DNA from: Celeribacter baekdonensis
Lineage (GTDB): Bacteria; Pseudomonadota; Alphaproteobacteria; Rhodobacterales; Rhodobacteraceae
Reading direction: 5' to 3'
DNA: 64,000 nucleotides
Assembly: GCF_900102315.1 (NCBI RefSeq)
Contig: NZ_FNBL01000002.1
Location: forward strand, 97,194-161,193
Shown one piece after another: positions 1-64,000 of this stretch. Numbering within the stretch: position 1 is the stretch's first letter; the number at the start of each line of letters is the position of its first letter. A program made the position numbers and the translations under genes. The notes below the pieces were generated by a model. That model saw only the letters and a list, made by a program, of their open reading frames with translations. It had not been told where the DNA came from and did not search any database.

Positions 1-5
1 AGTCA

Positions 6-95
6 GCGTTCCCCGCCCACGCGGGGATCAACCGATGTCTGACATCACGCCACAATCCCTGACCCAGCGTTCCCCGCCCACGCGGGGATCAACCG
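6..95 (+). CRISPR. End of a type I-E-like CRISPR array: two repeats, one spacer
   Basis: Two identical 29-bp repeats lie at 6-34 and 67-95 and enclose a 32-bp spacer (35-66), giving the 61-bp period typical of subtype I-E. Each repeat starts GCGTTCCCCGC, contains the imperfect palindrome CCCCGC/GCGGGG and ends ATCAACCG, close to the E. coli I-E repeat family. Bases 1-5 are the end of another spacer, so the array continues to the left of the window. In I-E arrays the ATxAACCG end faces away from the leader, so this should be the leader-distal (oldest) end; that is inferred from family knowledge. No cas gene is inside the window. After the last repeat the sequence is unrelated. Confidence 0.93.
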
Positions 96-132
96 CATTG
101 CTCATGGGCAATATTTCTCGATCGGGAACGCG

Positions 133-243
133 ATGATCATTACACCTGATCAGATGGATGAAATCCTGTTGCGGGAAGCATCGGGTCATCCAGCCCCCGT
201 GGACTTTGACGGGCTGTCTGGCCGGAGAGGAACGGCGAAATGA
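133..243 (+). CDS. Small 36-aa ORF leading the integrase cassette
   Basis: An ATG at 133 opens a 36-residue frame that begins MIITPDQMDEILL and ends at a TGA overlapping the ATG of the next gene (ATGA at 240-243). A purine-rich stretch GGGAACG lies just before the start. The strict stop/start overlap with the next ORF, which itself overlaps the integrase, suggests translational coupling of three genes. The peptide is acidic at first and basic at the end. I do not recognise a family. It could be a leader peptide or a small element protein; because it is short, chance is not excluded. Confidence 0.4.
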   Translation: MIITPDQMDEILLREASGHPAPVDFDGLSGRRGTAK

Positions 244-485
244 TCCGGCTCGTGAGTTCCAATGAACTGGCGCAATCGCTTGGATATTCGGCGGCGAATG
301 ATGCGTTTCGCTCATGGTGTGCCAAGTTGCGTATCACGCCAGTTCCGGGGCGTCGAGGTTACTACGATGAGGTGTTGGTCCGCCGCCGTCTGGATGAAGC
401 GCAGGGGTTGTTAACGAAAGGGGCTGGTGAGGATAATGCTACGTCCTTTGTCGAAATGAGAAGGGCGCGCCGTGGAAAGAATTGA
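240..485 (+). CDS. Small excisionase/helix-turn-helix-like protein next to integrase
   Basis: This 81-residue protein reads like a short winged-helix DNA-binding module. SSNELAQSLGY near residues 6-16 resembles the first helix-turn of AlpA/excisionase-type domains, followed by a basic segment and a GRRGYYDEVLVRRRLDE wing and helix. The C-terminus is rich in Arg and Lys. It overlaps the ATG of the upstream 36-aa ORF by 4 bp and the downstream integrase by 14 bp, so the three are probably co-translated. Position before a tyrosine recombinase fits a recombination directionality factor or element regulator. The function is inferred from size, composition and place, not from a clear family match. 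Confidence 0.6.
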   Translation: MIRLVSSNELAQSLGYSAANDAFRSWCAKLRITPVPGRRGYYDEVLVRRRLDEAQGLLTKGAGEDNATSFVEMRRARRGKN

Positions 486-1557
486 GTTGACAGGGGTTCA
501 TCGGGTTAAACGTAAGCTGGCGAACGGGCGCTATCGGGAGCGGCATTATGCACGGCGTGGCGGGCCTTGTTTTTGGTCCGATGACACGGCTTTCCCGAAA
601 TATAGCCCCGAATATTTTGCAGCTTTCGCGGCTTGTTCAACCCGACCGGTTGAGCAGAGTATCCTGACGAAGACGGTCGCAGACCAGTTTCTGGATTCAG
701 CCGAATTCTTGAAGACGAAGCCCCGCACACAAAGCGACTACAAGAAATGGATCCTGCGGTTTCAGAAAGAATTCGCGGGAGACCCGTTTGCCATGTTCGC
801 CGAGCCAGAATCACGCGGCGAAGTGTCTGAGTGGCGGCAACAGTGGGCATACTCGCCCAAGCAGTTCGACTATTGCGGTACGGTTGTCACGCGTTTCCTG
901 AACTGGGCCGAGGACAACGGCAAGATCAGCCGCCATTTCTGCCACAAGTTGCCAAAGGTCTACGAGGCGGATCGGGCCGAGATCGTCTGGACACCAGCCG
1001 ACGTTGATCTCTTTTGCCAAGCCGCCCCGGAATACGCTCGACGCATATTGATTTGCGCCTGTGAAACGGGGTTGCGCCCCGGCGATCTGGCGGGCCTCAA
1101 CCGTGGACACATTCAGGCAACGAGGCATGGCCGTAGGCTGCGGGTGTGCACAAACAAGCGTAGCACGATCGCGACAATTCCGGTGTCCCGGAAGTTTGGG
1201 GCGTTGCTAGATGCGACGCCACGTGACCGGATGCTGATCCTCGTGGGCGACAAGGGGCAAAAGCTCGATGCAGAGAGCGCCTCGAAGGCGGTGAGCCGAT
1301 GGCGCAATCGCATTCCAGAGCTGACCCCGGAGACCAAAGGCTTTGATCTTCGGCTCTACGACGCGCGCGGCACGGCGGCAACGCGGCTGCTGGGGGCTGG
1401 GTTGGGGCTGAACAACATTGCTTCGTACATGGGGTGGAGCATTCGCTACGCCAGCCAAGTGATCGAGCATTATGCGGTGATTTCCGAAGACGAAACCGAC
1501 CGTGTGAAACGGGCGCAGGAAGCCGCCCAGAAGACCAAAAGTGGAACGAAACTGTAA
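472..1557 (+). CDS. Tyrosine recombinase / phage-type integrase
   Basis: This is a 361-residue site-specific recombinase starting at GTG 472. The N-terminal half (about 65-150) looks like a SAM-like core-binding domain; the C-terminal half (about 170-345) is the catalytic domain. The first catalytic Arg is R202 in CETGLRPGD. The HxxR box reads YDAR (Y296-R299), so the usual His is Tyr. A Trp at 322 takes the His/Trp position, and the nucleophile is probably Y334 in IEHYAVIS. The gene ends 62 bp from the 3' end of tRNA-Cys and points at it, the usual layout for an element integrated into a tRNA gene. The other end of the element lies left of the window. The YDAR variant still reads as a full-length, plausible enzyme. 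Confidence 0.9.
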   Translation: MERIELTGVHRVKRKLANGRYRERHYARRGGPCFWSDDTAFPKYSPEYFAAFAACSTRPVEQSILTKTVADQFLDSAEFLKTKPRTQSDYKKWILRFQKEFAGDPFAMFAEPESRGEVSEWRQQWAYSPKQFDYCGTVVTRFLNWAEDNGKISRHFCHKLPKVYEADRAEIVWTPADVDLFCQAAPEYARRILICACETGLRPGDLAGLNRGHIQATRHGRRLRVCTNKRSTIATIPVSRKFGALLDATPRDRMLILVGDKGQKLDAESASKAVSRWRNRIPELTPETKGFDLRLYDARGTAATRLLGAGLGLNNIASYMGWSIRYASQVIEHYAVISEDETDRVKRAQEAAQKTKSGTKL

Positions 1558-1619
1558 ACCGGCCTGTAAACGGTCGCACTCTCAAGGAGGCTATGATGAC
1601 GCAAGTGCTTGAAAGGATA

Positions 1620-1693
1620 TGGAGGCGAGTACCAGAATCGAACTGGTGTACACGGATTTGCAATCCGCTGCGTAACCACTCCGCCAACTCGCC
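1620..1693 (-). tRNA. tRNA-Cys (GCA)
   Basis: On the minus strand a full cloverleaf can be drawn. The acceptor stem is GGCGAGT/ACTCGCC, the anticodon arm is CGGAT-TTGCAAA-ATCCG with anticodon GCA, the T arm has the GTTCGATTC type loop, and the CCA end is encoded (TGG at 1620-1622 on the plus strand). Length is 74 nt. The integrase gene lies on the 3' side of the tRNA, so the 3' half of the tRNA is the likely attachment core. A second copy of that core should mark the far end of the element outside this window. Confidence 0.95.
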
Positions 1694-1867
1694 GAAATGG
1701 TGAGGCGCTGTCTACAGCAAGGATAATTTCTGTGCAAGACGCCATTTGACAGGATTTTGCACAGGGGTGTGTGCGGTTGCATCCGTTTGGATGTGCATTG
1801 ACGTGTTGCTCAGGCGGGCGGCTTGTGGCAAAACACGGTCAAAGACAATGAACGAAAGAGTTCAGCC

Positions 1868-2521
1868 ATGCCAGACTTTGCCCAACTCCGTACAACGATG
1901 GTCGACACACAGGTGCGTCCGTCTGATGTGACCAAATTCCCGATCATCGAAGCGATGCTCACCACGCCGCGCGAAAATTTCGTGCCTGCGTCCAAACGTG
2001 ATGGCGCCTATGTTGGCGAGCATGTGGATCTCGGGGGCGGGCGCGTTGTGTTGGATCCGCGGGTTTTGGCCAAGATGCTTGATGCGCTTAACATTCAAAA
2101 CGATGAGCTGGTGCTCGATCTGGGCTGTGGCTTGGGCTATTCCTCGGCCGTGATGGCGCGGATGGCACAGGCGGTCGTGGCCGTTGAAGAAGACGAAGAC
2201 ATGGCCAAAGAGGCGGCCAGCGCGCTGTCCGACAATGGATCGGACAATGTGATCGTCGAAACCGGCCCGATCAGCGCGGGTGCGCCGCAGCACGGACCCT
2301 ATGATGTGATAATCTTGCAAGGCGGTGTTGAAGAATTGCCGAGTGGCATTTTGGCCCAGTTGAAGGAAAAAGGGCGTATCTGCGCGATTTTTCTCGACGG
2401 AGCTCTTGGTATCGTTCGTATCGGATACAAATTAGAGGGTGAGATAACATGGCGCATGGTGTTCAACGCCACGGCACCTGTACTGTCCGGATTTGAAAAA
2501 CACGCAGAGTTCGCGCTTTGA
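1868..2521 (+). CDS. Protein-L-isoaspartate O-methyltransferase family protein
   Basis: This 217-residue protein belongs to the PCMT family, cytosolic SAM-dependent methyltransferases that repair isoaspartyl residues. The SAM motif I is DLGCGLGYSS (about 84-93), preceded by the family's N-terminal helices (TQVRPSDV, PRENFVP). The usual S-x-P substrate motif before motif I is altered (LDPRVLAKML), as in many alphaproteobacterial relatives, so repair activity is not certain. The start at ATG 1868 gives the family-like N-terminus MPDFAQLRTTMVDTQVRP; an in-frame upstream extension to 1823 lacks family features. It is followed after 64 bp by the TolC-like gene, a pairing common in Rhodobacterales, so the two may share a transcript. 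Confidence 0.88.
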   Translation: MPDFAQLRTTMVDTQVRPSDVTKFPIIEAMLTTPRENFVPASKRDGAYVGEHVDLGGGRVVLDPRVLAKMLDALNIQNDELVLDLGCGLGYSSAVMARMAQAVVAVEEDEDMAKEAASALSDNGSDNVIVETGPISAGAPQHGPYDVIILQGGVEELPSGILAQLKEKGRICAIFLDGALGIVRIGYKLEGEITWRMVFNATAPVLSGFEKHAEFAL

Positions 2522-2585
2522 CGCAGAACGTTCGATAGGCCGGGTCGGCCCCGGCGTTCGTAAGATAACAAAGGGGCTGAGGCCA

Positions 2586-3980
2586 ATGAGCAAAACCACG
2601 GGATTCAAAAAGGTACTTTTTTCTGGCGCGGCGGTGCTGAGTCTGATGTCGGTGCCTTTTGCGGCGGCTGCTGAGACGCTTGGCGATGCTTTGGCGTCTG
2701 CCTATAAAAACTCCGGTCTTCTGGAGCAAAATCGCGCCACTTTGCGCGCCGCGGACGAGGGGGTGGCCGGTGCGTTGTCCAATCTGCGTCCGACCATCGC
2801 TTACAACTATTCGGGTTCAAAATCGTTTGGGTCCGATGGCAATGTCCTAAAAGATTGGTCTGAGACGCTCAGCTTTATCGCGTCGATGGAAATCTACACG
2901 TTTGGCCGCAACAAACTTTCTGTCGATCTGCAAAAAGAGGTGGTTTTGGCGACGCGCGCGGGCCTCGTGAATGTGGAACAACAGGTTTTGGCCAATGCGG
3001 TTTCCGCCTACCAAGATGTGCGCGAAGCTCAGGCGTTGGTGAACCTGCGCCAAAGTGCGGTGCGGTTGAACCAGCAAAACCTCAAAGCCTCGCAAGATCG
3101 GTTTGAGGTGGGTGAAATTACCCGTACACAAGTGTCGCAATATGAGGCGCAACTGGCCTCCGCCCGTGCAAGCCTTGCCGCCTCTCAGGGCAGCCTGTCT
3201 GCCGCGCGCGAGACCTATAAGGTCGCGATCGGCCATTATCCGAGCAACCTGTCAAATCCGCCCAGCATCCCGCTTCCGGCGAAAACGCTTGAGACGGCTG
3301 TGACGGTTGCCAAGCAAACCCACCCAGGGATCATTGCGTTGCAACACCAAGCGGCGGCGCAGGATATTGCGGTGGACATCGCGGAACGCAATCTGTTTCC
3401 CACAGTCGAGGGGCAGATCGCCCACTCCTACACCGACAGCTTGGATGCCAATGATGGCGTCACGAGTTTGAGCCTTGGTGTCTCTGGGCCGATCTATTCC
3501 GGCGGGGCCGTGTCTTCGGCGATCCGTGAAAGCATCGCCAACCGTGACGCCTCTCGGGCCGAGCTGTTACAAACCGCACGCGAAGTGGAACAGGGTGTGC
3601 GCACCAATTGGGCAATGTTGTCGGTTTATGCCGCCTCTGAGGAAGCCTCCAACGCTTATGTTCGTGCTCAACGCGTGGCCTATGATGGCGTCAAAGAAGA
3701 GGCCGATCTTGGCGCTTCGACCACTTTGGATGTGTTGAGCGCGGAACAAGACTTGCTCGATGCGCAGGTCTCCGCCATTCAGGCGCGCATTGCCCGCGAA
3801 TCGCAATCCTATGCGGTGCTGCAATCGCTTGGCATGCTCACTGTGGATCAGTTGAAACTCAACGTCCCGGTCTATGATCCCGCCGCCTATTACAATGCGG
3901 TGAAAAACGCACCGACCCGTTATGTCAGCCCGCAAGGCGATAAATTGGATCGTGTGCTCGAAGGTTTGATGCGCAAATAA
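2586..3980 (+). CDS. TolC family outer membrane efflux protein
   Basis: This is a 464-residue outer membrane channel protein for type I secretion or tripartite efflux. A signal peptide occupies about residues 1-26 (basic start, hydrophobic core, cut near AAAA-ETLGDA). Two long helical repeats with many Ala and Gln residues, typical of the TolC tunnel, follow, together with short beta segments such as YTFGRNKLSVDL and GVSGPIYSGGAVSSAIRES, the paired strands expected in each repeat. The start at ATG 2586 has a GGGGCTGAGG ribosome site and gives the signal peptide directly; the frame is open upstream to 2493 but that would bury the signal. No cognate inner-membrane pump or adaptor sits next to it. 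Confidence 0.9.
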   Translation: MSKTTGFKKVLFSGAAVLSLMSVPFAAAAETLGDALASAYKNSGLLEQNRATLRAADEGVAGALSNLRPTIAYNYSGSKSFGSDGNVLKDWSETLSFIASMEIYTFGRNKLSVDLQKEVVLATRAGLVNVEQQVLANAVSAYQDVREAQALVNLRQSAVRLNQQNLKASQDRFEVGEITRTQVSQYEAQLASARASLAASQGSLSAARETYKVAIGHYPSNLSNPPSIPLPAKTLETAVTVAKQTHPGIIALQHQAAAQDIAVDIAERNLFPTVEGQIAHSYTDSLDANDGVTSLSLGVSGPIYSGGAVSSAIRESIANRDASRAELLQTAREVEQGVRTNWAMLSVYAASEEASNAYVRAQRVAYDGVKEEADLGASTTLDVLSAEQDLLDAQVSAIQARIARESQSYAVLQSLGMLTVDQLKLNVPVYDPAAYYNAVKNAPTRYVSPQGDKLDRVLEGLMRK

Positions 3981-3998
3981 ACGCAGCTTTTGCGGTGG

Positions 3999-4054
3999 CC
4001 CCCGTCTGACGGTTTTGCGGCGTCTTGCCCAGATCACCGTTTGGCGGGGGTTTT
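3999..4054 (+). terminator. Possible terminator after the TolC-like gene
   Basis: CCCCCG at 3999-4004 can pair with CGGGGG at 4045-4050, followed by TTTT. The loop is long (about 40 nt), so this is a weak Rho-independent signal. It lies 18 bp after the stop codon. Confidence 0.35.
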
Positions 4055-4126
4055 CTGCTTTCTGCGATCTCTTGTGTGTAACGCCGAAGCTGGCTACCAT
4101 AAGCTGTAGTGAGTGAGGGAGTCGGG

Positions 4127-5203
4127 ATGTCTGATCCGATGACGAATATGGATGCGGAGGACGTGCTTGCGTCGATCCGGCGTTTGGTGGCTGAGACCCA
4201 TAGTCATCATGGTGGTCCCTCTGGTGGCTCCCAATCTGCAGCGCAGGTTGAGGCGCCTGTTCGCTCTCAGGGACCGGCCGCTTTGATCCTGACGCCAGAT
4301 TTTCGCGTTGCCCAAGACCCCGTTCAGCCGCAGGATATAGGGCCCTCCGAGGGCGAGGTCGCCGCAGAGGCCGTGGCGCAGCCCAAGACAGACACGCAGC
4401 CGTTGATCCTTTCGATGGATCAGGCGGTTTCGCTGCCCGGAGATGCGCAAAAGACCCCCGAGGAAAATTTGACAGAGGCGCAAGCGCCGCATCTTTTGAC
4501 AGAGGCGCAAGCGCCGAACTTGGAGCTTGAAACTCTGGTCGCACAAGAGATCGCTGACGAGATCGAAGATGCAGCGCAGGAGGCGGATTGGGCCGCCCGG
4601 TTCGACGACACCCCAGATGTCGAGGCCGCGGCCCATGTGTCGCGGCTGACTTTGGAACAGCGGATTGCCGAACTTGAAACGGCTGTGGGGGCGCAGTCCT
4701 ATGAGTGGGAGCCGGATGGGTCTGAGGATCTTGAGGCGGAAATTCCGCGGTCCATGCCGCGTGCCTTTGCCGAACCCGGAGCCCGCGTGCTTCATTTCCG
4801 TGTCCCGCAGGAGGATGACCCCGCGATGAGCCCGTCTGACCAAGGCCACGATCACCACGATCACCACGATCACATTGACGATGCCGAAGTGATCGAGGAA
4901 ACCCCCGCCGCGCCCACGGCCGCCGCGATTGATGATTTTCCACCGACGCAAGAGGCGGAGATCGAAGACATGGCTGCGGCTGAAGAGGTGGCAGCCGATC
5001 CCGATCCGAGCCTTGAGGAAGAGCTGGCTTTGGCCGGTTATGCCGACGAAGACATGATGGATGAGGAGGCCCTGCGCGAATTGGTGGCGCAGGTGATCCG
5101 CGAGGAATTGCAAGGTGCGATGGGCGAACGCATCACGCGCAACGTCCGCCGTCTGGTGCGCCGCGAGGTGCAGCGTGCGCTGACCCTGCGTGAATTCGAA
5201 TAA
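4127..5203 (+). CDS. PopZ-like DUF2497 protein with a His-rich insert
   Basis: This 358-residue acidic protein has the two ends of the DUF2497/PopZ family. The N-terminus has MDAEDVLASIRRLVAE, and the C-terminal block LRELVAQVIREELQG...RNVRRLVRREVQRAL is the conserved helical oligomerisation region. PopZ proteins form a polar network that anchors chromosome and division factors. The middle is long, disordered and acidic, with a 27-bp tandem duplication at 4469-4522 (LTEAQAP repeated) and a His-Asp stretch, GHDHHDHHDHIDD, at about 4852-4880. I chose ATG 4127 (GGGAGTCGGG ribosome site); an in-frame GTG lies at 4109. Its stop codon abuts that of cobQ on the other strand with no spacer. Confidence 0.82.
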   Translation: MSDPMTNMDAEDVLASIRRLVAETHSHHGGPSGGSQSAAQVEAPVRSQGPAALILTPDFRVAQDPVQPQDIGPSEGEVAAEAVAQPKTDTQPLILSMDQAVSLPGDAQKTPEENLTEAQAPHLLTEAQAPNLELETLVAQEIADEIEDAAQEADWAARFDDTPDVEAAAHVSRLTLEQRIAELETAVGAQSYEWEPDGSEDLEAEIPRSMPRAFAEPGARVLHFRVPQEDDPAMSPSDQGHDHHDHHDHIDDAEVIEETPAAPTAAAIDDFPPTQEAEIEDMAAAEEVAADPDPSLEEELALAGYADEDMMDEEALRELVAQVIREELQGAMGERITRNVRRLVRREVQRALTLREFE

Positions 5204-6667
5204 TTATATCTCTGAACTGAGGGCGTAGAGCGTATCGAGGTCCAAATGGGCCTCGATGTGATCTGCGAGCGCCTCAAGGGTCGCGTCGACGCCGCCGTCG
5301 AAATCTGACATTCCATCGCTCAGGCCAAACCGCGCCAGATAGCCGTTGCGGAACCTGTCGCTGGCAAACAGCCCGTGCAAATAACAGCCCATGATCCGCC
5401 CATCCGCCGACATCGCGCCCTCGGACCGCGCGCCGTCTTGGTCGTGCAACAACAGCCACGCCCGCGCGCAATCGGCCCCCTCCGTGCGACCGATGTGGAT
5501 TTCATAGGCGGTCACGCGCGCGCCGGTGGCACGCTCGGTTGCGGTGACCTCAGCCAGGCGTTTGTTGCCTGACATCACCGTCTCCACCTGCAATAGCCCA
5601 AGTCCGGGATGTCGCCCGGCGTGGCCTTCGATCCCGTCCGGGTCGTCAATCCATTGGCCAAGCATCTGATACCCGCCGCAAATTCCCATCACATGGCCGC
5701 CACGACGGACATGAGCCAATAGGTCGATGTCCCAGCCTTGGGCGCGGAAAAATGCCAAATCGCCGATGGTTGATTTTGATCCGGGGATCAGAACAAGATC
5801 GGCATCCCCCGGCAGGGCGTGGCCGGGTTCGATGATCTGAACAGTCACATTCGGCTCAGCGGCCAGCGGGTCGAGGTCGTCGAAATTGGCGATGCGCGAC
5901 AGTTTTGGCACGGCGATTTTGATCACGCCAGAACCGCGTGAGGTGATGTCCATCACGTCCTCTGCGGGCAGGCGATGGGCCTGATCGAACCATGGCAAGG
6001 TGCCCAGATCGGCCCATCCTGTGGCCTCGATAATGGCGCGCGTCCCGCCCGCAAACAGGCTGACATCGCCGCGAAACTTGTTGATGGCAAAGGCTTTGAT
6101 CCGGTCACGGTCGGCCTTTGGCAGGACCGTGTAGGTGCCGACGAGCTGCGCAATGACACCACCGCGATCAATATCGCCGATCAGTACCACGGGCACATTC
6201 GCCGCCTCGGCAAACCCCATATTGGCAATGTCGCCGGCGCGCAGGTTGATCTCCGCCGGGCTGCCCGCGCCTTCGATCACGACGAGATCGACGCCTTTGG
6301 CAAGGCGGTGAAAACTCTCCATGACTGCGGGCATCAATGTGGCTTTCATTGAGCCGTAATCGCGGGCTTTGAGGGTGTCGATCCGTTGCCCCTGAACCAC
6401 GATCTGCGCGCCGACATCGGTTTCGGGTTTGAGTAAAACGGGGTTCATGTCGGAGTGCGGTCGCAGACCACAGGCGCGGGCCTGAAGCGCCTGCGCCCGG
6501 CCAATTTCGCCGCCATCTTCGGTGACAGCGGCGTTGTTGGACATGTTTTGCGGCTTGAACGGCGCGACTTTAAGCCCTCTGCGGGTCATGGCGCGCGCGA
6601 TGCCCGCGACCAACATGGATTTGCCCACATTCGAGCCCGCGCCTTGGATCATGATCGCTTTGGTCAC
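5204..6667 (-). CDS. cobQ: Adenosylcobyric acid synthase (glutamine-hydrolysing)
   Basis: This 487-residue enzyme of cobalamin synthesis amidates four side chains of adenosylcobyrinic acid a,c-diamide using glutamine and ATP. The N-terminal synthetase domain has the P-loop GAGSNVGKS (9-17), the conserved KPQNMSNNA, and EGAGSPAEINL (132-142). The C-terminal glutamine amidotransferase domain has the nucleophile Cys330 in GICGGYQ and the His431 region GCYLHGLF. Length matches the family. No other cob gene is adjacent and no cobalamin riboswitch is evident upstream. An element of the form GAGTATTTGAAC follows the start region on the upstream side (about 6698-6710), a motif seen again at other gene ends here. 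Confidence 0.96.
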   Translation of the reverse strand: MTKAIMIQGAGSNVGKSMLVAGIARAMTRRGLKVAPFKPQNMSNNAAVTEDGGEIGRAQALQARACGLRPHSDMNPVLLKPETDVGAQIVVQGQRIDTLKARDYGSMKATLMPAVMESFHRLAKGVDLVVIEGAGSPAEINLRAGDIANMGFAEAANVPVVLIGDIDRGGVIAQLVGTYTVLPKADRDRIKAFAINKFRGDVSLFAGGTRAIIEATGWADLGTLPWFDQAHRLPAEDVMDITSRGSGVIKIAVPKLSRIANFDDLDPLAAEPNVTVQIIEPGHALPGDADLVLIPGSKSTIGDLAFFRAQGWDIDLLAHVRRGGHVMGICGGYQMLGQWIDDPDGIEGHAGRHPGLGLLQVETVMSGNKRLAEVTATERATGARVTAYEIHIGRTEGADCARAWLLLHDQDGARSEGAMSADGRIMGCYLHGLFASDRFRNGYLARFGLSDGMSDFDGGVDATLEALADHIEAHLDLDTLYALSSEI

Positions 6668-6743
6668 GCCGCTGTCCCTCTTCTTTTGGTTTTAAGAGGA
6701 GTATTTGAACTGCGTTGAAGACGAAAGCCAAATGCGCAAAGCC

Positions 6744-7238
6744 TCAGTCGTCATCGGGGCCGCGGCGTTTGAGATCGGGGTAGGGGGTGCCGTCGAGGTG
6801 GTGGTAGAACGTGTCTGAGGCGGTGTCCGCCATCAGGTCCAGCCCCGGATAAAAGGCGCGTTCGCCGGCGATGCGTGACCCGACCTCTAACACGATCACG
6901 TCGCTATCGCTGCGGTTTTGCAGGCAATGGCCGATCTCTTCACCCGCCTTGAAACCGGCGCAATCGCCGGGGGAGAGTTGTTCTTCGGTGTCGCCATAGA
7001 CCAGGGTCGGATGGCCAGAGATGATATAGATGAACTCGTCTTCTTTTTCATGCCAATGGGGCAGGGCGGACCATGTGCCGGGGGGCAGGGTCGTCATGTT
7101 GACGCCAAATTGCGTCAGCCCGGCCGTGTCACCCAGCGCGCGTTTGACACGGGCACGGGTGTTGGTGTGGTGGGGTGGGGGATAAAGCGTACCGGTTTTG
7201 GCGGCGATTGAGGGGATGTCGATTTTCTTGTGAGACAT
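6744..7238 (-). CDS. Cupin domain protein
   Basis: This 164-residue single-cupin protein is probably cytosolic. Cupin motif 1 appears as LPHWHEKEDEFIYIISG (around residues 60-76), with two His and one Glu as metal ligands. The second motif is weaker, around PGDCAGFKAGEEIGHCLQN. The N-terminus (MSHKKIDIPSIAAKTGTLYPPP) and the C-terminal tail (DGTPYPDLKRRG) match a proteobacterial cupin group whose substrate is not established. The gene stands alone, between cobQ and a strong terminator. No enzyme activity can be assigned from the sequence. Confidence 0.82.
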   Translation of the reverse strand: MSHKKIDIPSIAAKTGTLYPPPHHTNTRARVKRALGDTAGLTQFGVNMTTLPPGTWSALPHWHEKEDEFIYIISGHPTLVYGDTEEQLSPGDCAGFKAGEEIGHCLQNRSDSDVIVLEVGSRIAGERAFYPGLDLMADTASDTFYHHLDGTPYPDLKRRGPDDD

Positions 7239-7293
7239 GCGCGAACTCCATCAGGTTTAACCATGGGTGCGGGCAGTATGACGGCATGACGGC

Positions 7294-7332
7294 AAAAGAA
7301 AAGACGCGCCAGCGAGCAGCATGGCGCGTCTT
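7294..7332 (-). terminator. Rho-independent terminator after the DUF6280-type gene
   Basis: A perfect 11-bp stem (7301-7311 with 7322-7332, AAGACGCGCCA) and 10-nt loop is followed on the minus strand by TTTTCTTTT. It sits 30 bp after the stop of the gene at 7362-7676 and separates it from the cupin gene. Confidence 0.85.
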
Positions 7333-7361
7333 CTTCAGAAATAGCAGCGGGATCGGAGCGC

Positions 7362-7676
7362 TTAGGCAGCTTCCGCCTGTGCGTTGCGGCGTTCGCTTTC
7401 TTCGCGTGACAGCGCGACAGAGGTACGAATGCCTTTCGACACAAATTCCATCAGGCCGGAGACCACGCGTTCACACGGGTCGATCCCGGCACAGGACAAA
7501 ACTTCGCGCCCATCACGGGAGCGTGCCCAACGGGCGATTTGTTCCGGGCCGTTGCCGTATTTCTTATCATCGGCGATCGCATCATCGAGTGCAGCCAACA
7601 CAACAGCCGCAAAAAGTTTGCGGGCGCGTTGTCCTTGCTCATAGTTGAATGCGGTGCCATCAACGAACTCAGCCAT
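7362..7676 (-). CDS. Conserved small protein, DUF6280 type
   Basis: This 104-residue cytosolic protein has no signal or membrane segment. The sequence is strongly helical (RARKLFAAVVLAALDDAIADDKK) with a conserved-looking core, KYGNGPEQIARWARSRDG and LSCAGIDPCERV. It matches from memory a small family that is highly conserved and nearly confined to Rhodobacteraceae, annotated DUF6280; its role is unknown. It is monocistronic, with its own strong terminator, and is divergent from efp across a 245-bp region. The single-gene unit and conservation suggest high expression, but that is an inference. Confidence 0.75.
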   Translation of the reverse strand: MAEFVDGTAFNYEQGQRARKLFAAVVLAALDDAIADDKKYGNGPEQIARWARSRDGREVLSCAGIDPCERVVSGLMEFVSKGIRTSVALSREESERRNAQAEAA

Positions 7677-7921
7677 GGTTTTTCCTTGTTTTATTGCTCT
7701 TGTCTTTCTGGCGTGCGGGCCCTTATGACAGGTTTGTGTCGATTCGGATACGACGCATTTGCATGGCGCCTATGCGTTTTATGCATAAGTTCAGGCGCTA
7801 ACATTTTCGCAAACGGATCGAATCTTGCGCAGGTGCCGCCAGAGGACTGCCTTGTCAGCCTGCCCTTGGACGGATATAGGGTGCGAAACTCATTCTTCAA
7901 CCAACGGCCACGGTTAGACAT

Positions 7922-8485
7922 ATGCCCAAAATCAACGGTAACGAAATCCGCCCCGGCAACGTGCTGGAACATGACGGGGGCCTGTGGGCCGCTGTAAAAG
8001 TCGATCACGTCAAACCCGGCAAGGGCGGCGCCTTTGCTCAGGTCGAGATGAAGAACCTGCGGGACGGGCGCAAGCTCAACGAACGGTTCCGCTCCGCCGA
8101 TAAGGTCGAGCGCGTGCGTTTGGAGCAAAAGGACATGCAATTCCTCTATGAGAGCGACGGCATGTTGACGATCATGGACATGGAAACCTACGATCAGGTT
8201 GAAATGCCCGCCGATATTCTGGGCGATCGCCGTCCGTTTTTGCAAGATGGCATGACCATCGTGGTGGAATTCCATGACTCTGAGGCGCTGAACGCGACGC
8301 TGCCGCAAAAGGTGATCTGCAAGATTGTGGAAACCGAGCCGGTGGTCAAAGGACAGACCGCTGCGAATTCGTTTAAGCCTGCGATCTTGGACAATGGTGT
8401 GCGTGTGATGGTGCCGCCGTTCGTTGGCCAAGACGAGGACATTGTGGTCAACACCGAGACGATGGAATATTCTGAACGCGCCTAA
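7922..8485 (+). CDS. efp: Translation elongation factor P
   Basis: This 187-residue factor binds the ribosome between the P and E sites and relieves stalling at polyproline. Three beta-barrel domains fit the length exactly. The tip of domain I carries Lys34 in VKPGKGGAF, the position that is beta-lysylated in EpmA-containing bacteria. Domain III ends in the canonical block around [10 protein letters not shown] and [12 protein letters not shown]. No modification gene (epmA/epmB) lies in the window. The start at ATG 7922 gives the standard [14 protein letters not shown] start; the ribosome site in front of it is weak. Confidence 0.97.
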
Positions 8486-8510
8486 GCGATCCAGCAAAGG
8501 CAGACAGACA

Positions 8511-8539
8511 AAAGGCGGCTCCCGGCGGGCCGCTTTTTT
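8511..8539 (+). terminator. Rho-independent terminator after efp
   Basis: GCGGC (8515-8519) pairs with GCCGC (8529-8533), extended by AAA/TTT pairs with one bulge, and is followed by a six-T run. It lies about 25 bp after the efp stop. Confidence 0.8.
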
Positions 8540-8624
8540 ATGTGCGATTCTTTGCACAGGCTCAGATCAATGCAGCCATGTTGCAACGGGGGGAAACTTT
8601 GCTCAGTTGCCACAGGAGGATGTT

Positions 8625-8936
8625 ATGACAGAAGCCAGTCTCGCGAAAAGCCGTCTTATCTACACTCTGACCGCCATCAACCCGGACACGGGGCAGGGGT
8701 TGCGCGCGCGCATCGACAACCCAACGGAGATCACCATCCTGTTTGCCGATGATGACGAAGAGGTCGCGCGGGTTACGATGGGGCCGGAGGGTGTGCCTGA
8801 TTTGACGATTTTGGACCCGAAATTGCGCACGCCCGAACATGCGGCCAACTGCCTTAAGGAATGTGCGCGCGGCTGCAATGGCGATATGTTGTGCGTGGCA
8901 GGGTGCGCCTTGGAATGTGCGACGATCATCATCTGA
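8625..8936 (+). CDS. Unknown 103-aa protein with a symmetrical six-cysteine tail
   Basis: The start at ATG 8625 has an excellent CAGGAGG ribosome site. The first 65 residues look like a small beta-rich domain (LIYTLTAINPDTGQG, NPTEITILFADDDEEVARVTM). The last 30 residues hold six Cys at 76, 80, 84, 90, 94 and 98, which is CX3CX3C, five residues, CX3CX3C. Spacing of four places each triad along one face of a helix, suggesting either a disulfide-bonded helical hairpin or a metal or cluster site. No signal peptide is visible, which favours metal binding in the cytosol. I do not recognise a family. It stands alone after the efp terminator. Confidence 0.75.
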   Translation: MTEASLAKSRLIYTLTAINPDTGQGLRARIDNPTEITILFADDDEEVARVTMGPEGVPDLTILDPKLRTPEHAANCLKECARGCNGDMLCVAGCALECATIII

Positions 8937-8973
8937 GCGTCGCGGTGTTTTAACGCGCTGACGGAGTAAACGA

Positions 8974-9807
8974 TTAGCCCTTTCGCAATCCAAGGATGGC
9001 GCGCGCTTGCGCAGGCGTCGCGATGGGGCGTTTGTGACGCTGGGCGGCAAGGACAGCCAGTTCGACCAAGGCGGCATTGGACGGGGCCAATGTGTCGCGA
9101 TCAAGACGGATGTTGTCCTCAAGCCCGGTGCGCAGGTGGCCCCCGGCGGCGGCGGCCCATTCGTTGAGCTCAAGTTGATGACGCCCGACACCGGCGGCAC
9201 ACCACGGGGTGTTTTCGCCAAACAGGTGTTTCACCGTCTCGACGTAGAAATCAAACACGCGCTTGTCGGCGGGCATGGCGTTTTTGACGCCCATGACGAA
9301 TTGCACATAGGGCGTGCCTTTGATCTGGCCGCGATCTGCCATCAGTTTGGCCTGATAGATGTGTGAAAGATCAAAGGCTTCAATTTCAGGTTTGACACCG
9401 TAGGTGATCATTTCAGAGGCCAGCCAATCGACAAGGTCGGGCGGATTTTCATAGACGCGAGTCGGGAAATTGTTCGAGCCAACGGAGAGGGAGGCCATCG
9501 GTGGGCGCAGGGACAACATGCCGCCACGGGTTTTGCCCGCCCCGGATCGACCGCCGGTCGACAGTTGCACAATCATGCCGGGACAATGGGTTTGAATGCC
9601 CTCTTTGAGCCGCGCGAACCGGTCCGGGTCCGAGGTCGGTTTGCCGTCGTCATCGCGGACATGGCAATGGGCGATGCTGGCCCCGGCCTCATAGGCCTCA
9701 TGGGTGGATTCGATTTGCTCCGCCACGGTGATTGGCACCGCCGGATTGTCGGCCTTGGTCGGCAAAGAGCCGGTGATCGCAACGCAAATGATACAGGGCG
9801 TGGTCAT
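8974..9807 (-). CDS. Beta-keto acid cleavage enzyme (BKACE, DUF849)
   Basis: This is a 277-residue TIM-barrel enzyme of the 3-keto-5-aminohexanoate cleavage family. The family condenses a beta-keto acid with acetyl-CoA to give acetoacetate and a new acyl-CoA, using Zn. The metal-binding HxH is seen in ASIAHCHVRDDDGKP (about 44-58); STGGRSGAG, the SVGSNNFP loop and AGVGRHQLELNEWA are also family blocks. I chose the start at 9807 (MTTPCIICVAITG), since the 76-residue upstream extension lacks family sequence. The substrate cannot be read. A 14-bp perfect palindrome 51 bp upstream (9858-9871) may be its operator. No lysine-fermentation genes are near, so another keto acid is likely. Confidence 0.9.
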   Translation of the reverse strand: MTTPCIICVAITGSLPTKADNPAVPITVAEQIESTHEAYEAGASIAHCHVRDDDGKPTSDPDRFARLKEGIQTHCPGMIVQLSTGGRSGAGKTRGGMLSLRPPMASLSVGSNNFPTRVYENPPDLVDWLASEMITYGVKPEIEAFDLSHIYQAKLMADRGQIKGTPYVQFVMGVKNAMPADKRVFDFYVETVKHLFGENTPWCAAGVGRHQLELNEWAAAAGGHLRTGLEDNIRLDRDTLAPSNAALVELAVLAAQRHKRPIATPAQARAILGLRKG

Positions 9808-9857
9808 CGGCTGCCCCACCGTTTGAAAAAAATGGCCCGCACGTTTGTCCTCCCTGA

Positions 9858-9871
9858 CATCATATATGATG
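9858..9871. promoter_or_regulatory. 14-bp perfect palindrome, candidate operator
   Basis: CATCATATATGATG reads the same on both strands. It is in the 112-bp gap between ygfZ and the DUF849 gene, 51 bp before the chosen start codon of the latter. AT-rich palindromes of this size in a promoter are typical of GntR or similar dimeric repressors, but no regulator gene is adjacent. Confidence 0.45.
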
Positions 9872-9919
9872 ATCATGCCTGAGCAGGGTAGATTTGAAAA
9901 GTTAAGACTTTGCTGTCGC

Positions 9920-10657
9920 TTAAGCGGAAATTTCCGCATCCCCGGCGCGCAGCGGGCCCGTTGCACGATCAAAGCGCAGATAGGCGATGGCGTGGCCACC
10001 GGATTGGGTGAACAAAACGCCCGCAGATTTTCCATCCACAGTGGTGATCTCGGTGCCGACGGGGGCGGAGCCGGTGATCGTCACACGCGCAAGGCCTTTG
10101 CGCAGGTCGGTTTTGTGTTTCATCCGGGCGGTGATCTCTTGGCCGACATAACAGCCCTTTTTGAAATCGACACCGTTCAGGCGCTCAAATCCGGCCTCTA
10201 AAATAAAGGTGTTGGGGGTCAGTTCGATCCCGGTCTCGGGCACGCAATGTGCCACCCGCACCGCGTCCCAATCGACCTCTTGCGAGGGTCGGCCATCATA
10301 GGCGCGCCATCCCATGTCAGGGGTGCGCGGGTCGGTGACAGCGCCTTCGGGCGTGTCCCCGAGGCCCCGAGACACCTTGCGCCCGGTCAATGTCAAAGTC
10401 ACTTTGGAGCGCAGTTTGTACATGGTCAGGCGTTTCAAAAGCGCCTCGGCCTCGGATTGCACCACATCCAAAAGCACGGTCTCGCCTTCGGGGATCAAAA
10501 AGAAATCGACGATGAATTTGCCCTGTGGTGACAAAAGCGCGGCATAGACTGGCCCATGGTCCAGATGGCGCAGATCGTTGGACACAAGCCCTTGCAGAAA
10601 ATGGATGCGGTCCTCGCCGGTGATCTCAATGACGCTGCGTGCGGATGTGTCTGTCAT
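9920..10657 (-). CDS. ygfZ: YgfZ/GcvT-like folate-binding Fe-S maintenance protein
   Basis: This 245-residue protein has the fold of the T-protein of the glycine cleavage system. YgfZ proteins bind tetrahydrofolate and help maintain some Fe-S enzymes such as MiaB. The family signature KGCYVGQE is present (about residue 185) with its essential Cys. The N-terminal ITGEDRIHFLQGLVSNDL is also typical. Two in-frame ATGs lie at 10663 and 10657; AAAGGGGA sits at a proper distance only from 10657, so I use that. The frame stays open upstream into the antisense of the glycosyltransferase but without family sequence. Divergent from that glycosyltransferase with a 63-bp gap. Confidence 0.92.
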   Translation of the reverse strand: MTDTSARSVIEITGEDRIHFLQGLVSNDLRHLDHGPVYAALLSPQGKFIVDFFLIPEGETVLLDVVQSEAEALLKRLTMYKLRSKVTLTLTGRKVSRGLGDTPEGAVTDPRTPDMGWRAYDGRPSQEVDWDAVRVAHCVPETGIELTPNTFILEAGFERLNGVDFKKGCYVGQEITARMKHKTDLRKGLARVTITGSAPVGTEITTVDGKSAGVLFTQSGGHAIAYLRFDRATGPLRAGDAEISA

Positions 10658-10720
10658 GCTCATTCCCCTTTTTCTTCTCTTCATATAGGAAGGAAAAGAG
10701 CCACGAAAAGCGGGAAACAC

Positions 10721-11407
10721 ATGCGCGCGCCGATCTCTGTCATTATCCCGACCCTGAATGCCACACCAAAGCTGCGCGACACCATGCTCTCTTTGATGGA
10801 GGGTTTGGATGCGGGCTTGGTCCGGGAATTGATCCTGACTGATGGTGGCTCGACCGATGGGGTTGAGAAAATGGCCGATTTTGTTGGCGCCGAGTTGATC
10901 ATCGGCGCTCCGTCGCGCGGTGGGCAACTCAAACGCGGGGCACAGGCGGCTCAGGGCGATTGGTTGTTGTTCCTGCATGCCGACACATGGTTGTCCGAAG
11001 GTTGGGCCGAGGCGACGGTGGTCCATCTGGCGCATGGCTATGACAAGGCTATGGTGTATTCTCTGGGGTTTCGCGAGGCCAAGGGGATAGGGGCGAAATG
11101 GACCGCAGGCTGGGCCAATCTGCGGACCAGATGGTTTGATCTGCCTTATGGCGATCAGGCGCTTTTGATCTCGCGCGACATGTATGATGAGATCGGTGGC
11201 TTTGACGACATTCCACTGATGGAAGACGTGGCCATGGCGCGCAAACTCAAGGGCCGGATCGCGCTTAGTCCTTTGCGCGTCCAAACAGACCCAGTACGTT
11301 ACCAAACACACGGCTGGTTGCGGCAAGGAGGCCGGAACCTTGTCCGTCTTCTGCGCTACCGGCTGGGCGCGACCCCTTCAAAGCTCGCCCAGTCCTACCG
11401 TCGCTGA
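10721..11407 (+). CDS. Family 2 glycosyltransferase, TIGR04283 (arsenosugar-type)
   Basis: This 228-residue GT-A enzyme opens directly with the nucleotide-sugar domain (ISVIIPTLNATPKL). The conserved blocks ELILTDGGSTDG, SRGGQLKRGAQAAQGDWLLFLHADT (read as two parts, about 66-92) and PYGDQALLISRDMYDEIGGF-PLMEDV match the TIGR04283 group, named for members near arsenosugar genes. HADT provides the metal-binding acidic site. No transmembrane segment is evident. No arsM/arsS-type gene is in the window, so an arsenic role is unsupported here. The last 143 bp overlap the 3' end of the ABC exporter gene on the opposite strand, so its C-terminal 47 residues are read from DNA that codes on both strands. 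Confidence 0.85.
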   Translation: MRAPISVIIPTLNATPKLRDTMLSLMEGLDAGLVRELILTDGGSTDGVEKMADFVGAELIIGAPSRGGQLKRGAQAAQGDWLLFLHADTWLSEGWAEATVVHLAHGYDKAMVYSLGFREAKGIGAKWTAGWANLRTRWFDLPYGDQALLISRDMYDEIGGFDDIPLMEDVAMARKLKGRIALSPLRVQTDPVRYQTHGWLRQGGRNLVRLLRYRLGATPSKLAQSYRR

Positions 11408-13178
11408 CGGTGCGGCCATCGGCATATTGCAGGCGATAGAGATCGGCATAAAGCCCGCCACGCGCCAAGAGTTCGTCATGGGTGCCCTCGTCCACGACCT
11501 GGCCCTTGTCCATCACCACAATCTTATGCGCATTGCGAATGGTCGAGAGCCGGTGGGCGATGACCAAAGTGGTGCGGTCCTTGGACAGGGTCTCAAGCGC
11601 GGTTTGAACCACCTTTTCCGATTGCGCATCAAGGGCAGAGGTCGCTTCATCGAGCAACAACACCGGACGGTTGCGCAGCACGGCACGGGCAATCGCCACC
11701 CGTTGCCGTTGTCCACCCGAAAGCCCCGATCCGCGCGGGCCGACCTGGGTGTCGAGGCCATCGTCGAGTTTGGGGATGAAATCATCAACATGGGCGGCTT
11801 TGAGGGCGGCGTTGAGTTTGGTCTCATCCGCTTTCGCCCCCATCAAGACATTGTCGCGCAGGCTTTCGTCAAACAACAGCGCGTCTTGCGAGACCACCGA
11901 ATAGAGGCCGCGCAGATCGGGCAGGGACAGATCCGTTGTGGCGACCCCGCCGATGGAAATGGTGCCGGCCTGTGGGTCCGCGAGCCGTGTCATCAGGTTG
12001 AACACGGTGGATTTCCCGGCCCCGGAGGCCCCGACCAAAGCGGTGGTTTTCCCGGCCTCTGCGGTGAAGGTCGTGCCGTTCAACACGGGGGCGTCAGCAT
12101 AGGCAAAACGCACGTTTTCAAACCGGATGTCGGCGTCTTTGGCGGCGATGGGCAGGGCTTTGGGCGTTGGTGGTGACGTGATTTCGGGCCGCTCGGCAAA
12201 GATCGCATGAATGCGCTCCAACGACGCCCGCGCCGCCTGCCAGACGCCCGAGACATTGCCCAAACGCCGCAACGGTTCAAACACCAAGGCCATGGCGGTG
12301 AAAAACGACATGAATTCGCCGACGGTTTTGGTGCCGTCGATGATCTGATGGCCGCCGTAAAGCAACACGCCGAAAAAGCCAAAGCCCGCGACGATGTCCA
12401 TCAGCGCCGGAATGCCCGCTTGTCCCGCTTCGGATTTGATTTGCGAGGCGACGAAGTGATTGATTTCGTCGTGAAAGCGATCTGCCTCGCGGGTTTCCGT
12501 GCCCGAGAGTTTGATCGTGGTCGCGCCGTGGAAAATCTCGTCCAACCGGGTCGACACGCGGGCCGAGGCCTGACGCGCGCTGCGCGTGGTGCGGCGCACG
12601 AGGTTTTGCAAAACCGTCACCGGAACGGCCAACAGGGGTGCCCCCGCCACAGCGATCAACGTCCAGCGCCAATCGACCAAAACCGCCACGGTCAGCAGCG
12701 ACAAGAGCGAAATGAGATCCCGGCCCAAGGCCGCAAGCACTGTGCCCCAGACGCCTGAGACGGCGGCGCTGTCGCCGCGGGTGCGTTCGATCAGGGTGCC
12801 GGGAGGGTGGTCCTGGAAAAAGCGACCATCGAGGGTCAGCATATGCGCGACAAGCCGGGCCTGTAGGGTCGCGGACACTTTTTGGCCGACCACGGCCATG
12901 ATGACCCGGTGACTGAAGGACGCGATCGCACGGGCGGTGAAGACGCCAAAAACGGCAAGCGCCACCCAAATAATGGCATCGCCGTTTTGCGCCACCAAGA
13001 CCCGGTCGAACATCGGTTTGATCAGATAGGACAGCGCCCCCAACATCGCGCCTTCGAGGGCCATAAACACCAAAGCCACCGCCACCAACACCACATAACG
13101 GCGCAAATAATCGCGCCAAAGCCACACGATCAAGATGCGTGAACTGGTGTCCGGGATGATGGGGGCGGGCGTGCTCAT
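11265..13178 (-). CDS. ABC exporter, MsbA-like half-transporter
   Basis: This 637-residue fused permease-ATPase probably acts as a homodimer in the inner membrane to export a lipid or lipid-linked substrate. Six transmembrane helices lie in residues about 30-320. The nucleotide-binding domain has Walker A GASGAGKST, signature LSGGQRQR, Walker B VLLLDEATSALD and the H-loop IAHRLST. The protein ends with an unusual 50-residue tail after LYRLQYADG, rich in Gly and Arg (SDGRTGRALKGSRPAG) and ending in VFGNVLGLFGRAKD. That tail is the part overlapping the convergent glycosyltransferase gene (143 bp). The upstream phosphatase gene is only 12 bp away on the same strand, so they form an operon. Confidence 0.92.
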   Translation of the reverse strand: MSTPAPIIPDTSSRILIVWLWRDYLRRYVVLVAVALVFMALEGAMLGALSYLIKPMFDRVLVAQNGDAIIWVALAVFGVFTARAIASFSHRVIMAVVGQKVSATLQARLVAHMLTLDGRFFQDHPPGTLIERTRGDSAAVSGVWGTVLAALGRDLISLLSLLTVAVLVDWRWTLIAVAGAPLLAVPVTVLQNLVRRTTRSARQASARVSTRLDEIFHGATTIKLSGTETREADRFHDEINHFVASQIKSEAGQAGIPALMDIVAGFGFFGVLLYGGHQIIDGTKTVGEFMSFFTAMALVFEPLRRLGNVSGVWQAARASLERIHAIFAERPEITSPPTPKALPIAAKDADIRFENVRFAYADAPVLNGTTFTAEAGKTTALVGASGAGKSTVFNLMTRLADPQAGTISIGGVATTDLSLPDLRGLYSVVSQDALLFDESLRDNVLMGAKADETKLNAALKAAHVDDFIPKLDDGLDTQVGPRGSGLSGGQRQRVAIARAVLRNRPVLLLDEATSALDAQSEKVVQTALETLSKDRTTLVIAHRLSTIRNAHKIVVMDKGQVVDEGTHDELLARGGLYADLYRLQYADGRTVSDGRTGRALKGSRPAGSAEDGQGSGLLAATSRVFGNVLGLFGRAKD

Positions 13179-13190
13179 CGGGGCGCTTTC

Positions 13191-13880
13191 TTAGGGGAAG
13201 GACCGCATGGTTTTGAAGGTGCGAGCCTTTTCAATGTCATAACGGGTCTCAAACCAGTCCCGGATCGGGATCGGGCCATGGGCTTTGAGATCGGCCTCAT
13301 AGAGATCAAGGATATGATCCAAAATGCCGGTTTTCGTGCTTTTGAGATGCATGAACCGCAGGCTCAACATCTTTTTGGCCTCTTTGATCGAGGCGCCCTC
13401 ACAGTGCAACAGATAGAGCGCCGAGGCCAGCCCCGCCCGGTCTGCGCCGGATTTGCAATGGATCAAGAACGGTTTCGGGATCGAGGCCAAAAGGTCGATC
13501 AATGCGACGTAGTCTTTGCCCGACAGGGCTCCGCGCGCGGCGGCTTTGTTGGTGGTGATCAATGTGATCCCATGTTCGGCACAGGCTTGTTTTTCCAGCA
13601 ACATGAACGACAGGTCCTTGTCGCCGCGCAGGCTCAGGATGGTTTTGATCCCCATCTGGGCATAGCGTTTGATCCGCGCAGGCGAGGGCTGATTGGATCG
13701 CCACACGCCGGGCGCGATCTCGTACAGGTTGGTCCAGATCCCGCGCAGAAACGCATGGTCAAACAGGTGAAAATGCCACATCGCAAGCCTGCGGGTGCGT
13801 GGTGTGGACACGTCATTGCCAAACTGGCCGACCTCACCGCGCTCGAGCCTTTTGAACCCTCTTTTTAGCGTCTTGAACAT
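13191..13880 (-). CDS. Tyrosine/dual-specificity phosphatase family protein
   Basis: This 229-residue cysteine phosphatase has the P-loop HCKSGADRAG at 141-150, that is CX5R with Cys142 and Arg148. WRSNQPSPARIKRYAQMGIKTILSLRG (two segments around 60-85) matches the prokaryotic DSP/SIW14-like group, where the aspartate loop precedes the signature. The start at 13880 has a CGGAG ribosome site; the frame extends further upstream without homology. It lies just upstream of the ABC exporter in one operon, suggesting action on a lipid or phospho-sugar handled by the exporter, but the substrate is unknown. No signal peptide is seen. Confidence 0.82.
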   Translation of the reverse strand: MFKTLKRGFKRLERGEVGQFGNDVSTPRTRRLAMWHFHLFDHAFLRGIWTNLYEIAPGVWRSNQPSPARIKRYAQMGIKTILSLRGDKDLSFMLLEKQACAEHGITLITTNKAAARGALSGKDYVALIDLLASIPKPFLIHCKSGADRAGLASALYLLHCEGASIKEAKKMLSLRFMHLKSTKTGILDHILDLYEADLKAHGPIPIRDWFETRYDIEKARTFKTMRSFP

Positions 13881-14071
13881 CAGGGCTCCGATTGAAAAAT
13901 CATCGCGCCTCTTTATCGTCCTTTGCCCGCCGGGGCAAGCAAGGCGGGCGCATGGGTCATCAAGGGTGGGGTTCCTCAAATCCTGCGCACCCCTCTGTGA
14001 CATGAGCGACAATTGACGGGACCGCTTTGGGGCGATACCGCTTGGGCCTGATATGAGTTTGAGGACAGCCC

Positions 14072-15265
14072 ATGACACTTGCCAACGGTCGCCATTACCT
14101 TGCCATTCCCGGCCCTTCTGTGATCCCCGATCCGGTGCTTCAGGCCATGCATCGCCCGGCGCCGAATATTTATACTGGCGAGTTGGTCGATCTGACCCAT
14201 AGTCTCGTGCCCGATCTCAACAAGATCGCGGGCACAGCACACAACATGGCGTTTTATATCTCCAACGGCCATGGGCTTTGGGAAGCCTCGCTCACCAATA
14301 TGATCTCGCGCGGGGACAAGGTTTTGGTCTGTGCGACGGGCAATTTTGGTCATGGCTGGGCCGATGTTGCGGCCCGTTTGGGGGCCAAGGTTGAAGTGAT
14401 CGAATTTGGCAAACAGGCCCCGATTGATCCCGCCCGTTTGGAAGCCGCCCTGCGGGCCGACACGGCGCATGAGATCAAAGCGGTTTTGGTCACCCATGTC
14501 GACACCGCCACCTCGGTGCGCAATGATATCGGTCTGGCACGCCAAGCGATTGATGCCGCCGGCCACCCGGCGATTTATGCCGTTGATGCGATTGCCTCGC
14601 TGGGCTGTGAGCGGTTTGAGATGGACGCCTGGGGCGTCGATGTGATGATCGCCGCCTCGCAAAAGGGGCTGATGACCCCTCCGGGTCTGGGCTTTGTCTG
14701 GTTCTCAGATAAGGCGCTTGAGGCGGGGCGCAATGTCGATCTGCGCACGCCATATTGGGCTTGGGAAACCCGCGCCAATCCGGTGCATCTCTATGAATAT
14801 TTCGACGGCACACCGCCGACCCATCATCTCTATGGTCTGCGCCAAGCCGTTGATATGATTTTGGAAGAGGGCTTGGACAACGTATATGCCCGCCATGAAA
14901 TCCTGGCGCGCGCCTATTGGGCGGCGGTGGATCATTGGGGCGCACCGTTGCATTTCAACATCGCGGACCCTGCGGCGCGCTCCCATGCGGTCACGACCTT
15001 GGGCCTCGCAGCCCCCGCGGCCACGCAATTGCGCACTTGGCTGACCGAACATCTCGGCATCACGCTGGGGATTTCCTTGGGCTTTGGCGACATTGGCTCG
15101 GCCGAATCTGATGGCTATTTCCGCATTGGCCACATGGGCCACATCAACGCCCATATGGTGCTTGGCATCATCGGCGCGATCGAAACCGCCTTTGTCGCGC
15201 TCAACATCCCGCATCACGACGGCGGGTCGGTGGCTGCGGCTAAACTTTTGGCTTCGCGGGTATAA
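14072..15265 (+). CDS. Class V aminotransferase (alanine/serine-glyoxylate type)
   Basis: This 397-residue pyridoxal phosphate enzyme is of fold type I, class V. The start MTLANGRHYLAIPGPSVIPDPVL matches serine- and alanine-glyoxylate aminotransferases (PGP near the N-terminus). The PLP lysine is in ASQKGLMTPPGLGFV (about residue 197) and the aspartate in the preceding VDAIASLG. FDGTPPTHHLYGL and YFRIGHMGHIN are further family blocks. Such enzymes move amino groups from Ser, Ala or Asp to glyoxylate. Which donor is used cannot be read. It converges on the following aminotransferase gene with only 5 bp between stop codons. Confidence 0.88.
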   Translation: MTLANGRHYLAIPGPSVIPDPVLQAMHRPAPNIYTGELVDLTHSLVPDLNKIAGTAHNMAFYISNGHGLWEASLTNMISRGDKVLVCATGNFGHGWADVAARLGAKVEVIEFGKQAPIDPARLEAALRADTAHEIKAVLVTHVDTATSVRNDIGLARQAIDAAGHPAIYAVDAIASLGCERFEMDAWGVDVMIAASQKGLMTPPGLGFVWFSDKALEAGRNVDLRTPYWAWETRANPVHLYEYFDGTPPTHHLYGLRQAVDMILEEGLDNVYARHEILARAYWAAVDHWGAPLHFNIADPAARSHAVTTLGLAAPAATQLRTWLTEHLGITLGISLGFGDIGSAESDGYFRIGHMGHINAHMVLGIIGAIETAFVALNIPHHDGGSVAAAKLLASRV

Positions 15266-15270
15266 CCCGC

Positions 15271-16395
15271 TTAGGCCACAGCCGCGCGCGCGTCCGCCAA
15301 AGCCAACGGCAGGCGTGCGGCCAGCACCTCAAGCTCCTCTGGACGGCCCGTTGAGATGCGGATGCAGCGGTCCAGCGGGGCGATCCCCGGCATCCGCACA
15401 AACACGCCGCGCGCCGCCAAAGCGGTCAAAACCGCGCGGGCAAAGGCCCCGTCTTGGCCGCAATCGACGGCGACAAAATTGGTGGCGGAGGGCAGGGGCG
15501 TCAAATCGTTGTCTTGCGCGATTTGTGTAATTTTAACGCGGCCCTGCGCGACCTTTTCAAGGGTTTCAGACAGGTAATCCCGATCCTCAAACGCCGCCAA
15601 AGCCCCGGCCTGTGCCATGCGATTGACGCCAAAATGATTGCGGATTTTGTCAAAGGCGGTGGCCACAACCGGATGCGCAATGCCATAGCCAATTCGCGCA
15701 CCTGCCATGCCATAGGCCTTTGAAAAGGTACGGAATCGAATGACGCGCTTATCAGTGACATCAATCGCGGGTCGGGTGCTTTCGGGGGCAAATTCGCTAT
15801 AGGCTTCGTCCAGGATCATCAAACATCCCTCGGGCACGGCCTTGATCATATCCTGCACGGTTTGCGCCGCATGCACCGATCCCATCGGATTGTTTGGATT
15901 GGACAAGTATATGAGCTTCGCCCCCACCTCGCGTGCCTTGGAAATCAACGCCTCCGGGTCTTCATGATCATTCTTATAGGGCACAGTATGTAGCGCGCCA
16001 CCAAACCCCGCGACATGGTAATTGAACGTCGGATATGAGCCCGCCGAGGTCACAACCGTCTCGCCGGGGCCGACATAAAGCCGCACGAGATTGCCCAGAA
16101 GCCCGTCGATGCCTTCGCCAACGGTGACGCTTTCTGGCACAATGCCGTGACGCGCGGCAATCGCCAGACGCAGATCGCGGTTCTCCGGCTCGCCGTATTT
16201 CCACACGCCGCTCAGGCTTTGCGCCATGGCGTCCAGTGCTTTCGGCGAAGGACCAAAGGACAATTCATTTGCGCCCAACCGGGCATCAAACGGCGCTCCG
16301 CGCAGTTCCTCCATCCGTTCCGGGGCCACAAAGGGCACGGTGGCGGGCAGGGTTTGGGCGCGCGCTGTTTGGCGTGGATCTGTCATATCTGTCAT
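15271..16395 (-). CDS. Class I/II aminotransferase, histidinol-phosphate aminotransferase-like
   Basis: This 374-residue PLP-dependent aminotransferase contains LSNPNNPMGS (the Asn that contacts PLP), DEAYSEFAP and the PLP lysine in RTFSKAYGMAGARIGYG, all in the HisC style. The C-terminal RISTGRPEELEVL is also HisC-like. In this group of bacteria such a gene is often a second, non-operonic HisC paralogue, so histidine synthesis is possible but unproven; aromatic amino acids are an alternative. The start at 16395 has an AGGAAA ribosome site. No other his gene is near. A 23-bp stretch at 15514-15536 recurs almost exactly at 35221-35243. Confidence 0.85.
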   Translation of the reverse strand: MTDMTDPRQTARAQTLPATVPFVAPERMEELRGAPFDARLGANELSFGPSPKALDAMAQSLSGVWKYGEPENRDLRLAIAARHGIVPESVTVGEGIDGLLGNLVRLYVGPGETVVTSAGSYPTFNYHVAGFGGALHTVPYKNDHEDPEALISKAREVGAKLIYLSNPNNPMGSVHAAQTVQDMIKAVPEGCLMILDEAYSEFAPESTRPAIDVTDKRVIRFRTFSKAYGMAGARIGYGIAHPVVATAFDKIRNHFGVNRMAQAGALAAFEDRDYLSETLEKVAQGRVKITQIAQDNDLTPLPSATNFVAVDCGQDGAFARAVLTALAARGVFVRMPGIAPLDRCIRISTGRPEELEVLAARLPLALADARAAVA

Positions 16396-16499
16396 GGCGC
16401 TTTTCCTGCCTCAACTTGATGCCTTGCGCAAGCGTCGCAACGTCAGACCTGACCTGATGCCATCTCCTTGATAGCGTTGTGGCAACAGGAGGAGCCAAC

Positions 16500-17297
16500 A
16501 TGTCCGCAACCCCCAAGACTGTGACGCTTGAGATCAAAGATCACATTGCCCATCTGACGCTCAATCGCCCGGATAAAATGAACGCAGTGTCCGAGGCTTT
16601 GGTCACTGACCTTTTGTGTGCCGTGGCCGAGATCAAAGCCTCTGAGGCGCGTGTGGTACTGCTTTCGGGGGCGGGCAAGGCGTTTTGTGCCGGGCTTGAT
16701 ACCTCGAATTTCCAACGCTTCATGTCAGAGGATTTGGACGATCTGGTGATGCGGCGCACCCATGGCGATGGCAACGCGTTTCAGGCCTTTTCTCTGGCGC
16801 TTTATGATCTGCCGATTCCGGTGATTGCCGCCATCCACGGCCCGTGTTTTGGCGCGGGTCTGCAATTGGCCATTGCCGCAGATATTCGCATTGCCGCCTT
16901 TGACGCGCAGCTGTCGATCATGGAGATGAAATGGGGGCTTGTGCCCGATATGGGCGGGATGGTGCTGTTTCCGCGCCTGTTGCGATCGGATGTGGTGCGG
17001 CTTTTGACCTACACTCATGAGGTGGTCCCGGCAGATCGCGCCTTGGCTTACGGGCTTGTGACCGAAATCGCCGAGGAGGCCCACGCCCGCGCGCTTGACA
17101 TTGCTACGGTGATTGCGGGCAAAAGCCCCTCTGCTATTCAGGCGGCCAAGCGGTTGATTGATATTGCCGAAAGCCCAAATGAGCGGGCGCATGTCCTGAT
17201 GGAAGAGAGCCGCGCACAGCGCGCCTTGATCGGCACCAAGGATCAAATGGAAAGTGTCATGGCGCAGATGCAAAAACGCGCCGCTCAGTACGATTAA
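16500..17297 (+). CDS. Enoyl-CoA hydratase/isomerase (crotonase) family protein
   Basis: This 265-residue cytosolic crotonase-fold enzyme has oxyanion-hole segments SGAGKAFCAGLDTS and HGPCFGAGLQLAIAADIRIA. Of the two glutamates used by true hydratases, the first (in GGGCELA of the classic enzyme) is Gln here (GAGLQLA), while the second is plausibly kept in IMEMKWGLVPDMGG. That favours an isomerase or another crotonase reaction rather than simple hydration. The start at ATG 16500 has a perfect ACAGGAGGA ribosome site. It is monocistronic and followed by a strong terminator shared with valS. Confidence 0.88.
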   Translation: MSATPKTVTLEIKDHIAHLTLNRPDKMNAVSEALVTDLLCAVAEIKASEARVVLLSGAGKAFCAGLDTSNFQRFMSEDLDDLVMRRTHGDGNAFQAFSLALYDLPIPVIAAIHGPCFGAGLQLAIAADIRIAAFDAQLSIMEMKWGLVPDMGGMVLFPRLLRSDVVRLLTYTHEVVPADRALAYGLVTEIAEEAHARALDIATVIAGKSPSAIQAAKRLIDIAESPNERAHVLMEESRAQRALIGTKDQMESVMAQMQKRAAQYD

Positions 17298-17341
17298 AGT
17301 CGGTACGACTAACCCTTCATTGCAGCCCAAATACTCAAAAC

Positions 17342-17371
17342 AAAAGGCCCGCCAAAGAGCGGGCCTTTTTT
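17342..17371. terminator. Bidirectional Rho-independent terminator
   Basis: AAAAGGCCCGC (17342-17352) and GCGGGCCTTTT form a perfect stem with a 6-nt loop, with A and T runs on both sides. It serves the crotonase gene (plus) and valS (minus), which converge here. Confidence 0.9.
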
Positions 17372-17387
17372 AAACTGTATCAGAGGT

Positions 17388-20300
17388 TTATCCGATCTCG
17401 GACAGGCGGGCGAGGGCGGCTTTGATCTTGCCCTCTTCCTCTTCGCGTGCGGCCAGGTTTTCTTGTGCCTCGGCCACGACCTCTTCGGGGGCGGAGGCCA
17501 CGAAATTCGGGTTTTTCAACCGTCCGCGCAGACCGCCAAGCTCCTTGGACAATTTCCCCAGAACCTTTTCAAGCCGGGCTTTTTCTTCGGCAATGTCGAT
17601 CACCCCTTCGAGTGGCAGGGCAAATGTACCGCCGCCAACCGTGATGGTGATCGCGCCTTTCGGCATCGGGCCGGGGGTCAGGCTGTCGAGGCGCGCGAGT
17701 TTCATGATCAGCGCTTCGTTGTTGGCCCAAGCGGTTTTGCCCGCCTCGTCCAACTCGACCTGAACCATCGGGATTTTCAGCCCCGCAGGCACATGCACTT
17801 CGGCGCGCGAGGAGCGGATCGATTCAATCAGATCAATCACCCAGTTCATTTCGCGGTCGGCGTCCGCGTCGACCAGATCAAGCGACAATTCCGGCCAATC
17901 TGAGATCGCCAACAATCTGCGGCCCGGTTTGACCGTGCCCCAAAGTTCTTCGGTGATGAACGGCATGATCGGGTGCAACAGGGTCAATGCCTGATCCAAG
18001 ACCCAGCCCATGGTTTGACGGGTTTCGGCCAAGGTGGCGGCATCGCCATCGTAAAACAGCGGTTTTGAGAGCTCGACATACCAGTCGCAGAATTTGCCCC
18101 AGACAAAGCCATAAAGCGCATTGGCCCCGTCGTTGAACCGATACTCGGCAAAGGCGGTGTCGACCTCGGCCAGCACTTTCGCGGTCTCGCCGATGATCCA
18201 TTTGTTGACCGTAGCATTCGGCGTCGGGATCACGGCAGGATCGTAATTTTCAAACACCTCATTCATCTCGGCAAAGCGTGCGGCGTTCCAGATTTTGGTG
18301 CCAAAGTTGCGGTAGCCTTTGATCCGGTCCACAGAGAGTTTCAACACGCCGCCGATAGAGGCCATCGAGGCATTGGTGAACCGCAACGCATCCGCGCCGT
18401 ATTCATCAATGATTTCAAGTGGGTCGATGACGTTGCCGGTGGTTTTCGACATCTTTTTGCCCTTCTCGTCGCGGACGAGTTGGTGCAGATAGATGGTGTG
18501 GAACGGAACCTCGTCGACCACGGCGAGTTGCATCATCATCATCCGAGCGACCCAGAAGAACAGGATGTCTTGGCCGGTGACCAAAACATCGGTCGGGAAA
18601 TATTTCGACGTGCTCTCATCCCACTCGGGCCAGCCCAGCGTCCCAATCGGCCAAAGGCCCGACGAGAACCATGTGTCGAGCACATCCGGGTCGCGCCAAA
18701 CCGGGTAGACCAATTTGGTCGGGTCTTGGCTAACATTATAGGCGGCAAGGCTTTCGGCGAAGCGTTCAATCGCGGCTTGGCGGTTGTCGACTTCGACGAT
18801 ACGCGCATGGTTGATCGGCGTGGGCACATCCGCCAACTCGCCCTCAAACGCCGCGATCACACCGTCAAATTCGGCGGCGCAATGGTGGACATCGCCAAGG
18901 TGCAACATGCCGCCCTGGGTCAACAGGCGGAACAGTTCCACCTCATCCAGGGCTCCGTCGCCCTCGTCGTCCTTGAAATTCGGTGCGGAGAGGTCCAGCC
19001 CGTACCAGACCGGGATCTGATGTCCCCACCAAAGCTGACGCGAGATGCACCAAGGTTCGATGTTTTCAAGCCAGTGGAAATACACTTTCTCACCGGATTC
19101 GGGCATGATTTTGGTCCGCCCCTCGCGCACCGCATTCAGCGCCGGGCCAACGATTTTTTCGGCGTCCACATACCATTGATCGGTCAGCATCGGCTCGATG
19201 ACGACCTTGGAGCGGTCGCCAAAGGGCTGCATGATCGGTTTGTCTTCGACGTAAGGCACGGTCTCGGTGATTTCGGACTCGACGCCTTCGTCGTCTTTGA
19301 CTTTGCGCGTGACACGGGTCATCACGGCGAGGCCTTCGGCGTTGATCTCGTCGACCACGGCTTTGCGCGCCTCGAACCGGTCCAATCCGCGCAGGTGATC
19401 GGGCACAAGGTTGACCGCATCCACTTCGGTCTCGGTGAACGGTTTGCCGGCCAAAATCTCAGCCGCCAAAAGCGCGCTGTCCGCATAGGACAGGCCATCG
19501 TCGCGCATCGCGCCACGGGTGTCCATCAGGCGGTACATCGGCAAGCCGCCGCGTTTGGCGACTTGGTAGTCGTTGAAATCATGCGCGCCGGTGATTTTCA
19601 CCGCCCCCGATCCGAAATTCATGTCCGGGTAGTCGTCGGTGATGATCGGGATCAGGCGGCGGTGTTCTTTGGGGCCCACCGGAATTTCGCAAAGCTTGCC
19701 CACGATGGGGGCGTACCGCGCGTCATCCGGGTGCACCGCAACCGCGCCATCGCCCAACATGGTCTCAGGTCGGGTGGTGGCGATCGAAATGTAATCGCGT
19801 TCCTCGGTAAAGGTGACGGTGCCGTCCTCGTCTTTCTCGACATAGGTGTAGGTTTCGCCGCCTGCCAGTGGGTATTTGAAATGCCACATATGGCCCGCGA
19901 CTTCGACATTCTCGACTTCGAGATCGGAAATCGCGGTTTCAAAATGCGGGTCCCAGTTGACCAAGCGTTTGCCGCGATAGATCAGGCCCTTATCATACAT
20001 ATCGACAAAGACTTTGATCACGGCGTCGTGGAAATTGCCCTCTTCACCTGCGGGGGCGCCGGGCGCGCCGGACATGGTGAAGGCGTTGCGCGACCAGTCA
20101 CAGGTCGAGCCCAGGCGTTTGAGTTGGTTGATGATGGTTGCGCCATATTGGCCCTTCCATTCCCAAACCTTTTCCAAAAACTCGGGGCGGGTGAAATCCG
20201 TGCGCTTTTTGCCGGATTTCGCCAGTTCCTTTTCCACCATCAACTGGGTCGCAATGCCCGCATGGTCTTGTCCGGGCTGCCACAGCGTGTCAAAGCCCCG

Positions 20301-20513
20301 CATCCGGTGCCAGCGGATCAAAATGTCCTGAATGGTGTTGTTAAAGGCATGGCCCACATGCAACGCGCCCGTCACGTTGGGCGGCGGGATCATGATGGTG
20401 AAGGTCTCGTCACGGGACTTATTGGCCCCGGCTTTGAATGCCCCGGCCTTGTCCCAGGCCTCGTAAATCCGCGCCTCTGCGTCACGCGCGTCAAATGTCT
20501 TTTCCATTGCCAT
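17388..20513 (-). CDS. valS: Valyl-tRNA synthetase
   Basis: This 1041-residue class Ia synthetase charges tRNA-Val. HVGH (52-55) follows PPPNVTGAL, and KMSKTTGN lies near residue 687. The CP1 editing domain ([15 protein letters not shown]-like region) and the C-terminal coiled coil ([24 protein letters not shown]) are present. It is longer than the usual 950 residues; one extra stretch of about 90 residues follows [18 protein letters not shown] and is known in Rhodobacteraceae ValS. The ATG at 20513 is used; a second in-frame ATG at 20507 is possible. A 718-residue open frame on the other strand is an antisense shadow. Confidence 0.97.
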
Positions 20514-20693
20514 GTTTTCTTCGCCCAGTCCCTTTTCGCGCAGTCCCTGACTACGCTTTGGCGTTGTTTACCGCGCGGGGGCCGCGAGGAAAAGGGAGAA
20601 ACCCCGATCATCTTTATCCGAAACCGTGCTTATTGACCTGCTGTTAAGGCTTCTTGTGCATTCAGTAGGGCGGAACCCGAAAGGAGAAGGACC

Positions 20694-21839
20694 ATGGGGC
20701 GAGCCCCGAAGCGTCTTCAAAACATTGTAGATCGGCTGACGCGGACGTCGTGGCACAATGGTGTTGCGATGTCTCTTTATGATCGGACCACCGGGCGGGA
20801 ATACCATGTGGGCTCAGGTGCGTTGGACAGTCGTACGCCCTATTTCGCGACCGGGACAAGCAAACTTTATACCACGGCCATTCTCCTCCAGTTGATCGAA
20901 GAGGGTAAAATCGGGCTTGATGATCCGTTTTTGACCTATCTGGGCCGCGATAAGCAATATGAGGAATTGTTGGTCAGAGAAGGGGTGGATTATACGGATC
21001 GGGTGACCATCCGTCATTTGATGTCGCACACCTCGGGGTTTGGCGATTTCTTCCTCTATAAATATCAGGCGCGTACGCTCAAACATGCCATTGGCACCGG
21101 GGTGGATACGGCATGGACTTTCGATGATGTGGTGCAGCGGAGCCGGTCGCACGGCGCTGTTGCTGTGCCCGGACAAAGCCGCAAGGCGCTGTACACTGAC
21201 ACGAATTTTCACATGCTCGGGCGGGTTATTGAGACCATTGAGGGCGAAAATTTTGGTGAGGTACTGCGGCGTCGGGTGATTGACCGTTTGGGCCTGACCT
21301 CCACCTATCTCTATTGCGATCCGTCTGATACGCGTCCGATCAATTTTATGTCAAAGGACCGCGAAGTGCGGGTGCCGCGCACCATGGCCTCGTTTCAGGC
21401 GGATGGTGGCATTGTCACCACCTCGCGTGAGGCGTTGATTTTCATCCGTGGTTTTTTCGAAGGCTATTTATTCGACAAACGTATTTTGCCGCGGCTCTAT
21501 CATTGGCGACCGATGTATTTTCCCACGGAATACGGGGTCGGCCTGATGCAAATCAAAGTGCCGTGGTGGATGTCACTGCCGCATCGGTTGAATGCACCGC
21601 CATCGCGGTTTTTCAAATCGGCACCGCGCAGTTTGGGTCATATGGGGCTTGGCGGCACCATCTGTCTTTATGCACCTGAGGCGGGGGTCTATATTTCAGG
21701 CACGGTCAATCAACTTTTGGACCCCGCGCGATCTGTGGTTGCCTCAATCAAGATGATTGAAGAGGTCGCGTACGGCGGGTGCGAAGATGGTGCGCATCGG
21801 CGTGGTGCGGCCCTTGTGGGGCCCCCTCCAGCCCAATAA
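20694..21839 (+). CDS. Beta-lactamase/serine hydrolase-fold protein lacking the expected Ser
   Basis: This 381-residue protein of the class C beta-lactamase-like fold has no signal peptide. Family landmarks are clear: KLYTTAILLQLIEEGKIGLDDP after the first motif, HLMSHTSGFGDFF, and the His-x-Gly third motif in LGHMGLGG. The first motif, normally SxxK, reads GTSK (Gly54 to Lys57), so the nucleophilic Ser is replaced by Gly in the only register that keeps Lys57 and the downstream helix aligned. The YxN motif is YTD (YTDTNFHMLG), a common variation. The protein may be a non-catalytic binding protein or use another residue. The start has a GAAAGGAGAAGG ribosome site. Confidence 0.82.
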   Translation: MGRAPKRLQNIVDRLTRTSWHNGVAMSLYDRTTGREYHVGSGALDSRTPYFATGTSKLYTTAILLQLIEEGKIGLDDPFLTYLGRDKQYEELLVREGVDYTDRVTIRHLMSHTSGFGDFFLYKYQARTLKHAIGTGVDTAWTFDDVVQRSRSHGAVAVPGQSRKALYTDTNFHMLGRVIETIEGENFGEVLRRRVIDRLGLTSTYLYCDPSDTRPINFMSKDREVRVPRTMASFQADGGIVTTSREALIFIRGFFEGYLFDKRILPRLYHWRPMYFPTEYGVGLMQIKVPWWMSLPHRLNAPPSRFFKSAPRSLGHMGLGGTICLYAPEAGVYISGTVNQLLDPARSVVASIKMIEEVAYGGCEDGAHRRGAALVGPPPAQ

Positions 21840-21855
21840 TGCGATGCGCCCGAAC

Positions 21856-22287
21856 TCAGATGGATCGGTCGAATTTGGTCGACAGATGGATCAGGCTCTC
21901 AATGTCTTGCACGCCGGTGATCGCGTTGATTTGATCCAGAGTTGCGTCAATGTCTTCGGTGCTGTCACAGGCGATTTGGGCAATCAAATCAATACGCCCG
22001 GTAGAGGTTGCGACCATTTCCACCTCTGGAATGGCCTTGAGTTTGATCACGATGCCGGCAGATGTGCGCGGCTCGACCTGAATCAGCACGGTGGCTTTGA
22101 TCCGCCGTGAGAGCGCCACATCCCCCAGCTTGATCGTGTAGCCCGCGATCGTGCCGTTGGTTTCCATGCGCTCCAACCGCGCTTGCACGGTGGAGCGGGC
22201 GACTTTGAACCGCCGGGCCAATCGCGACACCGAGGTCGAGGAATCGGCGGCCAGCGCCATCAGTATCTTTTGATCCAGATCGTCCAA
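21856..22287 (-). CDS. Lrp/AsnC family transcriptional regulator
   Basis: This 143-residue regulator has an N-terminal winged helix-turn-helix (LDDLDQKILMALAAD, SVSRLARRFKVARSTVQARLERM) and a C-terminal RAM ligand-binding domain (VLIQVEPRT, VATSTGRIDLIAQIACDS). I chose a TTG start at 22287 because a perfect AAGGAGG ribosome site lies 5 nt before it and it gives the usual Lrp N-terminus; ATG codons at 22326 and 22371 lack such sites. It is divergent from an ornithine-decarboxylase-like gene and probably controls it. Two AATTTGACCG direct repeats lie between them. Confidence 0.88.
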   Translation of the reverse strand: MDDLDQKILMALAADSSTSVSRLARRFKVARSTVQARLERMETNGTIAGYTIKLGDVALSRRIKATVLIQVEPRTSAGIVIKLKAIPEVEMVATSTGRIDLIAQIACDSTEDIDATLDQINAITGVQDIESLIHLSTKFDRSI

Positions 22288-22356
22288 ACCGACCTCCTTT
22301 GCGATGACGTGCGCCCTTTGCGCCATGCGGGGCGTTTCATGTGACTGCGCCGTATC

Positions 22357-22387
22357 AATTTGACCGATCATATCGTTAATTTGACCG
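22357..22387. promoter_or_regulatory. Direct repeats AATTTGACCG, candidate Lrp operator
   Basis: AATTTGACCG occurs at 22357-22366 and again at 22378-22387, exactly 21 bp apart, that is two helical turns, so both face the same side of the DNA. They lie in the 303-bp gap between the divergent lrp-like gene (start 22287) and the decarboxylase gene (start 22591). Phased sites in a divergent promoter suit an Lrp octamer. I see no other gene or terminator in this gap. Confidence 0.45.
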
Positions 22388-22590
22388 GGGTTATGCACGT
22401 TTTTATCCTTTCTATCGAACAAATCAACATGCATACAGCGCCACTGAGGTTCAGGACCAAAAACAGAGATGGGCAGGCCAAACGCACCCGGATTCTGCAC
22501 CTGAACTCATTTGGAAACCGCGTAAGTGCGATCCCAACCGGACATCCCGGGCAAGAGAGTGGCTGCGCTCTATTGGTAAAGGACAGACCA

Positions 22591-23733
22591 ATGGGGCTCT
22601 CAAAAACCATCTGGGCCACGCCCACCGAATATCTGCGTCATCACAGCCCGGACCATCCGGTGTTGTTTTTCTCCCCTGCCATCCTGCAAGCGACCGCGCG
22701 CCGGTTTATCAAAGGATTTCCGGGGCTTGTAACCTATGCGGTCAAATCCAACCCGGATGAAACCGTGTTGGCCAATTTGGTCGCCGCAGGCGTCAAAGGC
22801 TTTGATGTGGCCTCGCCCGTCGAAATGGATACCATCGCGCGCATCGCGCCGGGGGCGCATTTGCATTACAACAACCCGGTGCGCTCGCGCTCTGAGATCC
22901 GTCATGCGGTGGCGATGGGCGTGGCGTCCTATTCCGTCGACAGCCATTCCGAACTGGTCAAACTGGGCGAGCTTGTGCCCGCCAATGGCGTTGAAATTTC
23001 GGTGCGCTTCACCTTGCCGGTCGAAGGGGCGGCCTATAATTTTGGGGCAAAATTCGGCGCCAGCGTTGAGACCGCGGTCGACTTGCTCACCTTGGCGGAG
23101 CAGCTTGGCTTTACCCCCTCGCTGACGTTCCATCCGGGCACACAATGCACCGACCCGCGCGCCTGGGACAGCTACATCCGCGCGGCGGCTGATATTGCCA
23201 ATGCCGCAGGGGTGAAAATCGCCCGTTTGAACGTTGGCGGCGGCTTCCCGTCGCATCGCTTGAATGAGGTGACGCCACAGTTGGATGCCACCTTTGATCT
23301 CATCGCGCGCGTGACCAAAGAGGCCTTTGGCCCCGACGCCCCCAAACTTGTGTGCGAACCGGGCCGGGGGCTTGTGGCCGAAAGCTACAGCTTGGCGACC
23401 CGCGTGAAAGCGATCCGCGATGACGCGCATGTGTTTCTCAACGATGGCGTCTACGGTGCGCTGTCCGAGTTGCATTTGGTTGGCGTGATTGACCGCATCG
23501 GCGTGTTTGGCCCTTTTGCCACCCCGCGCATTGGCACGCCTGTGTTGCGCACGGTGTTTGGCCCGACCTGTGACAGCCTCGACAAATTGCCGTCTGACTT
23601 GGCCTTTCCTTCGGATATGGAAGAAGAGGACCATGTGATGTTTTACGGCATGGGGGCCTATTCGGTGGCGACTGCGACCAAATTCAATGGCTTTGGTCAG
23701 ATCACTTTGGAAACCGTCCAAACCCACCGCTGA
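22591..23733 (+). CDS. Ornithine/lysine-type decarboxylase, PLP fold III
   Basis: This 380-residue group IV decarboxylase (alanine-racemase-like barrel plus beta domain) makes putrescine or a related diamine. The PLP lysine is Lys52 in TYAVKSNP; HPGTQ, NVGGGFPS and CEPGRGLV are the phosphate-binding and active-site loops. The catalytic Cys of ornithine decarboxylases appears in GPTCDSLD. The start at ATG 22591 follows AAAGGACAG. The frame is open upstream but without family sequence. It is divergent from an Lrp regulator, which fits amino-acid-responsive control. Ornithine is the likeliest substrate; the specificity loop was not checked by alignment. Confidence 0.9.
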   Translation: MGLSKTIWATPTEYLRHHSPDHPVLFFSPAILQATARRFIKGFPGLVTYAVKSNPDETVLANLVAAGVKGFDVASPVEMDTIARIAPGAHLHYNNPVRSRSEIRHAVAMGVASYSVDSHSELVKLGELVPANGVEISVRFTLPVEGAAYNFGAKFGASVETAVDLLTLAEQLGFTPSLTFHPGTQCTDPRAWDSYIRAAADIANAAGVKIARLNVGGGFPSHRLNEVTPQLDATFDLIARVTKEAFGPDAPKLVCEPGRGLVAESYSLATRVKAIRDDAHVFLNDGVYGALSELHLVGVIDRIGVFGPFATPRIGTPVLRTVFGPTCDSLDKLPSDLAFPSDMEEEDHVMFYGMGAYSVATATKFNGFGQITLETVQTHR

Positions 23734-23818
23734 ACCGGGGGCATCCCTCTCAAACGGTCCTTTACACACCGCGCCCCGTCGCTATCTATTAGGGGCGGGG
23801 TGATTTTGTGAGGACCAA

Positions 23819-24853
23819 GTGTCAGAGCGCAAAGGGATTTTTGGCAACATAGGCCTATTGTTCAAGTTTCGCCAAAAGGTGCGAACTTCGGGCGGGGTGC
23901 ATGGCCGTGGCCCGATCACCCATGTGATTATTATGGATGGGACGCTCTCCTCTTTGGAGCCGGGATTTGAGACCAATGCCGGGCTGACTTACCGCTTGTG
24001 TTCGGAGGCGGCGCAGGGCGCGAATATGTTGGTGCGCTATGAGGCGGGCATCCAGTGGCGCAATTGGCGCGACACGATGAGCGTGATCGAAGGGCGCGGC
24101 ATCAACCAACAGATCCGGCGGGTTTACGGTGCTTTGGCGTCGCGCTATCGCCCCGGAGATCGGATTTTCCTGTTTGGCTATTCGCGTGGGGCCTATGCGG
24201 TGCGCTCGCTGTCCGGGTTGATTGATATGCTTGGATTGCTGCGTGCGGATCAGGCCACAGAGCGCAACATTCGCACCGCTTATCGCCATTATCAAACCGC
24301 GCCGCACACGCGCGCGGCGCAGGAGTTTACCAAGGCGCATTGCCACGAGCCGATCGAGATCGCCTTTCTTGGGGTCTGGGATACGGTGGCGGCGGTGGGG
24401 CTGCATATGCCGCTTGTTTGGCGCTATTCCTCGGTGTTTCACGAATTTCACACTCTGAAGCCTGCGGGCTGCGTCAAACATGTCTATCACGCCTTAGCCT
24501 ATCACGAACGCCGCCGCGCCTATGCGCCTGTGTTGTTTGAAACCAATCCGGAGGCCAAGGGGCAGGAGTTGCGACAGATGTGGTTTCGCGGCACGCATGG
24601 TGACATCGGCGGGCAGCTTTCCGGTAACAACCCGGAGCGCAGATTGTCGAACTCCACGCTGGTTTGGATGTTGGACAAGGCCGAGGCGGCGGGGTTGGAG
24701 TTGCCGAAAGGGTGGCGGATGCGCTATCTGGCGGACCCGCATGGGCCGTCGGTTGGCATGAACCGGGGCTGGGGCAAATTCTTTTGGCTCAGGCGAACAC
24801 GCAAGGTGAAACAGGACCCGTCAGAGGTCCTGCATCCTTCCATTCGCGCTTAA
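23819..24853 (+). CDS. DUF2235 alpha/beta-hydrolase-like protein
   Basis: This 344-residue protein of the DUF2235 group has an alpha/beta hydrolase core that includes the Tle1 type VI lipase effectors. The nucleophile elbow is FGYSRGAYAVRSL (G-x-S-x-G), with FLGVWDTVAAVG and RGTHGDIGG as the other family blocks, giving plausible Ser, Asp and His. It is a compact stand-alone version with no PAAR, VgrG or signal sequence, and no secretion genes are nearby, so an effector role is not supported. GTG at 23819 is the start. Its stop overlaps the metF stop on the other strand. Confidence 0.85.
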   Translation: MSERKGIFGNIGLLFKFRQKVRTSGGVHGRGPITHVIIMDGTLSSLEPGFETNAGLTYRLCSEAAQGANMLVRYEAGIQWRNWRDTMSVIEGRGINQQIRRVYGALASRYRPGDRIFLFGYSRGAYAVRSLSGLIDMLGLLRADQATERNIRTAYRHYQTAPHTRAAQEFTKAHCHEPIEIAFLGVWDTVAAVGLHMPLVWRYSSVFHEFHTLKPAGCVKHVYHALAYHERRRAYAPVLFETNPEAKGQELRQMWFRGTHGDIGGQLSGNNPERRLSNSTLVWMLDKAEAAGLELPKGWRMRYLADPHGPSVGMNRGWGKFFWLRRTRKVKQDPSEVLHPSIRA

Positions 24854-25686
24854 GCGTTCACGCCCAAATTGGCGCAAACGGCCTTGGTCAGGGTCGGGCG
24901 ATTGAGCGTGTAGAAATGCAAATCCTCGACGCCGCCTTGGATCAGCGTTTCGCACAGCTTGGTGCACAGCTCGATTGAGACCGCCTGTTGATCTTCCGCC
25001 GTTTCAAACGCATTGGCGTATTGCGCGGGCAGGGGGGTGCCACAGGCGGCGGCGAATTTTTGCACCCCGGTCCAGCTTGTGATTGGCAGGATGCCGGGGA
25101 TGATTTTGCCGGTGATACCCTCCTTGGCACAACGATCACGAAAGCGGAAAAACGTATCGGCGTCGAAAAAGAACTGGGTGATGGCCGAATCTGCCCCGGC
25201 TTTGAATTTTTCCTTGAGCCAAACGATGTCGGCGCTGTCATCGGCGGCATCGGGGTGCGGGTCGGGGTAGGCGCCGACGCGGATTTTAAAATTGCCGGTC
25301 GCAGCCAAGGCTTCGATCAGCTCAACAGAGTTGGCAAAGCCACCCGGAGCGGGGGTGAATTGCCCGGCCCCTTTCGGCGGATCGCCTCGCAGAGCGACAA
25401 TTTCATTGACCCCCACGGATTTGTAACTGTTTGCAATTTCAAGCGTTTCTTCGCGTGTTGCATTCACACAGGTCAAATGCGCGGCGACGTTCCAGCCGTA
25501 TTTGCGGTTCAATAAAGCCACGGCGTCATGGGTCAATTCGCGCGTGGTGCCGCCCGCGCCATAGGTCACGGAGACAAAGCCCGGCTTCATGTTTTCAAGC
25601 GCCTGCACGGTTTCAAACAGGCTGAAACAGGCTTCGATGTTCTTCGGCGGGAAGAATTCAAAAGAGATGTTGGGCGCTTGGGTCAT
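24850..25686 (-). CDS. metF: Methylenetetrahydrofolate reductase
   Basis: This 278-residue FAD barrel reduces 5,10-methylene-THF to 5-methyl-THF for methionine synthesis. Landmarks are ISFEFFPPKN, SVTYGAGGTTRE, the conserved AHLTCV, ALRGDPP and the QFFFD motif. Length fits bacterial MetF. The start at 25686 (MTQAPNISFEF) follows AAGGACAC; an upstream in-frame start is less likely. It is divergent from a MetR-like LysR regulator with a 93-bp gap containing several TCTCA/TGAGA half-sites, so control by that regulator is likely. Confidence 0.96.
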   Translation of the reverse strand: MTQAPNISFEFFPPKNIEACFSLFETVQALENMKPGFVSVTYGAGGTTRELTHDAVALLNRKYGWNVAAHLTCVNATREETLEIANSYKSVGVNEIVALRGDPPKGAGQFTPAPGGFANSVELIEALAATGNFKIRVGAYPDPHPDAADDSADIVWLKEKFKAGADSAITQFFFDADTFFRFRDRCAKEGITGKIIPGILPITSWTGVQKFAAACGTPLPAQYANAFETAEDQQAVSIELCTKLCETLIQGGVEDLHFYTLNRPTLTKAVCANLGVNA

Positions 25687-25715
25687 CGTTGTGTCCTTAT
25701 CAATCGGAGGCCCTT

Positions 25716-25769
25716 GTCTCACAGCCGTTGATGTGAGACAAATTCATAATTCTCAAGATCAACATGAGT
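25716..25769. promoter_or_regulatory. Inverted repeats between metF and metR-like gene
   Basis: GTCTCACA (25716-25723) and TGTGAGAC (25732-25739) form a perfect inverted repeat with 8-nt spacer. Further half-sites TCTCA (25751-25755) and TGAG (25765-25768) follow with 17- and 14-bp steps. The cluster fills the divergent promoter, as expected for a LysR-type recognition and activation site pair. Confidence 0.6.
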
Positions 25770-25779
25770 GTCATTCACA

Positions 25780-26685
25780 ATGCATCTCGAATTTCGCCAT
25801 CTGCGTACGATCAAAGCGATTTATGAAGAAGGCGGTTTGGCGCGCGCCGCAGACCGGCTTCACATCACCCAATCGGCCCTGTCGCATCAGGTCAAAGGGC
25901 TTGAGGATCAGGCCGGGGTTGAGCTGTTTGTGCGCCGTTCAAAGCCGCTGAAACTGTCTGCGGCCGGGATGCGGCTTTTGGCGCTGGCCGAAGAGGTCTT
26001 GCCCCGCGTTGAGGCGCTTGAGGCCGAATTTCGCGGTATTGAGGACGGCACATCCGGGCGGCTGCATATCGCGATGGAATGCCACGCCTGTTTCGATTGG
26101 CTGTTTCCGGTGCTCAATCAGTTCCGCAAGGCCTGGCCGGAGATTGACGTCGATATTCGCCAACGTCTGGCCTTTGGTGCATTGCCCGCTTTGGAGCGCG
26201 AAGAGGTCGATCTGGTGATTTCCTCCGACCCGGACACGATCGCGGGCGTGACCTTTGTGCCGCTGTTTGATTATGCGCCGATGTGCGTGATGGCGGCAAA
26301 ACATCCGCTTGCGGCCAAGCCCTATGTCGAGGCCGAGGATTTTCGGGATCAAACCCTGATCACCTATCCGATGGACCGGGCGCGGTTGGATGTGTTCAAA
26401 GAGTTGCTGACGCCCGCAGGCATTGAACCCGCCACGGTGCGTCAGGTCGAATTGACCGATGTGATCCTGATGCTGGTCGCGGCGGGGCGGGGGATTTCGG
26501 TGCTGCCCGATTGGGTGATGCGTGACATACGCAGTCACCCGGACTATGCCGTGCGCCCGCTGACCGCCACGGGCGTGACGCGGCGGATGTACGCCGCCGT
26601 GCGCGCCGATGACGCGACCAAACCCTATATGGCCCATGTCCTGCGCATTGCCAAAACCGAAGCGGTGAAATTGCAACGGGGATGA
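25780..26685 (+). CDS. LysR family regulator, MetR-like
   Basis: This 301-residue LysR-type regulator has a helix-turn-helix at residues about 18-40 (GLARAADRLHITQSALSHQVKGLE), a linker helix, and a substrate-binding domain (LHIAMECHACFDWLFPVLNQF). The HACFDWL region resembles MetR, which senses homocysteine. The divergent position next to metF and the half-site cluster between them support control of methionine and one-carbon genes. The start at ATG 25780 gives MHLEFRHLRTIKAI; a GTG 12 bp upstream is also in frame. The stop codon abuts that of the next gene. Confidence 0.9.
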   Translation: MHLEFRHLRTIKAIYEEGGLARAADRLHITQSALSHQVKGLEDQAGVELFVRRSKPLKLSAAGMRLLALAEEVLPRVEALEAEFRGIEDGTSGRLHIAMECHACFDWLFPVLNQFRKAWPEIDVDIRQRLAFGALPALEREEVDLVISSDPDTIAGVTFVPLFDYAPMCVMAAKHPLAAKPYVEAEDFRDQTLITYPMDRARLDVFKELLTPAGIEPATVRQVELTDVILMLVAAGRGISVLPDWVMRDIRSHPDYAVRPLTATGVTRRMYAAVRADDATKPYMAHVLRIAKTEAVKLQRG

Positions 26686-27036
26686 TCAGGCTTTGAGCAG
26701 GGTCTCAAACGTGCCGAAAATCATGCGTTTGCCGTCAAAGGGCATGTCACCCAAGGCGGCGATCCGTTCATCTGTTTCCATCGCCGTCATACAGGCCTCA
26801 GCCGATGCCATGTCGGGCCATTCGATAAAGGATGTCACGACTGTCTCATCCGGGCCAAGTTGAACCGCCATGGGCAGGGATGTGACCTCGCCCGGCGGGA
26901 CAAATGCGCCCCATCCCTCAAACACCTGCAATGCGCCGAATTCTTTGAAAAAAGGTGCCATGCCGGTGGAAACGCGCAGATAGGCCTCTTTCTGTGCTGT
27001 TGGTACGGGAATGATCGCGATCTGGAAGTAGGACAT
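26686..27036 (-). CDS. DUF1428 family protein
   Basis: This 116-residue protein has a ferredoxin-like (dimeric alpha-beta barrel) feel. MSYFQIAIIPVP, VFEGWGAFVPPGEVTS, VVTSFIEWPDMASAEA and PFDGKRMIFGTFETL are the blocks of the DUF1428 family, whose role is unknown. The start has a GAGG ribosome site 6 nt upstream. It is a single gene converging on the metR-like gene with no spacer between stop codons. No catalytic residue can be named. Confidence 0.85.
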   Translation of the reverse strand: MSYFQIAIIPVPTAQKEAYLRVSTGMAPFFKEFGALQVFEGWGAFVPPGEVTSLPMAVQLGPDETVVTSFIEWPDMASAEACMTAMETDERIAALGDMPFDGKRMIFGTFETLLKA

Positions 27037-27199
27037 TCAAAACCTCATTTATGCGGAATGGGAGAAAATGCGGGTATGTTACCATGTAAAAGCTGAAAGG
27101 AGACCAATTCTTTGCCCACAAACCCTTGGCAGCGCGGGTTTCGCGGCGTATACGCCCGGTTTGAACATCTCTCGACATCTCTGACCCGGAGCCCGGACC

Positions 27200-27988
27200 A
27201 TGCAAGGCAGTGCCAATCTCAACGTTATGATCAAAGCCGCACGTAGCGCGGGGCGCTCTCTTGTGAAAGACTTCCGCGAAGTCGAAAACCTTCAGGTCTC
27301 GTCCAAAGGTGCGGGCGATTTTGTGTCCAAGGCGGATATCAGCGCCGAGGCGATCATCCGCGAAATGTTGATGGAGGCACGTCCGACCTATGGTTGGGTG
27401 GGCGAAGAAAGCAAACCCGTTGAGGGCAAGGACCCGACCCGGCGTTGGATTGTCGATCCGCTTGACGGCACCACGAATTTTCTGCACGGACTGCCGCATT
27501 GGGCGGTGTCGATTGCGCTTGAGCATAAGGGTGAGATTGTATCCGCTGTGGTGTTTGACCCGGCCAAGGGCGAATTGTTCTGGGCCGAAAAGGGCAATGG
27601 CGCGTGGATGAATGACATGCGGTTGCGCGTGTCTGGCCGCTCCAAAATGATTGAGGCGATTTTTGCCACCGGTCTGCCCTTTGGTGGCCGTGCCGATTTG
27701 CCCGAAACCCTGCGTGATCTGGCACGGGTGTTGCCGGCCTGTGCCGGTGTGCGCCGGTGGGGCGCGGCCGCGCTTGATCTCGCCTATGTGGCGGCGGGGC
27801 GCTATGACGGGTTCTGGGAGCGTCGTTTGAATTCCTGGGACATGGCGGCGGGGCTTTTGTTGGTGAAAGAGGCCGGTGGCATCGTCGAGCCGCTGCACCC
27901 CGAAGGCAATGCGCTTGAGGATGGTGAAGTGATTTGCGCCAATGAGGCGCTGTTCAACCGCTTTGCCGACGTGATCCGGGCCGCCTGA
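27200..27988 (+). CDS. Inositol monophosphatase family protein (SuhB-like)
   Basis: This 262-residue Mg-dependent, Li-sensitive phosphatase is of the FIG fold. Metal and phosphate motifs are GEES (about residue 74), WIVDPLDGTTNF (about 86-97) and SWDMAAG (about 214-220). The length and start (NLNVMIKAARSAGRSLVKDF) match SuhB-type enzymes, which in bacteria also bind RNA polymerase/rRNA antitermination complexes. Substrate could be inositol phosphate or another sugar phosphate. The start at ATG 27200 follows CGGAG. It is a single gene with a 163-bp upstream region. Confidence 0.92.
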   Translation: MQGSANLNVMIKAARSAGRSLVKDFREVENLQVSSKGAGDFVSKADISAEAIIREMLMEARPTYGWVGEESKPVEGKDPTRRWIVDPLDGTTNFLHGLPHWAVSIALEHKGEIVSAVVFDPAKGELFWAEKGNGAWMNDMRLRVSGRSKMIEAIFATGLPFGGRADLPETLRDLARVLPACAGVRRWGAAALDLAYVAAGRYDGFWERRLNSWDMAAGLLLVKEAGGIVEPLHPEGNALEDGEVICANEALFNRFADVIRAA

Positions 27989-28182
27989 GCCAGAGGCGGG
28001 TCGCGCGTGTTTACGACCTTTCTGTACAATTTACATTTAATTAGGCTTTTACCAGTCTTGGCGTGAACAATGCCTTGGGTAAGGTCTGTTTTTCGTCGGA
28101 TAGGCTGTGAATTGCCCGGTATCCGCCCAATTTTCGTCGTTTTTTCATGGGAAATCGAACGGATCATTGGAGGGATATAACC

Positions 28183-28380
28183 GTGACACGTCGAATTCTT
28201 AAGTCTATCCGGCACTATGTGGCCGACGAAAACGGTGCGGTGACCGTTGATTGGGTTGTTTTGGTATCGGCGATCATCGGGTTGGCGATCCCGATTATTG
28301 CACTTATTTACAAGGGTATGGATGTGTCAGCGGCGAATATCGACACGACGTTGTCGGCCATTTCAATTGTGACGAACTGA
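28183..28380 (+). CDS. Small Flp-type pilin-like protein
   Basis: This is a 65-residue protein with a GTG start and a GGAGGG ribosome site 8 nt upstream. A short basic leader (MTRRILKSIRHYVADENG) is followed by a hydrophobic helix (WVVLVSAIIGLAIPIIALIY), the layout of class III prepilins. Cleavage after Gly18 would put Asp, not the usual Glu, at position +5 of the mature chain. Roseobacters often carry such orphan Flp/Fap-like genes. No tad secretion genes are in the window. The function may be pilus subunit or a membrane peptide. The 194 bp upstream contain no other gene that I can see. Confidence 0.75.
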   Translation: MTRRILKSIRHYVADENGAVTVDWVVLVSAIIGLAIPIIALIYKGMDVSAANIDTTLSAISIVTN

Positions 28381-28424
28381 TCCATTGTGACGGGCTGATC
28401 CACAGGCATCCCTTGCGTTGTGAA

Positions 28425-28802
28425 TTACCGATCCGCAGGGTGATGCACGCCATCCATCCACGGCACGTCTGAGAGATCGGACGGGTTCACCCCCACAATT
28501 GCCCCGGCGTTGACCCCGTATTGCTGCGGGTTCGAGCGGCGTTGATGATGGGTGTAGATCCCACATGTGCTGCAAAAATAATGTTTCGCCGTCATTGTTC
28601 CGAATTGGTAGAGGCTGAGACTCTCGCCTCTTACGACCTCGATTCCCCCCAAGGCCGCCGTCACCATAATTGCCCCGCGTCGCCGACAGAGCGAACAATC
28701 GCACCGTCGTGCGGTGTTTAACCCGTCCAAAAGCTGAACGTTGAGTTCGACCCCGCCGCAATGGCAGGTCACGGTCACGGGGGTACTGAAATCTTGGGTC
28801 AT
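28425..28802 (-). CDS. GFA-domain (CENP-V/Gfa) Zn protein
   Basis: This 125-residue protein has the Zn-binding pattern of the GFA family: CHCGGVE near the N-terminus, CDCSLCRRRGA, and FCSTCGIYTHH. The family includes the glutathione-dependent formaldehyde-activating enzyme and many members of unknown role; glutathione binding is not assured. The ATG overlaps the stop of the rhomboid gene (ATGA), so the two are translationally coupled, and an AGGAGG-like site lies upstream. HxxR tail YGVNAGAIVGVNPSDL is typical of the family. Confidence 0.88.
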   Translation of the reverse strand: MTQDFSTPVTVTCHCGGVELNVQLLDGLNTARRCDCSLCRRRGAIMVTAALGGIEVVRGESLSLYQFGTMTAKHYFCSTCGIYTHHQRRSNPQQYGVNAGAIVGVNPSDLSDVPWMDGVHHPADR

Positions 28803-29542
28803 TTGCGCCTCCTGACCTTGGGAACGGATGTGGTTTGGAGCCGATAGCGGGCTTTGGCATGGGGCGGTGCGCCGTCTGTGCGATCCCAAAATGCCCGCCC
28901 GCCGCGCCGCAGCCAAAGCGGGTAGGTGGCAAGGACGCCGGCGATAAACCCGCCGATATGGGCCAAATAGGCCACGCCCCCGTCACCACTTGCGCCGATT
29001 TCGCCGATAATTTGAAAGGCAAACCACAGCCCAAGCATCAACCATGCAGGCAGGGGCACGACTTTGAAAAAGATGATGAAAAAGAGAAAGACATCGACAC
29101 GCGCCTTTGGGAACAAAAGCATATAGCCGCCCAAAACCCCGGCAATCGCGCCAGAGGCCCCAACCATCGGCACACGCGCATCCGGGGCGGCCATATATTG
29201 TGCTAGTCCGGCGGCCAGACCGCAGAATAGGTAAAATCCAAGATAGCGCAGATGCCCCATCTCATCCTCAAGATTGTCGCCAAAGATCCACAAAAACAGC
29301 ATGTTACCGGCGATGTGCAGGATGCCGCCGTGCATGAACATGGAGGTGAGCATCGTATAATACCCATCCCCCATGGAAATCCGCGCGGGCACCATCGCCC
29401 AATTGGAATAGAGGACCAGCAAAGCCCGATCATCGCCATAAGAGGGCAGTATGGCCATGAACACCGCCGCGTTGAGCGCGATCAACGCATAGGTGACAAG
29501 CGCGGGGCGGCGGGAGGGGTTGTGGTCGCGAATTGGAAACAT
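28799..29542 (-). CDS. Rhomboid family intramembrane serine protease
   Basis: This 247-residue inner-membrane protein has six hydrophobic segments. The catalytic dyad is in GASGAIAGVLGGY (Ser, transmembrane helix 4) and AHIGGFIAGVL (His, helix 6). HGGILHIAGNMLFLWIFG in helix 2 carries the conserved His and Asn of the oxyanion region. The C-terminal tail is basic (KARYRLQTTSVPKVRRRK). The start at 29542 (MFPIRDHNPSRRPALVTYALI) gives a family-like N-terminus. The gene overlaps the GFA gene by 4 bp. Substrates are unknown. Confidence 0.93.
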   Translation of the reverse strand: MFPIRDHNPSRRPALVTYALIALNAAVFMAILPSYGDDRALLVLYSNWAMVPARISMGDGYYTMLTSMFMHGGILHIAGNMLFLWIFGDNLEDEMGHLRYLGFYLFCGLAAGLAQYMAAPDARVPMVGASGAIAGVLGGYMLLFPKARVDVFLFFIIFFKVVPLPAWLMLGLWFAFQIIGEIGASGDGGVAYLAHIGGFIAGVLATYPLWLRRGGRAFWDRTDGAPPHAKARYRLQTTSVPKVRRRK

Positions 29543-29700
29543 GTCGCCACTTTGATCGAGAATGAAAGCCTTTTGCAATTCATTTGCGGTAGGGATGACG
29601 TGTTAAAAGCCAACATCGTAATGTTGCACAGCGTTTTGCCAAAACCTGTGTGAAAGACTTTTCGCACATGCTTTCGTTGCTCTCAAGCGCCGCTTCCCTC

Positions 29701-29728
29701 TTTACACCGCCCGTGCCAACAGTATGGT
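29701..29728 (+). promoter_or_regulatory. Likely promoter of tRNA-Leu
   Basis: TTTACA (29701-29706) and TATGGT (29723-29728) are separated by 16 bp and lie 20 bp before the tRNA gene, a good sigma-70 style arrangement for a tRNA promoter. Confidence 0.5.
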
Positions 29729-29748
29729 CTGCCATCACAGCCTCGCGT

Positions 29749-29834
29749 GCCCGCGTGGTGGAATGGTAGACACATGAGACTTAAAATCTCCCGGCCGAAT
29801 GGCCGTGCCGGTTCGAGTCCGGCCGCGGGCACCA
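29749..29834 (+). tRNA. tRNA-Leu (UAA)
   Basis: This is an 86-nt tRNA with a long variable arm, as expected for class II tRNA. The acceptor stem is GCCCGCG/CGCGGGC, the anticodon arm GAGACTTAAAATCTC with anticodon TAA, the variable arm CGGCCGAATGGCCG, the T arm CCGGTTCGAGTCCGG, and CCA is encoded (29832-29834). No integrase is next to this tRNA. Confidence 0.97.
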
Positions 29835-29886
29835 CGTTTTATTTCGCTCTTGGGGGAGAGCATCACCACAAGGTTAAGAAGACAGA

Positions 29887-30699
29887 ATGTTGATCCTCAC
29901 CTCGAGTTCTATCCCGCCCCGTTTTAAGTATCTGCCAAAATTTTACGCCCATCTCGCCAAACAGAGAACGCGACCAGATAAGGTCGAGCTTTGGGTGGCG
30001 CGCAATTATCGCCGTTTTCCCGGCGATATGCCGCAGTTGCCGGAGTTGCCTGATTGGGTCGAGGTGAATTGGGTTGAGGATGATCTTGGGCCCGCGACAA
30101 AAGTGCTTCCAGCCGCGCGTAAATGGCGTGGACAGGATGTCGATATTGTATATTGCGATGATGATCGACTGTATGATCTCAACTGGCTTGCACGTTTTGC
30201 CGACAGTAAATCGAAATTTCCGGGGATGGCGTTGACGGAATCCGGGCTGACGCTTGAACAAATTGGCTTGGATCGTGAGGTGCCGCTACCCGGACCCGAA
30301 GCCATATCGACATCGCGGGCCGAAAACCGCATGTATCGCTGGAAACGCCGCGCCACTTTGGGCCTGCACCGTCCCGCCCGCTCTCGGTATTCAACGGCGG
30401 GCTATATTGATATTGCCGAAGGTTTTGCGGGGGTGATGGTACGCCCTGACTGGTTCAAGGACGAAGACTTCAATATCCCGCCAATTCTTTGGACTGTGGA
30501 TGATGTTTGGCTTTCGGGTTGTCTTTTGCGGCGCGGGATTCACATTCACAGCACGGATGGGGCCATGCGCCCCGTGTCGTACAAGCCATCACATCATTCC
30601 AGCCCTCTGGCGAAACACGTCGAAAATGGGGCCGGTCGTATGGAGGCCAACCGCGCCTGTGTTCAGTATTTCCGCGACACCTATGGGGTGTGGCTTTAA
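29887..30699 (+). CDS. Glycosyltransferase-like protein (GT-A style)
   Basis: This 270-residue cytosolic protein reads like a small GT-A glycosyltransferase. The N-terminal [23 protein letters not shown] resembles a nucleotide-sugar strand-helix, [11 protein letters not shown] (about 85-95) gives a DxD-type metal site, and [12 protein letters not shown] plus [10 protein letters not shown] (about 178-210) resemble the acceptor-side acidic motif. No clear family name comes to mind. It starts 53 bp after tRNA-Leu and converges on another glycosyltransferase with overlapping stops. A role in surface glycan synthesis is inferred only from type. Confidence 0.65.
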
Positions 30700-31634
30700 C
30701 GTCCGCGCAGTTTGAATTCGAGCTTGCTGAGCAACGCCAACCACCAGTGCCGCTTCACGTCTTTATAGACAAAGGGGCGGCGCACTTTTGGGTTCTCACA
30801 GGTTAAGAAATCCTCCGCCATGGGCCAATGCGAGAGATCGCGGGTTTTCAGCGCCGTCACCTCAGTCGTTGTCATCGGGATGAACCGTTTCGGATCGGTG
30901 CCAACAATACGGCGCGCCAGACGGGCCGCGAGGGTTTGGGTGCGGTGGCGATAGATTGGGACTTCTGGGAGATGAAACACAAAAGGCGCGGCCAGTTGCG
31001 GCATGGTGGAAAACATCTTGCGGGCTTGCAGGACATTGTCATGCTCTGAGTTCTGGATCTTCCATTGGGTTGTGCGTAGACGTTCGACATGCCAAAGTGA
31101 AATGTCGAAATACGCGATCCGATTGGCATAATCTGGCTGATCTGGACGGCTGGGCGTGTCGTAGACACCACGCGCGGGATCAGGCGCGAGCAGCCGGTGA
31201 TAGCGTTTCGCCCGCGCGCCACGTAAAAAGGTCACAGCCAAAAAGGCGCAGTTGGGATCGCCCGCAAACACCGCATCGATCGCGCCAAAATCGCTGTGAT
31301 CCATAGCGCGCACCACTTGGGTGTCATCTTGCAGCATCAAAAGATAGCGCGACGTGGCCGTATCAAAGGCGCGCTGCATATTCGGATACAACCCGCCATG
31401 ACGGGTGGTGCCGCTGTGTTGGTCGGGCTGTATGACCATGCCGTCGGGCAGGGTTGCGAGGTAGGCGATCAGGTTGGGGTCATCGGAATTGTCATCGAAA
31501 ATGCGCAGCCGCGCTTTTGGAATGTGGCGTTGCACCGACACGACACAGTTTTTCAGATAAGCGGGGCGATTGTAGGAAAAAATCGCGACCTCTAATTCAT
31601 TGCCCAAATCAGCGCCCAAATCTGTGATGTCCAT
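30696..31634 (-). CDS. Family 2-like glycosyltransferase
   Basis: This 312-residue protein has an early GT-A core: LEVAIFSYNRPAYLKNCVVSVQ, RLRIFDDNSDDPNL, and the metal site LLMLQDDTQVV (about 98-108). The C-terminal half (residues about 130-312) is rich in Trp, Arg and aromatic residues and has no membrane helix. Membership of GT2 is likely; donor and acceptor are unknown. It converges on the GT-like gene at 29887-30699 with a 4-bp overlap, and lies downstream of metG on the same strand beyond a terminator. Confidence 0.75.
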   Translation of the reverse strand: MDITDLGADLGNELEVAIFSYNRPAYLKNCVVSVQRHIPKARLRIFDDNSDDPNLIAYLATLPDGMVIQPDQHSGTTRHGGLYPNMQRAFDTATSRYLLMLQDDTQVVRAMDHSDFGAIDAVFAGDPNCAFLAVTFLRGARAKRYHRLLAPDPARGVYDTPSRPDQPDYANRIAYFDISLWHVERLRTTQWKIQNSEHDNVLQARKMFSTMPQLAAPFVFHLPEVPIYRHRTQTLAARLARRIVGTDPKRFIPMTTTEVTALKTRDLSHWPMAEDFLTCENPKVRRPFVYKDVKRHWWLALLSKLEFKLRGR

Positions 31635-31729
31635 CGCCGCGTGCCCTTTTTTCGAATATGGCCACTATGCCCGCAAAGCCTATGTGCCCGCAAGGCGGGC
31701 GAGAGGCGGTGACAGGGATATAAAACGTA

Positions 31730-31758
31730 GAAAGCGCAGCATGGCGGGCTGCGCTTTC
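31730..31758 (-). terminator. Terminator after metG
   Basis: GAAAGCGCAGC (31730-31740) and GCTGCGCTTTC (31748-31758) form a perfect 11-bp stem with 7-nt loop. On the minus strand it is followed by CTACGTTTTA, a modest T-run. It lies 31 bp after the metG stop. Confidence 0.7.
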
Positions 31759-31789
31759 TTATACAAATCGAACATTTGGGTCGTTTGGC

Positions 31790-33508
31790 TCAGCTCCGCG
31801 TTCCGGCGAATTTTTCTTGCCAGTCTTCGCGGTCTTCGTCGGAGATTTTGGCAAACAAATTGTCGGGGACAACGAATGTGTGGCCGGGTGTCAGGGACGA
31901 CAGGCAGGCCGCGACATCTTCTGGCCAATCGAGCGTGTCAAGCGCCAGAGCCGTGTGCAATTTGCCTGATGTGTCCGGGATGAAAGGCGAGGAGAGGCGC
32001 GCGTAAAGCCCGATCAGGTTAAGCCCCATGCGCACCTGCATCGCGGCCAATTCCGGGTCTTCTTTGAAGGTGGACCAAGGGGCGGCGGATTGCAGATATT
32101 CGTTGCCCGCCACCCAGATGGCGCGCAGCGCATTCGCGCCTTTACGCACATCAATGGCGTCCATATGGGATTGATAGTCCGCGACTTTTTCGGTCAAATC
32201 GGCAATCAGCGCGCGCTCTTGGTCACCGTAGTCTCCGCCCGCAGGCACCTCTTCGCCAAATTTGGAGCGACAGAATTTGGTGATGCGCGACACGAAATTG
32301 CCCAGCACATCGGCCAAGTCTTTGTTCACACTGGATTGGAAATTTTCCCAAGTGAATTCGGAATCAGAGCTTTCGGGGGCATGGGACAACAGCCACCAGC
32401 GCCAGTAATCCGGCGGCAGGATGGACAGCGCCTGATCCATGAACACACCGCGCCCGCGCGAGGTGGAGAATTGCCCGCCGTCATAGTTCAGATAGTTGAA
32501 CGATTTGATGTAATCGACCATCTTCCACGGCTCATTCGAACCGAGCATGGTGACGGGGAAAGACAGGGTGTGAAACGGCACGTTGTCCTTGCCCATGAAT
32601 TGCACATATCGCACATCGTCCGCGCCCTTGTCGGTGCGCCACCAGCGCTCCCACGCCGCATCGTCAAACCCCTGTTTCGCCGCCCATTCCGCACCGCAGG
32701 CGATGTATTCGATCGGCGCGTCAAACCAGACGTAGAACACTTTGCCGTCCATCCCGGTCCAAGGTGCGCCGTCATATTGCACCGGCACCCCCCAGCTCAG
32801 ATCGCGGGTGATGCCTCGGTCTTGCAGCCCGTCGCCATCATTGAGCCATTTCTTGGCAATCGAGGTGGTGAGCACGGGCCAATCGGTTTTGCTCTCAATC
32901 CACTCGCTCAATGCGCCGCGCATGTTCGATTGTTTGAGATAGAGGTGCTTGGTCGCACGAGTCTCAAGATCGGTCGCGCCCGAAATGGTTGAATGCGGGT
33001 TGATCAGATCGGTCGGGTCCAACTGTTTGGTGCAATTGTCGCATTGATCGCCCCGCGCAGAGTCGTAGCCGCAGTTGGGGCAGGTGCCTTCAATGTAGCG
33101 ATCCGGCAAAAACCGCCCGTCGGTGACGGAATAGACCTGGGTTTCTTCGATCACCTCGATCAACCCGCTTTCGGCCAGTTTGGTGGCCAGATGTTGGGTC
33201 AGGATTTTGTTTTGCTCGCTCGACGAACGGCCAAAATGGTCAAAGGACAGACGGAACCCCGCGGCGATCTCGGCCTGAACCTCATGCAATTCGGCGCAAT
33301 ACTCGGCCACGGGTTTGCCCGCTTTTTGGGCGGCAATCTCGGCCGGGGTGCCGTGTTCGTCGGTGGCGCAGAGGAACAACACCTCGTCGCCCCGCGCGCG
33401 CCGATAGCGGGCGTAAAGGTCGGCGGGCAATTGCGAGCCAACAAGGTTGCCGAGGTGCTTGATCCCATTGATATAGGGCAAGGCTGAGGTGATGAGCGTG
33501 CGTGCCAT
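31790..33508 (-). CDS. metG: Methionyl-tRNA synthetase
   Basis: This 572-residue class Ia synthetase has the HIGH box as HLGN (18-21) in [12 protein letters not shown] four-Cys zinc knuckle is present ([17 protein letters not shown]), and the KMSKS loop is QFSTSRGRG (near residue 345), the KFSTS-type variant common in alphaproteobacteria but with Gln for Lys. There is no C-terminal EMAP-like domain, so it is the short form. The start at 33508 ([12 protein letters not shown]) is the family start; the frame runs on upstream without support. A terminator follows. Confidence 0.96.
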
Positions 33509-33789
33509 GTGCGTCGTCCGGTCTGTCCGTTGCAAAGTCTTTAGCCTCTCTAGCGTGGCTGCGGCGAAAGGGCCAGAGGGCAGCGCCTGTTCGCGGGTTT
33601 TCGCGCCATTACATACGGATATGTCGCAAAACCGACGTGATAAAAGAGATGCAAAGCGCCTTGGCGAAATCTCTCATGCAAAGAGTGCGATGATTGATTG
33701 CCCTCAGGCGCGAGCACGTTAGGTTGAGCGCAAACAGGATTGGCGGCCTGCGTGAGCACAGGCCAGACAGAGATAAGGGACGTGATGCG

Positions 33790-34830
33790 ATGAAACTGCG
33801 CAAAATTGGTAAAAGCGATCTGATGGTGTCTGAGATTTGTCTCGGGACAATGACTTGGGGCACACAGAATACGATGGACGAGGGCCACGCCCAGATTGAC
33901 CGCGCCAAAGAGGTCGGTGTCAATTTCATCGACACGGCAGAAATGTACCCGGTCAACCCGGTGCGGGTTGAGACGGCAGGCGACACCGAAGTGATCATCG
34001 GCGAATATCTTGCGGCGCGCGGTGGGCGCGAGGATTGGATCATCGCGACTAAAATTGCCGGCACTGGCAGTGTCAATAAAGAGGGCATCACCGCCGAAAA
34101 CCTTGAAGCGCGCCTTGATGCCTCGCTCAAGCGGCTCAAAACCGATTACGTCGATCTCTACCAATTCCATTGGCCCAATCGCGGCTCCTATCATTTCCGC
34201 CAGAACTGGACATTTGATCCGTCCTCGCAGCCGCCGAAAGATCAGGTTCTGGACAATATGCGGGCGGTTCTTGCAAAGATGGCGGAGCTGCAGAAGGCTG
34301 GCAAAGTGCGCGAATTTGGCACCTCGAACGAGAGTGCATGGGGCATGGCGCAGTGGTTGCGTTTGGCCGAGGAGATGGGCGCGCCGCGGATGCAGTCGAT
34401 CCAGAACGAATATTCGCTGATGTGCCGCCATTATGACCTCGATCTGGGCGAATTGGCGGTGCATGAAGAGGTCACGCTTTTGGCCTATTCGCCGCTGGCC
34501 GCCGGGCTTTTGACCGATAAGTACAAGGGCGGCTCTGTGGTGCCGAAAGGCTCGCGTCTTGATCTGAATGGCGATCTGGGCGGTCGGGTCAGCCCGCGCG
34601 CCTGGCCTGCGGTTGACGCCTATGTCGAGATCGCGAAAAAACACGGGATCGACCCGGCGACGATGGCTGTGGCCTGGACACTGACCCGTCCATTTGACAC
34701 GATGCCGATCATCGGCGCGACCTCTGTGGAACAGTTGGAAAAATCTTTGGACGCACGGGATGTGACGCTGTCAAAAGAGCTGCTCAAAGACATTGCAGCG
34801 GCGTATAAAGCCCATCCAATGCCTTACTAA
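33790..34830 (+). CDS. Aldo/keto reductase (Tas-like)
   Basis: This 346-residue NADPH-dependent oxidoreductase is a TIM barrel. The tetrad is seen as FIDTAEMY (Asp and Tyr), IIATKIAG (Lys) and LYQFHWPNR (His). The N-terminus KLRKIGKSDLMVSEICLGTMTWG and the long loop RGSYHFRQNWTFDPSSQPP match the Tas subfamily. Physiological substrate is unknown. The start at ATG 33790 is preceded by GGGACGTG. The frame is open upstream to 33694 without homology. A small lipoprotein gene starts 25 bp downstream and may share the transcript. Confidence 0.92.
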   Translation: MKLRKIGKSDLMVSEICLGTMTWGTQNTMDEGHAQIDRAKEVGVNFIDTAEMYPVNPVRVETAGDTEVIIGEYLAARGGREDWIIATKIAGTGSVNKEGITAENLEARLDASLKRLKTDYVDLYQFHWPNRGSYHFRQNWTFDPSSQPPKDQVLDNMRAVLAKMAELQKAGKVREFGTSNESAWGMAQWLRLAEEMGAPRMQSIQNEYSLMCRHYDLDLGELAVHEEVTLLAYSPLAAGLLTDKYKGGSVVPKGSRLDLNGDLGGRVSPRAWPAVDAYVEIAKKHGIDPATMAVAWTLTRPFDTMPIIGATSVEQLEKSLDARDVTLSKELLKDIAAAYKAHPMPY

Positions 34831-34855
34831 GTGAGGCATATCAGGAGATCATATC

Positions 34856-35206
34856 ATGCGGGCTGCCCTTTGGATTGCGCTTGCCACATTTGCCCTTACG
34901 GCTTGCCAAGCGGACGCGCCGGAGACGGGCGGGGGCTATGGTCTTGCGGGCTATGATCCGGGTGCGACATCGCAAAGGGTGGCCTGTGAGGCGCGGGGTG
35001 GGTCGTTTAAGCCGGGCGGGGCGTCCGGGGCTTTGGCTTGTTTCATGACGCCGAAAGATGCGGGGAAGTCCTGTTCCAAATCCTCGGAATGCAGCAGTGG
35101 GAATTGTCTGGCACGTTCGCAAAGCTGTAGCCCGATAGAGCCGCTGTTTGGCTGTAACGAGTTGTTGGATGCTTCAGGGCGGCGGGTGACATTATGCGTG
35201 GAGTGA
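34856..35206 (+). CDS. Small cysteine-rich lipoprotein
   Basis: This 116-residue secreted lipoprotein has a signal peptide with lipobox LTAC, so Cys17 would be lipidated. The mature chain is Gly-rich then carries a compact Cys cluster: CSKSSECSSGNCLARSQSC (about 74-92) and later FGC and TLC. The CxxxxECxxGxC pattern is like Cys-knot or dickkopf-type bacterial domains, held by disulfides in the periplasm. It begins with a good AGGAG ribosome site, 25 bp after the aldo/keto reductase, and its stop overlaps the start of the lipocalin-like gene. Function unknown. Confidence 0.8.
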   Translation: MRAALWIALATFALTACQADAPETGGGYGLAGYDPGATSQRVACEARGGSFKPGGASGALACFMTPKDAGKSCSKSSECSSGNCLARSQSCSPIEPLFGCNELLDASGRRVTLCVE

Positions 35207-35754
35207 TCCAAAAACGCGAATTGCGCGATTTGTGCAATTTTAATGTGCAAAACCTCTTGTTTGGTGCGGTTGCTCTGACCCTGCTTGCAGGATGTGTGAC
35301 TCCCGGATCGGCCTCCAAACCCACCGGCACACGCAATCCAGAGGTGGCGATGGCCTCTTTGGCCGCGTTGGACACGCTGAAATTTTCCGGTCGCTGGTAT
35401 GAGGTTGAGGCGTTTGTGCCCGAAGGCAAATCCTGCGTTATCGGTGCGGTGACGTTTACCCGACAAACATCCGGCGATCTGATGGTGACCGAAGGCCCCT
35501 GTGCCGATGGTGCGCCGCGTCAGGGGCTGGCCAAGCGGATCGGGCCGGGGCGGTTTGCCTTTAAGGGCGACGAGATTTGGGTGTTTTGGGTTGATGCCGA
35601 ATATCATGTCGCGGTCATGGGGACACCTTCGGGGGCGGCACATGTGTTGTCGCGCGAAATGAACCTGCCGCCGGATCGGCAGCGTGCGGTGCATGAGATT
35701 TTGGCGTGGAACGGCTATGACGTGACCCGGCTGCGCCCGGCGCGGCGCAAATAG
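35194..35754 (+). CDS. Lipocalin-like lipoprotein
   Basis: This is a 186-residue exported lipocalin, related to outer-membrane Blc. The lipocalin start signature is FSGRWYEVEAFVPEG (about 67-81). A lipobox LLAGC places the lipidated Cys near residue 34. The N-region before the hydrophobic core is unusually long (MRGVIQKRELRDLCNFNVQN) if ATG 35194 is used; an internal GTG at 35245 would give a normal signal peptide but lacks a ribosome site. The gene overlaps the upstream lipoprotein by 13 bp. A 23-bp stretch within the odd N-region (35221-35243) recurs at 15514. Ligand unknown. Confidence 0.82.
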   Translation: MRGVIQKRELRDLCNFNVQNLLFGAVALTLLAGCVTPGSASKPTGTRNPEVAMASLAALDTLKFSGRWYEVEAFVPEGKSCVIGAVTFTRQTSGDLMVTEGPCADGAPRQGLAKRIGPGRFAFKGDEIWVFWVDAEYHVAVMGTPSGAAHVLSREMNLPPDRQRAVHEILAWNGYDVTRLRPARRK

Positions 35755-35787
35755 ACGTCATATAGACGTCAAAAGGGAGGAGCAGTG

Positions 35788-36678
35788 ATGCGAATTTTGT
35801 TTACAGGTGGCTCAGGCAAGGCCGGGCGGCATGTTGTGCCCTATCTGGTGGCGCGCGGTCATCGGGTTTTGAACGCCGATCTTGTGCCCTTGGATGCGCC
35901 GGGGGTGGACAATCTGACGGTCGATGTGACCGACAGCGGTCAGGTGTTTAACGCTCTGACATCCTACGCAAATTTCGATGAATTGGAACCCGGAACAGGG
36001 GTGCCAAAATTTGACGCGGTGGTGCATTTTGCCGCCGTGCCGCGCATCCTTTTGAAGCCTGACAATGAAACCTACCGCGTCAATGTGATGAGCACCTATA
36101 ATGTGCTTGAGGCGGCGGTGAAGCTTGGCATCAAAAAGGTGATTTTTGCCTCATCCGAGACCACATACGGCGTCTGTTTTGCCGATGGGACGCGGGTCCC
36201 CGAATATCTTCCGGTGGATGAGGATCACCCGGTCGTTCCCGAGGACAGCTATGCCATGTCCAAGGTCGCCAATGAGGTGACGGCGCGTTCGTTTCAGCGC
36301 CGCTCCGGCATCGACATCTACGGCATCCGCATCAACAATGTGATCGAACCGGATGAATATGAGCGCAATTTCCCGACCTATTTCGAACACCCGGCCATGC
36401 GGGAGCGCAACATCTTTGCCTATATCGACGCGCGCGATTTGGGGCAGATGGTCGATCTGATGTTGGCGAAAGACGGGTTGGGGTTTGAAATATTCAACGC
36501 CGCCAATGACGATCATTCGGTGAACCTGCGCACGCGTGAGATTGCCGAACGGTTTTATCCGAATGTGCGGTTTCTGCGCGAGATGGGCGATGATGAGAGC
36601 TTTTATTCCAACGAGAAGGCCAAGCGGCTGTTGGGATTTGCGCCCAAGCACGGTTGGCGGCAGGTCTTGAAATCCTGA
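35788..36678 (+). CDS. NAD-dependent epimerase/dehydratase
   Basis: This 296-residue extended short-chain dehydrogenase has GGSGKAGRHV (8-17), the nucleotide-binding glycine motif, then FASSETTYG (catalytic Ser/Thr region) and YAMSK (Tyr and Lys). The GVD and NAANDDHSVNLRTREIAE segments suggest a sugar-nucleotide or uronate substrate, but it cannot be named. The start at ATG 35788 follows GGGAGG. A short direct repeat TAGACGTCA lies just before it (35752-35770). It is a single gene. Confidence 0.88.
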   Translation: MRILFTGGSGKAGRHVVPYLVARGHRVLNADLVPLDAPGVDNLTVDVTDSGQVFNALTSYANFDELEPGTGVPKFDAVVHFAAVPRILLKPDNETYRVNVMSTYNVLEAAVKLGIKKVIFASSETTYGVCFADGTRVPEYLPVDEDHPVVPEDSYAMSKVANEVTARSFQRRSGIDIYGIRINNVIEPDEYERNFPTYFEHPAMRERNIFAYIDARDLGQMVDLMLAKDGLGFEIFNAANDDHSVNLRTREIAERFYPNVRFLREMGDDESFYSNEKAKRLLGFAPKHGWRQVLKS

Positions 36679-36753
36679 CCCTTCGCATTTGCTGATGGGG
36701 GTCCGCAGGATTTTTGACTAGGCGGTTTGAAAAATCCCGCTTATAGCCCCGGC

Positions 36754-38112
36754 ATGATTATTGAACGGACATATATGGAGCACGCGCGCCGGATTTTGGT
36801 GCTGGGTCTGCCATTGGCGGGCAGTCAGCTTGCGCAATTTGCCGTGCATATGACCGATGTGATCATGATGGGTTGGTACGGTTTGGACGAACTGGCCGCG
36901 CTGGTCTTGGCCTCGGGCTTTTGGTTCGTGCTGTTTATCCTCTTGGCAGGGTTCGCCTTTGCCGTGATGCCTTTGGTCGCGACCGCGGCGGGGCGCGGGG
37001 ATGTGACCATGGTGCGCCGGGCCACGCGGATGGCGATTTGGCTGTCCATCATCGCCGCCGTGGTGATCTATCCGGTGTTTGGGTTTTCCGACGAGGTTCT
37101 GGTCGCACTCGGGCAACAGCCGCATATCGCCGCCATGGCCAAACCCTATCTGGCGGTCGCGGGGTTTGAAATGATCCCGGCCTTGGTGGTCGCGGTGTTC
37201 CGTTCCTATTTCTCGGCGCTGGAGCGCACCCGCGTGGTGTTGATCGCGGTGATCTGTGCGGTCGGTCTGAACGCGCTGCTCAATTATATGCTGATCTTTG
37301 GCGGGTTTGGGATGCCGGAACTCGGCGTGTTGGGATCGGCCATTGCCTCGCTCATCGTCTCGACGTTGATGATGGTGGCGCTGGCGGTGTATGCCAAAAT
37401 GGCAACGCCCGAAAATGACCTGTTCCGCAACCCGTTCAAACCCGATTGGCCGATGTTTCGCACTGTGTTTCGCATGGGGGTGCCCATCGGACTGACCTCG
37501 CTGGCGGAGGTCGGGTTGTTCAATGCCGCCGCCTTGATGATGGGCTGGATTGGTACGGCGACTTTGGCAGCGCATGGGATCGTGCTGCAACTCACGGCCA
37601 TCGCCTTTATGACCCAAATCGGCCTGTCGCAGGCCGGCACCATCCGCGCCGGCAACGCCATGGGGCGCGGCGATGAGGCGGATCTGCGCAAAGGGGCGCG
37701 GGTGGTTGTGGTGATGTCACTGATCATGGCCGCGATTTCGTCGTCTTTGTTCTTATTGTTCCCGGATTTTCTCATCGGCTTGTTCATCGCCCCCGATGAA
37801 CCGGCGCGCGCGGATGTTTTGGCCATTGGTGGCGTTCTGATCGTCTTAGCTGCGATGGTGCAGTTCTCGGATGGGGGGCAGGTTGTGGCGCTTTCCTTGC
37901 TGCGCGGGGTGCATGACACAGCCGTGCCAATGTGGTTGGCCAGTCTCAGCTATTGGGGCATTGGATTGCCCGTGTCCTACCTGTTCGGCTTTGTCATCGG
38001 CTGGGGCGCAGAGGGCGTTTGGATGGGCTTTGTCTTTGGTCTGACCTCGGCCTGCCTGTTGATGAGCTACCGCTTTTGGGTGCAAAAGTCGCGGATTTCG
38101 CGTCATGCCTAA
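36754..38112 (+). CDS. MATE family efflux transporter
   Basis: This 452-residue inner-membrane protein has twelve predicted helices in two similar halves. Family features are GLPLAGSQLAQFAVHMTDVIMMGWYG at the start, GFEMIPALVVAVFRSYFSALERTR and the second-half counterpart GGQVVALSLLRGVHDTAVPMW. MATE pumps expel cationic drugs or metabolites by Na+ or H+ antiport. The start at 36754 (MIIERTYMEHARRIL) is chosen; ATG 36775 is an alternative and a TTG lies further up. No regulator is adjacent. It converges on the operon at 38128. Confidence 0.92.
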   Translation: MIIERTYMEHARRILVLGLPLAGSQLAQFAVHMTDVIMMGWYGLDELAALVLASGFWFVLFILLAGFAFAVMPLVATAAGRGDVTMVRRATRMAIWLSIIAAVVIYPVFGFSDEVLVALGQQPHIAAMAKPYLAVAGFEMIPALVVAVFRSYFSALERTRVVLIAVICAVGLNALLNYMLIFGGFGMPELGVLGSAIASLIVSTLMMVALAVYAKMATPENDLFRNPFKPDWPMFRTVFRMGVPIGLTSLAEVGLFNAAALMMGWIGTATLAAHGIVLQLTAIAFMTQIGLSQAGTIRAGNAMGRGDEADLRKGARVVVVMSLIMAAISSSLFLLFPDFLIGLFIAPDEPARADVLAIGGVLIVLAAMVQFSDGGQVVALSLLRGVHDTAVPMWLASLSYWGIGLPVSYLFGFVIGWGAEGVWMGFVFGLTSACLLMSYRFWVQKSRISRHA

Positions 38113-38127
38113 TCATGCCTAAAGCGT

Positions 38128-39863
<1,736 letters not shown>

Positions 39864-39883
39864 TCACAGAGTTGGAGATCGCC

Positions 39884-40198
39884 ATGCCTCAGTTCAGCCC
39901 TAAAAACGCAGTCAAGCCGGTGGGTGAGAGCATTGAAATCCGTCGCAAGCGGCTCAAAATCCGGGCGTGGCGGCGCGGGATCAAGGAAATGGATCTTTTG
40001 ATCGGCGGCTATGCGGATGCGCATTTGGCCCAGATGGATACGGCGGCTTTGGATGAGTTTGAAACGCTGATGGATGAGCATGATCAGGATTTGTTGTCCT
40101 ATGCGACCGGGCTGAAACCCGTGCCGGACCATCTCAAATCCATGTTGGAGCGGGTGATTGCGGATGCGGATCATCCATCTTGGGGCCTTATGGGCTAA
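39884..40198 (+). CDS. sdhE: FAD assembly factor SdhE (SDH assembly factor 2)
   Basis: This 104-residue protein promotes covalent FAD attachment to the succinate dehydrogenase flavoprotein. The essential RGxxE motif is in AWRRGIKEMDLLIGGYAD (residues about 29-46), followed by the helical bundle (FETLMDEHDQDLLSYATG). About 20 extra residues precede the usual bacterial start. ATG 39884 has GGAGATCGCC before it; an in-frame ATG at 39848 lies inside a tandem repeat and is less likely. sdh genes are not in the window. Confidence 0.92.
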   Translation: MPQFSPKNAVKPVGESIEIRRKRLKIRAWRRGIKEMDLLIGGYADAHLAQMDTAALDEFETLMDEHDQDLLSYATGLKPVPDHLKSMLERVIADADHPSWGLMG

Positions 40199-40346
40199 AA
40201 GGTTACCAAATCCTTTCCTAAACCCACGCCCTGTCTACGCTATTTTTCCGCCAATTTGTCGAGATTGGAAAAATATGTGATGTTTAACTGAATTTTGGGA
40301 AATTCCGGTCAATCTGTCCTTCAAATAGCCTTTGGCGGAGTCACAG

Positions 40347-40844
40347 ATGAGCATGCATTCAGCATTCGTAAAACCAATCGAAACCCCCTTTATGTCACAG
40401 TACCTTGAGGCATTGTCACTGGTGGAGCGGCTGCATCGCCTGCTTCTCGATGTGATCAAGGATGAATTCGAACGGGTTGGTATTTTGGAAATCAACGCGG
40501 TTCAGGCGCTTTTGCTGTTCAACGTCGGTGAAAACGAAGTGACCGCCGGGGAATTGAAAACGCGCGGGTATTATCAGGGCTCAAACGTGTCCTATAACCT
40601 CAAAAAACTGGTGGATATGGGCTATATGCACCATCAGCGCTGCGAAATTGACCGCCGCTCGGTGCGGGTGAAACTGACCGCCAAGGGCGACCATGTGCGC
40701 GTGACTGTGGCGGAGTTGTTTTCGCGTCATGCCGAGGGGTTGCAGGGCAAAGGGGTGATTTCCTCTGTGGGAATCGAGGACATCAATACGTCTTTGCGCC
40801 GTGTCGAACGCTATTGGGCCGATCAGATTCGCTATATCTATTGA
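40347..40844 (+). CDS. MarR-type winged-helix transcriptional regulator
   Basis: This 165-residue regulator has a MarR fold: LEINAVQALLLFNVGENEVTAGELKTRGYYQGSNVSYNLKKLVDMGYM (helices and recognition helix, about 45-95), then a wing with CEIDRRSVRVKLTAKG. The tail ends with a helical dimer region. The layout resembles the alphaproteobacterial LdtR group that controls cell-wall L,D-transpeptidase genes, but that identity is a guess. ATG 40347 follows GGCGGAG. The 148 bp before it are AT-richer than average and may hold its own operator. Confidence 0.85.
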   Translation: MSMHSAFVKPIETPFMSQYLEALSLVERLHRLLLDVIKDEFERVGILEINAVQALLLFNVGENEVTAGELKTRGYYQGSNVSYNLKKLVDMGYMHHQRCEIDRRSVRVKLTAKGDHVRVTVAELFSRHAEGLQGKGVISSVGIEDINTSLRRVERYWADQIRYIY

Positions 40845-40880
40845 TCGGGCGTCGCGCGATCTGCGCGTGTTGTGCTGCCC

Positions 40881-40922
40881 GTTCATTTTGCACGGTTCAT
40901 TTTGCACAGTTAATTTTGCACG
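40881..40922. repeat. Three tandem copies of a 14-bp unit
   Basis: Units at 40881-40894, 40895-40908 and 40909-40922 read GTTCATTTTGCACG with one or two changes. The third copy contains the stop codon and last codons of the DUF1194 gene on the minus strand; the other two lie in the 65-bp gap between that gene and the MarR gene. Confidence 0.85.
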
Positions 40923-41662
40923 GTCTGACTGGGCAGAATGTCCAGCCTCCCAATCGCAAGTGTTTGTAATTCTTTCAAAAGTTTGCGCGTCATAGTGCGT
41001 TCATAATCCTGATAGGACCCGGCACGTTCGACAAAAGCGCCATAGCCTTTGATCACCGCCCCTCTGAAATAACGTTCCAAGCCATCAAGTTCGCGGGTGA
41101 TCGCGTCGGCACCGGCGGTGTCCGAGCCGGTGGAGACAATCAACCCGTTGATGGTCACATTGCTGAGGTTCGGTTCAAACCGTACCCGCTCAGGCCGCGG
41201 CCCCATGTTGGAGCGGCCATCGGCGGAAATATCCAACGTATAGCGCCAACAGCCGGGACGTTCGCTCAGCAGCGCCCCGCCAAACCGAATGGCTTCGCCC
41301 ATGGCCGTACCCGGCCCATGCGGCACCCGTGTGAGGCTGCGCAATTTGGTTTGCACCTGATGCAAATCCTCTTGGCTGCGCACCGCAATCCAAGGCACCA
41401 AATCGCGCGGCGAGGCGTCGCCCGCCCATTCATAGACGGTGATCCAAACCGGCGCGCCCTCGACGGCCAAAAACGCCCGCGTCACCTCCGGGGCGGCCAA
41501 GGCGCGCGCCAGACCTTCGATCTGCAATTGCCACTCACGGGCATCGACCGAGCCGGAGACATCCAGCCCCAGCGCCAAAGCCTGTCGACAGGCCTCGGCT
41601 TGTGTGGGTTCAGTCGTCATAAACGCGGCGAAAATCGCGCTGAGAAGGGCGGTTTTTACCAA
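40910..41662 (-). CDS. DUF1194 von Willebrand A-like exported protein
   Basis: This 250-residue protein has a vWA-like fold with the MIDAS start LALGLDVSGSVD (DxSxS) soon after the signal peptide and later TGSDTAGAD. DUF1194 members are predicted periplasmic metal-dependent adhesion-type domains of unknown role. I use a TTG start at 41662: it overlaps the gloA stop, has GGAAAG upstream, and gives a clean signal peptide ([14 protein letters not shown], cut near QAEA). The frame remains open 160 bp upstream inside gloA. The C-terminus runs into the 14-bp tandem repeat. Confidence 0.78.
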   Translation of the reverse strand: MVKTALLSAIFAAFMTTEPTQAEACRQALALGLDVSGSVDAREWQLQIEGLARALAAPEVTRAFLAVEGAPVWITVYEWAGDASPRDLVPWIAVRSQEDLHQVQTKLRSLTRVPHGPGTAMGEAIRFGGALLSERPGCWRYTLDISADGRSNMGPRPERVRFEPNLSNVTINGLIVSTGSDTAGADAITRELDGLERYFRGAVIKGYGAFVERAGSYQDYERTMTRKLLKELQTLAIGRLDILPSQTVQN

Positions 41663-42078
41663 TGCCCAACACTTTCCATCGACGCCCACGGCTCTGCCGG
41701 TGCCAGGGCTTCGCCTTTTTGCAACAGCTCGATCGAAATATTGTCCGGTGAGCGCACAAAGGCCATGTGCCCGTCGCGCGGCGGTCGGTTGATCACCACG
41801 CCATTGTCCATAAGTGTCTGACAAAGCGTATAAATATCTTCGACCTCATAGGCCAGATGGCCAAAATGGCGACTGTCTGAGGGCAGGCCCTCGTCGCCAT
41901 CCCAATTGTAGGTCAGTTCCACCGGACACTCTTCTTGTCCCTCGGGGGCCATGAAAATCAACGAAAACCGTCCCGCTTCGCTGTCCATGCGACGAATCTG
42001 TCGCAGTCCCAATAGCGTGAAAAACGCCATGGTTTTTTCCAAATCCTTCACTCGAACCATCGTGTGCAAATAGCGCAT
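41656..42078 (-). CDS. gloA: Lactoylglutathione lyase (glyoxalase I)
   Basis: This 140-residue VOC-fold enzyme converts methylglyoxal-glutathione hemithioacetal to lactoylglutathione. Metal ligands fit the E. coli pattern: His5 in RYLHTMVRV, Glu in [11 protein letters not shown], His in FGHLAYEV and Glu in SIELLQ. The start at 42078 has a perfect AAGGAGG ribosome site. It overlaps the start of the DUF1194 gene by 7 bp. Divergent from thyA across 147 bp. Confidence 0.95.
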
Positions 42079-42225
42079 TTTGCATCCTCCTTGTTTGTTT
42101 GGAGCAACTCTAGCCCTTTGTGGGCGCTTTTCCATCCCCTTGGCACAGGTTCCGCCTTGGCTTGCCCCTCTGCGTCAGTAATACTGAGGCCAAACTCGCG
42201 CCTACTACATCTTGGGGATAATGCC

Positions 42226-43020
42226 GTGCAACAATACCATGACCAGTTGAAAACCATCCTTGCCCATGGCGTTGACACCACCGATCGCACTGGCACGGGC
42301 ACCCGATCCTATTTCGGGCTTCAGGCCCGCTACCCGCTCAGCGATGGGTTTCCCTTGGTGACCACCAAAAAACTCTACCTGCGCGCCATCATCCATGAGC
42401 TTTTGTGGTTCCTTTCCGGCGACACCAATATCAAATATCTGCGCGACAATAAGGTGACGATTTGGGACGAATGGGCCGATGAAAATGGCGATCTGGGTCC
42501 GGTCTACGGCGCGCAATGGCGCAACTGGCCGGGCGGGGAGCGCGGCACATTTGACCAGATCACCAATCTCGTTGAGGCAATCAAGAACACCCCCGATTCG
42601 CGCCGCCTCATCGTTTCCGCCTGGAATCCCGCCGAGGTCGACAATATGGCGCTGCCGCCCTGTCATACCCTGTGGCAGGTCAAAATCCTGGGCGGGAAAC
42701 TGCACCTTCAACTCTACCAACGCTCCGCCGACATGTTCCTTGGCGTGCCGTTCAACATCGCCTCCTACGCGCTTTTGCTGCAAATGCTGGCGCAGGTGAC
42801 GGGCTATGAGCCGGGTGATTTTGTCCATTCGATCGGCGACGCGCATATCTATTCCAACCATATGGAACAGGTCGCATTGCAACTCACGCGCAGCCCCAAA
42901 CCGCTGCCGCGCATCCGGATCAACCCGGAGATCAAAAGCCTGTTCGATTTCACGTTTGATGATTTCGAGGTGCTGGATTACGACCCCGATCCCGCCATCA
43001 AAGCCCCGGTTGCAGTCTAA
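42226..43020 (+). CDS. thyA: Thymidylate synthase
   Basis: This 264-residue enzyme methylates dUMP to dTMP using methylene-THF; its length equals that of the E. coli enzyme. The nucleophile is Cys146 in [26 protein letters not shown] and [10 protein letters not shown] are the folate and dUMP contacts. The start is GTG 42226 (GGGGATAATGCC before it), giving [12 protein letters not shown]. folA follows after 11 bp, so the two form an operon that both makes and recycles dihydrofolate. Confidence 0.97.
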
Positions 43021-43031
43021 GGAGCCTCGTC

Positions 43032-43505
43032 ATGATCACGCTTATCGCTGCCCGCGACCGCAACGGCGCCATTGGCAGGGGCAACACCATCCCATGGGAG
43101 GCCCCGGAGGATTTGCGGTTTTTCATGCGTGAAACCATGGGGGGCGCGGTCATCATGGGGCGCAACACCTGGGACAGCCTTCCATTTAAGCCATTGAAAA
43201 ATCGTTTGAATATCGTGGTGTCCTCTCGGGCTGTCGATCACGACCATGTTTTTTCCAGCGTTGAGGCGGCGATCCGGTTTGCCCGCTCCGAACATCGCGC
43301 CCGCATCTACGGCATGGGTGGATTTGGCATCTACAATGCGATGTTGCCGCTGGCCGACCGTTTGGTGATCACCGAGGTCGACACAGAGGTCGAGGGCGCG
43401 GACACATGGTTCCCGACATTCGACCCAAGTGATTGGCGCGAAGTCTCGCGAATGGTGCTGCGCGCGGAGGGGCCGAAGTGTGAGGTGGTGGAATGGGTGC
43501 GGTGA
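43032..43505 (+). CDS. folA: Dihydrofolate reductase
   Basis: This 157-residue enzyme reduces dihydrofolate made by ThyA. The catalytic acid is Asp27 in WEAPEDLRFF, and IGRGNTIPW, VIMGRNTWDSLP and the NADPH loop YGMGGFGIY are in place. Start ATG 43032 follows AAGGAGCC at 43019. It is the second gene of the thyA-folA unit. The shape suggests trimethoprim sensitivity cannot be judged by reading alone. Confidence 0.96.
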   Translation: MITLIAARDRNGAIGRGNTIPWEAPEDLRFFMRETMGGAVIMGRNTWDSLPFKPLKNRLNIVVSSRAVDHDHVFSSVEAAIRFARSEHRARIYGMGGFGIYNAMLPLADRLVITEVDTEVEGADTWFPTFDPSDWREVSRMVLRAEGPKCEVVEWVR

Positions 43506-43660
43506 GCTTGGTCAATGGTTGAAAAATGACGCCACTGTTGTACATTTGGAAACAATCGCTCCCCAAACCATCAAATCCTTGCCGCAGTCGCGCAAGCTGC
43601 GTTATCCTTTAACCATAGAGATTTGCGCCCAAATTGGGCCCGTGTTCCGGAGTGTGTAGA

Positions 43661-43972
43661 ATGATGAAAACCGCGTTGACTGCCGCTGTGTTGACCTTTG
43701 GGGCGAGCCCGATGTTTGCCGCTGACACCCAGCCCTATGACCCCGTTGTCAAACATTTCGCCTATGAGAAAAACGTCGAAAACTTTTGTCCGGCGGGCAC
43801 GCAGCCGATCCGGTATAACGGCGTGGTGTGTTGCGGCGTGCCGAATGCGACGGGCTATGGCGACGCTCCCGTGAGCCAGCGGCGCTATGTCCCCGCGATG
43901 GCGACGAACACCACCGATCCGAAATCTCCGAGTTACGTGCCGGAGCGGATTTCGATGGGGGCGGGCAGCTAA
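43661..43972 (+). CDS. Small exported protein of unknown function
   Basis: This 103-residue protein has a Sec signal peptide (MMKTALTAAVLTFGASPMFAA, cut before DTQPYD). The mature part is short, has three Cys (FCPAG, VVCCGV) and ends in a Pro/Ser-rich stretch without helix. It has no lipobox. The ribosome site CGGAG is 8 nt upstream. It is a single gene, 155 bp after folA, with its own terminator. I know no family; a periplasmic redox or structural role is speculation. Confidence 0.72.
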   Translation: MMKTALTAAVLTFGASPMFAADTQPYDPVVKHFAYEKNVENFCPAGTQPIRYNGVVCCGVPNATGYGDAPVSQRRYVPAMATNTTDPKSPSYVPERISMGAGS

Positions 43973-43996
43973 GTCACAGAACCCGTTGTGGAATTC

Positions 43997-44028
43997 AAAA
44001 GCCCGCCCTGTGTATGGGACGGGCTTTT
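43997..44028. terminator. Terminator after the small exported protein gene
   Basis: AAAAGCCCG (43997-44005) pairs with CGGGCTTTT (44020-44028), and the inner CCC/GGG extends the stem. It has A and T runs on both sides and can serve the minus-strand SGNH gene, whose stop is at 44030, as well. Confidence 0.85.
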
Positions 44029-44029
44029 G

Positions 44030-44677
44030 TCATTCGGCACCATCCTCAACACGTTCCGAGAGGATGAAATCGGCCACAGCCGCGCCCAGCGTCTCATGCG
44101 ATTGCGCCTCAAGATGGACGCCATCGACCTGAGAGACCGACACCACGGAATTGGCATCAAACACCGCCACATCGCGAGCTTCGGCCACGGCACGTAATGC
44201 CTCACGGCTGGCCATGGCTTTGGCCTCCGCCCCCTGATAATGCGCGGTCAAAACGCCCAAAGCGCGCGGGGCGGGGGGCAGGATGAGAAAGGGTTCAAAC
44301 CCGCCATGACGCGCCTGCATCTCGTCGGAGAGCGCAACATCAAGGTGAAAGGCGGCGGCCTCGGCGATGTCTTCCGGCGTGGCGTCAAACTGCGCCTTGA
44401 GGTCATTGGTGCCCAGCATGATGGTCAGCGCATCAATCGGCCCGTGGCTTTCGAGCGCAATGAAAAGGCCCAAACGCCCATCCATATGCGGCCCCATTTC
44501 GGGGTCGGGAAAGGCAAAGGTGCGCCCCGGCAAGCCCTCTTCAATCAGATCCCATCCCAGCCGTTCCGCCATGACCACAGGCCAGCGGCGCAAGAGACGC
44601 GGCAGCTCGGATGGGCGCGTGTGCATCGGTTGAGTGCCATGGGTGTTGCTGTCGCCAAAGGTCAGGATCGTGGGCAC
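44030..44677 (-). CDS. SGNH/GDSL-type esterase
   Basis: This 215-residue hydrolase has block I FGDSNTHGT (Ser), block III LGTNDLK (Asn), and block V DGVHLEAQSH (Asp and His). It resembles small arylesterases; a substrate cannot be named. I prefer the GTG start at 44677 because GGAGG lies 5 nt upstream; the ATG at 44698 sits in the terminator of the next gene. No signal peptide, so it is probably cytosolic. Confidence 0.88.
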   Translation of the reverse strand: MPTILTFGDSNTHGTQPMHTRPSELPRLLRRWPVVMAERLGWDLIEEGLPGRTFAFPDPEMGPHMDGRLGLFIALESHGPIDALTIMLGTNDLKAQFDATPEDIAEAAAFHLDVALSDEMQARHGGFEPFLILPPAPRALGVLTAHYQGAEAKAMASREALRAVAEARDVAVFDANSVVSVSQVDGVHLEAQSHETLGAAVADFILSERVEDGAE

Positions 44678-44696
44678 GGGGGCCTCCAAAATGAGC

Positions 44697-44730
44697 ATAG
44701 AAAACGGCCCCGGAGTGGCCCCGGGACCGT
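44697..44730 (-). terminator. Terminator after the cold-shock gene
   Basis: On the minus strand ACGGTCCCGG and CCGGGGCCGT pair with one mismatch and are followed by TTTTC. It lies 23 bp after the stop of the cold-shock gene. Confidence 0.7.
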
Positions 44731-44752
44731 CAAAGATCAACCGAAAAATCGT

Positions 44753-44959
44753 TCAGATCGCTTCGAGTTCGGATGCAGAGGCGCGGCCATCACGACCATC
44801 GCGCAGCTCATAGCGGATTTTCATATTGTCGGCGAGGCCGGTCATGCCCGCGCGCTCGACGGCAGAAATATGAACAAAAACGTCCTTGCCGCCATCATCG
44901 GGGGCAATAAAGCCGAAACCTTTGGTGGTGTTGAACCATTTTACAGTGCCGGTGGGCAT
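44753..44959 (-). CDS. Cold-shock domain protein
   Basis: This 68-residue single-domain RNA/DNA-binding protein has RNP1 in KGFGFIAP and RNP2 in DVFVHIS, the standard five-strand barrel. The start at 44959 (MPTGTVKWFNTTKG) has GGAG 8 nt upstream; earlier ATGs are too close to it. The 5' region to the divergent ArsC-like gene is 241 bp and contains a TTGCCT/AGGCAA inverted repeat at 45088-45112, so a long leader, as in cspA, is possible. Confidence 0.95.
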   Translation of the reverse strand: MPTGTVKWFNTTKGFGFIAPDDGGKDVFVHISAVERAGMTGLADNMKIRYELRDGRDGRASASELEAI

Positions 44960-45200
44960 TGTCATCACTCCTATCATGTCATCCGCCACAACGTGCGACG
45001 GGCCGGTGCAGCCTGGTCTTCCAAGTCTTCCAGCTGCCCCGTAAGAAGGAGCGGTCGTTCTAGAAAGTCAGCAGTCACGAGATAAGTTTGCCTCAAGTTG
45101 AAAATAAGGCAAGCAACAAGTTTATAACACCGCGCACAGGCGGTTTTTTGAGCGGCTGGGGCTGTGGATTGGGCGCTTGGTGAATCGAAAAGAGGTTAAA

Positions 45201-45515
45201 ATGACGGTTATTTACGGGATTAAGACATGTGACACCTGTCGCAAAGCGGTCAAAGCGCTCTCGGCGGAGTTGCGCGACATTCGTGCCGAACCATTGTCCG
45301 CGCAGGACTTGGAGCGGTTTCATGCGGAGTTTGGCGATGCGATTTTAAACACGCGCTCGACCACATGGCGGGGCTTGTCAGAGGCGGAGCGGACCCGCGC
45401 GCCCCTCGCACTATTGGCCGATCACCCGACGCTGATGAAGCGCCCGGTGATCGAAAAGGACGGTGTTTTGTACCTTGGCTGGGGCAAGGATGTTCAGGCC
45501 GCTGTTTTGGCCTGA
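45201..45515 (+). CDS. ArsC/Spx-fold reductase family protein
   Basis: This 104-residue thioredoxin-fold protein has the N-terminal GIKTCDTCRKAVKAL (CxxC) and the C-terminal PTLMKRPVIEKDG of the YffB/ArsC-like group. Arsenate reduction is not implied; YffB-type proteins bind glutathione and their role is uncertain. The start ATG 45201 follows AGAGG. The last 22 bp overlap the end of the doxX gene on the opposite strand. Confidence 0.9.
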   Translation: MTVIYGIKTCDTCRKAVKALSAELRDIRAEPLSAQDLERFHAEFGDAILNTRSTTWRGLSEAERTRAPLALLADHPTLMKRPVIEKDGVLYLGWGKDVQAAVLA

Positions 45516-46033
45516 ACCCGGTTCCAGATCAGCCGATCGAGTGAGGCCCAGCCACCGCCCAAGCCGATGAGCACGGCAAATCCGAGCATCCAAAAGCTGC
45601 GTTGGTCCAGGATCAGCGCGTCAGATGCCCGGTCAAACCACGCCCCCACGGTGGCGGGATCGACACCATGGCCGATGACATCGGTGAGCGATTGCACGAG
45701 GACAAAGCCGACCATGCCGAGGGCTGCGAGGCGGGTGAACAAGCCGACAATCAGCAGCACGGGCAGAAGGATTTCGGCATAGCTTCCCGCCATCACCACC
45801 GCCCATTCAAACAGGCCAAAGCCCGAAATGTCATAGCCTGCCGCCTCCATCTTGCGTGGGAAGACTTGGGCGTAGGCATTGAAGGTTGGGGTGAACGGAC
45901 CGGATAATTTGGTCGCCGCCGAGGCCCAGAAATAGCGGGTCAACACCCCGGCAAAGGTGAGGCGCGCGAGCAGGGGGAGGGCAGAGAGGGCGAGGCTGTT
46001 GATGCGATCGAACGTGTTTTTAAGGTCAAACAT
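45494..46033 (-). CDS. DoxX family membrane protein, last gene of the RiPP operon
   Basis: This 179-residue inner-membrane protein has four hydrophobic helices in the DoxX pattern (LLARLTFAGVLTRYFWASAATKL; MAGSYAEILLPVLLIVGLFTRLAALGMVGFVLVQ). The gene overlaps the DUF2063 gene by 8 bp and so is coupled to it. DoxX genes often end operons of DUF2282-DUF692-DUF2063 (bufferin) type, where their role may be quinone- or redox-linked support of the modification or membrane handling; that role is unproven. Confidence 0.88.
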   Translation of the reverse strand: MFDLKNTFDRINSLALSALPLLARLTFAGVLTRYFWASAATKLSGPFTPTFNAYAQVFPRKMEAAGYDISGFGLFEWAVVMAGSYAEILLPVLLIVGLFTRLAALGMVGFVLVQSLTDVIGHGVDPATVGAWFDRASDALILDQRSFWMLGFAVLIGLGGGWASLDRLIWNRVQAKTAA

Positions 46034-46757
46034 GGGCTGTGTCCTGCGGTAAGGTGAGTGCTCCGCCGGTCAGCAGTGCGCAAAGAAAGGCCGAGAGGTC
46101 GAGTGCTCCGGGAGCGAAATTGAGCGCCTCGCTTAGAGGCGTCCCCGCGTTCAAAGCCGTCAAAACGGCACTGGTGCCGGGAGGAAAGCCCGTCGCCACC
46201 GGATCAAAACCGGCGCGGGTGATCAGGGCATCTTCGGCCCCGCCTGTGGGGTTTGACCCGCCAAGAGCGGCGGCATGAATTTGGGTCACCGGAGAGGCGC
46301 TTTCGATCCAAAACACCGAAGGGGCCAAACGCAGCGGGCGTGTGAACGCCTCTGGGTGTTGCAAGGCCTCGGCGGTGAGTACCGTGGCATCGGCGGCGTG
46401 ATAGCTTTGGCGCAGGGCGTATTCGAGCCGCGCGACATCGGGCAAATAGGGCAGGTGGCGCACGGGCTCAAACCCGGCCAGAAACTCGGGGAACGTCTCG
46501 CCGTAGAGCGCCAGTCGCGGCGATTTTGGTGGATGTGCGCGCAGGTAAACCCCTGTCATTGCGTCAAAAAATGCCGCGCCGAGCAAAGATTTGATCGCGG
46601 GAAAGCCCGACGAAAGCGCCTCTTTCAAACTCACCGCGACATTGTTGCGATAGACATTAAAGCGCGCAGCTACGGGGCGGTCAGACGCATCGGTGAGGCC
46701 CATCGGAATGGGGGCGTCTGGGTCAAGCACGGCGGCGATGAAGGCGGATTGGGTCAT
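46026..46757 (-). CDS. DUF2063 protein, partner of the MNIO enzyme (BufC/HvfC-like)
   Basis: This 243-residue protein begins with the DUF2063 domain: [10 protein letters not shown] and [30 protein letters not shown], followed by [22 protein letters not shown]. In MNIO-type RiPP systems this protein pairs with the DUF692 enzyme and helps bind the precursor leader. The start overlaps the DUF692 stop (ATGA) and the stop overlaps the doxX start, so the genes are tightly coupled. The C-terminal 90 residues are more variable and rich in Ala, Leu and Pro. Confidence 0.88.
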
Positions 46758-47638
46758 GCAGGCACCCGGTGCAACAGGGCAGCGGCACGGTCGGCCTCAG
46801 CGGCCAAAACCTTCCATTCGGGCACATCGGTGTCCCATTCGATCAGGGTCGGTTTGGCACCGCCGACGGACAAACTATGGGCATAAAGTGCCCAAACCGG
46901 GTCGGCCACTTCGCGCCCGTGGCTGTCGATCAACAAGGGCGCGCCCGTCTCATCTGCGTCCTCATCATGGCCGCCAAGGTGGATTTCCCCCACGGCCTCA
47001 TGGGCGAAAGCGTCAATATAGGAGATGGGGTCAAAGGCCAGATTGGTGGCGGAGACGAAGACATTGTTCACGTCCAGCAACAGCCCGCAACCGGTGCGTT
47101 TGGCGATCTCACGCAGGAAATCGACCTCCGCATAGGTGCTCTCAGAAAAGGCCAAATAAGCGGAGGGGTTTTCAAGCAACATCTGCCGCCCGATCCGATC
47201 TTGCAGCTCGTTAATATGGGCGCAGACACGGGTCAATGTGGCCTCGGTGTAGGGCAGGGGCAGCAGGTCATTGAAAAACGCACCGCCATGGGTGGACCAA
47301 GCCAGATGTTCGGAAAATCGCGCCGGTTGGAGCCAGTCGAGCAGGTGTTTGAGCCGGGCCAGATGGTCGGGGTCAAGCCGGCCTTCGCCGCCGATTGAAA
47401 GGCCAACACCATGCACGGAGATCGGGAACAGATCGGAGAGCGCACGCAGTTGTGCCAAGGGCCGTCCCCCCGCGCCCATGTAGTTTTCCGCATGGATTTC
47501 AAGCCATTCAACCGGGGATTTGTCGGCCACAAGGTTTGAAAAATGTTGTGGTTTGTAGCCGACGCCCGCGCCATTGGGCAGGGTGTCACGCCAAGTGTCA
47601 TGCCGGGTGTCGCGCCAGTTGTTACGGTGGTCCAACAT
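46754..47638 (-). CDS. DUF692/MNIO enzyme (BufB/HvfB-like)
   Basis: This 294-residue TIM-barrel enzyme is of the multinuclear non-heme iron oxidase (MNIO) family, which modifies Cys residues in RiPP precursors. Metal-binding landmarks include [66 protein letters not shown] and LIEWDTDVP. The start at ATG 47638 has GGGGGGAG 5 nt upstream; an in-frame GTG lies at 47683. It sits between the DUF2282-type precursor gene (68-bp gap) and its DUF2063 partner (4-bp overlap), the canonical bufferin order. Confidence 0.94.
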
Positions 47639-47706
47639 CTCATCTCCCCCCGAAGGTCTGTGTTTGACAAGAGGGTCCGGCACAGATGCGCCGAACCCAA
47701 CGCGGT

Positions 47707-48018
47707 TTAGCTGTCCATCGGCAGGTCGCGGTCCAGCGCCTCAAGCGACCCCATACGCGCCGCGCCGTCCATCATCGCGGGCAGTTCCAGTGTCAGGCAG
47801 GTGCCTTCGGGAACGAGGGTCCAGGCGTTGCCTTGGTAATCGACTTTCGAAGTGCCGGCGCAGGTCGTGCCCGGACCAGCCTGACAACCGTTTTCACCGG
47901 CAAGGGCGACGCCGAAACATTTTTCCTGTGCCCCTTCGGCAGAGGCCATGGTGGCAGTTGCGGACAATGCGGTGGCAAGAGCACCGATGAGGGCGAGGGT
48001 GTTTGTTTGAGTGGTCAT
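47707..48018 (-). CDS. DUF2282 bufferin-type RiPP precursor (BufA-like)
   Basis: This 103-residue precursor has a signal-peptide-like N-terminus (residues 1-27, cut near MASA-EGA), then a core with four Cys at 34, 45, 53 and 74 in the contexts [22 protein letters not shown] and EGTCLTL. This is the DUF2282 pattern of bufferins, exported peptides whose central Cys are converted to heterocycles by the MNIO enzyme and bind copper. The chain continues about 22 residues past the usual end ([20 protein letters not shown]), an acidic tail. The ribosome site is AGGGAG. It is the first gene of the four-gene operon. Confidence 0.88.
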
Positions 48019-48294
48019 TGGGTGTGTCTCCCTAAAGATCATGCGTTTCCGCCGTCAGTGGCGGTGAGCAAGATATGGCCGATGGGGCGGCTCACAGGCC
48101 AGTCACGGGGCTGTGTCATGACGCGCCTGTCAGGCAATGAAACAAACGGAAACGTGTGTTGAAAAGAAATAGAACAGGGCCAGTTCGCGCGGATTTGCGG
48201 TGTCGGGATGGCCTGAGCTGAGTAAAATCAGGGGGATAAAGGCACGCAAGGGGTGAAACATTGCTCACGCTGACGTTGGGGAAGGTGAGCACCC
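48019..48294. other. Promoter region of the bufferin-like operon; no gene seen
   Basis: This gap between the precursor gene start and the thrS terminator holds no convincing ORF on either strand. A short hairpin CCGCC/GGCGG lies at 48049-48064, 31 bp upstream of the precursor start codon. I see no clear sigma-70 promoter and no recognised metal-regulator operator by eye. Control by a metal or stress sigma factor would be expected from related operons. Confidence 0.5.
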
Positions 48295-48322
48295 AAAAAA
48301 GGCCCCACTTGCGCGGGGCCTT
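48295..48322 (-). terminator. Terminator after thrS
   Basis: GGCCCC (48301-48306) pairs with GGGGCC (48315-48320), extended by AA/TT, and a six-T run follows on the minus strand. It is 21 bp after the thrS stop. Confidence 0.9.
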
Positions 48323-48343
48323 ATTGTTTCAGGTTTTTGCGAC

Positions 48344-50293
48344 TTATTTCAAGTCGGGCGGGCAGGCGGCCAGCTTTAGCTCAGCCACGATGTCGTCCAG
48401 ACTCATCACAGCGGTCTGTTTTTCACCCAAACGACGCACAGAGACGGTCTTTTCGTCAATCTCGCGCGCGCCAACGGCCAGAATCACCGGCACTTTGCCA
48501 AGGCTGTGTTCGCGGACCTTGTAGTTGATCTTCTCGTTGCGGGTGTCGGCCTCGGCGCGCACACCGGCGGCTTTGAGGGCGGCGACGACCTCTTTGGCAT
48601 AGTCATCGGCCTCAGAGACGATCGTGGTGACCACAACCTGACGCGGTGCGAGCCAGAACGGCAATTTGCCCGCATGAGATTCAATCAAGATGCCGATAAA
48701 GCGCTCAAACGAGCCCAAGACAGCGCGGTGCAACATCACCGGACGGTGTTTGGCCCCATCCTGACCGATGTAATTGGCATCCAGACGTTCGGGCAGGTTC
48801 GGGTCGATCTGCAAGGTGCCACATTGCCAATCGCGGCCAATGGCATCGGTCAACACGAACTCCAGTTTCGGCCCGTAAAAAGCGCCTTCGCCCTCTTGGA
48901 TTTCATAATCGTACCCCGCAGCTTTGATCCCGTTAGCCAAATCCGCCTCGGCCTTGTCCCAGCTTTCCTCGGTGCCGACGCGCTTTTCGGGACGGGTCGA
49001 CAGTTTGACCTTCCACTGATCAAAGCCCAGATCAGCATAGATTTTGGCCAGGAAGGTGACGAATTTCTTGGTCTCTTCCTCGACCTGCTCATCGGTGCAG
49101 AAAATATGCGCGTCATCTTGGGTAAAGCCGCGCACCCGCATGATGCCGTGCAGCGCGCCCGAGGGTTCATAGCGGTTGCACGAGCCAAATTCGGCCATGC
49201 GCAGAGGCAGGTCGCGGTAGGATTTCAAACCTTGGTTGAACACCTGAACGTGGCAGGGGCAATTCATCGGTTTGAGCGCATTCAGCGTCTTTTCGCGGGC
49301 GTGATCCTCGTCCACTTCGACGATGAACATATTGTCTTGGTAGTTGTCCCAGTGACCGGACGCTTCCCAAAGCTTGCGGTTCACCACCTGCGGCGTGTTG
49401 ACCTCGACATAGCCATCTTCTTCTTGCTGACGGCGCATGTAATCTTGCAACGTGGTGTAGATTTTCCAACCGTTCGGATGCCAGAAAATCTGACCGGGGG
49501 CCTCTTCTTGCATGTGGAATAGGTCCATTTCGCGGCCCAGCTTGCGGTGGTCGCGTTTGGCGGCCTCTTCCAACATGGTCAGATGGGCCTTGAGCGCTTT
49601 CGGATCTTTGAACCCAACGCCGTAAATCCGCTGCAACATCGGACGGTCGCTGTCGCCGCGCCAATAGGCCCCGGCGACGGACATCAATTTAAAGCCATTG
49701 TTCGGCACTTGGCCGGTGTTTTGCAAATGCGGCCCACGACAGAGATCTTGCCAATCGCCATGCCAATACATGCGGATCGGTTGACCGTCATCGGGGATCA
49801 TGCCGACCAATTCGACTTTGTACTCTTCGCCGCGCTCTTTGTAATAGGCGATGGCATCCGCGCGCGACCAGACTTCGGTGCGCACAGGGTCACGGGCGTT
49901 GATGATGTCTTTCATCTTCGCCTCAATCGCGCCCAAATCTTCGGGGGTAAATGGCTCTTTGCGGTCAAAGTCGTAATACCAGCCGTTTTCGATCACCGGG
50001 CCGATGGTGACTTTGACATCGGGCCAAAGCTCCTGCACCGCGCGCGCCATGATATGGGCCAGATCGTGACGGATCAGTTCCAGCGCCGGGGCCTCATCGG
50101 ACATGGTGTTGATGGCAATCGTGGCATCGGCCTCGATCGGCCATTGCAGGTCCCAATGCGTGCCATTCACGGTCGCGGAGATCGCTTTTTTGGCGAGAGA
50201 GATCGCAATGCTTTCCGCGACCTCAGCAGGGGTGACGCCCTTTGCGAAGTCGCGTGCAGTGCCATCGGGGAAGGTGAGAGAAATCTGGGCCAT
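48344..50293 (-). CDS. thrS: Threonyl-tRNA synthetase
   Basis: This 649-residue class II synthetase has a TGS domain (residues 1-60, [16 protein letters not shown]), then an editing domain ([16 protein letters not shown], with the HxxxH pattern), the catalytic core with Zn-binding [11 protein letters not shown] (Cys about 341) and motif 2 [17 protein letters not shown], and a C-terminal anticodon domain. Length matches the family. ATG 50293 has GAGGAG 8 nt upstream. A T-rich element follows the gene (48295-48322). The upstream 343 bp hold a structured non-coding stretch on the other strand. Confidence 0.97.
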
Positions 50294-50415
50294 GTCTGGC
50301 ACTCCTCGTCAGTTTGGCGCCCACGGAGCGCCCGGTTGCGGGTTATGGTGTTCGCCCTATGTGAATTTATAGTGTGACCGAGTCAATGCGAAAGGGCGCT
50401 CATGACTGCCATAAA

Positions 50416-50594
50416 TGCAATGTGTGTGCCTCTGTCGGGGCGCAGGCCGGGGAGGGCCCGCGTGAGCAAGGCGCAACAGCCCGGCAATGTCCTGTGGGTT
50501 TGGCGCCGTCAGGGGCGGAGCCTGTGACTGAGCGAACCCCTGCCACTCCCCTTTGTGAGCGGGGGCGCTTTGGGCCAGCGGATTGCAAAGTTTT
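50416..50594 (+). ncRNA. Candidate structured RNA (6S-like?) upstream of a hydrolase gene
   Basis: The 343-bp gap between thrS and the next gene has no good ORF, is very GC-rich and folds well by eye. TGCAAT (50416-50421) can close with ATTGCA (50582-50587), followed by AAGTTTT. Inside are GGCGC/GCGCC (50470-50474 with 50503-50507) capping AACAGCCC/GGGTTT, and a separate hairpin CAGGGG/CCCCTG (50510-50515 with 50537-50542). GGGGAG (50449-50454) can pair with CTCCCC (50546-50551). A long closed rod of about 175 nt with an internal bubble is the general shape of 6S RNA, but I could not confirm family motifs. Motifs of tmRNA, RNase P and SRP RNA are absent. Strand plus is assumed. Confidence 0.42.
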
Positions 50595-50636
50595 CCCAGC
50601 CGCGATAGGCCTGAGGCAATGACGGAGGACAGTGCC

Positions 50637-51380
50637 ATGCCAGAGTTTTTAGACACCCCAAGCGGTCGCCGCATCGCCTATCATCAGATTGCAGGCAAGG
50701 GCACTGGCGTGGTGTTCCTGGGCGGTTTCAAATCCGATATGGAAGGCAGCAAAGCCACGGCTTTGCACGCTTGGGCGCGCGCAGAGGGGCGACCGTTTTT
50801 GCGGTTTGATTATTCCGGCCATGGCGCAAGTGCGGGCCGCTTTGAAGACGGTGCCATCGGCGATTGGGCCGAAGATGCGCAGGCGGTGATTTCGGCGCTG
50901 ACAACCGGTCCGCAGTTGCTTGTCGGCTCCTCCATGGGCGGTTGGATTTCGCTTTTGATGTGCAAACGGATGCCCGAACGGGTGGCGGGTCTCGTGACCA
51001 TCGCCGCCGCACCCGATTTTACCGAGGACGGGTTTTGGGCCGGGTTTGACGCCGATCAGCGTACCGAACTGATGGACAAGGGTGTGGTGCATGTGCCCTC
51101 TGAATATGGCGATCCCTATCCGATCACCAAACGCCTGATCCGCGAGGGGCGGGATCATCTGGTGCTGCGCGCGCCGCTTGACCTGCCCTTCCCGGTGCGG
51201 TTTTTGCAAGGCACAGAAGACACGGCAGTCTCCACCGAAACGGCCCTGCGCCTGTTTGATCATGCGCAGGGCGATGATCTGCGGCTGACGATTGTCAAAG
51301 GGGCGGATCACCCGTTTTCAACCCCGGATTGCCTGAAAACCATTGAGGCGGCGATCACTGATGTGCTGGCGCGCATTTGA
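50637..51380 (+). CDS. Alpha/beta hydrolase, acyl-thioesterase-like
   Basis: This 247-residue hydrolase has a nucleophile elbow VGSSMGGW (Ser102 by eye), with Asp in GTEDTAVS and His in KGADHPFST as the triad. The N-terminus LDTPSGRRIAYHQIAGKGTGVVFLGGFKSDM matches the ABHD10/palmitoyl-thioesterase-like bacterial group. The substrate is unknown. ATG 50637 has a GGAGGA ribosome site 7 nt upstream; upstream in-frame ATGs lack one. It lies just after the candidate structured RNA and may be read through from it. Confidence 0.85.
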   Translation: MPEFLDTPSGRRIAYHQIAGKGTGVVFLGGFKSDMEGSKATALHAWARAEGRPFLRFDYSGHGASAGRFEDGAIGDWAEDAQAVISALTTGPQLLVGSSMGGWISLLMCKRMPERVAGLVTIAAAPDFTEDGFWAGFDADQRTELMDKGVVHVPSEYGDPYPITKRLIREGRDHLVLRAPLDLPFPVRFLQGTEDTAVSTETALRLFDHAQGDDLRLTIVKGADHPFSTPDCLKTIEAAITDVLARI

Positions 51381-51419
51381 TCCCCGGCCGAAACAAATTT
51401 GGGGCATGACCCCGGCAGG

Positions 51420-52145
51420 ATGACCAAACCGATGACGGAAAGCTTAGTGTTTCTCCCTGGATTTCTTGCGGATGGCCGGGTGTTTGCCGATCAAATCAAT
51501 GATTTGAGCCGCGATCACGCCGTGATGGTCGCGCCGCTCAAAGGGGTGAGCTTGGCGGAGATGGCGGATTATGTTCTGGCCGTCGCGCCGCCGAAATTCG
51601 CGCTGGCGGGGCATGATCTGGGCGCGTCGGTGGCAACAGAGATGTTGCGCCGTGCGCCCGGACGGGTGACGCGACTGGCGTTGATCTCCGCCTCCGCGCA
51701 GGCCGAACCGCCCAATGCCGCCGCGGCGCGCGAGCCTCGGATGATCAAGGCCAAAACCGGCCGCTTTGGCGAGGCGCTTTTGGAGGAATTGCCCAGCACG
51801 GCGCTGTTCGATTCGCCGCATCGTCATGCCATTCGCGACTATTGGCTTGATATGGCGATGGAGGCCGGGGCTGAGACCTATTTGACCCAATCGCGCATCC
51901 TGCAACGCCGCCCGGATTTGCAAAACGTGCTCCGGCGGGCACGGATTCCGGCGCTGGTGATTGGCGGTGTGGCAGATACGATTTGTCCGGCCCGGCGGCA
52001 GGATTTCATCGCCCAGTTGATGCCGCGCGCGCAATTGGTGTTGATTGAAAAGGCCGGACATCTGCCGATGTTGGAAGCGCCCAAAACCGTGTCGCGCGCG
52101 CTCAGAACATGGCTTGAGACCGAGGCACCTTTGGTGTTGCGCTAA
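51420..52145 (+). CDS. Alpha/beta hydrolase with Asp in place of the nucleophilic Ser
   Basis: This 241-residue alpha/beta hydrolase-fold protein has an elbow of AGHDLGASV (64-70), so Asp66 occupies the position of the usual Ser. Asp nucleophiles are known in haloalkane dehalogenases and epoxide hydrolases (GHDxGA). His is in IEKAGHLPMLEAP, and the acid may be Asp in GGVADTICP. The body otherwise resembles small carboxylesterase-type proteins. Start ATG 51420 is used; ATG 51432 is an alternative. The gene follows the first hydrolase after 39 bp and is probably in the same unit. Confidence 0.82.
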   Translation: MTKPMTESLVFLPGFLADGRVFADQINDLSRDHAVMVAPLKGVSLAEMADYVLAVAPPKFALAGHDLGASVATEMLRRAPGRVTRLALISASAQAEPPNAAAAREPRMIKAKTGRFGEALLEELPSTALFDSPHRHAIRDYWLDMAMEAGAETYLTQSRILQRRPDLQNVLRRARIPALVIGGVADTICPARRQDFIAQLMPRAQLVLIEKAGHLPMLEAPKTVSRALRTWLETEAPLVLR

Positions 52146-52169
52146 GCGTCTTCGTCTTCATTGCTGCGC

Positions 52170-52221
52170 CAATACTCAAAAGCGGCACCATGCGGACAAA
52201 GGCCGCCGGTTTTGAGTATTG
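52170..52221. terminator. Long inverted repeat between the hydrolase gene and phaZ
   Basis: CAATACTCAAAA (52170-52181) and TTTTGAGTATTG (52210-52221) are perfect complements around a GC hairpin (GCGGC/GCCGC). It sits 25 bp after the hydrolase stop and 11 bp from the phaZ stop and can terminate both convergent genes. The AATACTCAAAA core also occurs near 17331. Confidence 0.8.
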
Positions 52222-52231
52222 TCAGGTCAGA

Positions 52232-53536
52232 TTACCCCGCCGCTTTGGTCTTAGCTTTGGCGGCAGTGTTTTGGCGCGTGGTGTCTTTGCCAGCAACCAC
52301 ACGCGGACCCGAGTTGGCGTCAATGAAATCAAGCACCAAGGGGCGGATGTTGTTGCGCCAGCTTTTGCCCGCGAAAATCCCGTAGTGACCCGCGCCCGGT
52401 TCCAAATGCCAGGCTTTTTTGCTGTCCGGCAGGCCAGTGCAAAGCCGCAGCGCCGCAACACATTGGCCCGGAGCGGAAATGTCGTCGTTCTCGCCTTCAA
52501 CGGTTTTGACCGCCACATCGGTGATTTTTCCGATATCGACGCGTTTGCCCGCGACGACGAATTCGTTGTTGGCGATTTCCAGACCTTTGAAAATCCGCTC
52601 GACGGTCGAGAGGTAGAATTCGGCGGTCATGTCCATCACGGCGAGGTATTCGTCGTAGAATTTATTGTGCTTGTCGTGATCCGAGGCTTCGCCTTTGGCG
52701 ACGCGGTTGATTTGGTCTTTGAAGGCTTTGGTGTGGCTCTCGGAATTCATCGCGATGAAAGAACTGAGCTGTAACAGGCCGGGATAAACCTTGCGGCCCA
52801 CGCCTTTGTATTTGTAGCCGACGCGTTGGATCATGCTTTGTTCAAGCTGGCCCATGGTGATGCGATTGCCAAAGTCGGTGACTTCGGTGGGGGTTGCATC
52901 CGGGTCAATCGGTCCGCCGATCAAGGTCAGGCTGCGCGGTTGCGCCTTGGGGTCTTCTTCGGCCAGATAGGCGGTTGCGGCCAAGGTCAGCGGTGCCGGT
53001 TGGCAGACCGCGATGACGTGGATTTGCGGGCCCAGATGTTTCATGAAATCAACGAGGTAGAGGGTGTAGTCCTCAACGTCGAATTTGCCTTCGGAGACCG
53101 GGATGTCGCGGGCGTTGTGCCAATCGGTGATGTAGAGTTCGCAATCGGGCAAAAGGGACGCAACGGTCGAGCGCAGCAAAGTGGCGTAATGGCCGGACAT
53201 GGGGGCCACGAGCAAGACTTTGCGGGCCATTTCTTTGCGGCCCTGAACCTTGAAATGAACCAGGTCGCCAAAGGCTTTGGACACTTCGACTTTGATGTCG
53301 ACGATATGATCGCGGCCATCTTCGCCGACCACGGATTGAATGCCCCAGTCGGGTTTGACCGCCATGCGTGAGAAGGAGCGTTCGGTCACCTGACCCCAGG
53401 CCGCGAGCCATTGGATCGCCGGGTTGGGCACCATCGACATGGCCGGGTAGGAGCCAAGCGCCAAGGCCGAGGCCCCAAGCCATTGGTTGGTGTTGCGCAT
53501 CGTCTCCATGAAATCATAGGTCGCCATAAATCGCAT
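52232..53536 (-). CDS. phaZ: Intracellular polyhydroxyalkanoate depolymerase
   Basis: This 434-residue cytosolic enzyme degrades native PHA granules. It is of the PhaZ1 type with a Cys nucleophile: Cys178 in VIAVCQPAPLT, and YITDWHNARDIP, NFGN-type TDFGNRITMGQ and EPGAGHYGIFAG (His). The C-terminal tail is Lys/Ala rich (AAKAKTKAAG), as in other granule-bound proteins. The start at 53536 has AAGGAG 6 nt upstream. It is divergent from phaC with a 146-bp gap containing a partial PhaR-like site. Confidence 0.95.
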   Translation of the reverse strand: MRFMATYDFMETMRNTNQWLGASALALGSYPAMSMVPNPAIQWLAAWGQVTERSFSRMAVKPDWGIQSVVGEDGRDHIVDIKVEVSKAFGDLVHFKVQGRKEMARKVLLVAPMSGHYATLLRSTVASLLPDCELYITDWHNARDIPVSEGKFDVEDYTLYLVDFMKHLGPQIHVIAVCQPAPLTLAATAYLAEEDPKAQPRSLTLIGGPIDPDATPTEVTDFGNRITMGQLEQSMIQRVGYKYKGVGRKVYPGLLQLSSFIAMNSESHTKAFKDQINRVAKGEASDHDKHNKFYDEYLAVMDMTAEFYLSTVERIFKGLEIANNEFVVAGKRVDIGKITDVAVKTVEGENDDISAPGQCVAALRLCTGLPDSKKAWHLEPGAGHYGIFAGKSWRNNIRPLVLDFIDANSGPRVVAGKDTTRQNTAAKAKTKAAG

Positions 53537-53652
53537 GCGTCACTCCTTGGTGTCTCGGTTGAGGCTTGTGAGATAAGGGCACATCAGCGCCTTCCCACCA
53601 GTCCTCTCTATCGCTATCGTAGTTTATATAGTCTTACAGCATTTTGTCATGC

Positions 53653-53662
53653 TGCAAGTGCA
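53653..53662. promoter_or_regulatory. TGCAAGTGCA element upstream of phaC
   Basis: CTGCAAGTGCAA at 53652-53663 resembles the PhaR operator CTGC-N3/4-GCAG with a final A instead of G. The 10-bp core TGCAAGTGCA is repeated exactly at 55568-55577 in the phasin promoter. It lies 20 bp before the phaC start codon. Confidence 0.5.
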
Positions 53663-53682
53663 AAATGGAGGGAAGAGGCGAG

Positions 53683-55488
53683 ATGACAGGGGATGGAGAT
53701 GTCAAAACGCAAGACAAACCGCAAGAATTTGAGGTATTGAACGCGAATATCGCAAAGATAGAAGCTCTGTCACAACGGTTGATCACAGCGCTGGCCCAAA
53801 AGAAACCCGTGCCGCAGTCGTTGCAGGGGCCGAACCAAGAGTTGTTTATGAAAGCCGCGGCGGCCTATATGGCCGAAATGATGAACAACCCGGCGCGGAT
53901 TATCGAACATCAGGTCGGGCATTGGGGCAAAACGCTAAAGCATTATGTCGATGCCCAACATCGGCTGGCGAAGGGGGATCTGAGTCCGCCGCCGGACGAG
54001 ACCCCAAAGGATCGCCGGTTCGTCAACCCGGTTTGGGACAACAACCCGTATTTCAATTTTATCAAACAACAATACATGAGGAACGCCGAGGCGATTGAGA
54101 CCGCCGTGAGCGACCTTGAGGTGATGGAAGACCGCGAACGCCGCCGCGTCGATTATTTCACCCGCCAGATCATTGATATGATGTCGCCGACCAATTTCCT
54201 GGCGACCAACCCGGATGCATTGCAGCAGGCGATCGACACCGATGGCGAAAGCCTGGTGCGCGGTTTGGAAAACCTTGTGCGCGACCTTGAGGAGCACCAA
54301 GGTGAGGCGATTGTGAACCTGGCCGACAAGGCCGCCTTTAAAGTTGGTAAAAACATCGGCACCTCTCAGGGCGAGGTGGTGTTTCGCAACCGGATGTTTG
54401 AGCTGATCCAATATGCGCCTTTGACCAATGAGGTTCATAAGACCCCGCTTTTGATTTTTCCGCCTTGGATCAACAAATTCTACATTCTCGATCTGCGCGA
54501 ACAGAATTCTCTGATCAAATGGGTGGTGGAGCAGGGCTATACCGTCTTTGTCGTCTCTTGGGTCAACCCGGATGAAAGCTATGCCGATGTTGGCATGGAC
54601 ACCTATGTCGAAGAGGGATTTTTGACCGCCATTGCTCAAGTCAAAGAGATCACCAAAGAGGCCAAGATCAACGTGATTGGCTACTGTATCGCGGGCACGA
54701 CGTTGGCGATCACTTTGGGGTTGATGAAACAACGCGGTGACAGGTCGATCAAATCCGCCACCTTCTTTACCACCCTTACCGATTTTGCCGATCAGGGTGA
54801 GGTTGGGGTGTTTTTGGACGATGATTTCGTCGATGGGATCGAGGCGGAGGCGGAGCGCACCGGTTTGATGAAGTCGCTTTACATGAACCGCACCTTCTCC
54901 TACCTGCGCGCCAACGACCTGATTTATCAGCCCGCGATCCGCTCCTATATGATGGGGGAGGCACCGCCTGCCTTTGATCTTTTGTACTGGAATGGCGATG
55001 CCACCAACCTACCGGGGCGGATGGCGGTCGAATATCTGCGTGGTCTGTGTCAGCGCGATGAGTTGTCGACCACGGGTTTCCCGATTGCCGGAACCAAGGT
55101 GCATCTCAGCGACGTGGACGTGCCGCTCTGCGCCATTGGCTGTGAGACCGATCACATCGCGGCCTGGACCAGTTCCTATAATGGTGTGCGTCAGATGGGG
55201 TCAAAGAACAAAACCTTCATCCTGTCTGAATCCGGGCATATTGCCGGCATCGTCAATCCGCCATCGAAAAAGAAATACGGTCATTACACCAACAGCGATC
55301 TGACATTGTCGCCGCAGGAGTGGAAAGCGGGGGCTGATTTTCACCAAGGCTCGTGGTGGCCACGCTGGGAAAACTGGTTGTCATCTAAGGCGGGTAAGAT
55401 GGTCCCAGCACGTCATCCGGGTGATTCGGGGCGTGCGACATTGGGTCCGGCTCCGGGCGATTACGTTGCGTCACAGGCAACACCCTGA
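53683..55488 (+). CDS. phaC: Class I poly(3-hydroxyalkanoate) synthase
   Basis: This 601-residue enzyme polymerises 3-hydroxyacyl-CoA into PHA on granules. The N-terminal half is helical; the catalytic alpha/beta domain has Cys335 in NVIGYCIAGTT, Asp in CETDHIAAW and His in SESGHIAGIVNPP. FPPWINKFYILDL and WRMAVE-like blocks fit class I. Start ATG 53683 follows GAGGCGAG; an in-frame ATG at 53665 is possible. The order phaZ (divergent), phaC, phaP, phaR is the standard one for Rhodobacterales and Paracoccus. Confidence 0.96.
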   Translation: MTGDGDVKTQDKPQEFEVLNANIAKIEALSQRLITALAQKKPVPQSLQGPNQELFMKAAAAYMAEMMNNPARIIEHQVGHWGKTLKHYVDAQHRLAKGDLSPPPDETPKDRRFVNPVWDNNPYFNFIKQQYMRNAEAIETAVSDLEVMEDRERRRVDYFTRQIIDMMSPTNFLATNPDALQQAIDTDGESLVRGLENLVRDLEEHQGEAIVNLADKAAFKVGKNIGTSQGEVVFRNRMFELIQYAPLTNEVHKTPLLIFPPWINKFYILDLREQNSLIKWVVEQGYTVFVVSWVNPDESYADVGMDTYVEEGFLTAIAQVKEITKEAKINVIGYCIAGTTLAITLGLMKQRGDRSIKSATFFTTLTDFADQGEVGVFLDDDFVDGIEAEAERTGLMKSLYMNRTFSYLRANDLIYQPAIRSYMMGEAPPAFDLLYWNGDATNLPGRMAVEYLRGLCQRDELSTTGFPIAGTKVHLSDVDVPLCAIGCETDHIAAWTSSYNGVRQMGSKNKTFILSESGHIAGIVNPPSKKKYGHYTNSDLTLSPQEWKAGADFHQGSWWPRWENWLSSKAGKMVPARHPGDSGRATLGPAPGDYVASQATP

Positions 55489-55512
55489 ATCTACGTTGTT
55501 TTGGGTGACTTT

Positions 55513-55577
55513 CTGCGGTGCAGCATAAAACACTTGATTTTCTGCGCCGCAGCATGCATATTCTGTTTGCAAGTGCA
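55513..55577. promoter_or_regulatory. Cluster of PhaR operators upstream of the phasin gene
   Basis: Two perfect CTGC-N3-GCAG sites lie at 55513-55523 and 55542-55552, 29 bp apart, and a third, looser site TTGCAAGTGCAG follows at 55567-55578. PhaR of Paracoccus denitrificans is known to bind CTGC-N3/4-GCAG. The cluster is 86-151 bp before the phaP start. Confidence 0.85.
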
Positions 55578-55663
55578 GAGCGACATCGAACGCCGGTCTG
55601 TAACGAATTCAGAGCGGCACACCGGAACGGACCGCTTACTTAGTAACCGCAAAGGACTGTGAC

Positions 55664-56113
55664 ATGGCTAAAACTGATGACTTCACCAAAATGATGAAAG
55701 ACATGATGGGCAATTTCCCGATGGACATGTCCGCAATGCAGGACGCGTTCAAAACCCAAGCATCGCTTGGTGAGAAAATGGCCAAAGTGGCTCTCGAAGC
55801 GGCTGAGAAATCCACCGAGATTTCCTCCAAATGGACCAAAGAAGTTCTCGCAAAAGCTTCCGTCGTGGCCTCTGTGAAAGAAGAACCGACCGATTACACC
55901 AAAGCGGTCACCGATTTCGCTTCCGCTCAGGCTGAATTGGCTGCTGAAAACATGGCCGCTTTCGCGGAAGTTGCGAAAAAAGTTCAGATGGAAACCGTTG
56001 AACTGATGCTCGCAGCCGGCAAAGACGCAGGCGAAGACATGACCGCTGCCGCGAAAAAAGCGACAGATGAAATGACCAAAGCTGCGAAAAAAGTGGCCAC
56101 TCCGGCCGCCTAA
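55664..56113 (+). CDS. phaP: Phasin, PHA granule surface protein
   Basis: This 149-residue amphipathic helical protein coats PHA granules. It has no Cys or Trp-rich core; it shows long Ala/Lys/Glu helices such as AALEAAEKSTEISSKWTKEV and FASAQAELAAENMAAFAEVAKK, and a low-complexity C-terminal tail (AAAKKATDEMTKAAKKVATPAA). It starts with an AAAGGAC ribosome site. Its own promoter region has three PhaR-like sites, and a strong terminator follows, so high regulated expression is expected. Confidence 0.9.
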   Translation: MAKTDDFTKMMKDMMGNFPMDMSAMQDAFKTQASLGEKMAKVALEAAEKSTEISSKWTKEVLAKASVVASVKEEPTDYTKAVTDFASAQAELAAENMAAFAEVAKKVQMETVELMLAAGKDAGEDMTAAAKKATDEMTKAAKKVATPAA

Positions 56114-56175
56114 GCTCTTGGGTTTAACGACAGCATGCGCGCGTGGGGTTCGCCTCCCTGACCCCGCCGCATCAG

Positions 56176-56205
56176 AAACGGGCCTCCTTATCGGGGCCCG
56201 TTTTT
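56176..56205 (+). terminator. Terminator after phaP
   Basis: ACGGGCC (56178-56184) pairs with GGCCCGT (56195-56201) and a T-run follows. It is about 65 bp after the phaP stop. Confidence 0.85.
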
Positions 56206-56228
56206 CTTGGTGCGCGTCGCGTTAGGCG

Positions 56229-56239
56229 CTGCGCCGCAG
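56229..56239. promoter_or_regulatory. PhaR operator upstream of phaR
   Basis: CTGCGCCGCAG is a perfect CTGC-N3-GCAG site, identical to the one at 55542. It lies 141 bp before the phaR start, after the phaP terminator, and suggests autoregulation. Confidence 0.8.
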
Positions 56240-56379
56240 AAGTCCCTCAATGTCGCGCCCCCCGCCCATTTTCACCCCATCGACATGATAGCGGTATCGG
56301 TTTGGTGGGGATTTCTTTTGCTTTTGGAAAATCCGTCGCTTAGGCTCGCTGCAATGCCAATAAGGGAGGGGAGCCCAGA

Positions 56380-56943
56380 ATGGCCGCCGAAAAAAAAACA
56401 TACGATAAAACCGCGACGTTGTTGATCAAACGTTATGCGTCGCGTCGCCTCTATAACACTGAGACGTCTGATTATGTCACGCTGGAGGACATCGCGGGAT
56501 TTATCCGCGAGGGGCGGGATGTGCAGATCGTTGATCTGAAATCCGGGGATGATTTGACCCGTCAGTATCTTTTGCAAATCATCGCGGAACATGAAAGCCG
56601 TGGTGAAAGCGTGTTGCCGCTCAATGTCTTGACGGATCTTGTGCGCAGCTACACCACGGATATTCAATCCGTTGTACCGCAATTTTTGGCGCAGAGTTTT
56701 GAAATGCTCCGCCATGGCCAAGAGCAGGTGATGCAAAATTTTGGCACCAGTTTGCCGGGGTTTGAGGCGTTGCAAGCCCAACAAGAGGCCTTTCTGAAAG
56801 CAATGACAGGGGGGTTGGGCAGTGGGCTTGGGTCCAATTGGACCGCGCCCAAAACCGAAGCTGCGGCCGAGGGCAAAGAAGATTTGGGTGAGATCAAAAA
56901 ACAACTCGCTGAGCTTCAGGACAAACTGTCCAAACTGCAATAA
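56380..56943 (+). CDS. phaR: PHA synthesis repressor PhaR
   Basis: This is a 187-residue regulator. The N-terminal PHA accumulation regulator DNA-binding domain is LIKRYASRRLYNTETSDYVTLEDIAGFIREG (about 15-45); a PHB-binding middle region and a C-terminal coiled coil (IKKQLAELQDKLSKLQ) follow. PhaR represses phasin and itself until it is titrated onto nascent granules. A GGGAGGGG ribosome site is present. The operators upstream of phaP and phaR match its known site in Paracoccus. A terminator follows directly. Confidence 0.95.
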   Translation: MAAEKKTYDKTATLLIKRYASRRLYNTETSDYVTLEDIAGFIREGRDVQIVDLKSGDDLTRQYLLQIIAEHESRGESVLPLNVLTDLVRSYTTDIQSVVPQFLAQSFEMLRHGQEQVMQNFGTSLPGFEALQAQQEAFLKAMTGGLGSGLGSNWTAPKTEAAAEGKEDLGEIKKQLAELQDKLSKLQ

Positions 56944-56975
56944 ATGCGACCCATTTGATCCGCTGATCGAGACAA

Positions 56976-57003
56976 GCCCCGCCCAATCGGCGGGGTTTTG
57001 TTT
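56976..57003 (+). terminator. Terminator after phaR
   Basis: CCCCGCC (56977-56983) pairs with GGCGGGG (56989-56995) and TTTTGTTTT follows. It is 33 bp after the phaR stop. Confidence 0.9.
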
Positions 57004-57118
57004 TGCGGGTGCGGCATGAATGTACGGTCTCGTTCGATTAGGCGGGTGACAGTCCGCACCGCACCCCCTAGGCTTGTGATCAACACGAGATCAAACACCA
57101 AAAGGGTGACGCAGCGCG

Positions 57119-58063
57119 ATGAGTGACAAGGTTGGGCGGTTGACGCTTTGGGGGGTTGAGGTGTTTTTGGCCGTGTCCGAGGAGGGGTCTGTCTCGGCGG
57201 CGGCCAAGCGTTTGGGGGCCTCGCCCTCGGCCATATCGCAACAAATCTCAAACCTCGAAACTGCGCTGGGCACCGAATTGATGAACCGGCGCGAGCGACC
57301 GATGAGCCTGACGCCTGCGGGCCGGGTGTTGCGTAAAAGGGCGCAAACGATCCTGTTGGAAGCGGCCCGGGCGCGCTCTGAAATTGCCGGTCTGGACCTC
57401 AGCCAATTGGGCCAATTGCGCCTCGGCATGGTCGAAGATTTTGAATCGAGTGTCACACCTTTGTTGATCGCGCAGATGGCCGACACGTTGACCAACACCC
57501 GGTTTGAATTGGAAACCGGCCCGTCGCATCGGCTGCTCGATCGGTTGGAACACCGGGCGTTGGATGTCATTGTCGCCGCCGAATTGGATGTGGCTGAGGA
57601 CTGGCGCGAAAGCCATCCGATGTTACAAGATCCGTTCGTTGCGGTGGTGCCAAAGGGCGATCGCGAGGCGATCTACACCCTGCCGCTGATCCAATACACC
57701 CGCCGTCATGCGATGGGGCGGATGGTGGCCAATCACCTGTCAGAACAGGGGATGCGGCTGACCCAGCGGTTTGAATTGGACAGTTACCGCGCCATGTTGG
57801 CGATGGTGGCGGGGGGCACCGGGTGGACGATCCTGTCCTCGCTGGGTGTGCTCAATGCCGGGCGATATGCCAGAGCGATTGAGGTGATCCCGTTGCCGAC
57901 CACGCCGCTGTCGCGCCGGATTTCCCTGACCGTGCGCCGGGATGGCGTGTCCGAGATGGCCAGCGAAATCGCCACGCGCTTGCGCCCTCTGTTGCAGGAT
58001 CAGGTGGTCACACCCTTGGTCGCGGCCAACCCATGGCTTGAGGGCTACGTCAAACTGCTCTAA
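57119..58063 (+). CDS. LysR family transcriptional regulator
   Basis: This 314-residue LysR-type regulator has an N-terminal helix-turn-helix (VEVFLAVSEEGSVSAAAKRLGASPSAISQQISNLE, about 10-44) and an effector-binding domain beginning near LRLGMVEDFESSVTPLL. It lies between phaR and a DegT aminotransferase, both separated by terminators, so its targets are not obvious. It is not divergent from any gene. The 175 bp upstream (56944-57118) include the phaR terminator. Confidence 0.9.
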   Translation: MSDKVGRLTLWGVEVFLAVSEEGSVSAAAKRLGASPSAISQQISNLETALGTELMNRRERPMSLTPAGRVLRKRAQTILLEAARARSEIAGLDLSQLGQLRLGMVEDFESSVTPLLIAQMADTLTNTRFELETGPSHRLLDRLEHRALDVIVAAELDVAEDWRESHPMLQDPFVAVVPKGDREAIYTLPLIQYTRRHAMGRMVANHLSEQGMRLTQRFELDSYRAMLAMVAGGTGWTILSSLGVLNAGRYARAIEVIPLPTTPLSRRISLTVRRDGVSEMASEIATRLRPLLQDQVVTPLVAANPWLEGYVKLL

Positions 58064-58067
58064 CGCA

Positions 58068-58096
58068 AACGCCGCCCAGATGCGGGCGGCGTTTTT
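58068..58096. terminator. Terminator between LysR gene and DegT gene
   Basis: AACGCCGCCC (58068-58077) pairs with GGGCGGCGTT (58084-58093) and TTTT follows on the plus strand. It is 4 bp after the LysR stop and 20 bp from the convergent DegT-type gene's stop. Confidence 0.85.
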
Positions 58097-58116
58097 GATT
58101 TTTAAACTGAACGTGA

Positions 58117-59331
58117 TTATTCGGCGGCGGCGCGCACGCCTTTGACCGCCTCGGCGGCACCAAGCAAAGCGTCGGCGATAAAGTCGAGATCGGGCTGTTG
58201 CAACCGCGCCGGAAGGCGGGTGTCGCAGGCCTTGGACAGCATCTCGCGGGTTTTCGGCAGCTCGGGCGTGTCGCCCAGGAATTGCCAGTTCCAAAAGGCG
58301 CGGGCGTTGTCGGTGGAGAGGCCAAAGACCTGAACCGAGACACCGCGCGCTTTGGCGGCCTCTTGGAAGGACAGTGCCTCCTCAGAGGAGAAATCCACCA
58401 AGTTGAACTGAAGACTGTCGGGCGCGCGGACCTCTTTGTCGAGCTTGGCGGGCACGGTCAGATAGGGCGAAGCCTCAAGCAATGCTGCGACATAATCATG
58501 GTTGCGACGGCCATCGGCCACACGGCGCGGCACCTCATTGATTTGCGGACGCACCAGAGTGGCGGACATGTTGGACAGGCGGGTGTTGTACAGCGGCAGC
58601 TTGTTTTGCCAACGGTCAAAGGCCTCCACGAGGGCATTGTCGCGTTGCGGATTGTGCTTGGCCCAGTTGTGCTCATAGGCGCCGGACATGATCACGGCGC
58701 GGGCATAGACCTCGGCATCATCGGTGATCATGATGCCGCCTTCGCCGCCGTTCAAAAGTTTGTAAGACTGGAACGAGAAACAGCCGATCTTGCCGATTGT
58801 GCCAATGTTTTGCCCGTCCCAAACGGTGCCAAGGCTGTGGGCAGCGTCTTCGATCAACGGGATGCCTTTGGCGTCACAGGCGGTTTTGATCGCGTCCATA
58901 TCGGAGGTGTGGCCACGCATATGCGAGATCATCACCGCGTCGGCACCTTCGATTTTGGCGTGAAAATCGTCCAGATCAATGCGGTAATTGTCGCCGCATT
59001 CGACCAAAACCGGTGTGCAATTGGCATGAACGATGGCGGAGGGCACGGCGGCAAAGGTGAAGGCCGGGATCAAAACGCGCGCATCGCGCGGCAGGTCGAG
59101 CGCCTTGAGCGAGAGGAACAGAGCGGCGGAGCAGGAGGCAACGGCGAGCGCATATTTCGCGCCGAGCATGGCGGCGAATTCCTGTTCGAGCAACGTCACC
59201 GGCGCGTCTTTGGCGGCTGTGTAGCGGAACAAATCGCCTGACAAAAGCAGGCGTTCGACCTCCTCGCGGGCCAAGGAGGGGATCGGTTCGGCATCGTAGA
59301 CGTTGGGGGCGTGAGAAGCTCCGTCGGACAT
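58117..59331 (-). CDS. DegT/DnrJ/EryC1/StrS aminotransferase
   Basis: This 404-residue PLP enzyme is of the sugar aminotransferase group. GSxx-type ASCSAALFLSLKAL, PAFTFAAVPSAIVHANCTPV, IPLIEDAAHSLG and the PLP lysine in GCFSFQSYKLLNGGEGG are present. Such enzymes usually aminate keto-sugars, though relatives act on other ketones. No sugar-nucleotide genes are adjacent; the downstream-facing neighbours on the same strand are glutamine-synthetase-like ligases, across a terminator. I use the start at 59331; ATG 59343 is also possible. Confidence 0.88.
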   Translation of the reverse strand: MSDGASHAPNVYDAEPIPSLAREEVERLLLSGDLFRYTAAKDAPVTLLEQEFAAMLGAKYALAVASCSAALFLSLKALDLPRDARVLIPAFTFAAVPSAIVHANCTPVLVECGDNYRIDLDDFHAKIEGADAVMISHMRGHTSDMDAIKTACDAKGIPLIEDAAHSLGTVWDGQNIGTIGKIGCFSFQSYKLLNGGEGGIMITDDAEVYARAVIMSGAYEHNWAKHNPQRDNALVEAFDRWQNKLPLYNTRLSNMSATLVRPQINEVPRRVADGRRNHDYVAALLEASPYLTVPAKLDKEVRAPDSLQFNLVDFSSEEALSFQEAAKARGVSVQVFGLSTDNARAFWNWQFLGDTPELPKTREMLSKACDTRLPARLQQPDLDFIADALLGAAEAVKGVRAAAE

Positions 59332-59460
59332 GTCTTTCACCATTCTTGAATTCTTCTTTCAGAATAACTGTAAGTGGTGTGCGATGAGAAATCTACTCTT
59401 GTGCTGTCGCACCGGCGGGTTTTCGCAAAAAATTCACATTTTCCGGGGTGGACGCGCAGC

Positions 59461-59486
59461 AAAAAGGGGGCAAACCTGCCCCCTTT
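59461..59486 (-). terminator. Terminator of the ligase operon
   Basis: AAAGGGGGCA (59463-59472) pairs with TGCCCCCTTT (59477-59486) around a 4-nt loop, followed on the minus strand by a T-run. It is 27 bp after the stop of the glutamine-synthetase-like gene. Confidence 0.9.
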
Positions 59487-59513
59487 GCGTGTCGAATATG
59501 ATCGGAATCCGCT

Positions 59514-60866
59514 TTAGACGTTGAGCAAAAGATGCTCGCGCTCCCATGGCGAAATCACCTGTAAAAACGCATCGTTTTCGGTGCGCTTCACCTGAATATA
59601 GGTGCGGCAGAAATCGCGGCCCAGCACCTCTTGCATCTGATCGGCGCGCTGCAACAGGTCAAGCGCGGAGGCCAAAGTCCCCGGAATGCCCTCGGCAGAG
59701 GCATAAGCGTCACCAACATATTCCGCGCGCGGTTCACGCCGCTCCATCAGGCCGAGATAGCCACAGGCCAGCGAAGCCGCAATCGACAGATAGGGGTTTA
59801 CATCCATGCCCGGCAGACGGTTTTCAATCCGCCGCGCCTCAGGGCCAGAGATCGGCACGCGCAGCCCGGTGGTGCGGTTGTCGCGGCCCCATTCAAGGTT
59901 AATTGGAGCGGCGAAATCGCGGACATAGCGGCGGTAGCTGTTCACATAGGGCGCATGGATCGCAATCGTCGAAGCGAGGTGATTTTGCAGACCGGCAATG
60001 AAATGATGAAAGGCTTCGGTCTCGGCGCCATTGGCATCCGAGAAGATATTGTCGCCGGTTTTCAGGTCCACGACCGAATGGTGAATGTGCATCGCAGACC
60101 CCGGTTCGTCCTGAATCGGTTTGGCCATAAAGGTGGCAAAACAATCGTGACGCAGGGCGGCTTCGCGGATCAACCGTTTGAAATAAAACATTTCATCGGC
60201 CAATTTGACCGGATCGCCATGGCGCAGGTTCATCTCGATCTGACCGGCACCGCCCTCTTGCAAGATACCGTCGATCTCAAGGCCCTGAGCCTCGGCAAAG
60301 TCGTAAATATCGTCAATGATCGGGCCGTATTCGTCCACGGCGGACATGGAATAGGCCTGACGTTGCGCGGCACGGCGTCCGGTGCGGCCAATCGGCGGCT
60401 CAATCGGTTGGTTCGGGTCGGTGTTACGCGCGACGAGGAAGAATTCCATCTCCGGCGCGACAATCGGGTCCCAGCCCTGTTGGTGATACAAATCCACCAC
60501 GCGTTTCAACACGTTGCGCGGGGCCACGGGCATCAAATCGCCCTTTTGGTCGAACACATCATGGATGACCTGAAGCGTGCAATCGGCAGTCCATGGTGCG
60601 GCGGAGGCGGTGGTGAAATCGGGCACCAAAACCATGTCAGGTTCGGTAAACGGCGCATCCGCGTCATCGACCCAATCGCCATTGATGGATTGCAAAAAGA
60701 TCGAGTTGGGCAGGTAGAAATGCTTTTGCGTGGCGAATTTTGCGGCGGGCATCGCCTTGCCGCGGGCAATGCCGGAGAGATCGGCGACGATACATTCGAC
60801 CTCATCCAGTTTGCGCCCGTCCATGAAATCAAGGGCGGCCTGTGGCAGTTGATCAAAGAAATCCAT
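59514..60866 (-). CDS. Glutamine-synthetase-family ligase (GlnA3/PuuA-like), copy 1
   Basis: This 450-residue ATP-dependent amine ligase has EMEFFLVARN, EGGAGQIEMNLRHGDPVKLAD, GSAMHIHHSVVD and NRTTGLRVPISGPEARRIENRLPG, the Glu/His metal and ATP motifs of the family. Members such as PuuA join glutamate to putrescine or similar amines. The start overlaps the upstream amidotransferase stop by 1 bp (TGATG). It is the last gene of the unit and is followed by a strong terminator. The amine acceptor cannot be read. Confidence 0.9.
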   Translation of the reverse strand: MDFFDQLPQAALDFMDGRKLDEVECIVADLSGIARGKAMPAAKFATQKHFYLPNSIFLQSINGDWVDDADAPFTEPDMVLVPDFTTASAAPWTADCTLQVIHDVFDQKGDLMPVAPRNVLKRVVDLYHQQGWDPIVAPEMEFFLVARNTDPNQPIEPPIGRTGRRAAQRQAYSMSAVDEYGPIIDDIYDFAEAQGLEIDGILQEGGAGQIEMNLRHGDPVKLADEMFYFKRLIREAALRHDCFATFMAKPIQDEPGSAMHIHHSVVDLKTGDNIFSDANGAETEAFHHFIAGLQNHLASTIAIHAPYVNSYRRYVRDFAAPINLEWGRDNRTTGLRVPISGPEARRIENRLPGMDVNPYLSIAASLACGYLGLMERREPRAEYVGDAYASAEGIPGTLASALDLLQRADQMQEVLGRDFCRTYIQVKRTENDAFLQVISPWEREHLLLNV

Positions 60867-61561
60867 CAGATCAGGGCCTCCCGCCCATGTTCAAGAAATC
60901 CCGCCATGAGCTCGGCAAAGCGCGCGTCATCGGTGGGTTTTGTGTTCTCATCAAGGGCCGCTGCGATCCGATCCTGCGGATAGGCTGGATCATGCGCGCG
61001 TGCGGCCAAATAGTCAGCGATGATGGCTGGCGACAATTCCGGGTGGGGCTGAATCGTCAGGATGCTGTCGCCATAGACCAGCGCGGCATTGGCGCAGAAA
61101 TCATTCTGGCCCACCACTTCGGCGCCTTTGGGCGGCGTGGTGACCTGATCTTGGTGCCAGGCGTTGAGGTGGATGTGGCCCAAGGCCGGGATGTCATATG
61201 CGGTGCGGCCAATCGACCAGCCGCCTTTGAATTTCTCCACCGTGCCGCCCAGGGCCTTGGCGATGATTTGATGGCCAAAACAGATGCCCAACATCCGTCG
61301 ACCGGAGGCATGAATGTCCCGGATCAGCGCCTCAAGCGGCGGGATAAACGGGTGGTCTTCATAGGCACCATGTTTGGAGCCGGTCAAAAGCCACGCATCG
61401 GCGGCCTCCGGCCCGTCAGGGAAGTCCATGTCAACAACGTTCCAGACCTCATAGCTATAGCCATAAGGCGCAAGGAGTTGCGTAAACATGTGATCAAAAT
61501 CCCCGTGTTTTTGCGCCACCGGGTCAGGCGCGTGTCCGCATTGCAGAATGCCGAGTTTCAT
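60866..61561 (-). CDS. Class I glutamine amidotransferase-like hydrolase
   Basis: This 231-residue GATase1 protein has its nucleophile Cys in LGICFGHQIIAKALGG and His/Glu in ILTIQPHPELS; WLLTGSKHGAYED is the oxyanion region. It is like the yeast-type or PuuD-style stand-alone domains, which remove the gamma-glutamyl group or hydrolyse a gamma-glutamyl amide rather than supplying ammonia to a synthase. Its position between two glutamyl-ligase genes supports release of a gamma-glutamyl intermediate. A 131-bp gap separates it from copy 2; I see nothing in that gap. Confidence 0.9.
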   Translation of the reverse strand: MKLGILQCGHAPDPVAQKHGDFDHMFTQLLAPYGYSYEVWNVVDMDFPDGPEAADAWLLTGSKHGAYEDHPFIPPLEALIRDIHASGRRMLGICFGHQIIAKALGGTVEKFKGGWSIGRTAYDIPALGHIHLNAWHQDQVTTPPKGAEVVGQNDFCANAALVYGDSILTIQPHPELSPAIIADYLAARAHDPAYPQDRIAAALDENTKPTDDARFAELMAGFLEHGREALI

Positions 61562-61692
61562 AAGTCACCGACTGTTGTGAATGCCTGACGGTAGCGCGTT
61601 GGTCAAAACGCCGCAAGGGGGCCACGGGGTCTGTTGCAATAATTTGATCAAATATTTTGCGCGCCCGGTGCCTGAGCGCCTTCACACCGGCG

Positions 61693-63036
61693 TCACACCG
61701 TATCGAGGTACAATTCGACCTGTTCCTCGGGCGTCAATTCGGCCCAGTCGCGGAACTCCTGGCGCTTGGTCAGGGTCAGGTTGCGCACCAATTGCTCTGG
61801 AAAAATGCGCCGCATCAGGGGAGAGGCGGCAAATGTATCAATCGCCGTGCCCCAATCGCCGGGCATTTCCGGCAGGTTTTGCGCATAGGCGTTCCCCGTG
61901 ATGGGCGGGGGCGCTTTCAGTGTGTCGTCCATGCCAATGAGGGCGGCGCCCAGAATGGCCGCGATCATCAGATGCGGGTTCACATCGCCGCCTGAGACCC
62001 GGTGTTCGATCCGCCGCGCTTTGGACGCGCCACCCGGCACGCGCACCGCCGCCGTGCGGTTGTCATAGCCCCAACACATCCGGGTGGGCGCGTGCGATCC
62101 GGCGACAAGGCGATCAAAACTGTTGCCATGCGGCGCAAAGATCAGGGCCGAGTCCGCCATTGCATGAAGGCATCCGGCAATCGCATGACGCATCAGATCG
62201 GTGCCAGCACTTGAGCCATCGTCAAACACATTTTCACCGGCCTCATTGAGCAGGGAGAAATGGGTGTGCATGCCGTTGCCGGCATAATCCTCGTAGGGTT
62301 TGGCCATGAATGAGGCGGCAAAGCCATGTTTGCGCGCCAGGCCTTTGACCAAGAGTTTGAACAGCCAGGCATCATCGGCGGCTTTCAACGCGTCGGCGCT
62401 ATAGACAAGGTTGATTTCAAACTGGCCCAGACCCGCCTCGGAAATCGCGGTGTCGGCCGGGATGTCCATTTCTTCGCAGGCCTCATAGAGGTCGGTGAAA
62501 AACGCATCAAAGGCGTCGAGCGCGCGCAGGGCCAATGTCTCCGCGCCGGGCCGCCGTTTGCCAGAGCGGGGTGAGCGGGGCACGCGCAGTTGGCGCGAAC
62601 TGTCATCGACGATGTAGAACTCCAATTCTGTGGCCACAACCGGGGTCAGCCCGCGCGCCTTGTAGCGATCGACCACACGGGCCAGGGCCTGACGCGGATC
62701 GCCATCAAAGGGGCGGCCATCCTCCATAAACATCCACATCGGCAAAAGCGCGGTAGGGCCTTCCAGCCACGGCATCGGGGTAAAGCCGCGCTCAGTCGGC
62801 AAAAGCACCCCGTCTTGGTCACCAGTCTCAAACACCAAAGGGCTGTCTTCGATATCCTCGCCCCAAATGTCGAGGTTCAAGACCGAAAGCGGAAACCGCG
62901 TGCCTTCCTGTTCGACCTTGCCTGCAAACCGCGCCGACATGCGTTTGCCGCGGGCTTGGCCGTTGAGATCGGCGGCAGCGACGCGGATGGTTTTGACCTC
63001 TGGATGTTCGCCCAGCCAACCCGCGTTTTGGATCAT
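61693..63036 (-). CDS. Glutamine-synthetase-family ligase, copy 2
   Basis: This 447-residue relative of copy 1 is clearly diverged: ATELEFYIVDDSSRQ, SEAGLGQFEINLVYSADALKAAD, NGMHTHFSLLNEAGENVF and YDNRTAAVRVPGGASKARRIEHRVSGGD. Both metal and ATP motifs are kept, so it should be active, probably on a different amine or carboxylate. Its start overlaps the stop of the ABC permease gene (ATGA), tying it to the transporter. The gene reads MIQNAGWLGEHPEVKTIRVAAADLNGQARGKRM in parts, with the usual N-terminal beta-grasp domain. Confidence 0.9.
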   Translation of the reverse strand: MIQNAGWLGEHPEVKTIRVAAADLNGQARGKRMSARFAGKVEQEGTRFPLSVLNLDIWGEDIEDSPLVFETGDQDGVLLPTERGFTPMPWLEGPTALLPMWMFMEDGRPFDGDPRQALARVVDRYKARGLTPVVATELEFYIVDDSSRQLRVPRSPRSGKRRPGAETLALRALDAFDAFFTDLYEACEEMDIPADTAISEAGLGQFEINLVYSADALKAADDAWLFKLLVKGLARKHGFAASFMAKPYEDYAGNGMHTHFSLLNEAGENVFDDGSSAGTDLMRHAIAGCLHAMADSALIFAPHGNSFDRLVAGSHAPTRMCWGYDNRTAAVRVPGGASKARRIEHRVSGGDVNPHLMIAAILGAALIGMDDTLKAPPPITGNAYAQNLPEMPGDWGTAIDTFAASPLMRRIFPEQLVRNLTLTKRQEFRDWAELTPEEQVELYLDTV

Positions 63037-63839
63037 CGGATCACCTGTGGACGAAGGCGCAGACGGGGGCGTTTGGAGCTCGGCAAATGGCGGTTCAAAT
63101 AGCGATTGATCGCGCCAAACGTCAGGATGATGCAGAGCGTCACACAGACGAAATAGCCCGCCAAAATCGGATAGGGGATGAAGGGGTTGAACGTCTTGTC
63201 GGCAAAATAAGAGGCGTAATACAGCGCATCGCCCTTTTGTTGCAGCGCCGGGAAGCCGGAGAAAAACACCAGGGTGGTGGAGTGAAAGATAAAAATCGCC
63301 TCATTGGTGTAGGCAGGCCAAGCGAGGCGCAACAGCGTCGGCCAGGTGATCCGGCGAAAGCGTTTCCAGCCGGACAGGCCATAGGCATCGGCGGCCTCAA
63401 TGTCGCCTTTCGGGATGGATTGCAGCGCGCCATAGAAAATTTCGGCGGAATAGGCGGTGGTGTTGAGCCACAAGACGATGGCAGCACCAATCCATGCGCT
63501 GGTGAACGCGTCAAAGAGCGGAAAGCTCTGTTTCAAGGAAAGAAACAGGAAATAGCCAAAGAAAAATTGGATGAACAGCGGCGAGCCGCGAAACAAAAAG
63601 ATGAACCATTCTGCGGCTTTGCGCAGCGGTTTGTACCTGCTGTTTTTGGCCAAAGCCATCGCCGTGGCCGAGAAAAAGCCAAACAGGATGGCGAGAAGGC
63701 CAAAGTAGATGTTCCACAACATACCCGACCCGATCAGGGTGATCTGTTCACATAATGTGATGTCGGCACGCGGCAAAAGCCGTTCGCCAATGCCGATGGA
63801 GCGCAGACCGTAATCGGCAACCGTTTGCAGGCAACTCAT
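63033..63839 (-). CDS. Polar amino-acid ABC transporter permease (HisM/ArtM-like)
   Basis: This 268-residue inner-membrane permease has about five hydrophobic helices. The EAA loop is EAADAYGLSGWKRFRRITWP (about 153-172), which contacts the ATPase. FIFLFRGSPLFIQFFFGYF is the family hallmark of the amino-acid/polyamine type. It starts at ATG 63839, overlapping the stop of the next upstream permease by 4 bp, and its own stop overlaps the copy 2 ligase. It likely brings in the amine or amino acid that the ligases then glutamylate. Confidence 0.92.
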   Translation of the reverse strand: MSCLQTVADYGLRSIGIGERLLPRADITLCEQITLIGSGMLWNIYFGLLAILFGFFSATAMALAKNSRYKPLRKAAEWFIFLFRGSPLFIQFFFGYFLFLSLKQSFPLFDAFTSAWIGAAIVLWLNTTAYSAEIFYGALQSIPKGDIEAADAYGLSGWKRFRRITWPTLLRLAWPAYTNEAIFIFHSTTLVFFSGFPALQQKGDALYYASYFADKTFNPFIPYPILAGYFVCVTLCIILTFGAINRYLNRHLPSSKRPRLRLRPQVIR

Positions 63840-64000
63840 GGTGCAGCCCCCGCTTTGCGCAGGGCCTCGCCACCGGCTGTCGCCTGCCCTTGGCTGAGTT
63901 TGCGGGTGACGCGGGAGAGGACGATTTCAGAGACTTTGGTGAAGAGAAGGTAGAACACCAAAAGCGCCAAGAAATACCACATCCGCCAATCTCCATGGGG
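63836..64000 (-). CDS. Second amino-acid ABC permease, C-terminal part only
   Basis: The window edge cuts this gene. The visible 54 residues run from a transmembrane helix (WRMWYFLALLVFYLLFTKVSE) to an Ala/Gly/Arg-rich tail ending GGEALRKAGAAP, in the frame whose stop TGA (63836-63838) overlaps the next permease's start. The pattern of an early permease followed by HisM-like permease is the usual HisQ-HisM order, so the N-terminus, substrate-binding protein and ATPase genes are probably to the right of the window. Other reading frames here are shadows. Confidence 0.7.
   Translation of the reverse strand, partial: PHGDWRMWYFLALLVFYLLFTKVSEIVLSRVTRKLSQGQATAGGEALRKAGAAP

Follow-up and report, generated by a model that had tools for sequence, protein, structure and literature searches.

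A Buf1 bufferin operon of Celeribacter baekdonensis, its family-typical precursor tail and a candidate double-palindrome operator

What is the long C-terminal tail of a bufferin precursor for, and is the operon that encodes it out of the ordinary? Both questions are raised by a locus in a 64,000-nucleotide stretch of the Celeribacter baekdonensis genome (from now on referred to as the window), in which a first-pass annotation had described a bufferin-type operon with two features taken to be unusual, an extended precursor tail and a DoxX partner. The answer that we consider likely is that the locus is a Buf1 operon with its own promoter and that the tail contributes to the folded mature peptide, with no follower involved; the heterocycles and the copper role in this reading are drawn from relatives. 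The literature searches listed no entry on the tail, on two-cysteine DUF2282 proteins or on the candidate operator described below.

Operon layout and gene families

The operon lies on the reverse strand, as do all features for which coordinates are given below, and comprises four genes. bufA (47707..48018) encodes a Buf1 (DUF2282) bufferin precursor of 103 residues, bufB (46754..47638) an MNIO bufferin maturase, bufC (46026..46757) a DUF2063 (PME-type 1) partner protein of 243 residues and doxX (45494..46033) a DoxX-family membrane protein of 179 residues. All four exceed their Pfam cut-offs: DUF2282 with 78.4 bits (cut-off 22.4), MbnB_TglH_ChrH (PF05114) with 341.2 bits (cut-off 25), DUF2063 (PF09836) with 91.7 bits (cut-off 27.2) and DoxX (PF07681) with 34.6 bits (cut-off 23.6). 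BufB also exceeds the cut-off of the NCBIfam BufB equivalog NF050167 (371.4 bits, cut-off 310) and has 3bww as its best PDB sequence match, while a sequence search of BufC against the PDB gave no match with E <= 0.001. bufB can start at an ATG at 47638 or alternatively at a GTG at 47683; with the ATG, bufA and bufB do not overlap and are separated by 68 bp. Further downstream, bufB and bufC overlap by 4 bp (46754-46757) and bufC and doxX by 8 bp (46026-46033). The gene content, the overlaps and the bufferin-type assignment given in the first-pass annotation, including a precursor with four cysteines, were all confirmed by these coordinates and scores. A genome search found a single match each for DUF2282, MNIO and DUF2063 in the source genome. 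The gene upstream of the operon, which we take to be thrS, is followed by a terminator-like hairpin (48299..48322) that sets the operon apart from it, and on the other side a convergent, presumably ArsC-like gene reaches 22 bp into the 3' end of doxX. The operon is a Buf1 bufferin operon of the standard kind and, by analogy with characterised relatives, probably makes an exported, copper-binding peptide.

The presence of DoxX had been singled out as unusual, a view that we reject based on both literature and family gene order. A passage of a 2025 survey defines the core of bufferin clusters as the precursor, MNIO, DUF2063 and DoxX genes (PMC12452194). Among the 149 genomes of the window's family, its own included, 106 contained a DUF2282 match; the family sample used here leaves out the window's genome and consists of 107 precursors from 105 loci, one locus per matching genome. 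All four genes were found in order in 95 of the 105 loci. Exactly these four genes were present in 93, and the other two carried a second bufA beside them, one with the MNIO match in two pieces. DoxX went undetected in seven loci, DUF2063 and DoxX were both absent in two, of which one breaks off at a contig end, and the last locus consisted of a lone DUF2282 gene. Operon genes were called by phmmer with the window's proteins, a search that diverged DoxX or DUF2063 proteins may escape.

Among the closest known systems is the Buf1 operon of Caulobacter vibrioides (CC3254-CC3257), which matches the operon gene for gene in the order DUF2282-DUF692-DUF2063-DoxX, according to an excerpt of PMC3511200. 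Like Caulobacter Buf1, the window shows four cysteines and a signal-like N-terminus in the precursor and a BufB-type MNIO above the curated cut-off; unlike it, the window's precursor has a longer C-terminal tail, common to most of its family. The gig operons (gold-induced genes) of Cupriavidus and Legionella are also bufferin clusters, as stated in part of PMC12452194. With the HvfABC-HvfX/oxazolin system of Haemophilus the window shares an MNIO, a DoxX-like protein and, judged by eye, a signal peptide, the Hvf partner being RRE-bearing; a section of PMC13419390 places the DoxX-like HvfX within the hvf operon, and published work reports 5-thiooxazoles for this system, for which captophorins is a proposed class name. 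In contrast to this system, the window's precursor is devoid of EGKCG repeats, and the two enzyme components fall below the respective models, bufB with 225.8 against the HvfB cut-off of 360 and bufC with 42.5 bits against the HvfC cut-off of 142 (NF050145, used as a check for the RRE domain).

The precursor and its tail across the family

BufA carries cysteines at positions 34, 45, 53 and 74, all of which are invariant in a 25-row precursor alignment, and the earlier reading of the central pair, Cys45 and Cys53, as the likely modification targets is supported. Judged by eye, codons 1-27 (47938..48018) encode a Sec-type signal peptide with a hydrophobic stretch and an A-x-A end. This signal peptide likely doubles as the leader for BufB-BufC, by analogy with related systems: preliminary results mentioned in the Discussion of PMC12452194 make the signal peptide part of the recognition sequence, and a passage on HvfA in PMC13419390 has it take part in recognition. 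Compared with the PDB by sequence, the precursor gave one chance-level match (E 0.12).

The tail comprises the 29 residues after Cys74 (codons 75-103, 47710..47796) and follows the family motif LP..xxDG..RxGSLExLxRDLP. As in most of Rhodobacteraceae, it can be read as the general short end with LPAMxDGxx inserted and LxRDLP added at the terminus. The first-pass description of about 22 acidic residues was loose: counted by eye, the 23 residues from Ala81 include five Asp/Glu and two Arg. Contrary to the first-pass reading, the tail is not unusual, nor is it peculiar to this genome. A simple RDxP-type pattern matches the tail in 99 of the 107 family precursors, and in 67 of the 107 the last cysteine is followed by 27-28 residues. 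Six of the eight remaining precursors have only 15-17 residues there, and all six adjoin MNIO and DUF2063 genes; the other two, L109 (22 residues) and L104 (27 residues), miss the pattern at the tail end only. An order-level sample, in which the RDxP type was found in 24 of 28 precursors from 27 loci, turned out to belong entirely to the same family. At class level, 30 of 79 places were read, one of them (L163) from the window's family. Tail lengths of these 30 precursors range from 9 to 27 residues; all match a loose G-S-L-like or RDxP pattern, with RDxP in five including the one from the window's family. The long tail is a conserved, lineage-typical family trait.

Two-cysteine relatives and the role of the tail

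The lone DUF2282 gene of the family sample pointed to an Amaricoccus-type genus. Ten of the 11 genomes of this genus encode a DUF2282 protein in which both central, MNIO-target cysteines are lost; G391 carries an additional four-cysteine copy beside the two-cysteine gene, and G390 has no DUF2282 match. Named records match five of the ten two-cysteine proteins, four from Amaricoccus and one from 'Rhodobacteraceae bacterium DSL-40'. Genome-wide searches found no MNIO match in 10 of the 11 genomes and none in any of the nine good-quality ones, eight of which carry the two-cysteine gene. Of the two less complete genomes, G387 (85% complete) gave a partial MNIO match on a separate contig, and in G391 (86% complete) the contig with the four-cysteine precursor breaks off a short way into a likely MNIO gene, the start of which the search overlooked. 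Among the loci of named records (81 precursors, 80 loci), an MNIO accompanies 75 four-cysteine precursors; the five two-cysteine precursors have no MNIO in their loci, some of which are shortened by contig ends, and one four-cysteine precursor close to a contig end also has none.

The two-cysteine proteins have a shortened span between the outer cysteines and retain a C[YF]G motif, a D[YFW]QG[ND]A[WF] motif and the tail, which is their best-conserved part. Mean pairwise identity among the ten proteins is 0.65 for the tail, 0.59 for the core and 0.32 for the signal. The corresponding values are 0.53, 0.85 and 0.46 for the 106 four-cysteine family proteins and 0.66, 0.88 and 0.46 for 76 named four-cysteine proteins, which were ranked by similarity to a two-cysteine query and are biased toward similar tails. 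Even the 100 least alike four-cysteine pairs reach 0.74 in the core, 0.41 in the signal and 0.57 in the tail, and shuffled sequences give 0.24-0.30. Core and signal are less alike within the two-cysteine genus than family-wide while the tail is not, in a comparison that sets one genus against many. In one alignment, L79, P80, D84, G85, R88, G90, L95, R97 and D98 are conserved in at least 96% of 53 four-cysteine rows and in all five two-cysteine rows. pN is below pS in 45 of 45 two-cysteine pairs for the core, in 43 of 45 for the tail and in 31 of 45 for the signal; no pN/pS ratio is given because pS is large (0.5-0.6) in these pairs. To judge from their sequences, these genes do not look like decaying ones.

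These observations bear directly on the earlier guess that the tail is either a follower or a folding element. Retention of the tail in proteins that have no target cysteines, in genomes where no MNIO was detected, favors a role in the fold over one as a follower. In addition, the six short-tailed precursors found beside MNIO and DUF2063 genes indicate that this enzyme pair does not generally need a long tail. Taken together with the reported recognition of the signal peptide, these points speak against a follower and favor a role that is structural or otherwise independent of the enzyme, and suggest that the tail belongs to the fold; the folding half of the guess gains support and the follower half loses it. 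It should be noted that the tail of the two-cysteine proteins, all from one genus, may reflect a new function.

Structure models lend weak support to folding of the tail. AlphaFold2 predictions of BufA reached a mean pLDDT of 65.9 and a pTM of 0.49 for the full-length protein, with four of the five models under 52, and 67.0 and 0.54 for the mature form. In the mature model, pLDDT is 84, 70 and 72 in the blocks containing most of the tail, 61 and 52 in the two target-cysteine blocks and 44 over the last six residues; a few tail residues are bridge residues. Comparing the full-length BufA model with the PDB by fold gave no match with E <= 0.001.

An enzyme-independent role could also be fulfilled outside the fold, with the tail serving as a docking or sorting signal for another protein that acts in the periplasm, for example DoxX, a protease or a copper exporter. 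The tail is charged, conserved and longer than in most other alphaproteobacterial precursors read, and doxX is nearly always part of the operon, as such a signal would predict. Yet the tail persists in the two-cysteine proteins, whose fetched loci, short in some cases, yielded no DoxX. DoxX also went undetected in seven family loci with a tail of at least 22 residues; a contig end truncates one of these, and another is the two-cysteine locus. We regard docking as unlikely. Slightly less credible still is a RiPP follower, bound by BufB-BufC or by an RRE domain of BufC, that would position the central cysteines. The charged LxRDLP end is conserved in the same 99 family precursors, which with few exceptions have an MNIO gene next to them, as would suit a follower; against it stand the three points made above, namely the tails of the two-cysteine proteins, the short-tailed precursors that remain beside both enzyme genes, and the part that PMC12452194 and PMC13419390, in the passages cited, give to the signal peptide. 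That the two-cysteine proteins are decaying remnants, uninformative on the tail, would fit the lost central cysteines, the undetected MNIO and an operator absent from the loci searched but is highly improbable given their occurrence in nearly every genome of the genus, pN below pS in all core pairs and nearly all tail pairs, and the retention of the outer cysteines and the tail along with a DYQG[ND]AW-like motif.

Candidate operator, proposed mechanism and implications

Upstream of bufA lies a candidate double-palindrome operator that is new here and is found in most family loci and in the window. Its consensus, cTgACgc...CGTGA..CACGg.c.cGTGA.TgG, consists of two tandem palindromes of the form TNAC-N6-GTNA. 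The window's copy (48098..48133; 16.4 bits in cmsearch, with E 0.00086 over the window) was excluded from training and has a spacing 1 bp wider than the family norm, which is why an ungapped matrix missed it and an insertion-tolerant model found it; a weight matrix with the wider spacing permitted scores it at 37.2 bits. At a threshold of at least 15 bits, the ungapped matrix matches 128 of 177 upstream regions, the same regions it was trained on, versus none of 885 Markov sequences. A free-spacing matrix reaches at least 12 bits in 78 of 104 family loci and in none of 438 random stretches drawn from these loci. With at most 150 candidates scored per genome, the window's genome contains two matches with E <= 1 (E 0.06 and 0.54), of which the operator is the better one. 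Among 31 genomes searched in this way, 14 of the 15 nearly full-length matches precede bufA, all in the window's genus, of which 19 genomes including its own were searched; neither the fifteenth (12.9 bits) nor any of the 14 further loci read lies before bufA. The operator was not found at any of 17 loci searched in connection with the two-cysteine genes, a set that includes the four-cysteine locus L197 and second copies of some genes.

A -10-like element, CATATCTT (48070..48077), follows about 20 bp past the operator, at a position matching a weak YTAGGGTTT-like consensus seen 21-29 bp past the site in 136 site-bearing upstream regions. This spacing would place the operator near the -35 position, as is often the case for activator sites. 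The 5'-UTR contains a CCGCC/GGCGG hairpin (48049..48064) with a predicted fold of -10.9 kcal/mol; hairpins of -5 kcal/mol or lower are found in 102 of 133 regions, the window included, versus 53.3 for mononucleotide shuffles. As a side observation, loci with the operator had a detected DoxX in 77 of 78 cases and those lacking the operator in 17 of 26 (Fisher p 9.5e-6), a test that ignores kinship and is not used as evidence.

The closest known sites are copper operators, given in an excerpt of PMC11195947 as TGACAA-N2-TTGTCA for E. coli CusR and CTGACA-N5-GTAAT for Pseudomonas CopR. Box 1 of the window, CTGACA-GGCGC-GTCAT, has similar half-sites and equal spacing; unlike the CopR/CusR sites, the operator consists of two tandem palindromes. 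CopR/CusR as the proven regulator is rejected despite this similarity, as the heavy-metal response regulator model TIGR01387 stayed below its cut-off in all 29 genomes searched (the top score in the window's genome is 186.9 bits, the cut-off 279.2). A sigma-F-type promoter was also rejected: TGTAAC-like words are enriched upstream, yet by eye they have no fixed position. The upstream element of the window is a double palindrome, unlike the sigma-F sequence GTAACC-N16-CGAA that part of PMC3511200 describes for Caulobacter. An inspection by eye of the ORFs between 43000 and 51000 revealed no sigma-factor gene.

Modelled on characterised relatives, the system would work as follows. In the cytoplasm, a complex of BufB and BufC, the MNIO and its DUF2063 partner, would read the Sec signal peptide as a leader and oxidize Cys45 and Cys53 to 5-thiooxazoles. 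The modified peptide would be exported by Sec, a disulfide would form between Cys34 and Cys74, and the folded peptide would sequester copper in the periplasm, with DoxX acting as a membrane accessory. Both heterocycles and copper function are assigned by homology. In light of its conservation across the family, the tail would be part of the mature fold, with no follower needed by the MNIO enzyme. Transcription would be controlled by a regulator binding the double-palindrome operator near -35.

The operon itself is ordinary, and the conserved two-cysteine bufferins of its relatives are the more interesting finding. In the Discussion of PMC12452194, it is left open whether bufferins in MNIO-less genomes have modification-free activities. 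A two-cysteine genus without a detected MNIO represents a natural experiment on such activity, separating the parts tied to modification, the central cysteines and the signal, from the others, the outer cysteines and the tail. The operator likewise offers a handle toward the regulator of bufferin operons. We tentatively hypothesize, as a possibility that falls somewhat short of an even chance, that bufferins of the Amaricoccus lineage now do without the enzyme: the thiooxazole cysteines would have been lost together with the MNIO gene and the operator, and the disulfide pair and the tail selectively kept. If this is true, tail and scaffold would have a periplasmic function of their own, independent of modification, and the Rhodobacteraceae bufferin, that of the window included, would serve two functions and answer to a dedicated regulator.

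Flanking elements of the bufferin operon

A putative double-palindrome operator is located upstream of the precursor gene bufA (window 48098-48133) and is present in 78 of the 104 bufA loci sampled from Rhodobacteraceae. The presumed 5' UTR of bufA further contains a hairpin (48049-48064), which is commoner in relatives than in mononucleotide shuffles. At the other end of the operon, the 3' end of doxX overlaps by 22 bp with a convergent gene (45177-45515) that we take to be ArsC/Spx-like. One related locus, L061, encodes a tandem pair of bufA genes, the second copy being diverged, and its match to the MNIO maturase is made up of two pieces.

Two-Cys DUF2282 proteins

DUF2282 proteins lacking both central, MNIO-target cysteines were found at L209, L210, L211, L219 and L220 (named records) as well as at L198-L207. 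Of 11 genomes from an Amaricoccus-type genus, 10 encode such a protein, with conservation of the outer cysteines and of the C-terminal tail following the last cysteine. No MNIO match was found in the nine good-quality genomes of this genus, eight of them carrying the two-Cys gene.

A DsbB-like neighbor

At two loci, a gene presumed to be DsbB-like (L104, 2244-2717; L220, 5954-6502) is separated from the two-Cys gene by no more than about 2 kb. This neighbor might be relevant to the disulfide of the two-Cys bufferin.
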